Below, piece after piece: positions 1 through 60,986 of a stretch of 60,986 nt of DNA. Position 1 is the first letter of the stretch. Each line of letters opens with the position of its first letter. The position numbers and the translations under genes are program-made. This stretch comes from Fimbriimonadales bacterium. GTDB lineage: Bacteria > Armatimonadota > Fimbriimonadia > Fimbriimonadales > Fimbriimonadaceae. The notes under the pieces are model-generated. The model had not been told where the DNA came from, did not search any database, and saw nothing but the letters and a program-made list of their open reading frames with translations. The stretch spans positions 1 through 60,986 of the forward strand of contig JAOACB010000012.1 of assembly GCA_026418055.1 (NCBI GenBank), in the 5' to 3' direction.

Positions 1-3
1 CGC

Positions 4-36
4 TCGTCGGCAGCGTCAGATGTGTATAAGAGACAG
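4..36 (+). other. Illumina Nextera read-1 / Tn5 mosaic-end adapter (artefact)
   Basis: These 33 bases match the Nextera transposase read-1 adapter, ending with the 19-bp Tn5 mosaic end AGATGTGTATAAGAGACAG at 18-36. This is library-construction sequence left at the contig end, not genomic DNA. Genomic sequence starts at 37. Any open reading frame crossing this point is chimeric. Confidence 0.98.
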
Positions 37-251
37 CATTCGAGGTCCCGCACCTTGGAGACCATGCGGGCGATGCGGGGGCTGTGGCGCGTCGACGGCT
101 GGAAGTAGGTGCGCACCCGGTTCCGCAGGGACACCGCCTTGCCCACGTACAGCACCTGCCCGCCCTCTCCCCGGAACACGTAGCAACCGGGATTCTTCGG
201 CAGCTGCTTCAGCTTGGCGGCGACCGTCTCGTCGGGAGCGTTCCTCGGCAT
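37..251 (-). CDS. uvrC: Excinuclease ABC subunit C, N-terminal fragment (truncated by contig end)
   Basis: Reading the minus strand from ATG at 251 gives about 71 residues of a GIY-YIG nuclease domain. Visible motifs are NPGCYVFRGEGGQVLYVGKA (the GCY and YVGKA parts are hallmarks of UvrC), SLRNRVRTYF, and RIARMVSKVRDLE. UvrC makes the 3' and 5' incisions beside bulky DNA lesions together with UvrB. The rest of the gene is lost: the contig ends and the frame then runs into adapter. It is divergent from the redoxin gene, with 73 bp between the two starts. Confidence 0.9.
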
Positions 252-313
252 CCTCCTCTCCGATTCTACTGGCCGGGCCTAGAACGGTCGGCGCGGCTGG
301 ACCGGTTCGGGCG

Positions 314-319
314 TATAGT
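314..319 (+). promoter_or_regulatory. -10 element TATAGT directly upstream of the redoxin start
   Basis: TATAGT ends 5 nt before the ATG at 325. At normal -10 spacing transcription would begin at or next to the start codon, so the message would be leaderless or nearly so. No Shine-Dalgarno is present between the two. No clear -35 was found. Confidence 0.45.
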
Positions 320-324
320 GGGCT

Positions 325-885
325 ATGAGCGCGCGCAAGATGCTGTGGGTCGCGGCCGGCGTGCTGCTGGCCGTGTTGGTGTTGCGGAGCGGAGCGGGCG
401 GAGGACCCAAGCCCGGGGAGCCCGCACGGGGGTTCACCGCCGCCACCTCGGCGGGAAGGACCGTGTCCCTGGATGGTTTGTTGCAGAAGGGACCGGTGGT
501 GCTGTACTTCATCAAGGCCGACTGTCCCGTCAACGCGGATGCCGTGGCGCACTACAGCAAGATCGCCGCTCGGTACGGGGACGGGAAGGGCACCTTTCTA
601 GGGGTGATCAACGGGGACGAGCGGATCTACCGACAGTGGCAGCGGGAGTTCCAGGCACCTTTCGAAGTCGCCTACGATCCGGACATGAAGATCATCTCGT
701 CCTACGGGGCCCAGCGCTCGCCGTGGATCGTGGCGCTGGACGCCTCGGGCAAGGTCGCTCTGACGCAGGCTGGCTTCTCGCAGAAGGAGCTGGCGGATCT
801 GAACCGGCACGTCGCCCAGGCTTTCGGCAAGCCGTTCGCGGAGATCTCCTTCCCCGGGGCGCCTTCGGCGCCCCGCTACGGGTGA
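325..885 (+). CDS. Membrane-anchored thioredoxin-like / AhpC-TSA family redoxin
   Basis: 186 residues. An N-terminal hydrophobic segment (about residues 5-21) looks like an uncleaved anchor or signal peptide, followed by a thioredoxin fold: GEPARGFTA, then VVLYFIKADCPVN with a single cysteine where CxxC or the peroxidatic Cys would lie, and SPWIVALDASGKV near the conserved Pro strand. With one cysteine it resembles one-Cys peroxiredoxin-like or redoxin-domain proteins, not a disulfide reductase. It probably acts outside the cytoplasmic membrane; the substrate is unknown. The start is supported by the adjacent -10 element. A short hairpin follows the stop. Confidence 0.75.
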   Translation: MSARKMLWVAAGVLLAVLVLRSGAGGGPKPGEPARGFTAATSAGRTVSLDGLLQKGPVVLYFIKADCPVNADAVAHYSKIAARYGDGKGTFLGVINGDERIYRQWQREFQAPFEVAYDPDMKIISSYGAQRSPWIVALDASGKVALTQAGFSQKELADLNRHVAQAFGKPFAEISFPGAPSAPRYG

Positions 886-899
886 CCCTTCTGACGCTC

Positions 900-925
900 G
901 GACCGCCCGGCGGGCGGTTCCTTTC
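900..925 (+). terminator. Hairpin terminator after the redoxin gene
   Basis: A 9-bp stem with one G-T pair (900-908 with 912-920) around a 3-nt loop is followed by CTTTC, 15 nt after the redoxin stop. It borders the end of the convergent membrane-protein gene and could serve both directions. Confidence 0.5.
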
Positions 926-1304
926 AGCCCGGCAACTGAAGCAGCAGCACGGCGTCCAAGACCAAGAGAGCCATGGCTTGGAGCGTGATCGCCACTCCGG
1001 CGCCGAAACGTCTGGGTTGTTGGCTGCGGGCCAGCAGCCCTCCGACCACCAGGCACAGCAGGTTGAACCCCTCGCTGGCCCAAAGCAGCCGGCGCAGGGC
1101 GGTTGGATCCGTTCCGGGCGATCGCCACGCCAAGGCAGCGATCGCGAGATTCGCCGCGCACCACGCTCCGCTGACCAGCCAGAAGGCTCCCAGCGCCTCC
1201 TCTTTGGGTCTTCGGGCCAGGTGGAAGGCCGAGAGCACCAGCCAGAGGGCGCTCCAAGCAACGAGCCGCTCGAGGTGGTCGCGCTGCAGTTCGATCAGTT
1301 CCAC
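924..1304 (-). CDS. Small integral membrane protein, function unknown
   Basis: 126 residues with about four hydrophobic segments: LVAWSALWLVLSAFHLA, AFWLVSGAWCAANLAIAALAW, GFNLLCLVVGGLLA, and AITLQAMALLVLDAVLLLQL. Short charged loops separate them, and an amphipathic N-terminus (MELIELQRDHLERL) precedes the first segment. This four-helix layout occurs in uncharacterised DUF families of membrane proteins; I cannot assign one. It is convergent with the redoxin gene and divergent from the next gene. Confidence 0.6.
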   Translation of the reverse strand: MELIELQRDHLERLVAWSALWLVLSAFHLARRPKEEALGAFWLVSGAWCAANLAIAALAWRSPGTDPTALRRLLWASEGFNLLCLVVGGLLARSQQPRRFGAGVAITLQAMALLVLDAVLLLQLPG

Positions 1305-1370
1305 GGCCTCCTCCGATCAAACGATTCGTGAGCTGGCAGAAATCCCCCTGCAGGCTAGAAAGAAATCCGT

Positions 1371-3278
1371 ATGGAACGCACTCCGATCAACGAAGATCTG
1401 TTCGATCCCATTGTGGGCGCTCTCCGCTGCTGGTGCGAGGCCGAGAAGACCCGCGCCAAGGAGCTGATCGATGCGGACCGCATCGAGGAGGCGGAGGAGG
1501 CGCTCCGGCTCCTTCGGCCCATGTGCGCGCTCGTCGCCAAGGCCGAGGGCCTTGCCGCGGAGTTCCGCGCATGGTGCGCGTCGAGTCTTCCAGCCAAGCT
1601 CGCCGTGGCCCAAGCCATGGCGACGATAGGCGAATTCACCAAGGGGCTTCCACCTGCCCCTGAGGCGGCCTCTTTGGCCAACGGCCGCAGGGAGGAGCCC
1701 CTTCCGGAGACCTCTCAGTCCCTGGCCGCGGCGGAGACCTCGCCCGAGGAGGAGCAAGGGGACCCGGGCGCGTCTGCCGGGGAGGAGACGGATGAGGCAC
1801 CCTCCGACGCATCGGGCGCCGTCGCCGAGCCGTCTCCAGTCTCGCCGCAAAGGAAGGAGCTCGGCGAGGAGGCCGGCGCCTCGGAGACCACCGAGCCAAC
1901 GCACACGGACCAATCCCTGCGGTTCGAGGACTGGATGGCTCCTTCCAAGCCCGCGGTCCGTTGGACCACGGCCCAGAAAAACCAGTGGAAAAGTCTCGAG
2001 GGCGAGTTCCGTGAGGTCTGCAGACGGTTGCGGGAGCTCGACGCCAAGGATTCGTGGAGCAACGAGCAGCTCGCTCGCGCAAAGGCCGATCTCTGCCGCC
2101 TGAGGGCGGTGGAGCTGTCGGGCAGGGCGCTGGGTGCCGACGTCCGTGGGATCCAGGAAGAGATCCGCTATTGGGGCCTAGTCATCGGCCGAATGTCCGG
2201 CAACGGAGCGTCGCCGCTCGCCACGGACCAGACGAACGGCAAGGCATCCGATTGGCGGGACTTTGCGGCGGCGTTCGATTGCCTCGCAGAGGGCGAGAGA
2301 GCCGTGGCCTGGATCCAGGAGAACAGGGGATCTACCTTCTACCGGGATGTGCTGAACGATCTTGCGGCCTGCGGGCACATCGTGTACAGGCTGACCTTGG
2401 AGCGCAGGCTCCCGTTCGATAAGCAGCAGGAACAGTTCAAGAAGCTCATCGAGAGCTTGGCTGGAGGCTCTCAGATCCAGTGCTGGCTGTCCCCGGAACA
2501 CGGCGGCCCGAAGACGGACAAGGTGTTCAAGGCGGCGCAGGGCTTCAGGCAGCGCTTCGAGAGCAAGGTGCTTGGGAGAATGAGGGCCTTGGCTCGGGAG
2601 CACGCCCTAGGGGAGCTGTACGATTGGGTGTCGAAGGCAGAGAACGGACAGCAACCGCAGTCCGACGAGTTTCTCGACACGTTTCTGGAAGTGCTCGAGG
2701 AGAAGATCCAGAGTTGCCTGGATGCAGGCATGCAACCCTCCAACAAGAGGCTGAGGGAACTGCTGATGCCCTACGTCACGATGCTGCAGCCTCGGGATGG
2801 TCGGTTCCGCCGGCTCATCGAGTACGTCCGCGGTGACGCCACCAAGGCGGCCAGGACGAACTACGAAGCCTTGGAGGGCCGGGACGACGCCATCCAACAA
2901 ATCGAATTGAACGAGCACAGGAGACGGCTCGAGGAGCTCAGGCCGGTCCTGAGTGGGAAGCGGATGCTCATCGTCGGCGGTTCTATCGGTCAGGCTCACC
3001 GGCGGCAGCTTTACCAGCAGGCCTTGGAGCTCAGCGAGGTCGACTGGCCTGAAGTGGAGCACGACAGCCACCTCGACATCTTCTGGCCGAGGCTGGAGAA
3101 GGCCGACATCGCGGTGCAGCTGATCCGCTTCAGCCGGCACCACTACGGCGAGGTGCTGGCGAAGGCGCGCGAGCAGGGCAAGATGACGGCGCGCATCAAG
3201 GGCGGACTGAACATCCGTCGCTTCGTGCTCGACCTCCACGAACAGCTCGTCGCCAACCGCTCGGCCTCGGCGAGCTGA
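1371..3278 (+). CDS. Large protein with C-terminal DUF2325-like domain
   Basis: 635 residues, soluble. The N-terminal ~90 residues are helical and Ala/Glu-rich. An acidic, Pro/Glu-rich low-complexity linker spans roughly 100-185. A long helical middle follows, and a C-terminal domain (about 528-630) begins with GKRMLIVGGSIGQAHRRQLY, continues with VEHDSHLDIFWPRLEKADI, and ends GLNIRRFVLDLHEQL. The GG...R...Y pattern and Rossmann-like alternation resemble DUF2325, a family seen at the end of larger bacterial proteins; this is a similarity by eye. Function unknown. The promoter area holds a GGCAGAAATCC motif also seen in other intergenic regions. It ends at a 16-bp hairpin shared with the sigma factor gene. 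Confidence 0.65.
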   Translation: MERTPINEDLFDPIVGALRCWCEAEKTRAKELIDADRIEEAEEALRLLRPMCALVAKAEGLAAEFRAWCASSLPAKLAVAQAMATIGEFTKGLPPAPEAASLANGRREEPLPETSQSLAAAETSPEEEQGDPGASAGEETDEAPSDASGAVAEPSPVSPQRKELGEEAGASETTEPTHTDQSLRFEDWMAPSKPAVRWTTAQKNQWKSLEGEFREVCRRLRELDAKDSWSNEQLARAKADLCRLRAVELSGRALGADVRGIQEEIRYWGLVIGRMSGNGASPLATDQTNGKASDWRDFAAAFDCLAEGERAVAWIQENRGSTFYRDVLNDLAACGHIVYRLTLERRLPFDKQQEQFKKLIESLAGGSQIQCWLSPEHGGPKTDKVFKAAQGFRQRFESKVLGRMRALAREHALGELYDWVSKAENGQQPQSDEFLDTFLEVLEEKIQSCLDAGMQPSNKRLRELLMPYVTMLQPRDGRFRRLIEYVRGDATKAARTNYEALEGRDDAIQQIELNEHRRRLEELRPVLSGKRMLIVGGSIGQAHRRQLYQQALELSEVDWPEVEHDSHLDIFWPRLEKADIAVQLIRFSRHHYGEVLAKAREQGKMTARIKGGLNIRRFVLDLHEQLVANRSASAS

Positions 3279-3295
3279 CGGGAACGACGGGGAAA

Positions 3296-3330
3296 CGGAT
3301 TCGGGGCCGGCATCGCCGGCCCCGAATCCG
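3296..3330. terminator. Bidirectional 16-bp hairpin terminator
   Basis: A perfect 16-bp GC-rich stem (3296-3311 with 3315-3330) with a 3-nt loop lies between convergent genes. There is no strong T-tract on either side, so efficiency is uncertain, but position and symmetry suit a shared terminator. Confidence 0.7.
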
Positions 3331-3352
3331 CTGGATCATGTCGCTCTGAGGG

Positions 3353-4534
3353 CTAGTTCGGAGGAGAGGTGATCGTGAAGCCCTGAGCCGTCAGCTCCTG
3401 GCCGATGTGCCGCAGCTTCTTCATCGCCCGAAGCTCGATCTGGCGCACGCGCTCTCGGGTGACGTTCAGCTCCGCGCCGACCTCCTCCAGCGTGCGCGCC
3501 TTGCCGTCGTCCAAGCCGAACCGCAACCGCACCACGTCCCTCTCGCGGCTCGTCAGCCTCCCCAGGATGCTATCGATCTCTTCCCGCCGGATGAGCGACC
3601 AAGTCACGTCGCTCGGCGTCGGCATGTTGGTGGACTGCACGAAATCGCCGATCGAGCTGTTGTCCTTCTCTCCAACCGGCGTCTCCAGCGACAGCGGCTC
3701 GATCGCCACCCGCATCATCTCGCGGACGCGGTCCACGCTGAGGTTGACCTCGCGGGAGATCTCCTCCTCGGTGGCCTCGCGCTGGTACTCCTGCTGCAGG
3801 CGGCCTGCGGTCTTCACCACCTTATTGATCAGCTCCGCCACGTACACCGGGATGCGGATGGTGCGGCCCTGGTTGATGATCGCTCGGGCGATCGCCCGCC
3901 GGATCCACCACGTCGCATACGTGGAGAAGCGGAAGCCTTTGGACCAGTCGAACTTCTCGACGGCTCGGATCAAGCCCAGGTTGCCCTCCTGGATGAGATC
4001 CGCCAGGGGGATGCCCCGAGCGTTGTACTTCTTGGCGATGCTGACGACCAAGCGCAGGTTGGATTCGATGAGGTGCCGCTTGGCCTCGATCCCCTCTCTC
4101 TGGACTCGCTCCAGGATTTCCGGCGTGAGCTCCTTCGGCTTGCCGTATTGGCCGACGTCCTCGCGCTGCAAGAGGCGCAACAGCTCGTTGTACTTGCCCT
4201 TCTCGGCGAGCTCCCGCGCCATCACCTTGACGGCGAGGTCCACCTCCTGCTCGGGGGTGAGCAGCGAGGCCCTGCGCGTCTGGCGCATCCACATCTCGAG
4301 CTCTTCCGAGTCGTCGTGAACCACCTCGGCAGGAAGCTCGTCCAAGTCGTCGTCGGTCTCGAGCTCCAAAAGATCTTCATCAGCCGGTTCCGCGGAGAGG
4401 TCGTCCACCAACCCGCCAACGCCCTCGATGTAGGCGTTGCGCGCGGGATTCCGCACAGTGATGGCTCGACCGCGCCTGGGTGCGGACAAACCGGGTTCTG
4501 AGGGCATATCAGTCAATACCTCCAACGTCTTCAA
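3353..4534 (-). CDS. rpoD: RNA polymerase sigma-70 family sigma factor (RpoD/SigA-like)
   Basis: 393 residues. Region 2 is canonical: [38 protein letters not shown], and [20 protein letters not shown] (core binding and -10 recognition/melting). Region 3 follows [10 protein letters not shown]. Region 4 has [20 protein letters not shown] and the -35 helix [11 protein letters not shown]. Region 1.2 is divergent ([20 protein letters not shown], where VRMYLKEIG would be usual), and region 1.1 is missing, replaced by an acidic stretch. It is a primary or close group-2 sigma factor. The listed start is TTG; ATG at 4507, preceded by GGAGGT about 10 nt upstream, is at least as likely. Long upstream intergenic region. 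Confidence 0.85.
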
Positions 4535-4928
4535 AACTCCTTCTGCTCCTACGGGTTTCCACGCCCCGGGATCGATTCCCTCTTGACAGCAGCCGGTAGT
4601 TGGACGGGATACTGGGAAGGTCTGGCATTTCTTGCAGACCTTATCAGGTTAACACAACTTTCCTGCCCTGCCAAGGGAATTCCTGCCAGAGGCGCGTCTG
4701 GCTCCCACCGGGTTGCCGGTGTGGCATCGCGCGTGCCACAGCCTTTAGAAAGACGCATTTCCTTGCCCGATCGTTGCGGGTTGCGCCAACCTTCGCAACA
4801 GAGCCGTGCTTTCCCAGGTGTTTTGCCGGTTGGGGCAGCCCGTTCACTGAGAGTTCTCCACTTGGAACTGGGCCCAAAGCCTCTGCCGTCTGGGAGGAAG
4901 CAACCGCCGGCAGGGCGAACACGGAACC
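4535..4928. other. 394-bp intergenic region between divergent sigma factor and GHL6 genes
   Basis: No convincing gene is visible. It presumably holds the divergent promoters. TTGACA at 4572-4577 with GATACT 19 nt downstream is a loose plus-strand candidate. On the minus strand CTGGCAGGAATTCCC (4689-4675) and GGCAGGAAAG (4667-4658) form a repeated motif related to sequences before other genes in the window. Base composition is less GC-rich than the flanking genes. Confidence 0.4.
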
Positions 4929-6869
4929 GTGTCCGTCTCTTTGCCTCTGTGCCAGGTGCACCTGGATTTCCACACCTCCGAGCAGCTTGCCGACGTCGGC
5001 TCGGACTTCGATCCGAGGGAGTTCGCCGAGACGCTGAGCCGCGCCGGCGTGCGCAGCGTCAACGTGTTCGCCAAGTGCCACCACGGCTGGCTGTACTACG
5101 ACACGGCTCTGCCTTGGCGCCATCCCGGACTACGGCGCAACCTGCTGATGGAGCAGGTGAGGGCCCTGCACGCGGTCGGCATCCGGTGTCCCGTCTACGT
5201 TTCGGTCGGTTGGGACGAGCTGCAGGCTCGGCTCCATCCGGAATGGCTCGAGGTGCACGACGATGGCCGCCGCGACGGGCCGCCGCCGTTGCAACCGGGT
5301 TGGCACAAGCTCGATTTCGCCTCGCCGTACATCGGGGTGGTTGAGGAGCAGGTGCGGGACCTGCTCGCGACCCTCGGCGCCGAGTGCGACGGCCTGTGGT
5401 TCGACATCCTGTACGTGGGAGGCGTCCACGGGCCGTGGTCGCTGGCGCGGTTCGACGATCTCGGTTGGGACCCCGCCGATCCCCATCGGCAGGCGGCCTT
5501 CCGGTCGTTGCTGTTGGACGAGTGCTGCCATCGGCTGACCTCCTGCGTGCGGGAGCTCGCGCCGGACGTGCCGGTGTTCCACAACTCCGGCCACATCGGA
5601 CCCTCGGTCCGAAGCCGCTTGGAAGCGATGACCCATCTAGAGCTCGAGTCGCTGCCGACCGGAGGCTGGGGATACGACCACTTTCCGATCGTGGCGCGCT
5701 ACGCCCGCACGCTGGGCAAGCCGTTCCTCGGCATGACCGGCAAGTTCCTCGAGATGTGGGGACACTTCCAGAGCTACAAACCGGTCGCCGCGCTCGAGTT
5801 CGAATGCCTGCAGAGCTTGGCCTTGGGCGGAGCGTGCTGCATCGGGGACCAGCTGCATCCGCGCGGACGGCTCGACGAGGAGACGTACCGCCGTATCGGC
5901 GCGGCGTTCCGGACGGTGGAGCGGTACGAACCCTTCATCGAAGGGTCGGAGCGAGTCGTGGAAGCCGCCGTGCTGCATCCCGAGCTGTGGGATCGCGCCT
6001 CCCGCCTGCCCGATGCGGCCGTGGGAGCCGTTCGAATGCTGGGGGAGGGTTCCGTGCAGTTCGACTTCATCGACGAACAGGCCGACCTCTCCGGCTACCG
6101 CGTGGTGGTCCTGCCCGAAGGCAGCGTCCTATCGGGGCCTTTCGCCGAGCGGCTCGCCGGCTTCCTCCGATCCGGCGGCGCGCTCCTGACGATGGGAGCG
6201 ATGCCGGGTTGCTTGGGACAGTGGCCCGAGGCGCCCTGCGACGTCGTCGGATCGTCGTCGTACTCGCCCGACTACCTGGAATTCGGCGAGGATCTCGGCG
6301 GCCCGCGGACGGTCGTCGCGTACGATCCCGGCGTCGAGTTGCGGCCTCGCGAGGGCGCCGACCCTCTGGCTTGGACGGTTCGACCGTACTTCAATCGGAC
6401 ATGGCGGTCGTTCTGCAGCCACGCGCACACCCCGCCGGAGGGCTCGCGGCTCGGTCCCGCCGTCGTCCGCCGCGGAGCCTGGATCCACTTCTCCCATCCC
6501 CTGCTCGGGCTGTACGCCCGGCACCCGATGGTGGAGTACCGCGAGCTGCTCCTTCGATCCTTGGACCTTGTGGCTCCCGGGCGGGCGGTGCGGCACGAGG
6601 GGCCTCGCTCGATCCGGGCGCACCTGCGCAGACAGGGGGAGCGCTGGCTGCTGCACGTGCTGCACTACCTTCCGGAGAAGCGCGGAGCCACGCTGGAGGT
6701 GGTCGAGGATCCGTTGCCAATCCATCGCGTGCGCTTCACGGCTCGGGTTCCGGCCCGGCGCGTCGAGTGGGTTGGGCCAGGGTCGGTTTGCGCGCAGGAG
6801 ATGGGCGAGGGTTGGGTCCGGTTCGAGGTCGCGGACGGCCTCGGCCATGGTTTGGCCGTTCTGTCCTGA
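4929..6869 (+). CDS. GHL6-type putative glycoside hydrolase with beta-galactosidase trimerisation-like domain
   Basis: 646 residues. The N-terminal ~330 residues fit the hypothetical glycosyl hydrolase 6 (GHL6) pattern: QVHLDFHTSE, VNVFAKCHHGWLYYDT, HPGLRRNLLMEQVRALHAVG, IRCPVYVSVGWDE, and CDGLWFDI, a TIM-barrel strand ending with a likely catalytic Asp. The middle (about 370-430) has YRVVVLPEGSVLSGPFAERL and SGGALLTMG, typical of the beta-galactosidase (GH42) trimerisation fold. No signal peptide is clear. GTG is the first start in frame; the HLDFHTS motif so close to it argues against a much later one. It probably acts on plant- or host-type oligosaccharides; the substrate is unknown. Confidence 0.75.
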   Translation: MSVSLPLCQVHLDFHTSEQLADVGSDFDPREFAETLSRAGVRSVNVFAKCHHGWLYYDTALPWRHPGLRRNLLMEQVRALHAVGIRCPVYVSVGWDELQARLHPEWLEVHDDGRRDGPPPLQPGWHKLDFASPYIGVVEEQVRDLLATLGAECDGLWFDILYVGGVHGPWSLARFDDLGWDPADPHRQAAFRSLLLDECCHRLTSCVRELAPDVPVFHNSGHIGPSVRSRLEAMTHLELESLPTGGWGYDHFPIVARYARTLGKPFLGMTGKFLEMWGHFQSYKPVAALEFECLQSLALGGACCIGDQLHPRGRLDEETYRRIGAAFRTVERYEPFIEGSERVVEAAVLHPELWDRASRLPDAAVGAVRMLGEGSVQFDFIDEQADLSGYRVVVLPEGSVLSGPFAERLAGFLRSGGALLTMGAMPGCLGQWPEAPCDVVGSSSYSPDYLEFGEDLGGPRTVVAYDPGVELRPREGADPLAWTVRPYFNRTWRSFCSHAHTPPEGSRLGPAVVRRGAWIHFSHPLLGLYARHPMVEYRELLLRSLDLVAPGRAVRHEGPRSIRAHLRRQGERWLLHVLHYLPEKRGATLEVVEDPLPIHRVRFTARVPARRVEWVGPGSVCAQEMGEGWVRFEVADGLGHGLAVLS

Positions 6870-6870
6870 C

Positions 6871-6900
6871 TTGGCGGACACCGCAGAACTGCTGTACAAT
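6871..6900 (+). promoter_or_regulatory. Sigma-70 promoter for purA
   Basis: TTGGCG (6871-6876) and TACAAT (6895-6900) are separated by 18 bp. They lie just after the GHL6 stop and about 100 bp before purA, leaving a leader of roughly 95 nt. Confidence 0.7.
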
Positions 6901-6930
6901 AGAGTTGTTGAGATAAGGCGGAACGGCGAG

Positions 6931-6972
6931 AGGCCGGCGGATCCTCGACAAGGAGCTGCCGGCCTTCTTCCG
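6931..6972 (+). terminator. Hairpin with pyrimidine-rich tail in the purA leader (possible attenuator)
   Basis: Stem AGGCCGGC (6931-6938) with GCCGGCCT (6958-6965), and inner TCCT (6942-6945) with AGGA (6951-6954), is followed by TTCTTCC. It lies downstream of the purA promoter and before the purA ribosome site, so it would be transcribed as part of the leader. It may terminate the upstream gene, attenuate purA, or simply be structured RNA. It matches no riboswitch I recognise. Confidence 0.5.
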
Positions 6973-7002
6973 TGTTGGACCGCCGGCTAAGGATGCACAG
7001 AG

Positions 7003-8295
7003 ATGCCGACCTTGGTGATCGTGGGCGCCCAGTGGGGCGATGAGGCGAAGGGCAAGCTGGTCGACGTTCTAGGCTCGAAGGCGGACCTGGTGGTGCGCTA
7101 CAGCGGGGGCAACAACGCCGGCCACACCGTGATCGTGGGTGGACAGGAGTTCCGATTCCACCTGATTCCCGCGGGCATCCTTCATCCCGCCGTGACGGCC
7201 GTGCTCGGCTCCGGCATGGTGGTGTGCCCCAAGGGCCTGCTCGAAGAGTACGATCGAACGAGGGAGCTTCGACCCGACCTCGGCAGGTTGGCCGTGAGCA
7301 AGGCCGCGCACGTCGTGTTCCCCTACCACCGCACGCTGGATGCCCTCGAGGAGCAGGCGAAGGGAGACAACAAGGTCGGAACGACCTCGAGGGGGATCGG
7401 TCCGGCCTACCAGGACAAGGCGAGCCGGATCGGCATCCGCATGGGGGAGTTCGTGGAGCCGAGGGTGTTTCGCGAGCGCCTGCGGGAGGTGCTGGAGTAC
7501 AAGAACCGACTTCTGAGCCTTCTGGGAGGCGAGCCGATGGACTTCGAGGCTCTGCACGACGAGTACGCCGCCTACGCGGAGCGCATCCGGCCATGGGTCG
7601 CCGAGACCGACGTGCTGGTACAGGAAGCCGTTGCTTCGGGCAAGCGCGTGTTGTTCGAGGGTGCTCAGGGCTCGATGCTCGACTTGGACTGCGGCACGTA
7701 TCCGTTCGTGACCAGCAGCCACCCCGTGGCCGGCGGCGCCTGCCTGGGCACGGGCATCGGACCCAGGGCCATCGACGGAGTGGTCGGCGTGTGCAAGGCC
7801 TACACCACCAGGGTCGGATCGGGACCGTTCCCCACCGAGCTCCTCGACGAGACGGGCGATTGGATCCGCACGAAGGGACACGAGTTCGGAACCACCACGG
7901 GCAGGGGCCGGCGCTGCGGATGGCTGGATTTGGTCGTGCTGCGGCACAGCGCCCGCGTGAACTCGCTGACGGGGCTGGTGGTCACCCGCCTCGACGTGCT
8001 GAGCGGACTGGAGCGCCTGCTCGTGTGCACGTCTTATCGGCTGGACGGAGAGCAGATCGTCCACGTGCCCTCGAACACCTTCGAGCTTGCGGCCGTGGAG
8101 CCGGTGTACGAGAGCCTGCCGGGCTGGGACGGGGACCTGCGGTCTTGCCGCCGTTGGGACGACTTGCCGCGGACAGCCCGCGACTACCTGCGCTTCCTTG
8201 AGGAGTTCACCAGCGTGCCGATCGCCGCGGTCAGCGTCGGCCCGGATCGAGAGGAAACGGTGCCGGTTCGGCCCGAGCTGCTCTGGGGCGGCTAG
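7003..8295 (+). CDS. purA: Adenylosuccinate synthetase
   Basis: 430 residues, the full usual length. It catalyses the GTP-dependent joining of IMP and aspartate, the first committed step to AMP. Signatures: GAQWGDEAKGKLVD (P-loop and catalytic Asp), SGGNNAGHTV (catalytic His), GTTSRGIGPAYQDKASR, FEGAQGSMLDLDCGTYPFVT, and TTGRGRRCGWLDLV. The ATG has AAGGA 8-9 nt upstream. Its own promoter and a structured leader precede it. The stop overlaps the stop of the convergent HAD gene by four bases (CTAG). Confidence 0.97.
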   Translation: MPTLVIVGAQWGDEAKGKLVDVLGSKADLVVRYSGGNNAGHTVIVGGQEFRFHLIPAGILHPAVTAVLGSGMVVCPKGLLEEYDRTRELRPDLGRLAVSKAAHVVFPYHRTLDALEEQAKGDNKVGTTSRGIGPAYQDKASRIGIRMGEFVEPRVFRERLREVLEYKNRLLSLLGGEPMDFEALHDEYAAYAERIRPWVAETDVLVQEAVASGKRVLFEGAQGSMLDLDCGTYPFVTSSHPVAGGACLGTGIGPRAIDGVVGVCKAYTTRVGSGPFPTELLDETGDWIRTKGHEFGTTTGRGRRCGWLDLVVLRHSARVNSLTGLVVTRLDVLSGLERLLVCTSYRLDGEQIVHVPSNTFELAAVEPVYESLPGWDGDLRSCRRWDDLPRTARDYLRFLEEFTSVPIAAVSVGPDREETVPVRPELLWGG

Positions 8296-8939
8296 CGAGC
8301 GCGCTCCAACACGCCGATCTCCTCCAGCGTTCTCCGAATCGCCTCTTCGGCGCTGTCGGGGTGCACCTCCCAAGCCTGCCAGCCCCGCTGAAGCGCCGCG
8401 CGAACGTTGACCGGAGAGTCGTCGAAGAACGCGATCCGATGTCCCGGGAAGGCCGCCTCCACGGCGGCGTACGCCTCGGCCGAGGGCTTGCGCGCGCCGA
8501 TCTCGTGCGAGCCGAACCGCCGGTCCAGCAACCTCACAGACGGATAGGGACTGTCGTCGCCGAGCAGCATCCAGTGGAGGGCGTTCGTGTTGCTGAGGCA
8601 GGCCGTTGGAGTGCCTCCTCTCTTCAGGTCTCGGAGCAGGGAAGCCACACCCGGGAGCTCCTCGCCCAGGATGCCCTGGTGCACGGCCAAGGCTTCAACA
8701 GGCTGCAACCCGAGGAAAGCCGCCAGACGGGCGAGGTATTCCTCATCGCCCAGCTCGCCGACCTCGTGCTCGTGGAACCCCGGACAGGCCTCCACGCTCG
8801 TGCCAAGGAACTCCTCGGCCAGGGAGGGGAAGCCGGCGCGGCGCAGAGCGACGCCCCAGTCCAGATGGACGCGCACCAGCACTCCTCCCAGGTCGAAGAC
8901 CACGACCCATGGATTCCCGTGATCTTGCCGAGATCCCAC
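8292..8939 (-). CDS. HAD-superfamily hydrolase (haloacid dehalogenase-like)
   Basis: About 215 residues. Motif I is VVFDLGGVLV (nucleophile Asp; the second Asp is replaced by Gly as in the FDxGGV subgroup), motif II CLSNTN, motif III GARKPS, and motif IV AFFDDSPVNV. These fit a phosphatase of the YihX/HAD-IA group acting on a small phosphorylated metabolite. I chose GTG at 8939 because TTGGAGG lies 9 nt upstream; extending further would run towards the divergent metzincin gene and gives Pro/Gly-rich, unconserved sequence. The end overlaps purA by four bases. Confidence 0.8.
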   Translation of the reverse strand: MGSRQDHGNPWVVVFDLGGVLVRVHLDWGVALRRAGFPSLAEEFLGTSVEACPGFHEHEVGELGDEEYLARLAAFLGLQPVEALAVHQGILGEELPGVASLLRDLKRGGTPTACLSNTNALHWMLLGDDSPYPSVRLLDRRFGSHEIGARKPSAEAYAAVEAAFPGHRIAFFDDSPVNVRAALQRGWQAWEVHPDSAEEAIRRTLEEIGVLERAR

Positions 8940-8998
8940 GACGCTGAGCCTCCAAGGATACCCGTGGGGCCGCAAGGGCCCTTTGGGGGATCCGCCGG

Positions 8999-9649
8999 AT
9001 GGTTGCACCCGCACGCGCGCTTCTCGCCGCCGCGATGGCGTCGTCGGTCGCCCTCTGTTGGCCTGCCGTTTGGCTTCCCGACGTCGAACGGCAGCTCGAG
9101 CGGGCGCGGGATATGGCGTCGGCGGGACGGCCCGACCGTGCTAGGGCGTACCTGCTCACCGTCGCCCCGCCGCGCATCTCGCTGGCCTGGGCGGTGAGGC
9201 CCGAGGACGCATGCGAAGGGGCGCGGGCGCTGCGCACAGCATCCGAGGCGTGGAACCGCGCCCTGGGAGGCGTGGGCGCGTTCGTGTGGCTGGAGCAGGC
9301 AGGCGCCGCCGACGTGGTCGTGTCGGTTCGAGAGACGCTCGGCGACGGCACCCGATCCTTCGCGGGCTTCACGCGCTGGACGCGGTCGGTGCGGGGTGGC
9401 TCGGGGCGCCTCACGGGCGAGCTGGCCTTGGCTACACGGTCTCGGGACGGCCGGCGCTTGACCCCCGCGGAGTTGCTGCACGCGGCCTTGCACGAGCTGG
9501 GGCACCTCCTCGGTCTGGCCGACGCCGCGGAGGCGTCGTCCGTGATGTCGCCCTTGGGGCTAGGCTCTCCGCTCCGCGAGCCGTCCGCCGAAGACGCGCG
9601 CGCCGTCCTGCGTCTTCGCAGCGAGGCGCTCGGTTTGCTGTCCCGGTAG
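8999..9649 (+). CDS. Secreted metzincin-type zinc protease (snapalysin-like ligand set)
   Basis: 216 residues with an N-terminal signal-like segment (ARALLAAAMASSVALCW). The zinc motif is HELGHLLGLAD at 165-175, i.e. HExxHxxGxxD: the third ligand is Asp as in snapalysin, not the usual His. The downstream Met-turn is SSVMSPL. Before it, FVWLEQAGAADVVVSV resembles the matrixin edge strand. Probably exported; substrate unknown. ATG with GGGGGA 7 nt upstream. Divergent from the HAD gene. Confidence 0.75.
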   Translation: MVAPARALLAAAMASSVALCWPAVWLPDVERQLERARDMASAGRPDRARAYLLTVAPPRISLAWAVRPEDACEGARALRTASEAWNRALGGVGAFVWLEQAGAADVVVSVRETLGDGTRSFAGFTRWTRSVRGGSGRLTGELALATRSRDGRRLTPAELLHAALHELGHLLGLADAAEASSVMSPLGLGSPLREPSAEDARAVLRLRSEALGLLSR

Positions 9650-9676
9650 GCTCCGGAGGGGCGACCCGACCGCAGG

Positions 9677-9682
9677 TATAAC
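9677..9682 (+). promoter_or_regulatory. -10 element TATAAC adjacent to the MTHFR fusion start
   Basis: TATAAC ends 6 nt before ATG 9689, placing the expected transcription start at or beside the start codon. No Shine-Dalgarno fits between, so a leaderless message is likely. Confidence 0.5.
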
Positions 9683-9688
9683 CCTGCC

Positions 9689-11503
9689 ATGCCCCTGTTG
9701 GACGCCCTCGCGGAGGGACGTCTCGTCGGCGACGGAGCCAACGGCACGTGGCTCTCCCACCTCGGTTTCCGCGAGCAACCCTGCGATCTGGCCAACCTGA
9801 GGGCTCCCTCGCTGGTGTCGGAGACGCACAGGGCCTATGTGGCCGCTGGCGCCGACGTGTTGGAGACCAACACGTTCGGGTGCAACCCGTTCCGCTTGGT
9901 GGATCACGCGGAGGACTACCGAGAGCTCTGCTACGCCGGCGCCAAGCTGGCCGTCGAAGCCGCCGAGGGGCGCTTCGTGCTCGGCTCGATCGGCCCGGCG
10001 GGAAAGCCCATCGAGCCGCTGGGTTCCATCCGGAAGGAGGAGTTCGCGGCGTGCGTGCGCGCCCAGGCTCAGGCGCTCGCCGAGGGCGGCGTGCATGGCA
10101 TCCTTCTGGAGACCTTCCTGGACCTCGAGGAGCTAGCGGTGGCGGTCCGGGCGGTGCGCGAGGCCTGCGACCTCCCGATCCTCGCGATGAAGGGCTTCCT
10201 CGAAGACGGCGAGACGCTCTCCGAGGGCCTTCCCGTCCGTGCGGCGCAGGCCATGGAGTCGCTCGGTGTGGCCGCCGTCGGTGCCAACTGCATCGTCGGG
10301 CCTCAAAGGATGTTGGACCTGGTGCGGATGCTGTCGGAAGGCACGAGCCTGCCGGTGTTGGCCTATCCGACGCCGGGCCTCCCGCAGCTGGTTCGCGGGG
10401 TGGTGTCGTACGACGCCACTCCCGAGTATTTCGCGCGCGCGGCCTACCGCTTGTTCGAGGAGGGGGCTCACTTGGTCGGTGGGTGCTGCGGGACGACGCC
10501 GGCGCACATCGGCGCCCTGCGGGAGTTGCTCCAGTCCAAGCCGTTGCGGGCGCACCGGCACGGCTCGGTGGAGGTTCGGGCGCGTCAGAAGGCGGATCTG
10601 CCCACCGCCCAGCCCAGCGAACTCAGCGAGAAGCTCGGGCGGAAGTTCGTGATCGCGGTCGAGTTGGACCTGCCGCGCGGCTTGAACCTCAACCGCCTCC
10701 TGGAGGGCGCGCGTCGGCTGAAGATCGTCGGCACCGACGTGGTGAACATCTCCGACGGCGCCCGGGCCCGCCTTCGGATGACCCCCTCGGCCGCCTGCGC
10801 CACGATCCAGAGCCGGGTCGGCATCGAGGCGATGATGCACTTCAGTTGCCGCGATCGCAACCTCCTGGCCATCCAAGCGGACATCCTGGGAGCGCACGCG
10901 CTCGGCATCCGCAACGTGCTGGCGATCACTGGCGATCCTGCCAACATCGGCGACTATCCGAGCGCCACCAGCGTGTTCGACGTGGACTCGATCGGCATGG
11001 TGCGGATCCTCAGCCGCTTCAACGAGGGCATCGACCTCGCCGGCAACAGCGTGGGACTGCGCTGCGCGTTCACCATCGCGGTGGCTTTCAACCCGCTCGC
11101 CATGGATTGGGAGCTGGAGCTGGATCGCCTGCGGCGCAAGGCGGAGGCCGGTGCGCACCTGGTGTACACCCAGCCCGTGTTCGAGCAGAGGGCGATCGAT
11201 CGCGCCTTGGAGGCGTGCGCCTCCGTAGGACTGCCGTGCCTCGTCGGGGTGTTGCCTTTGCGGAGCCACCGCCAGGCGGAGTTCCTGCACCACGAGGTGC
11301 CGGGGATCGAGATTCCGGAACGGCTCCGCCGGCGCCTTGCAGAGGCCGACGGCGACGAAGAGGCCCAGCGAATCGGCCAGGACGAGGCCGCGGCGCTGGT
11401 GCGCGTCATCCGCCGGACGGCCCAGGGGCTCTACCTGATGCCGCCTTTCGGCAACGCGGGTGCCGCGGTGCCGCTGGTGGAGGAGGCTCGGGTCGGTGGG
11501 TGA
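9689..11503 (+). CDS. Bifunctional homocysteine S-methyltransferase / methylenetetrahydrofolate reductase (YitJ-type)
   Basis: 604 residues. The N-terminal half (about 1-290) is a homocysteine S-methyltransferase with DGANGTWL, ETNTFGCNPFRL and the zinc cysteines in GANCIVGP and GGCCGTTPAHI. The C-terminal half (about 310-595) is a 5,10-methylene-THF reductase barrel: VIAVELDLPRGL, NISDGARARLRMTP, MMHFSCRDRNLLAIQADILG, NVLAITGDP, and AHLVYTQPVF. It would reduce methylene-THF and pass methyl groups to homocysteine in methionine synthesis or recycling. This fusion is known from YitJ of Bacillus. Its 3' end overlaps the next gene by 8 bases. Confidence 0.92.
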   Translation: MPLLDALAEGRLVGDGANGTWLSHLGFREQPCDLANLRAPSLVSETHRAYVAAGADVLETNTFGCNPFRLVDHAEDYRELCYAGAKLAVEAAEGRFVLGSIGPAGKPIEPLGSIRKEEFAACVRAQAQALAEGGVHGILLETFLDLEELAVAVRAVREACDLPILAMKGFLEDGETLSEGLPVRAAQAMESLGVAAVGANCIVGPQRMLDLVRMLSEGTSLPVLAYPTPGLPQLVRGVVSYDATPEYFARAAYRLFEEGAHLVGGCCGTTPAHIGALRELLQSKPLRAHRHGSVEVRARQKADLPTAQPSELSEKLGRKFVIAVELDLPRGLNLNRLLEGARRLKIVGTDVVNISDGARARLRMTPSAACATIQSRVGIEAMMHFSCRDRNLLAIQADILGAHALGIRNVLAITGDPANIGDYPSATSVFDVDSIGMVRILSRFNEGIDLAGNSVGLRCAFTIAVAFNPLAMDWELELDRLRRKAEAGAHLVYTQPVFEQRAIDRALEACASVGLPCLVGVLPLRSHRQAEFLHHEVPGIEIPERLRRRLAEADGDEEAQRIGQDEAAALVRVIRRTAQGLYLMPPFGNAGAAVPLVEEARVGG

Positions 11504-12314
11504 GACCAGGCTCGATCGAAGGACGCTCCTCAAGGGCCTCGCCGCGGGAGCGCTCGGCGGGCTCGGAGCGCTCGTCTTGGGGCAAGAGGTGGCTTCGGAC
11601 TTGGTGGTCGAGCGGCGTTCGCTGCCCTTGCCGGGTTGGCCCCTGGAAGGATTCCGCATCGCGTTGCTCGCCGACCTGCACGCGATCGACGAGCAGCGGA
11701 TGGAGAGGGCGCGCCGCGCCATCCGTCTGGCGGCCGCGGAGCGCCCCGATCTGCTGGTGATCGCGGGGGACTTCACCTCGAGGGGCACGCCCTGGGCCCT
11801 GGACCTTCTGGTCCAGAGTTTGAGCGACCTGCCCGAGGAGGTTCCCTGCCTGGGGGTGATGGGCAACCACGATTACGCCAGCGAGGATCCGCAGGGGGTG
11901 ATGCGCTCCCTGAGGGGAACGCGCCTGCGCCTGCTCCGCAACGAGCTGGCGCGCGTCGAGGGGGTGGCCGTGGCGGGCATCGACGACATGCTGTTCGGCC
12001 AAGGCAGCTGGGCTTGCGCCGCTTCCCACCGCGGCGCAGAGCCGCTCATCGCCCTCCTGCACGAGCCGGACTGGGTGCTGGAGGCCCCCACCAACGTGGC
12101 GTTGCAGCTGAGCGGCCACAGCCATGGTGGCCAGGTGTGCCTCCCGAACGGCACTCCCCTGAGGTTGCCCGCGGGCGCTCGGCGGTTCTGGAGGGGCTTC
12201 CATCCGGACGCTCCTCGCCCTCTGTACGTGACGAGGGGAGTCGGCACCACCGGACTGGATCTGCGCCTCTGGTGCCCGCCGGAAGTGTCGATCCTGACGT
12301 TGGTGCGAGCGTGA
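11496..12314 (+). CDS. Metallophosphoesterase, YkuE-like, with Tat-type signal
   Basis: About 272 residues from GTG 11496. The N-terminus DRRTLLKGLAAGALGGLGAL fits a twin-arginine export signal. Calcineurin-like motifs follow in order: LLADLHAID (DxH), VIAGDFTSRG (GDxx), GVMGNHDYAS (GNHD), LLHEPDW, and [12 protein letters not shown] (GHxH). It probably hydrolyses phosphodiesters or lipid pyrophosphates (UDP-DAG/YkuE group) outside the cytoplasm. A paralogue at 58825-59637 shares the C-terminal [16 protein letters not shown] signature. It is translationally coupled to the preceding gene by an 8-nt overlap. Confidence 0.85.
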   Translation: MGETRLDRRTLLKGLAAGALGGLGALVLGQEVASDLVVERRSLPLPGWPLEGFRIALLADLHAIDEQRMERARRAIRLAAAERPDLLVIAGDFTSRGTPWALDLLVQSLSDLPEEVPCLGVMGNHDYASEDPQGVMRSLRGTRLRLLRNELARVEGVAVAGIDDMLFGQGSWACAASHRGAEPLIALLHEPDWVLEAPTNVALQLSGHSHGGQVCLPNGTPLRLPAGARRFWRGFHPDAPRPLYVTRGVGTTGLDLRLWCPPEVSILTLVRA

Positions 12315-12316
12315 TC

Positions 12317-12345
12317 GGCCCGGGCGGCTGCCTGCCGCCCGGGCC
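12317..12345. terminator. 12-bp hairpin terminator
   Basis: A perfect stem GGCCCGGGCGGC / GCCGCCCGGGCC with a 5-nt loop starts 3 nt after the phosphoesterase stop. It sits between convergent genes, so it probably serves both. Confidence 0.7.
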
Positions 12346-12365
12346 GCACAGTGGGCGGGCGGGGT

Positions 12366-12539
12366 TCAGTGGCCCCGCGCGCCGATGCTCTGTTGCTCCT
12401 CCGCCGAGAAGCCCTTCTGCTTCATGCTCTCGTCCAAGCTCGCCGGCTTCATCGGGGTGCCCTCTTGGTCCGGGTGAGGCCCGCAACCGAGCAACACGCT
12501 GAAGCCGAGGAGCAGGGCCGACGTTAGTCGGACGACCAC
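12366..12539 (-). CDS. Tiny lipoprotein, function unknown
   Basis: 57 residues from GTG 12539, starting inside the 3' end of the prepilin-like gene (16-nt overlap), so co-translated with it. The N-terminus is a lipoprotein signal, LTSALLLGFSVLLGCG, with lipobox LLGC (Cys 19). The mature part is short, charged and probably helical: KPASLDESMKQKGFSAEEQQ. Too short to assign. Its position makes it part of the phytase/pseudopilin locus. Confidence 0.6.
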   Translation of the reverse strand: MVVRLTSALLLGFSVLLGCGPHPDQEGTPMKPASLDESMKQKGFSAEEQQSIGARGH

Positions 12540-13333
12540 GTCTTCCCCCAGAAGCGGAACAGGTTGCGCTGCTCCATCAGGTCGCAGTATTGAGCGACCG
12601 TGGAGGCTTCGGTCTTGGAAGAGTCGAGACGGCTGTAGCCGATGAACTTCTCGCGCCCGAACTTGGCGGCGTGGCCATCGGCGTACGCGCCGACCATCTT
12701 GGCGTTCGGGTAGTCGCGGCGGGAATCCCACACGAGCTGGTCCCAGCTCCAACCCGTGGCGTACTCATCGATGTACGGCCAGGACGCGTTGCGGGCGAAG
12801 AACCGCATCCACGAGTAGTTCAGGTTGGCGTAGCGGGTGGGCGCGATGGCCAGCCGCTCCGCCGGGCTCTCGATCGCCGTGAGGCTTCGGACGCCGTTGG
12901 ACTGGCTCCAGTTGATGGACTGGCAAGTGCCTCCCCAGCTGCGGGAGTAGCCGTCGGTGTTGAGGCTGAACGTGGTGACCCACTGCCACTTGTACACGTA
13001 CCCTGGGTAGAACGGGTCGGCGAAGTCGTCGCCGCCCGGGTCCTTCTTGAGCGGGTCGAAGAAGATCTGTCGGTTCTTCACGTAAGGGAACACGTCGCCG
13101 ACCCACGTGTCCGTGTGCTGATAGCTGGTGCCGTACTCGAACACCGCCATGTCGTCGTAGTCCGCCGAGTACATCGGCAAGGCCAGCGCCAGCTGCTTGA
13201 TCTGGCTGGTCGCCGTGGAGACCTTGGCGGCCGCCTTGGCTTGGGCGAACACCGGGAAGAGGATCGCGGCGAGGATGGCGATGATCGCGATGACCACCAA
13301 GAGCTCGATCAGGGTAAAGGCCCGTTTGCGCAT
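12524..13333 (-). CDS. Prepilin-type H-X9-DG (DUF1559-like) secreted protein 1
   Basis: 269 residues. Starts [20 protein letters not shown]: a class III signal with cleavage after Ala and Glu5 of the mature helix, followed by the [12 protein letters not shown] extension. The globular part has aromatic-rich segments (WVGDVFPYVKNRQIFFDPL) and a C-terminal NAKMVGAYADGHAAKFG that aligns with the prepilin H-X9-DG motif but lacks the His. Probably processed by the prepilin peptidase and exposed outside through the type II/IV-pilus pathway. Shine-Dalgarno GGAGGTG lies 5 nt before ATG, and a four-unit Pho-box-like array precedes it. Confidence 0.8.
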   Translation of the reverse strand: MRKRAFTLIELLVVIAIIAILAAILFPVFAQAKAAAKVSTATSQIKQLALALPMYSADYDDMAVFEYGTSYQHTDTWVGDVFPYVKNRQIFFDPLKKDPGGDDFADPFYPGYVYKWQWVTTFSLNTDGYSRSWGGTCQSINWSQSNGVRSLTAIESPAERLAIAPTRYANLNYSWMRFFARNASWPYIDEYATGWSWDQLVWDSRRDYPNAKMVGAYADGHAAKFGREKFIGYSRLDSSKTEASTVAQYCDLMEQRNLFRFWGKTWSSD

Positions 13334-13366
13334 GGAACACCTCCAAACCGAGAGAACCCTATGGTG

Positions 13367-13405
13367 GTTAAGCTGAGGTTAGAACTCAAAGAAGCTCCAG
13401 TTAAG
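13367..13405 (-). promoter_or_regulatory. Pho-box-like array, four hexamers at 11-bp period
   Basis: Reading the minus strand, hexamers CTTAAC (13405-13400), CTTCTT (13394-13389), TCTAAC (13383-13378) and CTTAAC (13372-13367) start exactly 11 bases apart. TAGGGT at 13361-13356, a possible -10, falls on the next 11-bp step. The direct-repeat, 11-bp geometry is that of PhoB/PhoP boxes. The array lies 34-72 bp upstream of the first prepilin-like gene. Confidence 0.6.
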
Positions 13406-13529
13406 ACGATCCCGGAGGCCGGTAGGCGCGGGAGAGAACGCACGGTGATCTACGGCCCCCTGCTCGGACTTTCTCGGGTGAGCGACCGAGCACGGCGAGC
13501 GAGTCGCCTCGAAGCCGAAGGGCGAGCGA

Positions 13530-13559
13530 GAGGGCCGGGGAGAAGCCTCCCCGGCCCTC
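13530..13559 (-). terminator. 13-bp hairpin terminator after prepilin-like gene 2
   Basis: Perfect 13-bp stem (13530-13542 with 13547-13559), loop AAGC, 22 nt after the stop at 13582 on the minus strand. It separates the gene from the Pho-box-like array of the next gene, so the two genes are probably separate transcription units. Confidence 0.75.
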
Positions 13560-13581
13560 GGGCCTACGGCAGGCCGCCGAC

Positions 13582-14454
13582 CTACTCGTTGAAGATCGGA
13601 GTCCAGCCCTTGACGCGGACGTTGTCTCCGCCCTCGGTGGTAGGCGGGAACACGAGCAACGGGATGCCCCTGCTGTCGACGCTGCACTCGCCGTTCGGGC
13701 CCCAAGTGGTCTTGCGCCACTTGGCGTGGCCATCCAGGTAAGCGATGGTGGTGCCTCCGTTGTGGCCTCCGAGCGTGGGGTCGGCGTTGACCGGGTCAGG
13801 ATAGATGCCGGTGCAGTCCTTCGTCCGGCTGTACAGCTCGTCGAGCTCGTCTCCCTCGATCTCCGAGTCGGTGGCCTCGAGCAACAGGAACGACTCCGCG
13901 GGCGACTGCCAGGCGCTCATGTTCGAGCCACCCGGAAAGTCGCAAATGTGCTCGTTGTACGAGTAGGTGGTCCAGTACTGGATGCTCCTGCAGCGACCGC
14001 CGCTGAAGTTGGCGCAGGTGAGGCCCCAGGACTGCGCCGGCTGAGGCCAAATGCACGCCGCTCGGGCGCTCGCGAGGTCCTGCGGGTTGTTCTTCGGTGC
14101 GTTCGGGTTCCAATAGAAAGCGTCGCTCGCCTTGGTCTTGTCCTGCGGCTGCTGCTTGATGTAGGGCTGGAACAGCCACGGCCAGTAGTAGCCTCCCCAA
14201 CGGTTGATGCGGCCTACGGACATCGTGGGGTCCGAGGGGCAGAAGTTGACCAGCGGATCGCTGGGCAGCATGTCGTCGTAGTCGCCGGCGTACATGACGG
14301 CGGCGAGCCCCAGCTGCTTGAGGTTAGACAGGTTCTGGGCCTGCTTGGCGGCGGCCTTGGCCTGGGCGAACACAGGGAAGAGAATGGCCGCCAGGATGGC
14401 GATGATCGCGATCACCACCAAGAGTTCGATCAGAGTGAACGCTCGAATTCGCAT
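13582..14454 (-). CDS. Prepilin-type H-X9-DG (DUF1559-like) secreted protein 2
   Basis: 290 residues. N-terminus [20 protein letters not shown] with [20 protein letters not shown], then a DYDDMLPSD turn typical of this family. Near the C-terminus [18 protein letters not shown] is a textbook H-X9-DG motif (His, nine residues, Asp-Gly). Several cysteines ([25 protein letters not shown]) suggest disulfides in the exported domain. SD GGAGGTG before ATG. Its own three-unit Pho-box-like array overlaps the phytase stop codon. Confidence 0.85.
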
Positions 14455-14477
14455 GGAGCACCTCCGGGCCTTATTGA

Positions 14478-14505
14478 AACAAGTCTATGTGAAGAGACCG
14501 TTAAG
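14478..14505 (-). promoter_or_regulatory. Pho-box-like array, three hexamers at 11-bp period
   Basis: On the minus strand CTTAAC (14505-14500), CTTCAC (14494-14489) and CTTGTT (14483-14478) start exactly 11 bases apart, followed by a possible -10, CAATAA (14476-14471). The array overlaps the end of the phytase gene by 5 bases and lies 23-51 bp before ATG 14454. Confidence 0.6.
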
Positions 14506-15538
14506 GGAGCCGCGCCCGAGCCGAGAGTAGGCCCAAGATCGGCTCAAACCCTGCGACCAGGTAGTTGCGGCCCTCGCTGTTCATGACCGCCAGTAGGCCT
14601 TTCGGGTAGCCCGGCAAAGGATGGGAGGTGCAGTCCAAGCCGTCCGTGTCGTCGGCTCCGAGCCGCAGGCGGGCCAGCAGGGCGTGCGGGCTGCGCCGGT
14701 CATACACGAGCACCTCGCTGCCGCCTTTCAGCTGGTTGCTGGACAGCAGGAACCCCCTCCCTTCTCCCAGGTCGTAGATGGCAAGCCCCTCGCGGTCCCC
14801 TTGGTAGAAGCGGTGGCCGAACTCACCCAGCTGCTGTCCGAAGCGCGGGGAGGCCGGGTCGGCCACGATCTTGCGCAGAGCGTAGCCCTCGTCGGCGTAG
14901 TGCACCACGCCCCAGAAGTCGTCCACGACGATGGCCTCGATCTCCCCCTCGCCGGAGAAGCGGCCGGCGCGGCCGATCGGCACGCAGTCGACGCGCGGAC
15001 CGTTCGGGACGAGGCGGTACACGCCGAGGTAGCCCTCGGTCGGACCCTCTTTGGGGGACACGAACGCGAAGATCGATCCGTCGGAGGGCCTGCGGTAGAG
15101 GCCGATGCCCATGGGCGCTACCCGCTCGCCGGGTTCGCCGACGAACACGTCGGTCTTGCCGCTCACGTCGCGCAGGGTTTGGGTGCGCGGGTCGATGGCG
15201 AAGATGCGCAGACGGCGCTGCAGGCGCTCGGTGGCCACGGCGATGTCCACCGGCCTGCCCTGCAGCCGCAGGCCGTACTCGACGTCGACGTTGTTCGGTC
15301 GGTCGATCCCGAGGATCTTCTGGCGAACCTTGCCGTCGAGGCCGTAGACATACAGCCCTCCGGTCGGCGCGGCTGTCTTGTCGTTGCCGATCAGCAGGCT
15401 CTGGGCGGGCCGCTTCGGGTGGATCCAGATGGCCACGTCATCGGCGTCGTCGGCCACAGCCTCCAGACGGAGGCTCGGGGCCACATCGTGCACGGGTGCT
15501 TGGAGCAGGGCGATCGCGCAGAGCAGCGTGGAGATCAT
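14501..15538 (-). CDS. Beta-propeller phytase (3-phytase)
   Basis: 345 residues with an N-terminal signal peptide (ISTLLCAIALLQAPVHD). Family signatures of the six-bladed calcium-dependent phytase: DADDVAIWIHPKRPAQSLLI, NDKTAAPTGGLYVYGLDGK, PNNVDVEYGL, GEIEAIVVDDFWGVVHYADE, YQGDREGLAIYD, and MNSEGRNY. It would release phosphate from phytate (inositol hexakisphosphate) outside the cell. The start is 88 nt downstream of prepilin-like gene 3 with a palindrome between, and no Pho box of its own was seen, so expression may depend on readthrough. SD AAGGA about 11 nt before ATG. Confidence 0.9.
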   Translation of the reverse strand: MISTLLCAIALLQAPVHDVAPSLRLEAVADDADDVAIWIHPKRPAQSLLIGNDKTAAPTGGLYVYGLDGKVRQKILGIDRPNNVDVEYGLRLQGRPVDIAVATERLQRRLRIFAIDPRTQTLRDVSGKTDVFVGEPGERVAPMGIGLYRRPSDGSIFAFVSPKEGPTEGYLGVYRLVPNGPRVDCVPIGRAGRFSGEGEIEAIVVDDFWGVVHYADEGYALRKIVADPASPRFGQQLGEFGHRFYQGDREGLAIYDLGEGRGFLLSSNQLKGGSEVLVYDRRSPHALLARLRLGADDTDGLDCTSHPLPGYPKGLLAVMNSEGRNYLVAGFEPILGLLSARARLP

Positions 15539-15573
15539 CTTGGCGTCTTTTCCTTAGGATTGCATGGGGAAGA

Positions 15574-15599
15574 CCGCCGCGGAGCCGGCTCCGCGGCGG
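15574..15599 (-). terminator. 26-nt perfect palindrome between prepilin-like gene 3 and phytase
   Basis: CCGCCGCGGAGCC and its exact complement are adjacent, giving an 11-12 bp stem with a tight loop. On the minus strand it is followed by TCTTCCCC. It lies 27 nt after the stop at 15627 and 35 nt before the phytase start, so it may be a partial terminator or an intercistronic stabiliser. Confidence 0.6.
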
Positions 15600-15626
15600 C
15601 CGAAAGGGCTCGGGCCCAGGGCCGCT

Positions 15627-16589
15627 CTACTGAACCGGCTGACCAGTGAGCGGATCGATGACCTGGCTGCCTCCCAGAGAATAGGCGATGGTCCCCCACA
15701 GGTAGCGGTTCGGCGAGAAGGTCCGATAGGAGTCGACGAACTTCGCGCTCGTGTCGGCGAACACGTAGTTGTTGCCCTTGTTGAACCGGCCGGGATGGGC
15801 GTAGCGGATGGTCAGGTCCAGGTTGCCCGTCACACGGACGCCTTCGTTGCACCGCCAGACCGCGCTCAGCGTCTGGGGGGTGATGGCCTCGAACGGCAGG
15901 TCGCTGGCCGAAGGCAGCTGCGTGCCGCTGTAGTCGCGCTGGCCGCGCCGAGCGATTCCCAGGGCGTTGCGATACGTGCGGAACTCGCCGCCCGGATCGC
16001 GCTGCAGGCAGAAGGGCGCCTCCGACATCGCCGACAGCAGGATGATGCCGGACGGGTTCTCGACGATCGTGGCGGACACGGGCTGGGCCGTGTCGGACGG
16101 CTGGCGCTTGCGCGGCATGAGCAGCTGGTTGCCGACGTAGGACAGCCGTCCGACCTGCAGCGTGTAGGTGCCGGGCACGTAGTTCTGCTGGACGCACCCG
16201 TTCGTCTGCACGCCGGGAGCTCCGAAGCCGCGGTTGTTGGTGGCCTCGTCCCAGCAACCGGGGGCCCAGCCACCGTTCTTGTCGGCGGGGCTGACGAAGA
16301 TCTGCTCGTTCTTGACGTAGGGCAGCACCATCCACGACCAGTGGACCTCGATCGGGCCCGCGTCCGTCGCCACGCGGTGGTTCGCCACCGGGTAGACGTC
16401 GTCGAAGTCGTTCAGGTAGATCTGCAGGGCGGTGGCCAGCTGCTTCGTGTTGCTCAGGTCGGCGGCCTTCTTGGCGGCCATCTTCGCTTGGGCGAACACG
16501 GGGAACAGAATGGCGGCCAAGATCGCGATGATCGCGATCACGACCAGCAGTTCGATCAGGGTGAAGGCGGAACGCCGCACGAGGCACAT
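15627..16589 (-). CDS. Prepilin-type H-X9-DG-like (DUF1559-like) secreted protein 3
   Basis: 320 residues. [20 protein letters not shown] starts a class III signal; GTG at 16580 would give the more usual MRRSAFTLIEL. The body has NTKQLATALQIYLNDFDDVY, a Cys pair (GCWDEATN, TNGCVQQN), and a C-terminal YAHPGRFNKGNNYVFADTSA, an H-X9-DG relative with Asp-Thr in place of Asp-Gly. No Shine-Dalgarno is visible; ACTAAT ends 5 nt before ATG, so the message may be leaderless. Two Pho-box hexamers precede it. First gene of the phytase unit. Confidence 0.8.
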   Translation of the reverse strand: MCLVRRSAFTLIELLVVIAIIAILAAILFPVFAQAKMAAKKAADLSNTKQLATALQIYLNDFDDVYPVANHRVATDAGPIEVHWSWMVLPYVKNEQIFVSPADKNGGWAPGCWDEATNNRGFGAPGVQTNGCVQQNYVPGTYTLQVGRLSYVGNQLLMPRKRQPSDTAQPVSATIVENPSGIILLSAMSEAPFCLQRDPGGEFRTYRNALGIARRGQRDYSGTQLPSASDLPFEAITPQTLSAVWRCNEGVRVTGNLDLTIRYAHPGRFNKGNNYVFADTSAKFVDSYRTFSPNRYLWGTIAYSLGGSQVIDPLTGQPVQ

Positions 16590-16613
16590 TGGGCATTAGT
16601 GTGCTTGCGCGTC

Positions 16614-16630
16614 GTTAAGACAACGTTAAG
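16614..16630 (-). promoter_or_regulatory. Pho-box-like tandem CTTAAC repeat
   Basis: Two perfect CTTAAC hexamers on the minus strand (16630-16625 and 16619-16614) separated by GTTGT, an exact 11-bp period. A possible -10, ACTAAT (16600-16595), is 13 nt further and 5 nt before the ATG of prepilin-like gene 3. The region is shared with the divergent SGNH hydrolase gene. Confidence 0.65.
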
Positions 16631-16638
16631 GCGGGCCA

Positions 16639-16706
16639 GGGTCCCAGCGGCAAACAGGCTGGGATCCCTCGGCCAGCCAACCTCCCTCTGTTACCGCAGA
16701 GGGAGG
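16639..16706 (+). promoter_or_regulatory. Two successive hairpins in the SGNH hydrolase leader
   Basis: Hairpin 1 pairs GGGTCCCAGC (16639-16648) with GCTGGGATCCC (16658-16668, one bulge). Hairpin 2 is a perfect 10-bp stem, CCTCCCTCTG (16681-16690) with CAGAGGGAGG (16697-16706). The only purine-rich ribosome site, GGGAGG at 16701-16706, lies inside the second stem, 13 nt before ATG. Translation could therefore be gated by folding. Confidence 0.5.
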
Positions 16707-16719
16707 ATCTTCAAAGACC

Positions 16720-17346
16720 ATGAAGCTGCAAAACGGACAGACCGTTCTCTTCCAAGGCGACAGCATCACCGACTGCGGCCGGGATCGCAACGACCCGGCC
16801 AGCCTGGGGTTCGGCTACGCGATGATGGTCGGAGCCTGGGTGGGAGCCAGCCACCCCGACTTGGGCATCCGTTTCCTCAACCGGGGCATCAGCGGCGACC
16901 GCGTCAAGGATCTGGAGGCGCGCTGGGAACGCGACGCGATCGAGCTTCGTCCCGACTGGCTCAGCATCCTGATCGGCATCAACGACGTCTGGCGTCGCTA
17001 CGATGCGAACGATCCCACGACGGTGGACGCCTTCCAAGCGACCTACCGGCGGATTCTGCAGAGGGCCGCGGACGCGAACATCCAGAACCTCGTGCTCCTC
17101 GAGCCGTTCGTGCTGCCTTTCCCCGAGGACCGCTGCGCGTGGCGCGAGGACCTTGACCCGAAGATCGACGCCGTGCGGTGCCTCGCGAGGGAGTTCGGCG
17201 CGATCTACGTGCCGCTCGACGGGCTCTTCGCCTCCGCCGCGGCTCGGCGGGAGCCTTCGTTCTGGGCTCCGGACGGCGTGCATCCCAGCGCGGCGGGGCA
17301 CGCGCTGATCGCCCAGGCTTGGTTGCGCGCGGTCGGCGCGTTGTGA
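16720..17346 (+). CDS. SGNH/GDSL-family hydrolase
   Basis: 208 residues, no signal peptide. Block I FQGDSITDCGR (Ser nucleophile), block II NRGISGDR, block III IGINDVWRR (oxyanion Asn), block V APDGVHPSAAGHAL (Asp and His of the triad). Fits cytoplasmic carbohydrate esterases or lysophospholipase-like SGNH enzymes. With glycoside hydrolases around it, deacetylation of sugars is plausible but unproven. It is divergent from the Pho-box locus. Confidence 0.85.
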   Translation: MKLQNGQTVLFQGDSITDCGRDRNDPASLGFGYAMMVGAWVGASHPDLGIRFLNRGISGDRVKDLEARWERDAIELRPDWLSILIGINDVWRRYDANDPTTVDAFQATYRRILQRAADANIQNLVLLEPFVLPFPEDRCAWREDLDPKIDAVRCLAREFGAIYVPLDGLFASAAARREPSFWAPDGVHPSAAGHALIAQAWLRAVGAL

Positions 17347-17390
17347 AGGCTCGGCAGGAAATTCGTTAACGGCCGACGAACGTCGGAAGC

Positions 17391-19344
17391 ATGACTTCGC
17401 TTCTCGCTCTCGGTTTGGCGGCCTCGCTGCCCGGTGCCGGACAGGGATTCGTGCTGCAGGCGGGTCCCGAGTGGATCCCCATCCCGATGCCGATGGACGT
17501 GGTTCGAGGTTCGGCGCTCGATTGGGCCCCGCGCCGTCCCGAGCCGTGTGGAGCGCGGGGCTGGCTCATCGTCAACCGACAGGGCAAGTTCGCCTTCGAG
17601 AAAACGCCGGACCGCGAGGAGCGCTTCTACGGAGCGAACCTCTGCTTCTCCTCGATGTTCATGAACAAGCGGGAGAGCGAGAGGCTGGCGCGGCGGCTCG
17701 CCGCGATGGGCTACAACACGGTGCGGCTGCACCACTATGACGGAGAGCTCACGAACGATGCGGATCCCCGCGACAGCACGAGGATTTCTCCGGAAAAGCT
17801 CGACCGACTCGACTACCTCGTGTCCCAGCTGAAGAGGCAAGGACTGTACGTCTCGATCGACCTGTACACGATCCGGCGCATCCGCCCCGGCGAGGTGCTC
17901 CCAGGGGAGACTGGGATGGACGAGTTCAAAGCCCTGCTGCTGGTGTCCGAAAGGGCTCGGGAGAACTGGTTCCGGTTCGCCCGAAACCTGCTGGAGCACA
18001 AGAATCCGTACACCGGATTGGCGTGGAAGGACGATCCGACGATCGCGTGGATCTGTTTGGTCAACGAGAACAACTTCGGCAGCGCGGCGCGCGGCCTTTC
18101 GCCGCAAGGGAAGGGCCTGTTCGACGAGGCCTACCGCAAGGACGGCCATGAGGGCGGATGGCAGTGGGGCACGCAGGAGGGCGCTCTGTGGGCTTCGCGC
18201 AAGCACGCGGAGGCGTTCCGCTGGATGCGCGACCGCCTTCGCTCGATCGGGGTGCGCGCTCTGCTCACCGACAACAACGGGTGGTACAACCAGCAAGGCC
18301 TGTTGCTGAACCGGGAGCAGCTGGATTACGTGGACGACCACTTCTACTGGGACCACCCCCGCTTCCTGGGCGACAGCTGGGGCTTGCCCTCGCAGGGATG
18401 GCAGGTGGGACGCAGCGCCATCCCCGAGGTCGGCGGCGGCCTGCGAACGATGGGCCTGACGAGGCTGGACGGCAAGCCGTTCACGTGCACCGAATGGAAC
18501 TTCTCGTCGCCGAATGCCCACCGTATCGAGGGAGGCCTGCTCGCGGGGGCGATCGCCGCGCGCCAAGCCTGGGACAGGTCTCTGGCGGTTCGCATGGTCG
18601 CACGACGCCGAGAACGTGCGGAGACCTCGCCCGATCAACTACTTCGACGTGCAGTCCGATCCTCTGCAGCAGGCGAGCGAGAGGGCCGTGGTGGCGCTGT
18701 TCCTCAAGCGGCACCTCGCTCCCTCGCCGGCCTCGGCGGTCGTGAGGCTGGATCCGATCGGTCACGCGCACTGGGCCTATGCCTCGCCGATCACGGAGCA
18801 GGTGTTCACGCGCCGATACTCGACCTCCTCGGCAGAGGGTGGGGACGGCAACGTCCCTCCAAGCGGAACCCCCGCGCCGGTTTCCGTGGATCGGGAGAGG
18901 GGCACGCTCACCGTGGCATCGCCGCAGACCTGTGGCGTCGTGGGCCCCGCTGGCAGCGACCTGACGGCCGGCGTGTTGCGGGCCGAGTTGCGGGAGGCCT
19001 TCGCAGCCCTGTGGGTTTCCTCGCTCACCGGCAAGCCCCTCGCCGAGAGCGAGCGCGCCCTGCTGGTGTTCGCGACCGACGTGCAGAACTCCGGCATGCG
19101 CTACCGGGCGGCCGACCGCCTCGTGTTGGAGGCTTGGGGCGACGTGCCGCACCTTGCCCGCCGCGGGTCGGCGAGGGTGAGCCTGGCCCTCAGCGAACCG
19201 CAGAACGTGGAGTTTCACCGCCTCGACCTGGCAGGCAGGCGCGTGGCCAAGGTTCCAGCTCGCGTCGAGCAGGGCAGGCTGACCTTCCAGGTCGCGATCG
19301 CACCGGACTCCCCAACCTTCTACTACGAGCTGGTGAGGCGCTAG
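17391..19344 (+). pseudogene. Clan GH-A glycoside hydrolase interrupted by one frameshift
   Basis: The reading frame is intact from ATG 17391 to about 18575, then continues in another frame to the stop at 19344; removing one base (the A at 18576 in TGGGACAGGTCTC) joins them as ARQAWD-GLWRFAWSHDAENV. The joined product would be about 650 residues: signal peptide, a TIM barrel with acid/base Glu in LVNENNFG and nucleophile Glu in FTCTEWNFSS, then a C-terminal beta-domain. This resembles GH5/GH42-like enzymes. It may be a sequencing error or a recent mutation. The end overlaps the convergent sialidase stop by four bases (CTAG). Confidence 0.75.
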
Positions 19345-20441
19345 AGGTTCGCGTTTCGGACCATGCGGTCCGTTTCGTCCAAACGCAACCGTACGCAGAG
19401 GATGTAAGGCTCCTCTCCCTTGGTCCAGTGGCCGTAGGTGACGGCCACCACCGTGCCGTCAGGCAGCACCTCCAAGCCCGGGTAGCCGCAGTCCCAGCTG
19501 TCCACGTTGTCCTTGAGCCGCACCCGGTATTGGCCCGGGGTTCCGCGAACGAGGTCCTCGTAGCGACCCACCCACAGGATCCAGTCGCCCTTGGTGGGCC
19601 CCTCCGCCATGTCGCGGAAGGTCACCAGCAGCCTTCCATCCTTCGCGTACTTGCAGGTGTGGCGGTCTCCCGTCAGCGTGGCGGGCAACTCGCGGGGTGG
19701 CGTCCACGTCCAGGCCTCGTCGTCGCTGAACATCACGTGGCTGTTCCTGCGACGGGCGTTCTCCCTCAGGAGCAGGGCGATCTGGCGACCGTTCGGCGAG
19801 CGCACGGAGCCGGGCTCGCACAGATGCACCTCGGATCCCGACCAGATGGCCCTTGGCTCCGTCCAGGTCAGGCCTCCATCCGCGGATTCCGACTGGAAGA
19901 GCGTGAAGGAGCCGGCGAAACGGCCTGCGTTGCGGAAGAACCTGCCGTCGTCGTGGAACCAGGCCGCGTAGCGGCCGTCGCGCAGCCTCTCCAGCGAGCC
20001 CATCACGACGATCCCGCCCCAATCGCCCACTGGCGACAATGGGGTCCACGTGCGGCCGTCGTCCTCGCTCACCGCCAAGCGGGCCGGATACAGGCCCGAC
20101 CAGAGGATCAGCCGCCGGCGACCCGTCTTGGGGTCGATCGTCCGGTGGATCGTGGGGGTCTCCAAGGACGTGGCCCAGTTCTGCGGCACGGGCAACCGGA
20201 AGGACCAGGTCCGTCCGCCGTCGCGGCTGCGCTTGAGAACGATCGGGCCCTTGCCGTGCCCCATCGGGTAGGCGGCCAGGATGGTCCTGCCGTCCTCGAG
20301 AAGGACCGTCGACACGTGGCCGAGGTATTGGCCAGGCTGTCGGTCGACGACGACTTGGCGCGACGCGTCGCCGTCGAGATCGATCATGGGGATGTTCGGC
20401 TCGGAGGGGACCATGGAGCTCAACAGAACGGGAAGAACCAT
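19341..20441 (-). CDS. BNR-repeat sialidase-like protein (exo-alpha-sialidase family)
   Basis: 366 residues. Asp-box repeats [24 protein letters not shown] and a degraded SDDEAWTW mark a six-bladed propeller of the BNR_2/sialidase type. Other family features: [40 protein letters not shown] (catalytic Glu region), and [20 protein letters not shown]. It probably releases terminal sugars (not necessarily sialic acid). The N-terminus from ATG 20441 is short for a signal peptide, so an earlier start is possible. Convergent with the GH-A gene. Confidence 0.8.
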
Positions 20442-20535
20442 GGCATCGGCGATACCCCAAGGCTGGCCCTGGGGCTTCCCGGCCTATGGACCCAGGCGGG
20501 GCGGACACCGGCTTTCCTGCGGTGTAAGAAGAGGC

Positions 20536-21039
20536 ATGAGGTGGTGGATCTGGACGGCGATCGCGTCCGCCGCGGCCTCCCTGGCCGCGAGCGGGGCGCT
20601 CTCGGGCCGGGATCGGAGAGAGCCTCCGCGCAAGGATCCAGCGATGATGACCGAATCCGATTGGAAGGCCAAACTGACACCCGAACAGTACGCGGTGCTT
20701 CGCGAGAAAGGCACCGAGAGGCCCTACTCGGGCAAGTACTGGGACTTCAAAGGCAAGGGCGACTACCACTGCGCGGGCTGCGGTCAGCTCCTCTTTCGAT
20801 CGACGACGAAGTTCGACAGCGGATGCGGCTGGCCGAGCTTCTACGAGGCGGCCGAGCCCGGGGCCATCGAATACCACGAGGATCGGTCGTTCGGCATGAT
20901 CCGCACCGAAGTGGTCTGCAGCAGGTGCAAGGGGCACCTTGGACACGTGTTCGACGACGGCCCGCCGCCGACCGGCAAGCGCTACTGCATCAACTCGGTC
21001 GCGATGGAGTTCCGTCCGTTGCCTGAGCCGAAGCGCTGA
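20536..21039 (+). CDS. msrB: Peptide-methionine (R)-S-oxide reductase, membrane-anchored or exported
   Basis: 167 residues from ATG 20536 (AAGAGG just upstream). The first ~30 residues include a hydrophobic helix ([20 protein letters not shown]). The MsrB domain then follows: [20 protein letters not shown], zinc pairs CAGCG and [25 protein letters not shown], and the catalytic [11 protein letters not shown]. It repairs oxidised methionine in the envelope. The 3' end overlaps the convergent REC-PAS gene by 50 bases. Confidence 0.93.
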
Positions 21040-22438
21040 CGGCCACCACGAGATGCAGCTTGTTGCGTCCGAAGCGCGTCCCTAGCGGGGTCAGCAACAC
21101 CGGACGCCTCGTTCCGCCTTGCAGCACCACCTCGGCGGTTCGGTCGTCGCCGACGGGCCACGGGTGGATCCTTGCCCCGCTCCACTCCTGAGCGTGAGCG
21201 TTCGCGTGGGCGATCCTGCCGCAGCCGTTCGCCAAGGCCGCCGGAATCGGGAGGTCGTCGATGGCCACCAGCGCTCCCAGGCTGGTGTTGGCTGGTCGGC
21301 AGACGGTGACGAGCAGTCGCCCGTCCGATTCGGGGTGGTGGAACAGATCCCGGCGCAACGCCACCGGAAGCCAGGAGCCCTCTCGCGAGCGCGCTTGGAA
21401 AACGAGGTAGGAGCCACCGTTCGAACCCGGACCGAACTCGGCGAGGAACGCAGGAAGGTGCTCGGGATGGACCCGCTCCTGAGGAAACCCGTCTGCCGCG
21501 ATCGCGCAACTCTCCAACCCTTGGGGGACGTGCTCGAACAGCCGCTCCCCCGTGGAGGGGTCGTCGACGGCGATGGCGTACCCCCCGAGTTCGGAGAGGG
21601 CCGCAAGCACCGTGTGCGAGTCGGTCAGCCTCCGCAGGGCCTTGGACTCGGTCGAGACATCGACCACCACCCAGAGGAGCCCCGAGACCGCCTCGCCGGG
21701 ACCCTGCGTGATAGCCCGGCCGGATACCAGCACGGGCAACGGGCTGCCGCCTCGGCGCAGGAGCATCGCTGGCGCGACGAAGCCCTCCCGCTCGAACTCC
21801 AGGCACTGCCCCACCAGCGCGTGGATTCCCGCGGCGTCGCTCGTTCGGAACAGGCCGATCCATGGCTGGCGGATCAGACTGGAGCGCGCCAGACCCGCCA
21901 TCTCGGCGAGCTTGTCGTTGGCGTCCACGATCGCTCCCTCGTTGTCGGTGGTGGCCAGACCCACGAGAGGCAGTTCGAAGTAGCTTCGGAACCGCCTCTC
22001 GCTCGCCCGAAGAATGGCGGCGGCCTCCTCGAGCTCGCGGCGCTTCTGGGCTAGCGCGAGCGCGGATCGCACGCTCGGCCCCAGCATGGCGAGCTGGTCC
22101 TTCTGCACGTAGTCGTCCGCCCCTTCCTTCATCAGCCCGACGGCGGTTGGAAGGTCGATCTGGCCGGACACGATGATCAAGGGAAGGTTGGGCCGCATCT
22201 CCCGCACCAACCGAACGGCGGTCGGCGCATCGAAGCCTGGCATCTGGTGATCGGAGGTGACGAGGTCCCACTCGGCGTGCCTCAGGGCGTTGCGCACGTC
22301 CTCAGGCTTCGTCACCTGGAGGTGCTCCACGTAGAACCCCTCCCGCCGTAGCTCGCGCAGGATGAGGCGCGCGTCGTCTTCGCTGTCCTCGATCATCAGG
22401 ACGCGCAGCAGGGCGCCTTCGGTGTCGCTATGGTTCAT
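20990..22438 (-). CDS. Response regulator with N-terminal receiver and PAS domain
   Basis: About 482 residues from ATG 22438. A receiver domain (first ~125 residues) has the acidic pocket [14 protein letters not shown], phospho-acceptor Asp in [13 protein letters not shown], the Ser in IIVSGQID, and Lys in [14 protein letters not shown] domain follows ([34 protein letters not shown]). The remainder is alpha/beta, has no recognisable kinase, HTH, GGDEF or EAL motif, and may hold another degenerate PAS fold. A sensory relay whose output is unknown. Alternative starts up to 22516 exist but add unconserved sequence. Confidence 0.8.
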
Positions 22439-22599
22439 GGGGTTCCAAGGGCTCGCTAGCATTTTGGCCCTCGCGAATCCTCCGACGGATGGTCCTTCTT
22501 GCGCAGTTTCCCGCAAGGGCCCGCGCGGACTTGTCTATCGCAGCGTCTCCAGAAAACTTGCCAGAAAGCCGATGGTTGAGAGTGCGGAAGAGGCATGGT

Positions 22600-23055
22600 A
22601 TGGTTCATCGGCGCGCGCGCGGAGCGTTGCTCGTAGACCTGCTGGTGGCCCTCGGGGTCATGCTCGTCGCGACGTTGGGGTTTCTGTCGCTGTTCCCCGC
22701 AGCCCACCGCGCCCAAGCCCTGTCCGCCGAACGGTCGGTGGCTGCCAAGATCGCCAGCCGCATGATCGAGCACCTGCAGATGCTGCCCCGCCGGGACCTG
22801 AGCTACGCCTCCCTGCGCCAGCTGAACCTGATCGACGAGACGCCCACCTCCAGCCCCTTCTCCTTCACGCGCCTGCCGTTGGACGACGGCGCGGTGTACT
22901 CTCCGGCGCAGGCGCTGCCGGGTGGCACCGGCACCATGACGGTGGTGCCGCTGAACCACGGAGCCACGATGGTGGTTCTGGAGATCCGCTGGACCTCGCG
23001 GTCGGGACGCGAGGCGAGCTATCGCACAGGCACCGTGCTCGGGAGGTTCCGATGA
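22600..23055 (+). CDS. PilV-like minor prepilin
   Basis: 151 residues from ATG 22600 (GGAAGAGG upstream). N-terminus RRARGALLVDLLVALGVMLV has the hydrophobic class III helix with Gly at -1, though Asp replaces the usual Glu5. FLSLFPAAHRAQALSAERSV and KIASRMIEHLQML are typical of PilV/GspI-type minor pilins. First gene of a three-gene operon; it overlaps the next by ATGA. Confidence 0.7.
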   Translation: MVHRRARGALLVDLLVALGVMLVATLGFLSLFPAAHRAQALSAERSVAAKIASRMIEHLQMLPRRDLSYASLRQLNLIDETPTSSPFSFTRLPLDDGAVYSPAQALPGGTGTMTVVPLNHGATMVVLEIRWTSRSGREASYRTGTVLGRFR

Positions 23056-23615
23056 GGCAACGGGCGTTCACTCTGACGGAGCTCCTGGTGTCCGTTGGGT
23101 TGCTGGGACTCGTCGTGGGTGGGGCTTCGGCGCTGACCATCGCGGGGTTGCGACGGTACGCGAACACCCAGGCGGACGTGGACGTCACCCAGTCCGCGAC
23201 GCTGGCGGCGCAGACGGTGGTGGAGTCCGTTCGGCAGGCGATGTCGGTTCAGATTCAGAACGCTGGGTTCCGCCTGGTCTACGAGCTTCCGGCTCTGTCC
23301 GCGACGCTCGATCCGACGACAGGCGAGAGGGAACTGGCCGAGCCGTTGCGTTCGGACGGCGTGCAGAGGGCCTTCTCCGTGCAGAACGGAAGGCTGATCG
23401 ACGAGAGCACGGGCCGGGTGGTGGCCCGTGGCCTGGTGACCGTCGATCCCGAGAGGTCCTCGACCCAGTACGGGCAGACGGTCCCACCGTTCCAGCTGAC
23501 CACCATCGGCTCGCGCAGGGCCATCACCGTGAACCTGATCGGCCTGGAGCGCACGCCGGCCGGCCAACGCTACGCGCGGTTCAAGACGACCTTCATCGTG
23601 AGGAACGTGCAGTGA
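23052..23615 (+). CDS. PilW/GspJ-like minor prepilin
   Basis: 187 residues. MRQRAFTLTELLVSVGLLGL is a class III signal (Thr before Glu5), with cleavage after Ala. The rest is beta-rich with VTQSATLAAQTVVESVRQAM, as in PilW/GspJ proteins. Couples to both neighbours: ATGA overlap at its start, TGATG at its end. Likely part of a pilus or pseudopilus tip complex. Confidence 0.7.
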   Translation: MRQRAFTLTELLVSVGLLGLVVGGASALTIAGLRRYANTQADVDVTQSATLAAQTVVESVRQAMSVQIQNAGFRLVYELPALSATLDPTTGERELAEPLRSDGVQRAFSVQNGRLIDESTGRVVARGLVTVDPERSSTQYGQTVPPFQLTTIGSRRAITVNLIGLERTPAGQRYARFKTTFIVRNVQ

Positions 23616-25303
23616 TGCGTCGCCGAGCCTTCGTTTCCTGGATGGTTCTCGGGATCCTCTTCGTGCTGCTTGCGCTCGGGATCGGGCTCGTCGGAACGAC
23701 GACGAACACGCTCGCGCGGGCGGTGCGGGAGGTTCGCTATCAGCAGGCCTTCGATGTGGCCCAAGCTGGATTGGAATACGCCGTGTCGAAAGCCTACGAG
23801 CTGGCGGAAGGCAACGGGGGAGACTTCCTCTCCGCCGACGAGGACCTCACGGCCACGCTCGGTGACCTCGGGCTGCAACCCGGAGACCAGGTGCAGTCGT
23901 CGGTCCGGCCGGGGTCCGCGGGCTTCGTGGCCTGGGTCACATGCACCGCCAGGGTGCGCGGCGTCACGCGCAGCCTGCGCACGTTCGTTTCGACGAAGGA
24001 CGTGTCGATCTGGAACAATGCGATCTTCGCCGGAACGGGAGCAACGGGGCGAGCCATCAACGGCAACGTCGACATCCGTGGCAGCGTGCACATCCTGGGG
24101 GATGGAGAGTACTACTCCGACCTGAACGGCAACGGGCGGTGGGACAGCGCAGAGACGTTCACCGACACCAACCGGAACGGCGTTTGGGATCCCGGCGAAC
24201 CTTTCGTCGATCGGAACGGAGACGGAGTGTGGAACTCCGCCGAGCCTTACAACGACACCAACGCCAACGGGATCTACGACCCTCCGCTGACCACCACCGA
24301 GCTCAGCACCTCGCTCGGAGGCACGGCCTACATCGGCAACAACTACAGCGGCATGCCGGCCGACCTCAGGGCGCTGGTTCCGGCTCCGCCGGTCGTGGGC
24401 GGCGTCCAGACGCTCGGCACGGAGGTTCGCGTGAAGCACGGCTTGGTGAGCATCAGCGGCAACGCCTCCATCGGCACGAACGCGATCGTCGACGCCGGGC
24501 TCAGCAAGAACACCGTGGACGGCGTGTACGTCAACGATGGCTTCACCGGCAACAAGGGTGCCGCCGGGGTGTTCAGCGACAACGGCACGTCGAACGCCTA
24601 CGACCTCGGGCACTTGGACATGGGCTTTCCGGTGGTCGCCGGCATCGGCGCCGAACCGTACCGCGACTCCACGGGCACGGTATGGAGCAACCAGGAGGCG
24701 TTCCTGGAGGCCCGCTCGCTCAGGGTGAGTTTGTCGGCCATCCGGGACTCCACCCCGGCCTTCACCGTCGGGCCGGACGCCTACGGCAACCGGATCTCCT
24801 GGACACCCGGCACCAAGTCGACGCCGGGCGTGCTCGAGGTGTACGGGATCGTCCGCTTCCCGGGAGACCTGCAGCTGGGAGACAGCAAAGCCACCATCCG
24901 TTACCGCGGCAGTGGGACGCTGTACGCGCGGCGCGACATCAACATCTCCGCGAACCTCCTGCCGGCGGTGGGCCAAGTGTTCCCCACCACTTCGCGCTTG
25001 GGCATCCTCGCGATGCGCAACATCGGTCTGGCCACGGGCTCGGGAGACGCCCAGCTGAGCATGGCTGCGGCGTTCTACGCCCAAGGCACGATCACGTCGG
25101 CCAAGCAGAACCAGATCGCTGGAACGTTCGTGGCGAACTTCTTCAACATGGGCACGAACGTTCCGAACATCTACCAGGTGCCGGACCTGCGCCGGAACCT
25201 TCCGCCGGGCATGCCGGGCGACAAGCCCTATGTCACGCTGCGGCTGCGGTCCTGGCGCGAGCGGAGGGTGGCGCAGAGCACCCTCAGCGTGCCAGCACCG
25301 TGA
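23615..25303 (+). CDS. PilX-like protein with tandem EF-hand-type calcium-binding repeats
   Basis: 562 residues from ATG 23615. An N-terminal PilX-type helix (WMVLGILFVLLALGIGLVGT) and QQAFDVAQAGLEYAVSKAYE match minor-pilin PilX/GspK-like N-termini. Residues about 169-222 hold four tandem DxNxNGxWD units: DLNGNGRWDS, DTNRNGVWDP, DRNGDGVWNS, and DTNANGIYDP, each like a calcium-binding EF/dockerin loop. A long beta-rich C-terminus (GNVDIRGSVHILG, RDINISANLLP) follows, as in polymer-like passenger domains. Probably surface-exposed adhesive or tip protein stabilised by calcium. The end overlaps the convergent lipoprotein gene by 20 bases. Confidence 0.7.
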   Translation: MRRRAFVSWMVLGILFVLLALGIGLVGTTTNTLARAVREVRYQQAFDVAQAGLEYAVSKAYELAEGNGGDFLSADEDLTATLGDLGLQPGDQVQSSVRPGSAGFVAWVTCTARVRGVTRSLRTFVSTKDVSIWNNAIFAGTGATGRAINGNVDIRGSVHILGDGEYYSDLNGNGRWDSAETFTDTNRNGVWDPGEPFVDRNGDGVWNSAEPYNDTNANGIYDPPLTTTELSTSLGGTAYIGNNYSGMPADLRALVPAPPVVGGVQTLGTEVRVKHGLVSISGNASIGTNAIVDAGLSKNTVDGVYVNDGFTGNKGAAGVFSDNGTSNAYDLGHLDMGFPVVAGIGAEPYRDSTGTVWSNQEAFLEARSLRVSLSAIRDSTPAFTVGPDAYGNRISWTPGTKSTPGVLEVYGIVRFPGDLQLGDSKATIRYRGSGTLYARRDINISANLLPAVGQVFPTTSRLGILAMRNIGLATGSGDAQLSMAAAFYAQGTITSAKQNQIAGTFVANFFNMGTNVPNIYQVPDLRRNLPPGMPGDKPYVTLRLRSWRERRVAQSTLSVPAP

Positions 25304-25880
25304 TCGGCAGGCTGGCCCTGACCCCCAGGAGCTCCGCCTCGAGGGTGCCCTCACCGGGGCGGGTGGCCACGAACCGGAGACCGTCCTCCACCGAACCGAC
25401 TCCGCCCGAGACCCACACGCTCGGCTGAAGGCCCTCGACGCGCCGACCGGTCGCCTCGAACTTGATGGGCACCGTCCTGCCCACGAAGATCGGCTGGCTG
25501 TTGGTCAGGAACAGCCGGAGCGATTCGCAGACCGCGCCCTGCTGTTTGGGATGGATGCGAGCTTGGAAGAGGTTGCGCCGCTCGCCCCGCAGCAACAGGG
25601 GCATCTCCACCTTGGTGCCTTCCGAGTCCTCCGCGGCGAGCACCGTGGGCCCGTCTTCCAGCGTAGGGGCGAACACGGTTCCGTCGGAGGTGACCGCGAG
25701 CGTGAACGTCGTGCGGTTCGCATCGGTCGCCGTCACGACCGCGGGCAACGGAGAGCGGATCTTTCCGATCGGAATGTTGCCTTCGCCCCGGCCCGATGGC
25801 GCGGCGGCAGGGTTCTGTCCCCCGCAGCCGGCGGCGAGCAGGGCGGCGAGCGTGGCGAGCAGAGCGACTTCAATTCTCAT
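25284..25880 (-). CDS. Lipoprotein, function unknown
   Basis: 198 residues. Signal ALLATLAALLAAGCGGQ with lipobox LAAGC. The mature domain is beta-rich: FTLAVTSDGTVFAPTL, EMPLLLRGERRNLFQARI, RTVPIKFEATGRRVEGL, and GEGTLEAELLGVRASLPITV at the end, resembling immunoglobulin-like or cell-adhesion-type strands. ATG overlaps the stop of the upstream XRE-TPR gene (ATGA), so the two are co-transcribed. Confidence 0.65.
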   Translation of the reverse strand: MRIEVALLATLAALLAAGCGGQNPAAAPSGRGEGNIPIGKIRSPLPAVVTATDANRTTFTLAVTSDGTVFAPTLEDGPTVLAAEDSEGTKVEMPLLLRGERRNLFQARIHPKQQGAVCESLRLFLTNSQPIFVGRTVPIKFEATGRRVEGLQPSVWVSGGVGSVEDGLRFVATRPGEGTLEAELLGVRASLPITVLAR

Positions 25881-27478
25881 GGCTGTCCAAGGCGCGGAAG
25901 ACGTTCGGGGGCGCCCAGCCCCTTGTACCACATGTCCGGATCCAGCCGTTCCACGAGGGTGCGGCCGGCCTCGCATCGAATGGTCGAGCAGGCGGCGATC
26001 TCGGCTCTGCGTTCTGCCAGCTCCGCCTCGGCTTCGCGGTCGCCGCAGGTTTCCAGGAAGCGCTCCGAGAGGTGCGCCGACGACGCGTCGCCGACCGACC
26101 GGGCGGAACGGCGGGCTTCCCGGAGATGCTCGCAGGCCGAGGACTCTCCGCGGCACAGCAGGACGAACCCCGTCGAGAAACGCTCCCAGAACAGGCCCAC
26201 GGGGGTCGGGCGGTCGGCGAGCAACGTCCGAAGCTCGGTCAGCTCGAGCTCCGCCTGCGAGGCTCGCCCCATGGCCTGGGCCGAGGCCGCCGCCACACCC
26301 ATCAGCGCCTGCCGCCACCAAGGGTATCGGTTGGCTGCGCAGAAGGCCGCGCCCTGCACCGCGTGCGTGTACGCTGTCGGCCAGTCCCCGGCCCGGAAGG
26401 CGCTCTGCGCCAGCACCAGCAGGCTCAGCGCCTTGGAACGGGGCAGACCCTTGGCCGTGGCTCCTCCCAGAGCGGCCGTGGCCTCCAAGGCGGCTTCGGC
26501 GAGCCTGCCGGTTTCGAGCGTGTGCAAGGCGCGCACGGCGAGCGTCCAGAGCTGGCGGGCTTCGTCGCCGACCGCATCGGCGATGTCCTCTGCGCGCATC
26601 AGCATGACGGAGGCTTCCGAGAGCCGTCCCATGGCCGAGAGCACGTACCCGCGCAGGGCGTTCATCTCCAGCGTCTGGTCCATCAACCGCAGGCGACGGC
26701 TCAGCTCCAGAGCCTCGGCGCAAGCCAGTTCCGCCTCGCCGTAATCCCCGGTCATCGCGTGGAGGTTCGCCTCGTTGGCTCGGACGTAGGCCACGGCCTC
26801 TTCGTCCCCCGCGAAGCCGCTGTGGGCTTCCTGCAGCATCCGCAGGGCGTCCCTGAAGTCCCCCCGGCGCTCGGCGAGCGCGGCGAGGGCGACGATCGCC
26901 CTCCAGCGCTGGCTGGGTTCGGATGCGCGCAGAGAGCCATGGAAGCACTCCTCGGCGGCTCCGAGCTCGCCGAGGTTGGTGAGACAGAAGCCGAGAGACT
27001 GCTGGCAGGCCGCCCAGCCGCTCAGGTTCCCCAGGCGGTCGAAAGCCTCCGAGGCCTCCCGAAGGCGTTGCACCGCCGCGACGTAGCGGCCCTTCTGCAA
27101 CAGGGCGTTGCCTGCGTGGAACGCCAGCGTCGCCAGGCGTTCCGCGTCCGTCTCCATTCCGGAGGCGAGCGCCCTCGAGGCGATCTCGGCGGCTCGGTCG
27201 GGGTTGGGCGGGGCCAGCAGCGCCTCCACCAGCTCCACCGCGTCGCCGTCCACGTGGTATTCGCCGTCGACCTCGAAGAAGGCGAGGTCGACGCCGGTTG
27301 CGGCCGCGATGGCCCTCAGGCGGTCCTCCCCGGCGAGCAGGGTGCCGGCCGCATAGGCGTAGATGGTGGGGCGGGAGACGCCGATGGCGTCCCCCAGCTG
27401 CCGTAGGCTCATCCCCGCCTGGCTGGCGGCGCTACGGATTCTTCGACCGAGCTGGACCGCGGCTGCCTTTCGAACCAT
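25877..27478 (-). CDS. XRE-family HTH regulator with TPR repeats
   Basis: 533 residues. N-terminal HTH: IRSAASQAGMSLRQLGDAIG and VSRPTIYAYAAG (helix-turn-helix, about 14-60). The remainder is all-helical with tetratricopeptide-like repeats (LATLAFHAGNALLQKGRYVA, ASEAFDRLGNLSGWAACQQS, and GDYGEAELACAEALELSRRL). Architecture as in peptide- or ligand-responsive TPR regulators (RRNPP-like or Streptomyces XRE-TPR). Probably controls itself and the coupled lipoprotein gene; ligand unknown. Confidence 0.75.
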   Translation of the reverse strand: MVRKAAAVQLGRRIRSAASQAGMSLRQLGDAIGVSRPTIYAYAAGTLLAGEDRLRAIAAATGVDLAFFEVDGEYHVDGDAVELVEALLAPPNPDRAAEIASRALASGMETDAERLATLAFHAGNALLQKGRYVAAVQRLREASEAFDRLGNLSGWAACQQSLGFCLTNLGELGAAEECFHGSLRASEPSQRWRAIVALAALAERRGDFRDALRMLQEAHSGFAGDEEAVAYVRANEANLHAMTGDYGEAELACAEALELSRRLRLMDQTLEMNALRGYVLSAMGRLSEASVMLMRAEDIADAVGDEARQLWTLAVRALHTLETGRLAEAALEATAALGGATAKGLPRSKALSLLVLAQSAFRAGDWPTAYTHAVQGAAFCAANRYPWWRQALMGVAAASAQAMGRASQAELELTELRTLLADRPTPVGLFWERFSTGFVLLCRGESSACEHLREARRSARSVGDASSAHLSERFLETCGDREAEAELAERRAEIAACSTIRCEAGRTLVERLDPDMWYKGLGAPERLPRLGQP

Positions 27479-27532
27479 GGTGTCTGTCGGAAGTAGCGAC
27501 GGTTCGCAGAGCCGTTTCGTCTCCCGATGCCA

Positions 27533-28615
27533 TCATCGTTTCGCTCCGAAGGCCGGATCCTTCGCAACGATCGGCGCGAACTTCCGAGCCAGTCGCCCGA
27601 CGCTCCACCAGTCCCCCGCTCCGGACGGCTTGGAGGCGGAGTCGGGTGCCGTCATCGCCGCCAGGAGCTGCTCGGGGGTTCCTCCCCAGGTCGTGAACAG
27701 GTGGCCCATCATCCCAGGGGAGGTTTTGCGTCGGGAATCCTCGAGAAAGGCCTCGGTCGCCGCCTCGTTCCGCCAGCCCGAAGGCCACACGCGGAAACCC
27801 TTCTGCTGGAAGATCTCCAGGGAGGGGTAGCTCTGGCGGGTCTCGTAGTGCCAGTCGCAAACCACGATGTCCTTCGGAATCCTATCGATCGCTGTGTGGG
27901 TTCCGTTCGTGGCGGCCTCCCACTCACCGTAGCCGGTGGCCCTCCCGTCCAGCAGGCGGTCGCCCCACATCAGCATGGTCGCCTTCCGTGACTTCAGGTG
28001 CGCGTGCAGCCTGTTCACCGCGTTGGCGAACAGCTCGCCGGGGTCCTTGCCTCTGCACCGCGGGCACGACTCGTGGCCGATGAGGAACACCTCGTCCATG
28101 CCCACGTGGAACGCCTCCGCTTGGAACGCCTCGAGAAGCTCGTCGATGAGTTTGAAGACGATCTCGTACGACTTCGGGTTGGAGGTGCACCAGCTTCGGC
28201 AGTAGATGCCCTCGTTGTTCGGGAACTGCCCGGGCGTCTCATCGAGTTCGGGAAAGGCGCGGAGCAGGCCGAACGTGGTCTGCGCCCAGCTTTGATGCCC
28301 CACGCAGTTGAGCTGGGGGATCAGCCGGATTCCCCTGCGTCTGCAGAACGCGGCGAGGTCTCGCGCCTCCTTCCGCCCGATCCCGCCGACGAAGGGCTTC
28401 AGCTCCGGAACGGACTGGTACTGGAAGTTGTCGCTGCTGAACTCCAGGATCAGCGTGTTGAACCCGAGCGGCTTGAGACCCTTGTCGACGAGGTCCTTGA
28501 TCTGCGCGAACACCGTGGGATCGCCCGGAGCGAGCAGATGCAGACCGACCCAAGGGCGCGGGGGATCAGCGGCGACGAGCGCGGAGCTGGCCAGCGTCAT
28601 CAGCGCGGAGAGCAT
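27533..28615 (-). CDS. GH20-like beta-N-acetylhexosaminidase
   Basis: 360 residues with a signal peptide (LSALMTLASSALVAADP). TIM barrel of the GH20 type: WVGLHLLAPG, LGFNTLILEFSSDNFQY, LIPQLNCVGHQSW, and the catalytic pair in FHVGMDEVFLIG (Asp-Glu). The Glu would be acid/base with substrate-assisted catalysis. Downstream MLMWGDRLLDG and VVCDWHYETR fit the sugar-binding loops. Length suits a catalytic domain without the N-terminal domain 2. Likely degrades N-acetylglucosaminides. TAGCAT about 24-29 nt upstream may be its -10. Confidence 0.8.
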   Translation of the reverse strand: MLSALMTLASSALVAADPPRPWVGLHLLAPGDPTVFAQIKDLVDKGLKPLGFNTLILEFSSDNFQYQSVPELKPFVGGIGRKEARDLAAFCRRRGIRLIPQLNCVGHQSWAQTTFGLLRAFPELDETPGQFPNNEGIYCRSWCTSNPKSYEIVFKLIDELLEAFQAEAFHVGMDEVFLIGHESCPRCRGKDPGELFANAVNRLHAHLKSRKATMLMWGDRLLDGRATGYGEWEAATNGTHTAIDRIPKDIVVCDWHYETRQSYPSLEIFQQKGFRVWPSGWRNEAATEAFLEDSRRKTSPGMMGHLFTTWGGTPEQLLAAMTAPDSASKPSGAGDWWSVGRLARKFAPIVAKDPAFGAKR

Positions 28616-28663
28616 GGGATCACCTTCGCGGCGATGCTACCCGACGGGTGGTAGGCTCTAGCC

Positions 28664-29398
28664 GTGCAGAGCTTCGGCCCCATCGCTCCGTTCTACGACG
28701 AGCTGATGTCGGTGGTGCCTTACCGCATGTGGGTGGGTTACTACCTGCTCCTTCTGGCTCAGCAGGGCGTCCGGCCCCGTTCCATCCTCGACGTTTGTTG
28801 CGGCACGGGAACGATGTGCGAGTTGCTGCATCAGGAGGGGTTCGAGGTCACGGGGATCGACCTTTCTCCGGACATGATCGCCGTGGCCCGCCGGAAAGCC
28901 GCGAACAAGGGCTGCGACATCCGCTATGAGACCGCCGACGCCTGCGACTTCGAGCTCGGCAGGAGGTTCGACGCCGCGCTCTCGTTCTTCGACAGCCTCA
29001 ACAACATCCTCGAGCCGGAACGCTTCCGCAGCGCGCTCGGCCGCGTGTTCGAGCACCTGGAGCCGGGCGGCTCCTTCGTGTTCGACCTCAACACCGCCTA
29101 TGCCTTCGAGCAACGGCTGTTCGACCAGCGCAACCTTCGGCCTTCGGCGCGCCTCAAGTACGACTGGGTGGGGGAGTACGACCCGTCCACCAGGATCATC
29201 ACGGTCCACATGACCTTCTGGAGGGACGGGGTTGAGTTCCGCGAGCTGCACCGCCAAAGGGCCTACGACGACGAGGAGGTGCGCGAGATGCTGCGGGAGG
29301 TGGGCTTCACGGACATCCGTGGCTACGCCAGCTACACGCTGGATCCCGTCCGCCGGAAGACCGACCGGGTGCACTACGCCGCGCTCAAGCCTGCCTGA
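28664..29398 (+). CDS. SAM-dependent class I methyltransferase
   Basis: 244 residues. Motif I ILDVCCGTGTMCELL, motif II GFEVTGIDLSPDMIA, then ETADACDFELGRRFDAALSF and a post-motif SLNNIL. The C-terminal beta domain resembles the CgtA/YcgJ-type small-molecule methyltransferases. Substrate unknown. Starts at GTG 28664; TAGGCT ends 6 nt before it, consistent with a leaderless message. Its stop is 3 nt from the convergent STAS gene. Confidence 0.8.
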   Translation: MQSFGPIAPFYDELMSVVPYRMWVGYYLLLLAQQGVRPRSILDVCCGTGTMCELLHQEGFEVTGIDLSPDMIAVARRKAANKGCDIRYETADACDFELGRRFDAALSFFDSLNNILEPERFRSALGRVFEHLEPGGSFVFDLNTAYAFEQRLFDQRNLRPSARLKYDWVGEYDPSTRIITVHMTFWRDGVEFRELHRQRAYDDEEVREMLREVGFTDIRGYASYTLDPVRRKTDRVHYAALKPA

Positions 29399-29401
29399 GC
29401 A

Positions 29402-30193
29402 TCACGCGCCATCGATGCGGCCGCGCACCAGCACGACTCGGCAGGTCAGCCGGTGCAGCAGCGTGCGCATCACCTGCAGGGCCTTGTCCGTGTGCTCGGG
29501 CTTGCAGGGAAGCGGCACGAACACCCACTCGGCCTTGGTCTTCTCCGCCACGGCGGCGATGCCCGCCGCCAGGTCCCGAGCCTTCTCCATGTGCACGGCG
29601 GCGCTGAGGCGCCGGGACTTGAGCCTTGCCTTCGCGGCCTCCAACGCCCCGTAGGCGGCCTCCTCTTTGTCGGTGAGAGGCGCCTGGAGCGGCAGCTCTC
29701 GGGGAACCTCGATGACGGCGACGAGGTGGGGCTCCTGCTCGTGCTCCTCGACCTCGTCGGCGAAGAACTCCAGCGCCGCCTCGTCGCACTCGGTGCCGTA
29801 CAGCGCCAACAGCGACACGTGGGGGTTGCCCCTTCCGGTCAGGCTGGCGGTCCGCTCCTCCAGCGACAGGTCCATCGACTTGCGCGCCTCTTCGATGGTC
29901 GCCGCGATCGGCAGCTGGCTGCGGACTTCGGGGACGGTCCTCAGCACCTCGAGCATCTGGGGGGGCACCTCGGCGACGATGAACCGGCTGCCGTGCCGCC
30001 GGATGTAGCTGAGCGCGTCCTGGAACGTCTCCGCACCCTCGGGCGTGCACTCCGTGATGCGGCTGCAGTCGAGGATCACCCCGCGCGGATACTTCTTCAG
30101 CGTGAGGGAGATGGCGGTGTGGATCGTGTCCCAGAAGTTGGACCGCAGGGCGCCCGACAGGCGGATGACGTCCTCGTAGCTCTCGACGATCAT
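29402..30193 (-). CDS. STAS-domain protein with C-terminal Usp-like domain
   Basis: 263 residues. N-terminal ~100 residues form a STAS fold: VIRLSGALRSNFWDTIHTAI, RGVILDCSRITECTPEGAET (the DCS region of anti-sigma-antagonist-like proteins), and SRFIVAEVPPQML. The C-terminal part (about 125-263) looks like universal-stress/nucleotide-binding: HVSLLALYGTECDEAALEFF, AAVHMEKARDLAAGIAAVAE, EWVFVPLPCKPEHTDK, and CRVVLVRGRI. The ATG overlaps the transporter stop (ATGA), so it is made with the KimA-like transporter and may regulate it, as the fused STAS domain does in SulP carriers (inference). Confidence 0.7.
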   Translation of the reverse strand: MIVESYEDVIRLSGALRSNFWDTIHTAISLTLKKYPRGVILDCSRITECTPEGAETFQDALSYIRRHGSRFIVAEVPPQMLEVLRTVPEVRSQLPIAATIEEARKSMDLSLEERTASLTGRGNPHVSLLALYGTECDEAALEFFADEVEEHEQEPHLVAVIEVPRELPLQAPLTDKEEAAYGALEAAKARLKSRRLSAAVHMEKARDLAAGIAAVAEKTKAEWVFVPLPCKPEHTDKALQVMRTLLHRLTCRVVLVRGRIDGA

Positions 30194-32031
30194 GAGAGGA
30201 AGTACCTCACGTTGGTGATGACGACGTTGCGCCGGGAGCCTAGCGCGAGCTTGAGCAGCGCGGCCACGTTGCTGTGCAGCAACGCCTGGTACCACTTGGG
30301 TGGGACGCCCTGCGGCACGATCACCGTGATCATGGCCTCGGGGTCGTCCTCGATGGCTTGGTCGATGTACTCCAGCACCGGCTCGATGAGCGAGCGGTAG
30401 GGCGACTCGAGGATGACCAGCGGCATGTCGACTCCCAGGCGGTCCCACTCCCGCTTGATCTCCTCGGCGCTGGTGGGGTCCAGGGTCACATGCAGCGCGC
30501 GGCAGTCGTCCGTGAGGCTCTGGCTGTAGGCGATCGCCTTCAGCGTGCCCTTGTGCAACCTGGGCACGAGCAGCAGTGCGGTGGTCCGCACGGGCTCGAT
30601 GCGGTCTTGTGGCGAAACCTCGAACTCCCTCTGCAGGAAGTCGTAATACTTGCGGATCTTCGCGAACAGGAACAGAAGGCCGCCGATGGCCACCGTGACC
30701 ATCCAGGCTCCCTCCTCGAACTTGGTGACGAGCAGGATGATCGCGACGGAGAAGGTGACCAAGGCTCCGAAGCCGCTGATGAACATGCGGTAGTCGTGCA
30801 CGCCCTCGCGAATCCACTTAATGGTCATGCCCGCCTGGCTCAACGTGAACGAGATGAACACTCCGAGCGCGTAGAGCGGGATCAGGGAGTGGGTGTCCGC
30901 GTGGTACAGGACGAGCAGGAGGATCGCCACCAGAGCCAGCAGGATGATGCCGTTCTGGAACACCAGCCGGTCTCCCACGTTCATCAGCTGACGCGGCAGG
31001 AACTTGTCGCGGGCGATGAAGCTCGACAGCCTGGGGAAGTCCGCGAAGGCGGTGTTCGCCGCCAGGAAGAGGATGAGCGCCGTGGCGCCCTGCAACAAGT
31101 AGAAGAACCAGCTGCCCTCGCCATACAGCTTGGCCCCCATCTGAGCCAGCACGGTCATGTAGCCGGGCTGCGAGGTGCTCATCGGCACGATGCCGTAGTA
31201 GTGGGCGGTCCAGCTGATGCCCAGGAACATGGTGAGCATCAGTGCGATCATCATGAACAGCGTCTGGCCGGCGTTCTTCGCCTCGGGCGGGCGGAACGCC
31301 TGCACGCCGTCCGCGATCGCCTCGGTGCCGGTGAGGGCCGTGCACGACGCCGCGAAGGCTCGCAGCACGAGCATGGGACCAATCAGCCAGAGGTGGTCTT
31401 CGGGTTGCGTGGGCAGCTTGGCCGGTGGCGCGTGGGAGGGCTCGGAGAACGAACGGAGGATCGCGGCGCCCACCACCATCAGCACGCAGAACACGAACGT
31501 GTACGTGGGAAGCGCGAACACGATGCCGCTCTCTCGGGCCCCCCTCAGGTTCACCAATCCGATCACCGTCACCGCGGCCACGGCGATCAGCACTTTGTAC
31601 GGCTGCAACTGAGGGAACGCGGAGTAGATCGCGGCGGTGCCCGAGGAGATGGACACGGCGACCGTCAGCACGTAGTCGATCAGCAGCGCCGCGCCGGCGA
31701 CCCTTCCGGGCCAGGAGCCGAGATTCTCGGTGGAAACCAGGTAGGTTCCGCCGCCCTTGGGGTAGGCGTGGATGGTCTGGTAGTAGCTGAATCCGACGAT
31801 CAGCATGAGCGCTCCGAGCGCGTAGCTGACCGGCATGAGCAGGTACAGCGCTGCGGCTCCCGCCAACGCCAGAACCAGCAGCACCTCCTCCGTGGCGTAG
31901 GCGACGGAGGACAGCGCGTCCGAGGCGAACACCGGAAGCCCGAAAATCTTGGGCAAACGTTCGTGGTGGGCGTGCTTGGTGGCGATCGGGGGTCCGACCA
32001 GTACGCGGCGAATCCTGGAGATCAGCGACAT
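30190..32031 (-). CDS. APC-superfamily transporter, KimA-like (candidate potassium uptake)
   Basis: 613 residues. About 12 membrane helices, then a cytosolic domain (about 470-613). The start HHERLPKIFGLPVFASDALS with SSVAYATEEVLLVLALAG is the signature of the KimA/YdaO group, high-affinity K+ symporters; general amino-acid permeases differ here. AYPKGGGTYLVSTENLG and ALTGTEAIADGVQAFRPPEA also fit. The C-terminal domain (VRTTALLLVPRLHKGTLKAI, ITVIVPQGVPPKWYQALLHS) resembles the regulatory tail of KimA. Substrate is inferred. CATAAT at 32061-32056 may be its -10. No ydaO/c-di-AMP riboswitch fits in the 51-bp gap to dprA. Confidence 0.75.
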   Translation of the reverse strand: MSLISRIRRVLVGPPIATKHAHHERLPKIFGLPVFASDALSSVAYATEEVLLVLALAGAAALYLLMPVSYALGALMLIVGFSYYQTIHAYPKGGGTYLVSTENLGSWPGRVAGAALLIDYVLTVAVSISSGTAAIYSAFPQLQPYKVLIAVAAVTVIGLVNLRGARESGIVFALPTYTFVFCVLMVVGAAILRSFSEPSHAPPAKLPTQPEDHLWLIGPMLVLRAFAASCTALTGTEAIADGVQAFRPPEAKNAGQTLFMMIALMLTMFLGISWTAHYYGIVPMSTSQPGYMTVLAQMGAKLYGEGSWFFYLLQGATALILFLAANTAFADFPRLSSFIARDKFLPRQLMNVGDRLVFQNGIILLALVAILLLVLYHADTHSLIPLYALGVFISFTLSQAGMTIKWIREGVHDYRMFISGFGALVTFSVAIILLVTKFEEGAWMVTVAIGGLLFLFAKIRKYYDFLQREFEVSPQDRIEPVRTTALLLVPRLHKGTLKAIAYSQSLTDDCRALHVTLDPTSAEEIKREWDRLGVDMPLVILESPYRSLIEPVLEYIDQAIEDDPEAMITVIVPQGVPPKWYQALLHSNVAALLKLALGSRRNVVITNVRYFLS

Positions 32032-32082
32032 GGGCGCTTACCGAGTCCAGCGAGCATTATGGCACCGCTTCGGATCGATGAC

Positions 32083-33120
32083 TCAGAGCACGAGGCTCAC
32101 GAACAGTCCCGATTCCCGGCGCACGGCGCCCGCAAGCTCCAGCTCGGTCAGTTCGGCCAGCAGCTCTCCGGGGGCCAATCCCGTGCGCTCGGCCAGCAGC
32201 TCCGAGGGCAACGGCCGCTCGCGAAGCGCCTCCAGGATGCGTCGCTGGACGGCGTTGAAACCCTCCTCGTCGTCGGAACGCAGCTCCAAGGGGCGCGCGA
32301 CCCCGACCGCCTCCAAGACCTGTTCGGGGTGGTCCGTCAGTGCCGCGCCGTCTCGCACCAGCGCGTGCGAGCCGCGGAACGACGGCTGGGTGATCGGACC
32401 GGGCACGACGAAAACGTCCCGACCCAATTCGGCGGCGGCGTTCGCCGTCAGGATGGCGCCGCTGCCGGCAGGCGCCTCGATGACCACGACGGCCCGCGAG
32501 AGGGCGGCGATCAGCTGGTTGCGCAGGGGAAACCGGTAGGCCAGCGCCTTCGTTCCGACCGCGAACTGGCTCACCAACACCCCGGACCGTCGGATGCGCT
32601 CGAACAGGGGACGGTGCGCGGCGGGATAGGCCACGTCCACTCCGGTCCCCAGCACCGCCGCGGTCGGTCCGCCTGCCGCCAAGGCTCCCTCGTGAGCGGC
32701 CGCGTCGATTCCCAGCGCTCCGCCGCTCACCACGGTGACCCCGGCTTCCGCGAACGCCTGAGCGAACTTGAGAGCACAGCCCTTGCCGTACGGCGAGGCG
32801 TTGCGCGTGCCCACGATGGCGATGGTGGGCCTGTGGAGGCAGTCGTCGTCTCCCCATACGAACAGCGCGGGCGGGGCGTGGCCGGTCTCCCGCAGCGTCG
32901 CAGGAAGCTCCTTCTCCGTGAGCAGCCGAACGCCCAGGGATAGAGCGCGCTCGAGGGCTTGCAGGCTGGCCCTTTCGGCTGCTTGGCGCTCGGAGGGGCT
33001 CAGCAGGGCCAGCAACCGCTCCTCCGAAAAAGGCCCGTCGCCGAGGTCCGCGAAGAGACCCCGGCGACGTTGGACGGTGAGCTCGGCGGCCAGCAACCGT
33101 TGCCAGAACCGCTCCCGCAT
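32083..33120 (-). CDS. dprA: DNA-processing protein A
   Basis: 345 residues from ATG 33120. Extended Rossmann fold of DprA/Smf: AIVGTRNASPYGKGCALKFA, TVVSGGALGIDAAAHEGAL, VLGTGVDVAYPAAHRPL, FPLRNQLIAALSRAVVVIEA, and SGAILTANAAAELGRDVFVV. A C-terminal winged-helix (FNAVQRRILEALRERPLPSE) follows. It loads RecA on incoming single-stranded DNA during natural transformation. The start is 7 nt after the PQQ-propeller gene stop, so the two are probably co-transcribed. Confidence 0.93.
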   Translation of the reverse strand: MRERFWQRLLAAELTVQRRRGLFADLGDGPFSEERLLALLSPSERQAAERASLQALERALSLGVRLLTEKELPATLRETGHAPPALFVWGDDDCLHRPTIAIVGTRNASPYGKGCALKFAQAFAEAGVTVVSGGALGIDAAAHEGALAAGGPTAAVLGTGVDVAYPAAHRPLFERIRRSGVLVSQFAVGTKALAYRFPLRNQLIAALSRAVVVIEAPAGSGAILTANAAAELGRDVFVVPGPITQPSFRGSHALVRDGAALTDHPEQVLEAVGVARPLELRSDDEEGFNAVQRRILEALRERPLPSELLAERTGLAPGELLAELTELELAGAVRRESGLFVSLVL

Positions 33121-33127
33121 CGTCCGG

Positions 33128-34780
33128 CTACAGGCCCATGGCTGGGCCGCCGCCCTTGCCACCTCCAGGACCGCCGCCGGGACCTCCCGTGGGAGTGCGC
33201 GGATTGGCCCCGGTGGGTCGGCTGAGCGGACGGAGCGTGTTGTCGATGAACAGCGTGTAGTTCTGCTTGGCCTCGTTGCCGAACCAGTCCGATGCCACGA
33301 CGGTGATCGTGCGGCGGCCGTTGTTCAGGGGCCGGTTCTTGCCGACCGAGGAGACTCGCACGGTGGCGAACCCGTCCCGATCGAACGAGTGCTCGTAGGG
33401 GACGCCGTCCACCAGGACCTTGATCGTCTTGTCGTTGACACCGGTGCCCTCGTCCTCGATCCGGAAGATCAGATCGAGGGGCGGCTGGCCGGAGACCTCG
33501 GCGCCGGGATCGGGCCAGACCATGCGAATGGTTGGAGGCGTGAGGTCGACCCCGGTTTGTCCGTCGAACGCAAGGAGGCTGCCGTCCCGTGCGAGCAGCA
33601 GCAGCGTGCCGCCGACCGCCACCGGCGAGCTGGCCGCGGTGACGACCACGGGAGCGGTCGTGCCCGCGGTCGCGCCTCCGCGCGGACCTCCCCGCGGTCC
33701 GCCACCCATGGGTCCCTCGCCACCCAATCCGGGGATGCCTCCCGGACCGCCCATGCCGGACATTGCGCCCGTCGCGGCCTCCGTCCGCCGCACCATCGGC
33801 TGCACCAGGAACGCCCACTTGAGCTCGCCCGACTTCGGATCGATCAGGCTGATGTTGCCTTCCGCAGTGGGAACCGACACGAGCTGCCCGACGATCGTCG
33901 GGCCGGCGACGGGAGTGGAGCTGAGAGCGATCGGCTTGGAGCTGATCGGTCGGCCGGTGTTCGGTTCGAAGGCGAGCAGCTGGCCCTCTCGGGTCACGAC
34001 GGCGACCATGTCCACGGACGCCGCGGCGGAGAACGTCAGGAAGGAACCGACGTTGCGCTGCCACTTCGGGTTGCCGGTGACAGCGTTCAGCGCGGAGATC
34101 CACTGGCCGTTCAGGACGTACACGGTGTCGCCGAAAACGGCCGGCGTCACGTCGGTGGTCAGCACGCCGAAGCGCCTCTCCCACTGCGTGCGCTGGTTGG
34201 TCACGCTCTTGGCGATCAGCTTGTTGTCGCCCGTTTGGATGAGGATGTTGGAGCCGTGGCTGGACATGCCTCCCACGATTCCCGCGAAGATGCGTTGCGG
34301 GTTCTCCCACACCGGCTTGCCGGTCGCGGCTTCCAGCGCCATCACGCTGTTGTCGGTCATCGCCACGGCGACGAACTTGCCCGCGACGCCCACGGGGTCT
34401 CCGATGGTTCCCACCGGGGCGAGGTACATCCACTTCATTTCGCCAGTGGCGGGGTCGATGCCGTAGACCTGGCGGTTCGTGGCGGCGGCAACCAGCACTC
34501 CGTCCACCAGCACCGGCGTCGTGCGGAAGTTGCCGTCGATCGGATCGGCGACGGGGAAGCGCCAGAGCTGGTTGCCGCTCTCGCGGTCCACGGCGTAAAC
34601 CCGACCCCCGACGGCCACGTGGATCCGGTTGCCGTCAGCCGTGGGGCGACCCAGCGGTGCGACCTGGGTGCTCTGAGCCCACCTCCACGCAAGGGGAAGA
34701 GGGCCGTCGATCTGCGCGACCGCAGAGGCGGCCAGAGCGACCGCCGAGAGGCCGATTGCGAGGATCCGCAACTTCACCAT
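33128..34780 (-). CDS. Secreted PQQ-type beta-propeller protein
   Basis: 550 residues from ATG 34780, chosen because it gives a clean signal peptide (VKLRILAIGLSAVALAASAV). PQQ-like propeller repeats follow: GRVYAVDRESGNQLWRFPV, RQVYGIDPATGEMKWMY, SVMALEAATGKPVWEN, QWISALNAVTGNPKWQR, and ISLIDPKSGELKWAF. A Gly-rich linker interrupts the last blades; an Ig-like domain (PTIRMVWPDPGAEVSGQPP, RTITVVASDWFGNEAK) and a Gly/Pro tail end it. No PQQ-dependent dehydrogenase active-site residues are visible, so it may be an assembly or binding scaffold (BamB-like). Confidence 0.7.
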   Translation of the reverse strand: MVKLRILAIGLSAVALAASAVAQIDGPLPLAWRWAQSTQVAPLGRPTADGNRIHVAVGGRVYAVDRESGNQLWRFPVADPIDGNFRTTPVLVDGVLVAAATNRQVYGIDPATGEMKWMYLAPVGTIGDPVGVAGKFVAVAMTDNSVMALEAATGKPVWENPQRIFAGIVGGMSSHGSNILIQTGDNKLIAKSVTNQRTQWERRFGVLTTDVTPAVFGDTVYVLNGQWISALNAVTGNPKWQRNVGSFLTFSAAASVDMVAVVTREGQLLAFEPNTGRPISSKPIALSSTPVAGPTIVGQLVSVPTAEGNISLIDPKSGELKWAFLVQPMVRRTEAATGAMSGMGGPGGIPGLGGEGPMGGGPRGGPRGGATAGTTAPVVVTAASSPVAVGGTLLLLARDGSLLAFDGQTGVDLTPPTIRMVWPDPGAEVSGQPPLDLIFRIEDEGTGVNDKTIKVLVDGVPYEHSFDRDGFATVRVSSVGKNRPLNNGRRTITVVASDWFGNEAKQNYTLFIDNTLRPLSRPTGANPRTPTGGPGGGPGGGKGGGPAMGL

Positions 34781-34944
34781 CGCCTTGTTCCACTCCTTGG
34801 GCGTCCGCGAGCGAGCCGCAGACGTCGGGTCCATTCTAGCCTCGGCCCGAGCCTCGTGTCTAGGAACCCTCACAGCATCGGACGCTCTCCGGGAGGCCCG
34901 AGTAACGGGTCCGGGCGGATAGACTGTCGGGCAGGGAGTCCACG

Positions 34945-35655
34945 GTGCGGGTCCAGAAGCTGCCGATCCTGTGCTACCACAAGTGCGGTCCGGCCTCGGC
35001 GGAGGGCAGGAGGCTGAACGTCGAGCCGGCGCGCCTGGCGTCGCACGTGCGCTTCCTGCGTCGGAGGGGCTTCGGGTTCGTGCTGGCGGGGGATCTGGCC
35101 GACCGCTGGCCGGACCAAGCCGCGTGCCTGACGTTCGACGACGCGTACGTCTCGACGCTCGAGCACGGATTCGAGGTGTTGCGGTCGCTCGGGGTGCGCG
35201 CCAGCGTTTACCCCGTCACCGCTCGGGTCGGCGGCATCGCCGACTGGCAGGGGGGAGACGGCGCGCGCCTTGCCGATTGGGAGGCTCTGCTCGCGGCACA
35301 CAGGGACGGCTTCGAGATCGGTAGCCACACGGCGACCCACCCCGCGCTCGATGCGATGGATGAGGCGGCCCAGCGCGCGGAGATCGGGCGCTCGCTGACG
35401 GAACTGAGGGAGCGGGGAATCGAGCCCCGCTCATTCTGCCACCCGTACGGCAGACACAACGCCGCGACGCTGGAGGCCCTTCAAACGCTGGGGGTGCCGG
35501 TCGGCCTCGCGCTCGGCCGGAGGCCCGCCACCGCTGGCGACCCCAGGCTGCGGCTTCCTAGGATCGCGGTGGCCTACAGCGACGGCCTGCCGATGCTGGT
35601 GTACAAGCTGACCCTGAAGCCGTTGCTGGCTCAGGCCTCAGGCAAGGCGAAGTGA
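34945..35655 (+). CDS. Polysaccharide deacetylase (NodB homology)
   Basis: 236 residues, no signal peptide. Motif 1 [11 protein letters not shown] (catalytic base Asp and metal Asp), motif 2 SHTATHPAL (HxxxH metal ligands), motif 3 FCHPYGRHN. The opening PILCYHKCG is the usual first strand (YHxx) of CE4 enzymes. It would remove acetyl or formyl groups from N-acetylated sugars. GTG start 34945; TAGACT about 20 nt upstream may be a -10. Its end overlaps leuC by 25 bases, tail to tail. Confidence 0.88.
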
Positions 35656-37010
35656 CCGGCCAAAGCGGTGGCGGCTGCCACCGAGGGTGAGCAGAGGTGC
35701 GTGCGCGACCGGGGGCCCTGCCTGCCCTCGTACGGCCTGTTCGAGGTCGACGCGCTCCTCTGGAAGGGACGCAGGATGTCCCCGTTCATCCCCAGGCACA
35801 TCGAGCATCCGGAGCCGTGCCACTCGAAGCCGGCCTCGACGAACGTGCGGTCGAGGCCCTCCTGCTCGGCCAGTCGCCTCACCCGGGAGCTTCCCGGAAC
35901 CACCATGGCGCGCACCCCTGGCGCCACGCGCTTGCCGCGCACCACCGCGGCCGCCTCGCGCAGGTCCTCCAGACGGCCGTTGGTGCAGGAGCCGATGAAC
36001 ACGACGTCGACCCTCAGGTCGCGCAGCCTCTGGCCAGGCTCGACGCCCATGTACCGTTGCGCCTTGGCCTCGGCCTCCGTGGAGGGCTCCGGAATCGGCT
36101 CGTCCAGCTCGGTGGCCATCGCCGGGGTCGTTCCCCAGGTCGCCAACGGACGCAAGCCCTCGACGTCGATGGTGGCCTCGCGGTCGAAACTCGCGTCGTC
36201 GTCCGACCGGAGCGTGGCGCAGAGCGCCTCGAGCTCACGGAAGGCGTCGCCTTTCGGCGCGAACGGTCGGTCGCCCTCCGCGATGTACGCGAGCGTCGTT
36301 TCGTCGGGAGCGACCAACCCAGCCCTCGCGCCCATCTCGATGCTCATGTTGCACACCGTCATGCGTCCCGCCATCGAGAGGGCTCGGATCGGTTCCCCTG
36401 CGTACTCCACGACGTAGCCGGTGCCGCCGCCCGCGCCCAGCGTTCGGATGATCTTGAGGATGAGGTCCTTCGGCCCGGCCGACGGAGAGGGCTTGCCGAG
36501 GAGGGTGATGCGCATCGTCTTGGGCTTGCGCGGCACCCGAAGGGTCTGCGTCGCCAGCACGTGCTCGACCTCGCTCGTTCCGATGCCGAAGGCCAGCGCG
36601 CCGAAGGCCCCGTGGGTTGCGGTGTGGCTGTCGCCGCAAACGATGGTTCGCCCGGGCAGGGTGATCCCCAGCTCCGGCCCCATCACGTGCACGATGCCCT
36701 GCCACTCGTGCCCCATCCCGAAGAACCGGATGCCGAACTCTCTGCAGTTCCGCTCGAGAGCCTGCAGCTGCTGGCCGCTGAGCGACTGGGGATCGATCGG
36801 AAGGCCGTCGGTGCGAACGTTGTGGTCGGCGGTGGCGAACGTCAGGTCTGGGCGACGGACCTTGCGGCCGGCGGCGCGAAGACCGTCGAACGCCTGCGGC
36901 GAGGTGACCTCGTGCACGAGGTGCCGGTCGATGTACAGCAACGTGCCGCCCCCTGGCAGCTCGGTCACCACGTGGGCGTCCCACACCTTGTCGAACAGGG
37001 TCGAGGGCAT
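35631..37010 (-). CDS. leuC: 3-isopropylmalate dehydratase large subunit
   Basis: 459 residues. Aconitase-family enzyme of leucine synthesis that isomerises 2- to 3-isopropylmalate. Seen: [20 protein letters not shown]-type [38 protein letters not shown], and the three [4Fe-4S] cysteines in FIGSCTNGR and [11 protein letters not shown], then [14 protein letters not shown]. The small subunit LeuD is not adjacent, so it must lie elsewhere. Runs against the deacetylase gene with a 25-bp overlap. Confidence 0.95.
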
Positions 37011-37108
37011 CGATTGCAGATTGTACAGCGTTTCCCACCATCGGGCCAGGCGGGATAAACTGAGGGTTCCCGGCCAACGCGCGAGGATCGGGACGGAGGT
37101 GGACGAAG

Positions 37109-38272
37109 GTGGCCAACGAGGTCAAACCGCTGGCGGCGACGCCGCCCATGGGCTGGAACAGCTGGAACACGTTCGGCGAGAAGGTGGACGCCAAGGTGGT
37201 GTGCGAAACGGCGGACGCCATGGTTCGGCTCGGGATGCGAGAGCTGGGCTACGAGTACGTCGTGATCGACGACTGCTGGAGCGACAAGCGGGGCCGGGAC
37301 TCGAACGGAGACCTGGTTCCCGATCCCGAGCGCTTTCCAGACGGGATCAAGGCGGTGGCGGACCACGTGCACTCCCGGGGCCTCAAGTTCGGCATCTACT
37401 CCGATGCCGCCAACCTCACGTGCGCGAAGTGGCCCGGCAGCTTCGAGCACGAGGAGCAGGACGCCGCGCTGTTCGCGTCGTGGGGAGTGGACTTCCTCAA
37501 GTACGACTACTGCCACGCTCCCGAGGACCAGGCTTCGGCGATCGACCGCTACCGGCGGATGGGCGACGCCCTGCGCGGCTGCGGCAGGGAGATCCTGTTC
37601 TCCATCTGCGAGTGGGGAGGGCGCGCTCCCTGGCTTTGGGGCAGGTCCGTCGGAGGCCACATGTGGCGAGCCACCGGAGACGTCGTGGACGCTTGGTACG
37701 AGAAGGACCTGATTTGGGGTGGACTCACCATCAACGCCGCCATCGACCACGCGGTCGCCATCGGCGACTACACCGGGCCGGGAGGCTGGAACGACTTCGA
37801 CATGCTGGTGGTGGGCATTCGAGGCCAAGGCCACACCGGGAAGGGCAACTGCTCCGACATCGACTATCGCACGCAGATGTCGATGTGGTGCCTGTTCGCG
37901 TCGCCGTTGATGGCGGGTTGCGACCTTCGCTCCGTCGACGCCGTGTCGGCCGAGACGATGCTGAATCCCGAGGTGATCGCTGTCGACCAGGACCCGCTCG
38001 GCAAGGCCGCCAAGCGAGTCAGCCAGAACGGTCCGCTCGAGGTTTGGCAGAGGCCGCTCGCCGACGGCTCCTTCGCCGTCGGACTGCTGAACCGCGGCGA
38101 GGAGGAGTCGGAGATCACCCTGCGCTGGCACCATCTCGGGGTGCTCGATTCGACTCCAGCGCTGGTGCGCGACCTCTGGAAGCGCCAGGACGTCGGGGAG
38201 TTCCGAGAGAAGGCCTCGGCGACCGTCAGGCCTCACGAGACCGTGCTCTGGAAGGTCACGCTCCGATCGTAG
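37109..38272 (+). CDS. Alpha-galactosidase, GH27 family
   Basis: 387 residues, no signal peptide. Hallmarks: [52 protein letters not shown], nucleophile Asp in DFLKYDYC, and acid/base Asp region [12 protein letters not shown]. The C-terminal beta domain ends with [18 protein letters not shown]. It removes terminal alpha-galactose and may also act on alpha-N-acetylgalactosamine. GTG start with GGAGGTG upstream. The 3' end overlaps the TerB-like gene by 17 bases. Confidence 0.93.
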
Positions 38273-38777
38273 CGCAGGTCGGGCCCTGGACGGGTTTCGA
38301 ATCGCCCAGGGCCTCGTACAGCCGGCGAACCCAAACGCCGAGGGCTTCCAGCTCCTCGAGCGAGATCGACCCGTCGGAGCCGATCACGGCGTAAGCCAGG
38401 GACTCCAGCGCCTCGACGATGTCGCGGGCCAGGCAGGTGCCCTCGCGCCGGTCGAACTCGATGGCGGCTCGAACGATCTCGGGCAGCGACGCATCCGCCG
38501 CTGACTCGGGGGTTTCGCGCAGGGTCGCCGCCAGCTGCCCGTCGTAGGTGGAATCCAGCCGGCACAGCGTCGAGAGCAGCTCGCACTCGGCGTCGTCGAA
38601 CCTTCGGTCCGCATGGGCCAGGCCGAGGAAGATGCGAGAGACCGCACGCGCGAGGGACGCGCAGATCTCCTCGGGGGCGCTCCAGCCGCCCTCGTTGCTG
38701 AGCGTCCGACAGGCGTCCGCGAGCGTCGCGTAGCTCCTCAGGGCGATCGACTCAGGGAGAGCTTGGAGCGTTGCCAT
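38256..38777 (-). CDS. TerB-like helical protein
   Basis: 173 residues, all-helical. IFLGLAHADRRFDDAECELL and AYAVIGSDGSISLEELEALG match the two acidic, EF-like segments of TerB/tellurite-resistance-type domains (Asp-x-Ser/Asp...Glu). TerB domains bind metal and often sit in membrane-associated stress complexes; no partner is seen here. TACGAT ends 4 nt before ATG and may be a -10 for a leaderless message. Confidence 0.55.
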   Translation of the reverse strand: MATLQALPESIALRSYATLADACRTLSNEGGWSAPEEICASLARAVSRIFLGLAHADRRFDDAECELLSTLCRLDSTYDGQLAATLRETPESAADASLPEIVRAAIEFDRREGTCLARDIVEALESLAYAVIGSDGSISLEELEALGVWVRRLYEALGDSKPVQGPTCATIGA

Positions 38778-38829
38778 CCTGATCGTAACAACGCACGAAC
38801 GGCCTCTCCGCGTTGCCGGTCCCAGAGGC

Positions 38830-39513
38830 TCAGCCGACGGGTGGGAGCGTCAGGTCCTCCGTGCCGACCTGGCGCAGGCGCAAGCCGAACACGACTTGGA
38901 CGGCTTCCGCGAACGCCCTCGCCGCCTCCCCACACTCCACCCTGCGGCCGCACTCTTCGCTGAGCGAGGTCACACCATAGTCGCGGATGCCGCAAGGCAC
39001 GATCCACTGGAAAGGCGAAAGGTCGTTGTCGCAGTTCAGGGCGATGCCATGGTACGAGACCCACCGGCGGACCTTCACGCCGATGGCCGCGATCTTGCGG
39101 TCGCCGACCCAAACCCCGGTGTGCGGGGGGAAGCGTCTGCCCGCAAGGCCGAAGGCCGCCACGGTACGGATCAAGGTCTCCTCGAGCTCCCGGAGCCATC
39201 GGTGCAGGTCCCTCCCGGCCAGCTCCAATGGGAAGATCGGATAGGCCACCAGCTGTCCGGGCCCGTGGTAGGTGACGTCGCCGCCGCGGTCCGTCCTGCA
39301 GACCTCGATGCCGAGCTCGCGGTAGAGCTCCGTGGGAAGAAGCAGGTTCTCTTCGTGGAACGAGGCTCCCAGAGTCAGCACCGGCGGGTGTTGCACGAGC
39401 AGAAGGGTCGGTGGCCGCTCTCCCGAGGCGACGAGCGCCGCCAGCCGTCGCTGAAGCTCGAAGCACGCTTGGTAAGGGGTCGTGCCGAGGTCGCAGCAAA
39501 CCGCTTCCGTCAC
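38830..39513 (-). CDS. lipB: Octanoyl-[acyl-carrier-protein]-protein N-octanoyltransferase
   Basis: 227 residues. Transfers octanoyl from ACP to lipoyl domains. Seen: PTLLLVQHPPVLTLGAS, RTDRGGDVTYHGPGQLVAYP (signature), KIAAIGVKVRRWVSYHG (catalytic Lys), and NDLSPFQWIVPCGI (catalytic Cys). The GTG start overlaps the stop of the cyclase-like gene (GTGA), so the two are translationally coupled. LipA was not found nearby. Confidence 0.95.
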   Translation of the reverse strand: MTEAVCCDLGTTPYQACFELQRRLAALVASGERPPTLLLVQHPPVLTLGASFHEENLLLPTELYRELGIEVCRTDRGGDVTYHGPGQLVAYPIFPLELAGRDLHRWLRELEETLIRTVAAFGLAGRRFPPHTGVWVGDRKIAAIGVKVRRWVSYHGIALNCDNDLSPFQWIVPCGIRDYGVTSLSEECGRRVECGEAARAFAEAVQVVFGLRLRQVGTEDLTLPPVG

Positions 39514-41318
39514 GCGTCCTCCGTGGGGTTGAGCACCACCAGCACCCGGTGCCCGTCGACCGGTTGCTTCAGCTCGGCCAAAGCCTCCCCCTCCAGGTCC
39601 TGCGCCACTGTCTCGGTTACGGCGATGCCTCCGACCGGGGCGACCTCCTCGACGTGCGCGGCGATGTCGATGACCTCCGCGAACTGCACCTCGCTCAGCT
39701 CTCCCACCACGCGGCCTTGGTGCAGGCCGATCCTCAGTCGGAACGGCGCGGCAAGCCGGTTCGTCCTGCGGTTGAACTCTGCGATCCTCGTCTGGATGCG
39801 CTTGGCGGCCGCCAGAGCTTGCGCGGCGCTTGGAAAACCCGCCACAGCGCCGTCGCCGGCCGTCGAGTGGATGGTTCCCCCAAACGCGTCGCAGCACTCT
39901 CGGACCAGGCTCTGGTATTCCCGGAACGTGTACTCCACGATGTAGGGATCGGCGTTGGCCTTCATCGCCGAGCTCTTGGCGACGTCGACGACAAGGATGC
40001 ACACGTTCGACCTCGACGGCGCCAAGAGCCTCTGGATCTCGAGCAGCTCCGTGAGGAGCGCGGCAGGGTCGTTCTCGCGCAGCAGGCGCTCCCGCCGGCC
40101 GCGCTCCTCCACGACGGCACCCAAGCTTCCTATGGCGGCGATGGCCACGGAGACGATCAGCGCCGCCGCCTTCTCCGGATAGAATTCGGCCAGGAACGCG
40201 TCGGGGCCGTGGCCAGCCCAAGGTAGCATCTCCGGCAGCTCGCTCGCCAGCGCGAACCCGAGGCAAGGCGCCAGCGCCCTCGAAAAGCGACCTGCCAGAA
40301 ATGCGATGCTCGTCTGGCCGAGGAGCCATGCGGCGACGAACACGAGGGTTACCGCGACGTTCAGAACCTCGGACCCTGTAACCCCGGGAGCGCTCTGAGA
40401 CGCCGTCTCCAAAGTCGCCGTCGCCGCAAGGAATCCCAAGCCCAGCGCCGCTCCGACCGCGAGCGAGAGGGGGAGAAGCCTCCGCCGGACTTCCGGCACC
40501 CACGGTTGCTCCAGCAACGACCTCGGCGAGGCGCTGACCTCGGGCCCCGCCCGCAACCGCTCCTCGATCTCGAACATCCTTTCGAGCAGCTCCTGACGGC
40601 TGAGCCGCTCGCGGCGCCGCTCCGCGCGCCGAAGGCGAGAGTAGGCACCCAGCACCGACACGACCGCTCCGATCGCGCCGTACAGCGCGGCGAAGATCAG
40701 CAGAGCGAGCGTAAGCAGCACCAGCTCCGGAACGATGTTGCGCTCGGAATCCGGACCCGTGTGGTGGCGGTACCAGATGGACGTGATGGCGTAGGTCGAA
40801 ATCAGAACCCAATTCAGCAGCCCGCCGAACAAAGCCAGCCTCACCATGCCGTGCCGCGCCAGGCAGGCCATCTGGGCCGTCAGAACGACGCCGAGCAACA
40901 CCACGATGCCCCCTCCGCGCAGCCGCACGTCGGCGCCGGTCGTCATCGCGACGCCGCCCGGAAGCTCGGAGAGCACGCCGCCCAGCAGGCCGAAGACCGT
41001 CGAGCCCGCGATCAGGCCGAGGGGTTTCTCCGTGGCTCGGATCCACAGGTCGTGCAGCCATCGGGCGGCGGGACCGAACACGACGCGACACAGCGCCTCC
41101 GGAACGGTCCGAAGGGGGCCGGGGGCCGCGGCTTCGCGCTCGGAGGCTTCCGACAGAGAGCCGCGAACGCCATTCAGCGCGGAGCGGACGAGGTCGATCG
41201 GAAGCTGGAACCGCTCGGCGAGCCTCTCCGGGTCGGCATGGATCGCCTCCGGGTGCATCCGGAGGTGTTCCGCGAGTTGCAGCAGGCCTGCCGATGGGGA
41301 GCCGGCGGAGGATGTCAT
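39510..41318 (-). CDS. Membrane protein with degenerate class III nucleotide-cyclase domain
   Basis: 602 residues from ATG 41318. N-terminal ~90 residues soluble, then two groups of membrane helices (about 95-225 and 300-410) separated by a charged helical segment (RLRRAERRRERLSRQELLER). The C-terminal cyclase domain (about 438-600) keeps ILVVDVAKSS and the metal loop STAGDGAVAGF, but where cyclases have the adenine-reading Lys it shows TIHST, and where N...R stabilise the transition state it has VIDIAAHVEE. It may be inactive or catalyse something else. Coupled to lipB by GTGA. Confidence 0.75.
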   Translation of the reverse strand: MTSSAGSPSAGLLQLAEHLRMHPEAIHADPERLAERFQLPIDLVRSALNGVRGSLSEASEREAAAPGPLRTVPEALCRVVFGPAARWLHDLWIRATEKPLGLIAGSTVFGLLGGVLSELPGGVAMTTGADVRLRGGGIVVLLGVVLTAQMACLARHGMVRLALFGGLLNWVLISTYAITSIWYRHHTGPDSERNIVPELVLLTLALLIFAALYGAIGAVVSVLGAYSRLRRAERRRERLSRQELLERMFEIEERLRAGPEVSASPRSLLEQPWVPEVRRRLLPLSLAVGAALGLGFLAATATLETASQSAPGVTGSEVLNVAVTLVFVAAWLLGQTSIAFLAGRFSRALAPCLGFALASELPEMLPWAGHGPDAFLAEFYPEKAAALIVSVAIAAIGSLGAVVEERGRRERLLRENDPAALLTELLEIQRLLAPSRSNVCILVVDVAKSSAMKANADPYIVEYTFREYQSLVRECCDAFGGTIHSTAGDGAVAGFPSAAQALAAAKRIQTRIAEFNRRTNRLAAPFRLRIGLHQGRVVGELSEVQFAEVIDIAAHVEEVAPVGGIAVTETVAQDLEGEALAELKQPVDGHRVLVVLNPTEDA

Positions 41319-41365
41319 CGGGCGAACCAGCCCATGATACTTCCCTCCCGAGGGGCCCGAAGGAT

Positions 41366-41371
41366 CATAAT
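41366..41371 (+). promoter_or_regulatory. -10 element of rnpB
   Basis: CATAAT ends 6 nt before the predicted 5' end of RNase P RNA, the spacing expected for its promoter. A -35 is not clear. Confidence 0.5.
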
Positions 41372-41376
41372 CGGCT

Positions 41377-41703
41377 CGGGAGCCGGCCGGGTGGCGGCGC
41401 TCGGCGAACCGTCGCCGGGTGAGGAAAGTCCGGACTTCGCAGGGCACGGCGCCCTGGGCAACCAGGGGCGGGGCGACCCGACGGAAAGTGCCACAGAAAC
41501 CAAACCGCCCCGGGGATCCGGGGTAAGGGTGAAACAGTGGGGTAAGAGCCCACTCCGGTCCGCCGCAAGACGGGCTCGGGGGCAAACCCCGCCGGAAGCA
41601 AGGCCAAATAGGGAGGCGATGACGCGGCCCGCCGAGCCTCCGGGTTGGCCGCCTAGACAGATCGCCACACAAAGACAGAATCCGGCTTACAGGCCGACTC
41701 CCG
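41377..41703 (+). ncRNA. rnpB: RNase P RNA, bacterial type A
   Basis: The ribozyme core that matures tRNA 5' ends. Both conserved P4 strands are present, GAGGAAAGTCCGGAC at 41420-41434 and ACAGAATCCGGCTTA near 41675-41689. The outer P1 helix pairs GGGAGCCGGCC (41378-41388) with GGCCGACTCCC (41692-41702) with one mismatch. Internal landmarks AGGGTGAAACAGTGGGGTAA and GCAAGGCCAAATAGGGAGGC are typical. Ends are approximate to a few bases. Confidence 0.93.
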
Positions 41704-41711
41704 CCAAGCTT

Positions 41712-41743
41712 TCGGCCCGCGCGTCCTGCGACCCGCGGGCCGA
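41712..41743. terminator. Hairpin between rnpB and the convergent small-protein gene
   Basis: TCGGCCCGCG (41712-41721) pairs with CGCGGGCCGA (41734-41743) around a 12-nt loop, 9 nt after rnpB. It probably terminates both convergent transcripts. Confidence 0.6.
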
Positions 41744-41763
41744 TCCGAAAGAGCGAACCGAAG

Positions 41764-42003
41764 CTACTCGGGAGCCTCTTCCGACGCCTTCTTGCGCGGC
41801 GCGCGCTTCGGCCGGGCCTCCGCCTCCTCCGACTTGGGCTTCGCCGCGGCGGCTTTGCGCGGCTTCGCCGCGGCCGGCTCGGCCGACTTGGCCGAGGGCT
41901 TGGCCTTCGCCGTCTTCTGGCCGCGGAGCTCCCTCAGGATCTCCTTGACGCGCTGCTCTTTGCGATGTCGACGCTTGCGCAGTTCCTTGTTGCGGATTCG
42001 CAT
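41764..42003 (-). CDS. Small highly basic protein
   Basis: 79 residues from ATG 42003 (a TTG at 42009 adds two). Starts MRIRNKELRKRRHRKEQRVK, a dense basic helix, followed by ILRELRG and an Ala/Lys/Pro-rich tail with alternating Glu (AKPSAKSAEPAAAKPRK, KRAPRKKASEEAPE) like histone-H1-type or nucleic-acid-binding tails. Possibly an RNA-, ribosome- or DNA-associated protein; I cannot name the family. Confidence 0.6.
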   Translation of the reverse strand: MRIRNKELRKRRHRKEQRVKEILRELRGQKTAKAKPSAKSAEPAAAKPRKAAAAKPKSEEAEARPKRAPRKKASEEAPE

Positions 42004-42046
42004 GGGCAAAACCTATCGGTGCGCGCCGCTCGGCGCGTTTCGGCAA

Positions 42047-43030
42047 CTATACCTCAGCGTCCGAACCTTCGGCGATGCGCCGAAGGTCCTCGGCGGAGGG
42101 TACAGCGACGCCGATGCGCCGCACGACTGCAGCCGAAGTTCGCACCGCTAGCTCGAAAGCCTCCCGGCGCAGGCCCGAGGCCGCGAGCGCCAGCGCGACG
42201 GTGGCGATCACGGTGTCTCCCGCTCCCGCGGTGTCGTAAACCTCGACCTTCGGAGCGGGAAACCGCTCCGCCCTGCCCTGCCACGAGGCGACCATGCCCG
42301 ACTCTCCCAGCGTCACGAGGGCCGCACCGCCGATTCTCCCGGCCAGCTCGAGGGCGGCCTCGGGAGCGGCCTCGTCCGGCAGCCCTTCCGCCATACCGAG
42401 GGCCTCTGCGGCCTCCGCGCGGTTGAGGCTGACGAGGGTGAATCCCTGGTACTGGCCTAGGCTTCCGGGCTTCGGGTTGGCCACCACCGGCACGCCACGC
42501 TGGGTGGCGGCCGCCAAGGCCTCGGCGCACACGGCGGCGGTGACGGCGCCTTTGCGGTAGTCGCTCACCAGCACCGCTTCGGCATCCTCGGCGGCCTCGG
42601 CTACCGCTTCGCAGAGGCGCTTTTCGGTCTCCGGCGGGATCGGCCCATCCTGTTCCGCGTCGATGCGCAGCACCTGATGGGCGTGGTCGGCCAGCACGCG
42701 CGTCTTGCGCGTCGTGGGCCGGTCGCTCGCCTGCTCCAGACGGAGTTCCCGCAGGCCGGCCTCGTGCAGGCAACGCCTCAGCTGCAGCCCCGCCTCGTCG
42801 GCGCCCACGACGCCAACCAGCGTGGCGCGACCCCCCAAGGCGGCGACGTTGCGGGCGACGTTCGCCGCGCCGCCCGGCATTCGGCGCACCTCGCTCTGCC
42901 TCACCACCATCACCGGCGCTTCCGGGCTGATGCGCGTCGCCCTTCCCACGATGTACTCGTCCAGCATCAGATCGCCGACGACCAGCACGGAACGTCCGCG
43001 CATCGAGGCCAGCAGCTCACCCAGCGTCAT
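42047..43030 (-). CDS. D-glycero-beta-D-manno-heptose-7-phosphate kinase (RfaE1/HldE N-domain type)
   Basis: 327 residues, PfkB fold. Seen: SVLVVGDLMLDEYIVGRATR, ISPEAPVMVVR, MPGGAANVARNVAALG, VGVVGADEAG, VLVSDYRKGAV, and the anion hole VYDTAGAGDTVIA. The pattern matches RfaE1 of ADP-heptose synthesis and not ribokinase; it is the kinase half only, with no adenylyltransferase domain attached. ADP-heptose supply implies an LPS or surface-glycan outer membrane. ATG overlaps the lgt stop (ATGA). Confidence 0.88.
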   Translation of the reverse strand: MTLGELLASMRGRSVLVVGDLMLDEYIVGRATRISPEAPVMVVRQSEVRRMPGGAANVARNVAALGGRATLVGVVGADEAGLQLRRCLHEAGLRELRLEQASDRPTTRKTRVLADHAHQVLRIDAEQDGPIPPETEKRLCEAVAEAAEDAEAVLVSDYRKGAVTAAVCAEALAAATQRGVPVVANPKPGSLGQYQGFTLVSLNRAEAAEALGMAEGLPDEAAPEAALELAGRIGGAALVTLGESGMVASWQGRAERFPAPKVEVYDTAGAGDTVIATVALALAASGLRREAFELAVRTSAAVVRRIGVAVPSAEDLRRIAEGSDAEV

Positions 43031-43788
43031 GCCTGCGCCCCTCCAGCGTGCCTCTTGCCCGACCAGGCCCACATCCCGACGCCGAGCAGCGCCACGGCGG
43101 CTGCCGCAACGTGAGCCTGGGTGATCGGTAGGCCGGGGATCGTTGTCGACGTGGTGCCCGCGCGCCAGAACTCGTACACGAACCTCGCTCCGCCGTGCAC
43201 CAGGAAGAACGCCGCCGCCGTTCTTCCGGGCACCCGGCCCCTGCGCTCGAGCCACAGCAGCCAAGGCACTCCCGCCAGGTTCATCGCGGCGTCGTACAGC
43301 TGGGCGGGGTGGTGCAGACCCTCGGCTCCGGGGAAGGCCACGCCCAAGGGCGGCCCGATCGGTCCCCCGTAGCAGCAGCCGTTGAGCAGACAACCCGCCC
43401 GGCCTACGGCGTGCGCGACCAGCACCGCCGGGGCCGCAAGGTCCATGAAGTCCACGAGGTTCACGCCAGCGCGGCGGCAGCAGACCCACACCGCGAGGAA
43501 CCCACCCAGCAGGCCGCCGAAGCTGGTGAGGCCAGCGAAGCGCAGGGAGAACAGCTCGTCGCGGTTCTGAAGATAGTAGGGAAGCTCCTGCAGGATGAAC
43601 GCGAGCCTCGCCCCCAGCACTCCGAAGATCAGCGCCCATGTGGCGGTGTTGCCAACGAACTCCTTCGGCACGCCGAACGCGGCGGACCTGCGGTTGGCGA
43701 TCAGCACGGCGACGGCCACCGCCGCCAGGATCATCACGCCGTAGCTGTAGATCGGGAATCCGAAGAGGTCGAAGAGGACCGGCCGCAT
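43027..43788 (-). CDS. lgt: Phosphatidylglycerol--prolipoprotein diacylglyceryl transferase
   Basis: 253 residues, about seven membrane helices. First step of lipoprotein maturation. Signature HAVGRAGCLLNGCCYGGPIG (the RxGCxxNGCCYG box), HHPAQLYDAAMNL, and the helix containing FGVLGARLAFILQELPY. The C-terminal QAHVAAAAVALLGVGMWAW is the last helix. Forms a coupled pair with the heptose kinase gene. Its substrates in this window include the lipoproteins at 12366-12539 and 25284-25880. Confidence 0.93.
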   Translation of the reverse strand: MRPVLFDLFGFPIYSYGVMILAAVAVAVLIANRRSAAFGVPKEFVGNTATWALIFGVLGARLAFILQELPYYLQNRDELFSLRFAGLTSFGGLLGGFLAVWVCCRRAGVNLVDFMDLAAPAVLVAHAVGRAGCLLNGCCYGGPIGPPLGVAFPGAEGLHHPAQLYDAAMNLAGVPWLLWLERRGRVPGRTAAAFFLVHGGARFVYEFWRAGTTSTTIPGLPITQAHVAAAAVALLGVGMWAWSGKRHAGGAQA

Positions 43789-43849
43789 GGAGGTTCCGGC
43801 AGTGTACCTGCAGGGGTCTCGGGCTTCGGATGCGGGTAAAAGAACCGCC

Positions 43850-44698
43850 GTGACGGACCCTCAGATCGCGGCCGAGATCCTGAACCAAGCGCTGCCCTAC
43901 ATCCAGCGGTACCACGGGCACACGTTCGTGGTGAAGTACGGCGGCAGCGCCATGTCGGACCCAGAGACCATCCGGGGAGTGATCCGCAACGTGCTGCTGA
44001 TGCGCCTGGTGGGGATCAGCGTGGTGCTGGTGCACGGCGGCGGCAAGGAGATCGACCGCTGGCTGCAGCGCCTGGGCATCGAAAAGAGAACCATCCAAGG
44101 GTTGAGGGTGACCGACGACGCCACCATGGAGGTCGTGGAGATGGCTCTGGCCGGCAGGGCGAACAAGCTGCTGGTTTCCGAGATCCAGCAGGCCGGCGGC
44201 AGGGCGGTCGGCCTGAGCGGCCGGGACGGCGGGCTCCTGGTGGGCGAGCCGATCAGCTCCGACCTGGGCAGGGTTGGCCGCATCGTTCGGGTCGATCCGG
44301 ACGTGGTGTCGATGGCGCTCGAGCGGGGATACGTGCCCGTCGTCTGCTCGGTGGCCTCCGATGCCGAGGGCGGCGCGCTGAACGTGAACGCCGACACCGC
44401 CGCGGCGGCCATCGCGGGGGCGCTGAAGGCCACCAAGCTGATCCTGATGACCGACACGGACGGCGTGCTGGAGGACAAGAACGACCCGAGCACGCTCATC
44501 AGCCACCTCAGCCGCGAGGCTGCGGCCGAGATGATCGCCTCGGGCAAGGCCGACAAGGGCATGATCCCCAAGCTCAAGGCGTGCCTGAGCGCGCTCGACA
44601 GCGGCGTGGGTAGGGTCCATCTGATCCACGGCGGCGTTCCGAACGCCCTGCTCGTGGAGGTCTTCACGGACGCAGGCATCGGAACGATGGTCGGATGA
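43850..44698 (+). CDS. argB: Acetylglutamate kinase
   Basis: 282 residues from GTG 43850. Phosphorylates N-acetylglutamate in arginine synthesis. Seen: FVVKYGGSAMSD, VVLVHGGGKEIDRWLQRLGI, RANKLLVSEIQQAGGRAVGL, NVNADTAAAAIAGALKATKL, and LMTDTDGVLEDKNDPSTLIS. Full length. GGTAAAAG lies about 7 nt before the start, with no Shine-Dalgarno in between. Six bases after its stop begins the structured region before gspE. Confidence 0.96.
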   Translation: MTDPQIAAEILNQALPYIQRYHGHTFVVKYGGSAMSDPETIRGVIRNVLLMRLVGISVVLVHGGGKEIDRWLQRLGIEKRTIQGLRVTDDATMEVVEMALAGRANKLLVSEIQQAGGRAVGLSGRDGGLLVGEPISSDLGRVGRIVRVDPDVVSMALERGYVPVVCSVASDAEGGALNVNADTAAAAIAGALKATKLILMTDTDGVLEDKNDPSTLISHLSREAAAEMIASGKADKGMIPKLKACLSALDSGVGRVHLIHGGVPNALLVEVFTDAGIGTMVG

Positions 44699-44703
44699 CC
44701 CAT

Positions 44704-44775
44704 CGGGAACCGCTTCCGGGGATCGGCTCGTAGATCCATCCGAGTCCGGGACGCCGGACTGAGCCGAGGTTCCCG
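44704..44775 (+). promoter_or_regulatory. Three-tier fold and ECF-type promoter candidate upstream of gspE
   Basis: The right arm 44754-44775 is complementary, without a break, to three left segments: CGGGAACC (44704-44711), TCGGCTC (44723-44729) and AGTCCGG (44743-44749), giving 22 base pairs. The arm covers the GAGG ribosome site and the first base of the GTG start. Alternatively GGAACC (44706-44711) with CGTA (44729-44732), 17 bp apart, is a near-match to the ECF promoter at 56682; if transcription starts there only the innermost hairpin is in the RNA. The two readings compete. Confidence 0.5.
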
Positions 44776-46352
44776 TGGCCACGAATCTCCAGCAGATCGA
44801 AAACGCGAAGCTCGCCGAGCGCGGCCGAGCGATCGGCCTGGACTTCCTCGACCTCGAGGAGGTCCGACCGGATCCCGCCGCCGTGTCCCTCGCCCCGGGC
44901 GACTTCGCCCTGCGTTGCCAGGTCCTGCCGGTGCGCGAGGAGAACGGCGCGCTGCTGGTCGCCATCGGCTCGCTGGAGAACCTGCAGGCCGTGGACGACC
45001 TGGGAGTTCTGCTCGGGCGAACGGTGAAGCCGGTGCTCGCCGATCCGAGCATGATCCGGTCGCACATCGAGGAGCACTTCCTCGAGCAGATCCTGACCGG
45101 GCTCTCGGGCGACGACCAGTCCGGCGTCACCGAGATCGACGAGACCACCGACCTGGCGGACCTGCAGAAGATGGCCGGCGAGACGGCCGTCGTGCAGATG
45201 GTCAACCTGATCTTCGCGCAGGCGGTGCGGGACGGAGCGAGCGACATCCACATCGAGCCGTACGAGAGGGAAGTCAAGGTCCGGTACCGCATCGACGGCA
45301 TGCTTCAGGAGCTCATCCGGCCCCCGAAGCGCATGCAGGCGGCTCTGATCTCCCGCATCAAGATCCTGGGAGAGATGAACATCGCCGAGAGGCGCCTTCC
45401 CCAGGACGGGCGCATCAAGATCACGATCGCGGGAAGGCCGATCGACGTGCGCGTGTCCATCGTGCCGACGGTGTTCGGCGAGCGCTGCGTCATGCGCATC
45501 CTCGACAAGACCACGGCTTTGCTGGGCTTGGAGGAGCTGGGGATGTCCCACGACCTGCTGGAACGGTTCCGGCGGGTGATCAACATCCCGCACGGCATCA
45601 TCCTCGTTACGGGCCCCACGGGCAGCGGAAAGTCCACCACCCTCTACGCGGTTCTGCAGGAGATCTGGTCACCCAGCACCAACATCCTCACGATCGAGGA
45701 TCCGGTGGAGTACCAGGTGCCGGGCATCGGCCAGATCCAGGTGCGGCCGAACATCGGCCTGACGTTCGCCTCCGGCCTTCGCAACATCGTCCGCCAGGAC
45801 CCGGATGTGGTCATGGTGGGTGAGATCCGCGACCAGGAGACGGCCGAGATCGCCATCCACGCAGCCCTCACGGGCCACCTCGTGTTCAGCACGCTGCACA
45901 CCAACGACGCCCCGGGTGCGGTGACCCGCCTGTTGGACATGGGGGTGGAGCCTTACCTGGTCGCCAGCTCCCTCGTGGGTGTGTTGGCGCAGCGGTTGGT
46001 GCGTAGGGTCTGCGAGAACTGCGCCCAGCCCGATCGGCCCGCCCCCGAGCTCCTTCGGGCCATTGGGATTCTTCCCGAGGACGAGCGCGCGGCCACCTTC
46101 CGCCGGGGCGCGGGTTGCGAGAAGTGCCAGGGGTCCGGTTTCAAGGGCCGCATCGGCGTGTTCGAGCTGTTCCTCGTGGACGAGGAGATCCGGCGCATGA
46201 CCGTCGATCGCAAGTCCTCGACGGTGATGAAGCAGTACGCGGTGGAGCGGCAGGGCATGCGCACGCTGCTCGGCGATGGCCGCAACCTCGTGCTGCAGGG
46301 GCGCACGACGCCGGAGGAGGTTCTGCGCGTGTGCCAGCGGGAGGCGTTCTAG
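44775..46352 (+). CDS. gspE: Type II secretion / type IV pilus assembly ATPase GspE
   Basis: 525 residues. Drives pseudopilus assembly from the cytoplasm. N-terminal GspE-N domain, then DGASDIHIEPYEREVKVRYR (linker to the ATPase core), Walker A GPTGSGKSTTLYAV near 280, Asp box, Walker B region DVVMVGEIRDQETAEIA near 342, and HTNDAPGAVTRLLDMG. The zinc tetracysteine CENC ... CEKC (about 413-451) is typical. First gene of the gsp operon. GTG start within a strong secondary structure. Confidence 0.95.
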   Translation: MATNLQQIENAKLAERGRAIGLDFLDLEEVRPDPAAVSLAPGDFALRCQVLPVREENGALLVAIGSLENLQAVDDLGVLLGRTVKPVLADPSMIRSHIEEHFLEQILTGLSGDDQSGVTEIDETTDLADLQKMAGETAVVQMVNLIFAQAVRDGASDIHIEPYEREVKVRYRIDGMLQELIRPPKRMQAALISRIKILGEMNIAERRLPQDGRIKITIAGRPIDVRVSIVPTVFGERCVMRILDKTTALLGLEELGMSHDLLERFRRVINIPHGIILVTGPTGSGKSTTLYAVLQEIWSPSTNILTIEDPVEYQVPGIGQIQVRPNIGLTFASGLRNIVRQDPDVVMVGEIRDQETAEIAIHAALTGHLVFSTLHTNDAPGAVTRLLDMGVEPYLVASSLVGVLAQRLVRRVCENCAQPDRPAPELLRAIGILPEDERAATFRRGAGCEKCQGSGFKGRIGVFELFLVDEEIRRMTVDRKSSTVMKQYAVERQGMRTLLGDGRNLVLQGRTTPEEVLRVCQREAF

Positions 46353-47561
46353 GTGCCGTCGGCGTTCGCTTACACCGCCATCGAGCCATCCGGCCGCCGC
46401 ACGACCGGCATCATCGAAGCTTCCGACCGCGACGCGGCCGTCGCCAGGCTGGCCTCCGAGGGCCGGTTCGTGGTGGATATCCGAGAGGAGAAGGCCTCGG
46501 CGCCCGTCAGGCCCATGGCCGGAGGGAGGGTCACGCGGGCGGATCTGGCTCTGTTCACGAGGAGGATGGCCGATCTCGCGGCCGCGGGCCTGCCCTTGGA
46601 CCGCGTGCTGCAGGTGGTCGCCGAGCAGTCGGAGAGCCCGAAGCTCGCCGAGGTGGCCCTCGACGCGCTCGAGCAGGTGCGGGGAGGCATGGCGGTCTCC
46701 GAGGCGCTGGCCAGGCATCCGAAGCTCTTTCCCGAGGTCTACACTCAGACGCTGCTCGCCGGAGAGACGAGCGGCCAGTTCCCCGACGTCGCCGCGCGCC
46801 TGGCGGACTTCCAGGAGCGGGAGGCGACGCGGCGCAGCCAGATCGCCTCGGCGCTCGTGTACCCCTCGGTGCTGCTGCTCACGGCCGTGTTCGTCGTGGT
46901 GTTCCTGCTCCTGTTCGTGGTGCCGCGTCTGAGCGGCGTGTTCAGCGATCTCGGCGACGAGCTGCCCGCCAGCACACGCATCCTGCTCTCGACCACGGGC
47001 TTCCTGACCGCCAACTGGCTGGTGATCCTGGGGGCCATGCTGGGCGCGTTCGTTCTGTACAAGGGATGGTCGAGCACCGAGGCCGGGGCCGTGGCGCGCG
47101 ACTCCGTGCTGCTGCGGCTGCCGTTGGTGGGGAAGGTCGTCCAGAAGGCGGTGGTGAGCCGGTACGCCCGCGTGCTGGGGACCTTGGTGTACGGCGGGGT
47201 GCCGATCCTTCAGAGCCTCAGGCTCGCCGGCATGGCCTCCGGCAACCGCCTGTTCCGGAAGCACAGCGAGCACGTGGAGTCCGACGTGCGGGAGGGAAGG
47301 TCCATCGCCGACGCGATGCGCGACACGGGGGTTTTCCCGCCCGTGCTCACCCACATGGTCGCGATCGGCGAAGAGACCGGAGACCTTCCGAAGATGCTGG
47401 GACGGGTCGCGGACAGTCTGGACTTCGAGGTCGACAACGCCCTGCGCCGCTTGACCTCGCTCGTGGAGCCCGCGATCGTGCTCACCATGGGCGCCTTCGT
47501 GGGCTTCGTGGTGCTTTCGGTTCTGCTGCCCATCTACCAGGCGCAGAACCTCGTGAAATGA
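46353..47561 (+). CDS. gspF: Type II secretion inner-membrane platform protein GspF
   Basis: 402 residues, starting at GTG immediately after gspE stop (0 nt gap). Two GspF domains: LALFTRRMADLAAAGLPLDR and LPLVGKVVQKAVVSRYARVL, each followed by membrane helices (YPSVLLLTAVFVVVFLLLF; IVLTMGAFVGFVVLSVLLPI). LPIYQAQNLV is the usual end. Polytopic rotor-like partner of GspE. Confidence 0.95.
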   Translation: MPSAFAYTAIEPSGRRTTGIIEASDRDAAVARLASEGRFVVDIREEKASAPVRPMAGGRVTRADLALFTRRMADLAAAGLPLDRVLQVVAEQSESPKLAEVALDALEQVRGGMAVSEALARHPKLFPEVYTQTLLAGETSGQFPDVAARLADFQEREATRRSQIASALVYPSVLLLTAVFVVVFLLLFVVPRLSGVFSDLGDELPASTRILLSTTGFLTANWLVILGAMLGAFVLYKGWSSTEAGAVARDSVLLRLPLVGKVVQKAVVSRYARVLGTLVYGGVPILQSLRLAGMASGNRLFRKHSEHVESDVREGRSIADAMRDTGVFPPVLTHMVAIGEETGDLPKMLGRVADSLDFEVDNALRRLTSLVEPAIVLTMGAFVGFVVLSVLLPIYQAQNLVK

Positions 47562-47586
47562 GAGAACCCAGGGGGAACGGAACGCA

Positions 47587-48024
47587 ATGAACCATCGCAC
47601 AGGCAACCGAACTTGGAGGGCGTTCACGCTCATCGAGCTGCTCGTCGTGATCCTGATCCTGGCCATCCTCGCGTCGCTCATCGTGCCGCGGGTCGTGGGC
47701 AGGACGAGCGACGCCAAGAGGGCGAAGGCCGCGAGCGACCTCCGCACCCTGGCCGACCTCCTGCAGCAGTACCGTCTGGACACGGACACGTACCCGACCA
47801 CCGAGGAGGGTCTGCAGGCGTTGCGGGTCCAGCCGCCCGGCGTGGCCAACTGGAGGGGGCCGTACACCACCAAGGAGATTCCTCTCGATCCCTGGGGCAA
47901 CGAGTACGTGTACGAGTACCCCGGGCCGAACGGCGAGGACTCGTTCCTGCTGATGTCCTACGGTGCGGACGGCGCGCCCGGCGGGGAGGGAGATGCCGCG
48001 GACATCGTCGAAGGCTCGGAGTGA
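47587..48024 (+). CDS. gspG: Type II secretion major pseudopilin GspG
   Basis: 145 residues. [20 protein letters not shown] class III signal with Ala at -1, then VPRVVGRTSDAKRAKAASDL and the GspG C-terminus QQYRLDTDTYPTTEEGLQAL, RGPYTTKEIPLDPWGNEYVY, including the calcium-site and WG motifs. Main subunit of the pseudopilus. The gspH start lies inside its 3' end. Confidence 0.95.
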   Translation: MNHRTGNRTWRAFTLIELLVVILILAILASLIVPRVVGRTSDAKRAKAASDLRTLADLLQQYRLDTDTYPTTEEGLQALRVQPPGVANWRGPYTTKEIPLDPWGNEYVYEYPGPNGEDSFLLMSYGADGAPGGEGDAADIVEGSE

Positions 48025-48499
48025 CCGCGGCCTGACGTTCATCGAGCTCGGCGCGGCGATCACCCTGCTGGCGCTGTTCGCCGCCGCGGTGGCTCCGGCG
48101 TTCGTACGTCTGGCGGAGAACCAAAGGGCCTATCGGTTCCGCGAAGAAGCGCTCGCCGTGTGCGCCCAAGCCCGAGAGGCCGCGCTGTCCAGGGGGTCGG
48201 ACGTGACGGTGGCGTTCAACGAGTCCGGCGACGCCCTGGTCGCCACCTTGGCCTCGGAGGAGGACACTCTGGTCGCGAGGGCTTCCGTCCCCGATTCGAT
48301 CTCCGCCGACGGCGCCGGATCCTGGACGGCCGTGTTCCACCCGGACGGAACCGCCGAAGCGGATCCCTTGGAGGTCGCGGACGGAGCCGGCGTGCGGTAC
48401 CTGGTCGTGCGGGCCGACGGTCGGGTCGCGTGGGCAGAGGAGCCTCCCGAGGAGGGCGACTCCCGCTGGAGGGCGGGCGACTATGAGCAGCGGACGTAG
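47993..48499 (+). CDS. gspH: Type II secretion minor pseudopilin GspH-like
   Basis: 168 residues from ATG 47993 (overlaps gspG by 32 nt; purine-rich GGGGAGGG just upstream). DRGLTFIELGAAITLLALFA has Gly at -1 and Glu5. FVRLAENQRAYRFREEALAV and VCAQAREAALSRGSDVTVAF are typical of GspH. Minor pseudopilin of the tip or shaft. Confidence 0.82.
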   Translation: MPRTSSKARSDRGLTFIELGAAITLLALFAAAVAPAFVRLAENQRAYRFREEALAVCAQAREAALSRGSDVTVAFNESGDALVATLASEEDTLVARASVPDSISADGAGSWTAVFHPDGTAEADPLEVADGAGVRYLVVRADGRVAWAEEPPEEGDSRWRAGDYEQRT

Positions 48500-48878
48500 A
48501 CGGGCGGCCTTCTCGCTGGTGGAGGTGCTGCTCGCCGTGGCCCTGCTGGGCATTGGGATCGCCGCGGCGGTTGGCTCGGCGGGGGCGGCCGCAGAGGCCC
48601 GCGTGAAGTTCCGCCAGCGCGAGCTGCTGACGCGCCTGGCCTCCTCGATCGCCGACGACCTGCGGGCCAGCGGCGACGATCAGAACAACGGCCTGTCCGG
48701 CGACTTCGCGAGCGACGGATTTCCGGACGTCGTCTGGAGCCTCGAGACCACTCCGACGGGCGTCACGAACCTCGACAGCGTCTGGGTGACCGTGGAGGAT
48801 CGTCGCAACGGCCTCCAGCAGACGGTGCAATATCTCGTGTACCGCCCGCCGGCTCAGTCGGAGGTGGCCTCTCCTTGA
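48483..48878 (+). CDS. gspI: Type II secretion minor pseudopilin GspI-like
   Basis: 131 residues. RAAFSLVEVLLAVALLGIGI (Ala at -1) and a short beta domain, VWSLETTPTGVTNLDSVWVT, VEDRRNGLQQTVQYLVYRP, like GspI. It overlaps gspH by 17 nt. Tip complex partner of GspJ and GspK. Confidence 0.82.
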   Translation: MSSGRRRAAFSLVEVLLAVALLGIGIAAAVGSAGAAAEARVKFRQRELLTRLASSIADDLRASGDDQNNGLSGDFASDGFPDVVWSLETTPTGVTNLDSVWVTVEDRRNGLQQTVQYLVYRPPAQSEVASP

Positions 48879-49609
48879 GGTCCCGCGGCGTCACGCTCGT
48901 CGAGCTGCTGGTGGCGGCGGCGATCAGCATCGTCGTGTTCGCCGCGGGCTCGGCCGCCTTCCTGGCGGCGTTGGGCACGCAGCGGCGCCTGGCCGACGAG
49001 GACGAGCGGTGGGTCCGGCGCATCCGGTTCGAGGACACCCTGCGCAGCCTGCTCCGCTCGGCGTATCTGGCCGAAGGCGTAGACCGCACGGACACCTACT
49101 TCCTGGCCTACGCCGGCGCGAACGCGGCAGAGGGCAACATCGCCGACACCGTCACCTTCACCGCGCTCGGTCTGCGCCCCGCGTTCCGAGCGGTCGTCAG
49201 CTCCGACGACTTCGAGACGCGCAACGAGGCCTTGGGTCCTGTCGGTGGCCTTCGCGAGGTGTCGATCTCCACGACCCCCGTGAACCCCCCGGGCAACGAG
49301 CAGGGAGCGTTTTTGCGAGAGCAGACTCCCGCGGACGGCCTGCCCGACGAGGGCGGCTGGGAGCGGCTGCTCTGGGACGAGATCGGCACGCTGCAGTTCG
49401 AGTTCTGGGATGGCACCGCGTGGCAGACCGGCTGGGACACCAACGCGGACCCAAACCTCGGACTGCCCCTCGAGGTGCGCGTGACGTACACGCTGCGCGA
49501 AGCTCCGGACGACCCCCGCTCCTTCACGGTGCGTCTCCGCGCCGCGGACGCGTTGCTAGCCCGGATCGAGGCCCAGAACCAAGCCCAGCAGGGGGTGGTG
49601 CAGCCGTGA
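48875..49609 (+). CDS. gspJ: Type II secretion minor pseudopilin GspJ-like
   Basis: 244 residues from TTG 48875 (TTGA overlap with gspI). RGVTLVELLVAAAISIVVFA class III signal with Gly at -1. The body has the GspJ-like WERLLWDEIGTLQFEFWDGT, AWQTGWDTNADPNLGLPLEV, VRVTYTLREAPDD. Forms the tip trimer with GspI and GspK. Confidence 0.8.
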   Translation: MRSRGVTLVELLVAAAISIVVFAAGSAAFLAALGTQRRLADEDERWVRRIRFEDTLRSLLRSAYLAEGVDRTDTYFLAYAGANAAEGNIADTVTFTALGLRPAFRAVVSSDDFETRNEALGPVGGLREVSISTTPVNPPGNEQGAFLREQTPADGLPDEGGWERLLWDEIGTLQFEFWDGTAWQTGWDTNADPNLGLPLEVRVTYTLREAPDDPRSFTVRLRAADALLARIEAQNQAQQGVVQP

Positions 49610-50835
49610 GGGCCCGCGGCGGAGCCATGGTTCCCGCGCTGGCGCTGCTGTCGGCGATCGTCGCCGTACTGGCGTCGATCGCCGCGCTTCAGCGCTCCGC
49701 GCTCGAGGCCGCCACGAACCGAGTTCAGGCCGAGCGGGCGCGGCTGATGGCGGAATCGGGGCTCGAGCGGGCGCTCGCGGCCCTCGAGAGCGTGCAGATG
49801 GGCCTGGTGCGCAGCGACGACGAGTGGGCGGCGTTCGGCAGAGGGGAGGAGAGGTACCTGCTGGACGGCGGCTCGTTCCGCGTCGAGGTGGTGGACGCCT
49901 GCTCTCGCATCGACATCAACACGGTGGACCAGGTGCAGCTCGAGAACCTCGAGCTCACCAGCGAGCAGATCGATTCGTTGCTCGATTGGCGGGAGCCCGA
50001 GCTCCAACCCCGGCCCGAAGGCGGGAAGGACGAGTTCTACAACAACCTGCCGGAGCCCTACAACACCAAGCTGCGTGCCTTCGACAGCGTGGACGAGCTG
50101 CTCTTGGTGAAGGGTTGGGACGGTCCGACGCTGTACGAGCCGCTGTCGTCGACCAGCCCAGCGGCCCCGGTGTTCGGATCGGGCAGGGAGGCTCTGCCTC
50201 TTTCGGAGCTGCTGACCGCCGACGCCTTCTGCCGCAACCTCGCCCCGGACGGGGAGGCCAAGCTCAACGTCAACACGGTCGACGCCAACCAGATGATCCA
50301 GAGGGGCGTTCCGGCGCAGGTCGCCCAGGCCATCGTGCAGCGCCGCAACCAACAAGGCACGTTCGCCTCCCTTTCCCAGGTGCTGGCGGTGCCGGGGGTC
50401 AACCTTTCCAACGCGGGAACCCTCATCGACGTGCTGACCGTAACCGGTGATGCGGAGATCCGGGGGAGGATCAACCTGAACACCGCCTCCCAGGCGGTGC
50501 TGGAGACCATCCCGGATCTGGGTTCGGACGTGGCGCAGTCGATCGCCAACCAGGGTGGCTTCACGTCGTACACCGAAGTGGCGGCGATCTCCGGGGTGGA
50601 TCTCAGGATCCTCGGCATCCTCGCGGACCGGACCACGCTCGGCTCGAGCTCGTTTCTGGTTCGAGTCTTGGGCACCGCCGGCAGGGTGAGCGTCGCGTTG
50701 GAGGCGGTGGTGCGCAACAGGGCCGGACGCTGGGTCTTGGAGAAGGTGTTCCAGCCCCCGTTCGGAGACATGCCCGCCCGATGGGGTTGGGTGGAGGAGA
50801 CGTCGAACGAAGTGGATTTGAGGAGTTCGCAATGA
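49606..50835 (+). CDS. gspK: Type II secretion tip pseudopilin GspK
   Basis: 409 residues from GTG 49606 (GTGA overlap with gspJ). N-terminal ARGGAMVPALALLSAIVAVL helix lacks Glu5, as in GspK. The large alpha domain carries repeated helix-hairpin-helix-like segments: CSRIDINTVDQVQLENLELT, AKLNVNTVDANQMIQRGVPA, and GRINLNTASQAVLETIPDLG, each followed by a second helix. Caps the pseudopilus. Confidence 0.88.
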   Translation: MRARGGAMVPALALLSAIVAVLASIAALQRSALEAATNRVQAERARLMAESGLERALAALESVQMGLVRSDDEWAAFGRGEERYLLDGGSFRVEVVDACSRIDINTVDQVQLENLELTSEQIDSLLDWREPELQPRPEGGKDEFYNNLPEPYNTKLRAFDSVDELLLVKGWDGPTLYEPLSSTSPAAPVFGSGREALPLSELLTADAFCRNLAPDGEAKLNVNTVDANQMIQRGVPAQVAQAIVQRRNQQGTFASLSQVLAVPGVNLSNAGTLIDVLTVTGDAEIRGRINLNTASQAVLETIPDLGSDVAQSIANQGGFTSYTEVAAISGVDLRILGILADRTTLGSSSFLVRVLGTAGRVSVALEAVVRNRAGRWVLEKVFQPPFGDMPARWGWVEETSNEVDLRSSQ

Positions 50836-52094
50836 GTCGGGGAGGAGCCGCGAAGCCCGCTTCGGTGGCGGAGTGGTCGCCGGTCGGCCTGCGCATGGCG
50901 GATGGCCGCGTTCTGGCGCAGGGCACGGTCGGATTGGCCTCCCCGGCGCTGGTGGCGCTGCCGCGCCGATCGGTGTTCGTGCGAGCGGTGCGCGTGCCGA
51001 ACGTCTCGGAGGAGGTGGTGCGTCAGGCGCTCCAGTACCAGGTGGCTCAGCTGTTCCCCGTGCCGGCCCAGGACCTGGCGTGGGACTTCGCCTTGGGGAC
51101 GCACCACGACGCCGAGGGGCGCTCGGCGTCCTTGTTCGCCGTTCCCAACGCCACGCTGCAGCAGCTGACCGAGGACCTGCAGGCGAGGGGCCTCAAGCCC
51201 TACGCCATCGTCCCGGTGGCGTTGGGTTCGATGGTGATCGCCTCCAGGCTCGACCTCGCCAGCTGCGCTGTGGTCGAGCGGCTTCCGGAAGGATACGGCA
51301 TCGACCTGATCCATGAGGGCGTGGTGCGGGCGAGCCGCACCGTGGCGGACGATGCGGACCTGCCGGTGGAGGTCTCGCTGGCGATGGCCGCGGCCAACGT
51401 GCCCTCCGGCCCCGTCGTGGGAGCCGGTGGCCTCGGAGGCCCCGGCATCGACAGGACCACGGAGCTCGGCGTCCTCGAAGCACTGGCTACACCCGAGGCC
51501 CTGGAGCTGGACCTGCATCTGGAGCACCCCGAACGCGCGGCCGAGAGGGCGCGACGCAAGACGCGGGCGCGGGTGCGGCAGGCGGCTATGCTCGCCGCCG
51601 CCACTGCCGTCCTCTGGACGGCGATCGGGCTCGACATCTCGGACCGAGCCGCGGCCCGAGCCCAGGCCGAAGCCCGGTGGAACGCCCGGCTCGCCAAGCT
51701 GCGCAAGGAACGCTCCAGCCTGGAGGCGCGCTTCGCGACCGCCCGCAGGCTGAGCAACGCGCTCGACCGCGCGTTCGAGCCCGCTCAGAGGGTGTCCGAC
51801 GTGGCTCTCGTGGTCGCGGAGGCGGTGCCTCCGTCGGCATGGCTCACGGGTTTCACTGTGGAACGGGGCCGGCCGGCGAGCCTGAGGGGATCGGCGCTGG
51901 ACAACGAGAGCGTCGGCTCACTGGTGCGATCGCTGACCTCGAACGGGCGCTTCCGCGAGGTGAGGCTGCTGTTTGCGAACCGCATGGAGGTGGAGGAGAC
52001 GCCGGTCGTGCAGTTTTCGGTGGGTGCGCACGTCGTCGGCAACCTGCCTCTCCTGTCCGCCGAGAAGACGGTGCGTGGGAGGGCGGCGCGATGA
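50832..52094 (+). CDS. Assembly platform protein, PilM-PilN fusion (GspL-like)
   Basis: 420 residues from ATG 50832 (ATGA overlap). N-terminal half is PilM/GspL-like: ALPRRSVFVRAVRVPNVSEE, VRQALQYQVAQLFPVPAQDL, and GYGIDLIHEGVVRASRTV. One membrane helix (about 255-275) follows a basic stretch, then a PilN-like periplasmic part (LSNALDRAFEPAQRVSDVAL, WLTGFTVERGRPASLRGSAL). It connects GspE to the periplasmic channel. Fusion of PilM- and PilN-type parts is the usual GspL plan. Confidence 0.8.
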   Translation: MSRGGAAKPASVAEWSPVGLRMADGRVLAQGTVGLASPALVALPRRSVFVRAVRVPNVSEEVVRQALQYQVAQLFPVPAQDLAWDFALGTHHDAEGRSASLFAVPNATLQQLTEDLQARGLKPYAIVPVALGSMVIASRLDLASCAVVERLPEGYGIDLIHEGVVRASRTVADDADLPVEVSLAMAAANVPSGPVVGAGGLGGPGIDRTTELGVLEALATPEALELDLHLEHPERAAERARRKTRARVRQAAMLAAATAVLWTAIGLDISDRAAARAQAEARWNARLAKLRKERSSLEARFATARRLSNALDRAFEPAQRVSDVALVVAEAVPPSAWLTGFTVERGRPASLRGSALDNESVGSLVRSLTSNGRFREVRLLFANRMEVEETPVVQFSVGAHVVGNLPLLSAEKTVRGRAAR

Positions 52095-52675
52095 AGGCTC
52101 GTCTGACCACCGACGGTTGGGCGATCCTGATCAAGTGGCTGTGCGCCGCGGCGTTGCTCGCGGGCCTGGCCTACCTGTGGTGGCCCAAGGGAGACGCGTC
52201 CCTCGTGGATGCGGACGCCAAGCGGCGCCAAGAGAGGCAGCTCGAGCAACAGATCGCGCTGACGAAACGCTCGGTGGCGGATCTGGAGGCGCAGGTGAAC
52301 CGGCGGGTGTTCGCTTTGGAGCCGGACCAGGTCGGTCCGAAGGCGCTGGCGGCCGTCGAGGCCCATGCGAAGCGTTGCGGCCTCGCGCTCTCGTCGTTCC
52401 GACCGCAGAAGGCGGTGCAGTCCGAGGGCCTGGAGCAGCTGGGGTTTACGGCGAACGTGAGCGGGCCGTTCCCCGACGTGATCCAGTTCCTGCGGTTGCT
52501 GGAGTCCGACGAATCCAGGCTTGCGGTCGTGTCGGCCCAGTTCAACGCAGGGGACCAAGGGGTCGGAGACGTTAGCGCGACCGTCGGACTGGTGGCTTTC
52601 GCGCAACCGCCGAAGCCCAAGACGACGCAGAGCGGCGCCCGAACGGCGAGGAGGACCAGCGGTGGCGGTCTCTAG
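52091..52675 (+). CDS. Assembly platform protein PilO/GspM-like
   Basis: 194 residues. One N-terminal membrane helix (WAILIKWLCAAALLAGLAYL), a coiled-coil (RRQERQLEQQIALTKRSVAD), then a ferredoxin-like domain: KRCGLALSSFRPQKAVQSEG, LGFTANVSGPFPDVIQFLRL. Basic low-complexity tail. Typical PilO/GspM. ATGA overlap with the preceding gene. Confidence 0.82.
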   Translation: MKARLTTDGWAILIKWLCAAALLAGLAYLWWPKGDASLVDADAKRRQERQLEQQIALTKRSVADLEAQVNRRVFALEPDQVGPKALAAVEAHAKRCGLALSSFRPQKAVQSEGLEQLGFTANVSGPFPDVIQFLRLLESDESRLAVVSAQFNAGDQGVGDVSATVGLVAFAQPPKPKTTQSGARTARRTSGGGL

Positions 52676-53354
52676 GAAGTTCGTGTGGACGATGGTGGGG
52701 ATCGTCACGCTGGGCAGCGTGGTGTACCTGAATCAGGAGCCGGAGAGGCCGAAGTCCGCGGGGAGAGCGTCGCGCGCGGCGGCGACCAAGGCGACGGACG
52801 GCTTCACGAAGGAGGACTACGAGGCGAAGTTCCCCTCGGTGGCGCTGAAGGCCCGCAACCCGTTCGTGCCGCTGGTGGCCAGCAAGCGCGGCAAGGGGTC
52901 GCTGGCAGGCGGGATCCCGGCCTCGCTCACGGGCGGAGATCCGAACTGGGTCTACACCGGCATGGCTGAGATCGACTCGGTTCCGATGGCGCTGCTGGAG
53001 AATCGCAGGACAGGCGAGGGGGTGTTCCTCAAGCACGGCGAGGTTTGGAACGGAACCCGGGTGGTCTCGATCCAGCCGGAGTCGCTCGTGCTGGCAGGTC
53101 CGGACGGGCTGCAGCGCACCGTCGGCGCCTTCACCGAGGAACCCGCAGGCGGCTTGCCGGGCGGCACCGTGGCGGGCGGCTCGCTTCCGCCCGTGACCTT
53201 GGACCCATCGCTGCGAGGACCGATCGGTCCGGCGCTGGGGATCCAGCCTGAGAATTCTGGGCCCCAGGAGCCCGGCAGGGGGCGAAGGAACCGCAACGCC
53301 GCCATGGGCGGTATGGGAGGACAGGGAGCAAACAGTGGCATACCGGTTTATTAG
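52662..53354 (+). CDS. PilP/GspC-like periplasmic linker protein
   Basis: 230 residues from GTG 52662, overlapping the previous gene by 14 nt. One N-terminal helix (VWTMVGIVTLGSVVYL), then a linker with LKARNPFVPL (the RNPF motif common in PilP/GspC proteins), an HR-type beta domain (VPMALLENRRTGEGVFLKHG, WNGTRVVSIQPESLVLAGPD), and a Gly/Pro/Arg-rich tail. It would recruit the secretin. The end overlaps gspD by 20 nt. Confidence 0.72.
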   Translation: MAVSRKFVWTMVGIVTLGSVVYLNQEPERPKSAGRASRAAATKATDGFTKEDYEAKFPSVALKARNPFVPLVASKRGKGSLAGGIPASLTGGDPNWVYTGMAEIDSVPMALLENRRTGEGVFLKHGEVWNGTRVVSIQPESLVLAGPDGLQRTVGAFTEEPAGGLPGGTVAGGSLPPVTLDPSLRGPIGPALGIQPENSGPQEPGRGRRNRNAAMGGMGGQGANSGIPVY

Positions 53355-55835
53355 CAGGATGGCGGCTTGCGCCACCGCGATGTTGGCGGTCGGCGCGGCT
53401 TCGGCGCAGTTCGACTTCGGCAACGCCTTCGCGAGCACGCCGCCGTGGGAGCAGTTCAAGCTGGATCCCAAGAAGACGCTGAAGCTGGAATTTCGGAACT
53501 CAAGCATCGACATGGTCGTGGCGGTGCTGAGCAGGGCCTCGGGCGTCACCATCGTCAAGGATCCGGGCTTGGCGGGCCAGCTGACCATCAGCACTCCGAA
53601 GGCCGTGTCTCTCTCGGAGGCGTTCTCCATCGTGAACAGCGCCCTTGGCCTGAAGAACGCGGAGATCGTGAAGGAGGGCAGCCATCTGGTGGTGCGCCAG
53701 AGGCCTCAGAGGGGAGGCCGGGGCGGCGGCCAGGACGGCGGGATGCCCCAGGGCTTCGACTTCAATCGGATGATGGAGGCTTTCCAGCAGCCTCAGCTGG
53801 AGCTGCGCGTCTACCCGATCAAGTACGCCAATGCGGCGCAGGTGGCCCGGGTCGTGAACGACGTGTTCGCGATGCAGGCTGGCAACCAAGGCAATCCGTT
53901 CCAAATGTTCCTGCAACAGTTCGGCCAGCAGCAGGGCGGCCCGGGCGGCCAGTTCGGCCGCGGCCGCGGGGGCGGGGGCTTCCCCTGGATGATGGGCGGA
54001 GGCCAGCAGCGGGGCGGCAACGTGCGCGCCTCCTCCGACGATTACAGCAATTCGGTGATCGTGAATGCGTCGCGGCGCGAGCACGAGCAGGTCGAGGAGA
54101 TCATCAAGCAGATCGATCAGCCCGCCGAGGCGCCGATGCAGTCCCGGGTGTACAAGCTGCAGTACGCCAACGCCCAGGACATCGCTCCGGTCGTTCAGAA
54201 CGTGCTGATCAGCAACGCTCCCAAGGGTCGCGGCGGCACGGGCACCCAGCAGGTTCCGTTCGAACAGCGCTTCGGAGCGTTCATGCGCTTCGGCGGCAAT
54301 GCCCAGGCGGCCTTCGGATCGGTGGTGGCGGAGACGCGCACGAACTCCGTTGTGGTGACCGCCACGGACGACAACCTGAAGCTGGTGGATCAGCTGATCA
54401 AGGAGCTGGACCAGCCTGTGGAGTACGCCGAGACCACGTTCGTGTTTCCGCTGCTGAACGCCCGGGCCGACCAGATCTCGACCCTGCTCAACCAAACGTT
54501 CGGCGGGCGGGTGACGGGAACGGGCGGCTTCAACCAGCGGGCGAACGCCGGACAGACCAGGTCCAACGCGACGAACCGCAGGACGAATCCCGGTGGAGCC
54601 GGTCTGGGAGCGGGCGGCGGGGGAGGCGCCATGGGCCGCTCGCCGCAATCGAACAGCGAGGACCCGAACGTGCTCGAGCTGGCCTTGGAGGACCCCGAGA
54701 GCGACCAGGGCGAGCTGCAGACCCAGATCGGCTTCCAGGGCGGGTTCTTCGGCGGCCAATTCGGGCAGCGTCAGGGCGGCCAGACTCGGCAGGCGGGCCA
54801 GACGACCGCCAGAGACGAGGAGGGCCGCCTGATCAACGTGCGGGACCTCACCGGCCAGGTCACGGTGATCCCCGACCCGAACACGAACAGTCTGATCGTG
54901 GTGACCAACCCCGACAACGTCGAGCTGCTGAAGCGGATCCTCGATCAGCTGGACCGCATCCCCGAGCAGGTGATGATCGAGACCATCATCGTCGAGGCCT
55001 CGCTCGACTCGGCCGACAAGCTGGGCGTCGAGTGGACCTTCACCGAGCGCAACGCGTTCGGGTCGACGGGCCAGACGGCCGTCGGCCAGCAGAGGTTCGG
55101 GCTCCAGAACGCCAACCCGCCGTTGGAGGGACTGCGCTATACGATGACCGGGGGCAACCTCGAGGCTTTTCTGAACATGCTGAAGACCGACCAGAGGTTC
55201 GAGGTGCTCTCGACGCCGAGGATCTTCACGTCGAACAACTCCACGGCGGAGATCAACATCAGCCAGAGCGTTCCCTACGTGCTCAGCTCGCGCGTGGACA
55301 CCAACGGGAACATCTCGTACAACTACGCCTTCCAGGACGTCGGCATCATCCTCAACGTGACGCCGCGCATCACGGCCGACGGCTACGTGACGATGGACAT
55401 CGTGCAGACGGCCAACGACCTGCAGGGGTTCACCAGCTTCAACGCGCCGATCGTCAACCAGCGGCAGGCCAACACCACCGTGGCGGTGAAGGACGGCGAG
55501 ACGGTGATTCTGGGCGGCATCATCCGCAGCACGGTCACGGCCACGACCAAGAAGATCCCGCTGCTGGGAGACATCCCGTTCTTGGGGAACTTGTTCCGGT
55601 CGACCGACCGTAGCAAGTCCAAGACGGAGCTCCTGGTCTTCCTGACCCCGCGGGTTGTCCGCAACCCCGAGGACGCCAAGAGGCTCCAAGAGCAGCAGCG
55701 CGGGAACTTCAGCGAACCCACGCGCAAGGCTTTGGACAAGGTTGTCGGTCCGGTCCAGTCGTCGGGCAGCGGCGCGAACGGACAGAAGACGAACGGCAAC
55801 CGGTCGAACGACTCCAACAAGGGGGGAACCAACTG

Positions 55836-55836
<1 letters not shown>
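53335..55836 (+). CDS. gspD: Type II secretion secretin GspD
   Basis: 833 residues with a signal peptide (RMAACATAMLAVGAASA). N-terminal N0/N1-like domains (LEFRNSSIDMVVAVLSRASG, IVNSALGLKNAEIVKEG), then repeats of the N-domain type (YPIKYANAAQVARVVNDVFA; YKLQYANAQDIAPVVQNVLI; FPLLNARADQISTLLNQTFG) with long Gln/Gly-rich insertions. The secretin core carries VMIETIIVEASLDSADKLGV, RFEVLSTPRIFTSNNSTAEI, and IPLLGDIPFLGNLFRST. The outer-membrane channel. GTG start. TGATG overlap with the next gene. Confidence 0.95.
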
Positions 55837-56615
<779 letters not shown>

Positions 56616-56632
56616 TCCGGCCGCAGGTTCGA

Positions 56633-56672
56633 GCCGGCCGCCCCCACGGGGGCGGCCGGCTTTTCCTTGTTT
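56633..56672 (+). terminator. Rho-independent terminator of the gsp operon
   Basis: GCCGGCCGCCCCC pairs with GGGGGCGGCCGGC (56633-56645 with 56648-56660; the innermost pair leaves a 4-nt loop), followed by TTTTCCTTGTTT. The strongest intrinsic terminator in the window, 18 nt after the Spy-like gene. Confidence 0.9.
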
Positions 56673-56681
56673 CGGGCGCTG

Positions 56682-56707
56682 GGAACCCCATGGCGCGGTG
56701 CGGCGTC
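56682..56707 (+). promoter_or_regulatory. ECF-sigma-type promoter of the sigma/anti-sigma operon
   Basis: GGAACC (56682-56687) and CGTC (56704-56707) are separated by 16 bp, the classical ECF arrangement (GGAAC-type -35, CGTC -10). It lies just after the terminator and 20 nt before the sigma gene ATG, so it suggests autoregulation. Confidence 0.65.
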
Positions 56708-56726
56708 CTGCCATCGGAGGCCCAGA

Positions 56727-57317
56727 ATGAGCTCTTGGACGGAGACCGTGGCCTTGGGAGACGCAGCCTTGGATGCCGACGGCTGGGAGGTCGAAAGGGC
56801 GAGGAGCGGGGACGCAGCCGCGTTCGACCGACTCTTCCAACGGCACTTTCCCAGGGTGTTCCGCTTCGCGCACCGCATGTGCGGGGACGCGGACATGGCC
56901 GATGATGCCGCCCAGGGGGCGTTCGTAAGGACCTACCGCGCGCTCGGCGGACTGCGCGACGGCCAGAGCTTCCTGAAGTACCTGTATCGGGCGGCGCTGA
57001 ACCTGCTCCGAGATGCGTCCCGCAGAGCGATGCGGAAACCCGAGGCTCCGCTCGAGCGCGGCGCGGCGCGCATCGCGGACGGGCAGTCCGCTCCGGATCG
57101 CCAGGCGGCCCAGGCGATGCTCGATCGGGCCTTGCGGGACGCCCTCCTCGAACTCCCGGACGACTTCCGAGCCGTGGTGGTGCTGCACCACTTCGAGGGG
57201 CTGGACGTGGAGGAGGTCGCGGCTCGGCTCGGAGTCCCCGAGGGTACCGTGAAGTCTCGTCTGGGTCGTGCCAGGGCAAAGCTCCGGGAGCGGTTGCGAG
57301 GTTGGCTGGAGGAGTGA
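56727..57317 (+). CDS. ECF-family RNA polymerase sigma factor
   Basis: 196 residues from ATG 56727 (GGAGG 7 nt upstream). Region 2: AFDRLFQRHFPRVFRFAHRM, ADDAAQGAFVRTYRALGGL, KYLYRAALNLLRDASRR. Region 4: LPDDFRAVVVLHHFEGLDVE with VAARLGVPEGTVKSRLGRAR. Two-domain ECF factor. Next to a zinc-finger anti-sigma and RseB-like gene, with an upstream promoter of its own type. Confidence 0.93.
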   Translation: MSSWTETVALGDAALDADGWEVERARSGDAAAFDRLFQRHFPRVFRFAHRMCGDADMADDAAQGAFVRTYRALGGLRDGQSFLKYLYRAALNLLRDASRRAMRKPEAPLERGAARIADGQSAPDRQAAQAMLDRALRDALLELPDDFRAVVVLHHFEGLDVEEVAARLGVPEGTVKSRLGRARAKLRERLRGWLEE

Positions 57318-57322
57318 GCGTG

Positions 57323-57784
57323 ATGCGAAGGCAGTGCGCGTGGGTGAGCGACCGGTTGGCCGGCTACCGTGAGGGATGGCTCTCCAACGGGGAGAGGCTT
57401 CGGGTGGAGCGGCACCTCGCAGGGTGCGAGCGGTGCCGTCGCGAGCTCGAGGCCGACGCTGGACTCGTGGGATTGCTGGCGCGGGCATCCTCCCCGGACG
57501 TTCCCAGGACGTCTTGGAGCGAGGTCCGTGAGGTTCGATCGGCGCGGGCCGGCCGGAGCCAAGCTTGGCGATGGGCCCCGCTCGCAGCGGCGTCGTTGCT
57601 CTTGGCGGCTTTCTGGCTCGGTGCGCCAAGGGACGACGGAGCGCCGGACAGCTCCGTTGCCGCGAACGGCGGTCTGGTCAAGGAGCCGTCTTGGGATGTG
57701 GCCTTCCTGCTCTCGTCGTCCGCCGATCCGGGCGGCGATCCGAACCGCATCCTGCTGGCGTTGCCAAGAGAGGTGTCGCCTTGA
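57323..57784 (+). CDS. Zinc-finger anti-sigma factor
   Basis: 153 residues from ATG 57323 (GTG at 57314 or 57320 possible). An anti-sigma domain HLAGCERCRREL with the HxxxCxxC zinc site and an upstream Cys (RRQCAWVSDRLAGYREG), then one membrane helix (WAPLAAASLLLAAFWLGA) and a short periplasmic tail. It would hold the ECF sigma factor at the membrane until a signal arrives. Confidence 0.85.
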   Translation: MRRQCAWVSDRLAGYREGWLSNGERLRVERHLAGCERCRRELEADAGLVGLLARASSPDVPRTSWSEVREVRSARAGRSQAWRWAPLAAASLLLAAFWLGAPRDDGAPDSSVAANGGLVKEPSWDVAFLLSSSADPGGDPNRILLALPREVSP

Positions 57785-58788
57785 GGGCTTCGGCTCTTCT
57801 GGCTGGCTTGCTCGCCGGCGCGCTTGCGGTCGACGCTCGGACACAGGGCCAGCCAAGCGCCTCCCAGCTCTTGCGGTGGGTCACGGTGGGTCCGGAGAAG
57901 CCCTTTCAAGCCAAACAAAGGGTCGTTCTCAGAACCGAGGGTCGCAGCTTGGAGTCCGGGGTCGAAGTGTACTTCGCGGCATCGGGGAGGGTGCGGCGCG
58001 AGTACCTGATCGGGGCCACCAAGCTCGTGGTGCTGCAGCTCGGTCGGGAGAGCTGGCAGACCGTCGACGGATCCCGCTGGACGAGGGTGGCCGCCGGCGG
58101 CTTGGACCCGGGCGAGGCGCTGCGGCGGGCCGCCGGCAACTACTCGGTCTCGAGGGTCCGCCGGGGGAAGCTGCTGGGTCGGGACGCGGTCGGCTTCGAG
58201 CTGCTCCCGCGGCACGAGGGTAACCCGTGGCGCGAGGTGTGGCTCGCGGCGGACACGGGGTGGCCGCTTGCGGAGACCGTTTACTCGCCAGACGGAAGGG
58301 TGCGGTCGTCCACCAAGACCCTCCGGATCGCCGCGTGGCGCCCCGAACCGAGCTTGCTGCAAAAGCCGGCCGCGGTCGAGGCGCCCACGGCGAGCGGTCC
58401 GACGACCTTCGAAGCCATGGACTCGCTGGAGGCCGTCGAGCGAGCCGTTGCCGACCCGGTGCCTCTACCCAACTACGTGCCGCCGGGCTATTCTGTGGCG
58501 GCCTACGGCGTGGTCCGCTCGCATGCCGGCCGCCTTCAGCCGGCGGTGCGCTACAGCGACGGCTTGTCGTCGTTCACGGTGTTCCGTCGGTTCGGCGGAG
58601 GCGGCTTCGGCCCAGGAGGGCGGTTCCAACGCGGCCGGGCCGGCGGAGCCGGCCAGGGCGGTGGTCCGCCTTTGCGCAGCGACGAGCAGCGTTCGGTCGT
58701 GCAACACCGGGGGGTCCGCGGGACCTACGTGCTGATCGGCGACCTTGCGGAGAGCCAGCTGCGCCGAGTGGCCGAGAGTCTGCCCTGA
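57781..58788 (+). CDS. MucB/RseB-like periplasmic regulator
   Basis: 335 residues from TTG 57781, overlapping the anti-sigma stop (TTGA). Signal peptide ASALLAGLLAGALAVDA. N-terminal LolA-like domain (QAKQRVVLRTEGRSLESGVE, VLQLGRESWQTVDGSRWTR, GFELLPRHEGNPWREVWLAA) and C-terminal LPNYVPPGYSVAAYGVVRSH with VRYSDGLSSFTVFRRFG, as in MucB/RseB. A Gly/Arg-rich insert is unusual. Probably senses lipid or envelope damage and controls cleavage of the anti-sigma factor. Confidence 0.8.
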   Translation: MRASALLAGLLAGALAVDARTQGQPSASQLLRWVTVGPEKPFQAKQRVVLRTEGRSLESGVEVYFAASGRVRREYLIGATKLVVLQLGRESWQTVDGSRWTRVAAGGLDPGEALRRAAGNYSVSRVRRGKLLGRDAVGFELLPRHEGNPWREVWLAADTGWPLAETVYSPDGRVRSSTKTLRIAAWRPEPSLLQKPAAVEAPTASGPTTFEAMDSLEAVERAVADPVPLPNYVPPGYSVAAYGVVRSHAGRLQPAVRYSDGLSSFTVFRRFGGGGFGPGGRFQRGRAGGAGQGGGPPLRSDEQRSVVQHRGVRGTYVLIGDLAESQLRRVAESLP

Positions 58789-58824
58789 CTCGACCGCGCC
58801 TCGGGGCCCATAATCCCCTTCGGC

Positions 58825-59637
58825 TTGAGACTGCGTTACCTGATCGGCGGACTCGGCGTTGCCAGCGCGGCCACGCTGCTGTACGGCATGCTCGTCGAGG
58901 CCGAGCGCCTGGTCTTGGAGAAACCCGTGCTGCGCCTGCCTCGGTGGCCCGAGCGGCTCTCGGGCTTCAGAGTGGGCCTGATCGCCGACTGCCACCTGCG
59001 CGACCGCCACACGGTGGGTCTGACGCGGCGGGCGGTGCGGGCCGTGCTGGGCGAGGGACCGGACGTGGTGGTGCTCGCGGGAGACTTGATCGCCTACTGG
59101 AGGCCGGACGTGCCGTGGCTCGTCGAGGAGGCCCTGCAGGACCTGTTGCCGGTCGCGGAAGACGTGATCGCCATCGCTGGCAACCACGAATACTGGGGTG
59201 GCGGCGGACCCGAACTGATGCGGCGGATTCTCGAGACCCTCGGCTTCCGGTTCTTGGTCAACGAGCTGCTGTGGCACAAGGGCGTCGCCTGGCTGGGGAT
59301 CGATTCGGCGAACGCCGGACGCCCCGAGCCGGAGCGCCTGTTCAGCGATTTGCAGCCGGGAGAGGCCGCTGTGGCGCTGTGGCACGAGCCGGATTGCGCC
59401 GACCTGTTGCCTGACGGAGCGGCGCTCATGCTGAGCGGCCACAGCCACGGAGGACAGTTCACCTTCCCCTGGGGTTGGACGCCGATGCACACGCGCAACG
59501 GGGAGAAGTACGTGCGCGGCTTCCACCCCGAGGCGCCGACGCCCGTGTACGTGAGCAGGGGCTTGGGCACAACGGGCTATCCCTCGCGCCTGGGTTGCCC
59601 GCCGGAGGCCACGGTGCTCACGCTGCTGCCGGCCTGA
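58825..59637 (+). CDS. Metallophosphoesterase, YkuE-like, paralogue 2
   Basis: 270 residues from TTG 58825. An N-terminal membrane helix ([18 protein letters not shown]) instead of the Tat signal of the paralogue. Motifs: [32 protein letters not shown] (Glu in place of Asp in GNHD), [26 protein letters not shown], and [20 protein letters not shown]. Membrane-anchored phosphodiesterase or lipid-phosphate hydrolase. CATAAT at 58809-58814 may be its -10. Confidence 0.85.
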
Positions 59638-59667
59638 GCGGCCTCCGGACGCTCGAACCCGCAACGG

Positions 59668-59673
59668 TACAAT
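59668..59673 (+). promoter_or_regulatory. -10 element TACAAT before lepA
   Basis: TACAAT 20 nt before the lepA ATG would give a leader of about 13 nt. The same hexamer is the -10 of purA. No convincing -35. Confidence 0.45.
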
Positions 59674-59693
59674 GCCTGCAGAAGCCAGGCTCC

Positions 59694-60986
59694 ATGGACC
59701 AGTCGCACATCCGCAACTTCTGCATCATCGCGCACATCGATCACGGCAAGTCGACGCTGGCGGACCGTCTGATCGAGCGTTGCGGCGCGGTGCGAGGCCA
59801 GGCGAAGGAGCAGATGCTCGACACCATGGACCTCGAGCGGGAGCGCGGCATCACCATCAAGATGACCGCCGTGAGGCTCCGCTACACGGCAAAGGACGGC
59901 CAGACCTACGACCTGAACCTGATCGACACGCCGGGCCACGTGGACTTCACCTACGAGGTGAGCCGGAGCCTGGCCGCGTGCGAGGGCGCCCTCCTGGTGG
60001 TGGACGCCACCCAGGGGGTTGAGGCGCAAACCATCGCGAACGCCGCGATGGCGATGAACCAGAACCTCGAGATCGTTCCGGTGATCAACAAGATCGACCT
60101 GCCGCACGCCGACGTGGAGCGGGCGAGGGAGGAGATCGAGCACGCCGTGGCGATCGACGCTTCCGACGCCATCTTGGCCTCCGCCAAGACGGGAGAGGGC
60201 ATCGATGAGATCCTGGAGGCCGTCGTGCACCGCATCCCACCGCCTTCGGGCAATCCGGACGGCCCTCTGCGCGCTCTGATCTTCGACTCGCACTTCGACA
60301 GCTACCAGGGCGCGGTGGCGTACGTTCGCGTGGTGGACGGTTCGATCAGTCCCAAGAACCGCATCCGCATGATGTCGAGCGGGGCCGAGTTCGACGTGGA
60401 CTCCGTGGGGATCTTCCGTCCCCAGCTCGAGGTCGGCCAGACCTTGGAGACCGGGCAGGTGGGCTTTGTGACGGCGGGGATGAAGAACATCGGCGACGCC
60501 CGCGTGGGCGACACGATCACCTCCGCCGATCGTCCTGCCCAGACCCCGTTGCCCGGGTACCGCAAGGCCAAGCCGATGGTGTTCTGCGGGATGTATCCCG
60601 CCGACGGCGAGCAGTACGAGGATCTCCGGGACGCGCTGGAGAAGCTCAAGCTGAACGACGCCGCGCTGGACTTCGAGCCGGAGACCTCGGTGGCGCTGGG
60701 CTTCGGGTTCCGTTGCGGGTTCCTAGGCCTGCTGCACATGGACATCGCGCGGGAGAGGCTGGAGAGGGAGTTCGGCCTCGATCTGATCCTCACCTCGCCC
60801 AGCGTCGACTACACGGTGCACCTGACGGACGGAAGCGTGCTGCACATCAGCAACCCGAGCGCGATGCCGGACCCGGTGCGCATCCAGTTCATCGAGGAGC
60901 CGGCCGTGCACGCGACGGTGATGGTTCCGACCGAGTTCGTCGGGGCCGTGATGACCCTCTGCCAAGAGCGGCGCGGCGTGTACCCT
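59694..60986 (+). CDS. lepA: Elongation factor 4 (LepA), 3'-truncated by contig end
   Basis: 431 residues visible of about 600. G-domain: [15 protein letters not shown] (G1), [10 protein letters not shown] (G2), [10 protein letters not shown] (G3), [10 protein letters not shown] (G4), and ASAKTGEGI (G5). Domain II and the LepA-specific [38 protein letters not shown] follow. GTPase that back-translocates or rescues stalled ribosomes under stress. The window ends inside domain IV. Confidence 0.96.

Follow-up and report, generated by a model that had tools for sequence, protein, structure and literature searches.

A putative extended Pho box of four 11-bp-phased hexamers upstream of a prepilin-like gene in a Fimbriimonadales bacterium

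Four hexamers in 11-bp steps precede a prepilin-like gene at 12524-13333 in a 60,986-nt stretch of DNA, here called the window. We read the array as an extended operator of the PhoB/SphR type that activates this gene under phosphate limitation, with a probability of roughly 0.87 on the sequence data. The identification as a Pho box, already proposed in the initial annotation, survives because the motif was derived separately at pstS, is found again upstream of pst, pho and phosphatase genes and keeps its hexamer phase in relatives. Counted against the extended box were a poor second unit, a weak -10 element, a PhoB-like protein below the PhoB cut-off and the absence of a convincing array at some distant homologues.

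Results

Prepilin-like genes flank the array on either side, at 13582-14454 and 12524-13333. Its hexamers CTTAAC, CTTCTT, TCTAAC and CTTAAC start at 13405, 13394, 13383 and 13372 on the minus strand, each step being 11 bp; hexamers, starts and phase without slippage, as first annotated, were all exact on re-check. Matches are given against CTTAAC.

13400..13405, minus strand: array unit 1, CTTAAC, 6/6; CTTAAC also in both sister species
13389..13394, minus strand: array unit 2, CTTCTT, 3/6, degenerate; GCTGAC and TTTGAC in the sister species
13378..13383, minus strand: array unit 3, TCTAAC, 4/6; GTTAAC in the sister species
13367..13372, minus strand: array unit 4, promoter-proximal, CTTAAC, 6/6; CTTCAA in the sister species

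The array total of 19/24 was the top 11-bp four-unit score on both strands of the window, and no four-unit score above 16 was reached anywhere in it at any other spacing between 7 and 16 bp. In 60 replicates of the window drawn from an order-1 Markov model, no score reached 17. For the 130-bp region upstream of 12524-13333, dinucleotide-preserving shuffles gave p = 0.0005, the lowest value that 2000 shuffles allow. CTTAAC is found five times in the window (67.8% GC), with starts at 16630, 16619, 14505, 13405 and 13372, all within three 11-bp-phased boxes; none was found on the plus strand.

The motif was derived from pstS, which in this genome stands behind a perfect box at G000:C77:3140 and whose homologues were gathered in 40 relatives. 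An 11-bp-spaced pair scoring at least 9/12 was present in 24 of 29 pstS upstream regions, and one scoring at least 10/12 in 20 of 29. In a unit matrix built from 44 units of 22 pstS upstream regions, T, T, A, A and the final C were nearly invariant, and the first C was present in 29/44. The pstS box of the order (Fimbriimonadaceae and relatives, Armatimonadota) is given as CTTAAC-N5-CTTAAC, two units without further phased ones. TAnnnT began exactly 10 bp 3' of the last unit in 11 of the 22 regions, and at any other distance at most once.

Measured against this motif, unit 2 of the array was counted as a weak site at best because it has no AA, the dinucleotide present in 44/44 pstS-derived units; it may be non-functional. 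The four-unit array of the initial annotation stands as to phase and has the best score in the window; unit 2 (3/6, no AA) does not count as a good site. The same annotation placed a possible -10 element on the next step of the array. This element, TAGGGT at 13361-13356, begins 5 bp after unit 4 and is doubtful, since its distance to the box disagrees with that at pstS. A weak element at the pstS position is the likely -10 of 12524-13333.

13351..13356, minus strand: candidate -10 TTCTCT, weak; begins 10 bp after unit 4, by the position rule of the pstS promoters

Orthologues carry GATTCT, GAATCT, GACACT and AATGCT at this position.

Array conservation was examined upstream of orthologues or close homologues of the target, which were found in relatives and in further assemblies. 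The two sister species carry CTTAAC-GCTGAC-GTTAAC-CTTCAA and CTTAAC-TTTGAC-GTTAAC-CTTCAA, with phase and start-codon distance as in the window. Four weaker units in phase were seen in G019, G012, L202 and L209, the last two being further independent cases of a phased array, and three units were seen in G020. Shuffle p was 0.0005 in 7 of 12 homologues, that of the window included, and the signal was specific to the 11-bp step. G005, G009 and G011 showed one strong pair instead, and no convincing array was found upstream of the distant homologues L204, L208, L210 and L211. The initial annotation had staked its reading on conserved hexamer phase, and the phase was indeed kept, with four units in both sisters and in four more distant relatives and a shuffle p of 0.0005 for each of these that was put to the shuffle test. 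Phase is retained while single units wax and wane, which fits an operator under selection. The distribution also hints, in a sample too small for proof, that a larger number of units can make up for weaker ones and the reverse. That selection at the target gene maintains several weak half-sites in phase rather than a single strong pair, so that site number is traded against site strength, is a tentative proposal.

It is rather unlikely that only the proximal pair TCTAAC-N5-CTTAAC functions, as at pstS, and that CTTAAC and CTTCTT further upstream are, in this species, what is left of an ancestral array with more units. The missing AA of unit 2, the two-unit pstS boxes of the order and the single strong pair at the target orthologues of G009 and G005 agree with such an arrangement. 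Against it, unit 1 is a perfect, in-phase CTTAAC in 3/3 species of the genus; four-unit scores were significant in the sisters, G012, G019, L202 and L209, where the inner units are better; and in G027 a Porin_O_P gene stands behind a perfect array of four units.

The genes surrounding the array and the boxes that precede them are as follows.

12524..13333, minus strand: target, a 269-aa prepilin-like protein; N-terminal methylation motif PF07963, E=2.7e-8
14489..14505, minus strand: two-unit Pho box CTTAAC-N5-CTTCAC, before the prepilin-like gene 13582-14454
13582..14454, minus strand: prepilin-like protein, preceded by a box of its own (14489-14505); PF07963, E=5.8e-7
16614..16630, minus strand: perfect two-unit Pho box CTTAAC-N5-CTTAAC, before a prepilin-phytase pair
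15627..16589, minus strand: prepilin-like protein, whose gene comes first after the 16614 box; PF07963, E=2.4e-7
14501..15538, minus strand: beta-propeller-type phytase, PF02333, E=2.1e-36; 89 bp behind the prepilin-like gene 15627-16589, same strand

The cluster thus runs from a prepilin-like gene (box at 16614) through the PF02333 phytase and a second prepilin-like gene (box at 14489) to the third, which carries the four-unit array. The phytase is likely co-transcribed with 15627-16589. In the sister G002 (L058) a boxed prepilin-like gene and the phytase are followed by the array and the target orthologue, and in the relatives L065, L068 and L074 a box lies directly 5' of the phytase gene. 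Phytase is a plausible phosphate-starvation enzyme, and the cluster therefore makes sense as a Pho-regulated unit.

The N-methylation motif gave 59 matches in this genome. Forward 11-bp boxes of at least 10/12 were present in 6 of the 51 prepilin upstream regions scanned, and at any other spacing between 7 and 16 bp the same 51 regions gave 0 or 1. The four-unit score of 19 was unique among them to 12524-13333. The target also showed weak DUF1559 similarity (PF07596, below cut-off). Its AlphaFold2 model (12 orthologues) had a mean pLDDT of 45.9, with confidence limited to the vicinity of the N-terminal helix and a short C-terminal stretch.

Two further features were seen near the cluster. An inverted repeat, GGGTCCCAGC...GCTGGGATCCC, at about 16639-16668 adjoins the 16614 Pho box in the space that separates divergent genes and is possibly a terminator or operator. 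The GH5-like gene 17391-19344 on the plus strand looks frame-shifted: the frame from 17391 becomes implausible near 18550 and coding goes on sensibly in the frame of 18514-19344, by a real shift or an assembly error.

Exact boxes numbered 65 in 41 genomes, versus 9 for a reversed control pattern. At the loci retrieved they preceded pstS, pstB, phoU, DUF47/PhoU_div, a PhoB-like operon, alkaline phosphatase, metallophosphatase, Porin_O_P (phosphate-selective porins) and several prepilin-like genes. In the genome of the window, boxes with two mismatches numbered 25 and matches to the control pattern 15; most of these boxes were left out of account because they carried little information.

The best PhoB match of this genome was the protein at G000:C48:32547-33209 (TIGR02154, E=2.4e-73), whose 246 bits lie below the curated cut-off of 296; matches for PhoR-like kinases likewise fell below cut-off. 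A perfect box opens the operon that holds this PhoB-like gene, which suggests that the operon is autoregulated. This protein is the most likely candidate for the regulator of the array.

Binding by a different OmpR-family regulator whose site is similar, rather than by the phosphate regulator, is improbable. Many OmpR-family regulators do bind direct repeats of similar period, and the genome encodes a second full-length member (G000:C85:15095-15748); yet the box precedes pstS, pstB, phoU, alkaline phosphatase, the porins and the PhoB-like operon itself, and its consensus equals the known SphR box. Chance phasing of similar hexamers without function, to which the 3/6 unit and the ease with which short repeats arise would lend themselves, was rejected as barely credible on the shuffles at their floor, the Markov replicates and a phase that is specific to 11 bp and repeated in other lineages.

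Two observations concern regulator genes. A conserved gene with a box, encoding about 372 aa and showing weak Biotin_lipoyl/RnfC_N similarity only, lies directly 5' of the PhoB-like regulator (L002:261-1376, minus strand; also L177, L178, L180 and L186). At G000:C113:65392-65805 (L164), an OmpR-family response-regulator match contains an internal TAG and is perhaps a decayed paralogue.

Discussion

In the mechanism that we propose, each hexamer would be a half-site to which a response regulator of the PhoB/SphR type (OmpR family) binds, and the half-sites would follow one another head-to-tail at every 11-bp turn, a short way upstream of the promoter. When phosphate is limiting, tandem dimers of the phosphorylated regulator would line up on one side of the helix, perhaps with cooperativity, and would recruit RNA polymerase to the poor -10 at about 13356-13351, so that the gene would be switched on. 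Four units may give stronger induction, as was first suggested, or a lower threshold. More units may also do no more than compensate for weak ones, because several orthologues have four weak units and others one strong pair.

The cyanobacterial SphR box, CTTAACCT, has an 11-bp period and consists of three or more 8-bp tandem repeats separated by 3-bp linkers (PMC1906773). The boxes described here share with it the core CTTAAC, the period, the head-to-tail order, the frequent presence of more than two units and a position before pst and phosphatase genes; the SphR box also precedes nuclease genes. They differ in phylum, in the two-unit form at pstS, in the prepilin-like target and at +7/+8, where the letters are A-rich or C here and CT in SphR. 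The E. coli PhoB Pho box consists of two 11-bp direct repeats (PMC4415409, PMC1906773). The 11-bp direct repeat units and, at pstS, the last unit 10 bp 5' of a TAnnnT -10 are common to both, whereas the core is CTTAAC here and CTGTCAT there, and up to four units occur here. For PhoP of Streptomyces coelicolor, a summary in PMC4415409 describes complex Pho operators of direct repeat units. The variation between promoters in number, organisation and conservation of units is similar to that seen here, and the core (GTTCACC in Streptomyces) and target genes are different.

The type of switch is already known; the prepilin-like target, which was unexpected, and the phylum, which is little studied, appear unreported in the literature searched. 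That search, which covered few subscription papers, gave no relevant paper on DUF1559 and phosphate or on a Pho regulon in Armatimonadota, and likewise none on Bacillus PhoP core regions. The findings point to a phosphate-starvation regulon with a defined box in a phylum for which the literature searched shows none. They also link a handful of many unexplained prepilin-like proteins to a condition in which expression would be expected. The orthologous arrays, two to four units of differing strength at one gene, form a natural series that suits the question of how a response depends on the number of PhoB half-sites and on their quality.

Other arrangements of the hexamer were seen in relatives. 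At L197 (G027:C1:10715-10753), CTTAACATTCC x3 and CTTAAC in 11-bp steps make up the perfect four-unit array before the Porin_O_P gene. L190 (G035:C115:33-70) has four CTTAAC in steps of 11, 10 and 11. In another family of the order, L061:3730-3790 and L070:3500-3560 hold Pho-box arrays placed back to back where two genes diverge, one of the two being prepilin-like.
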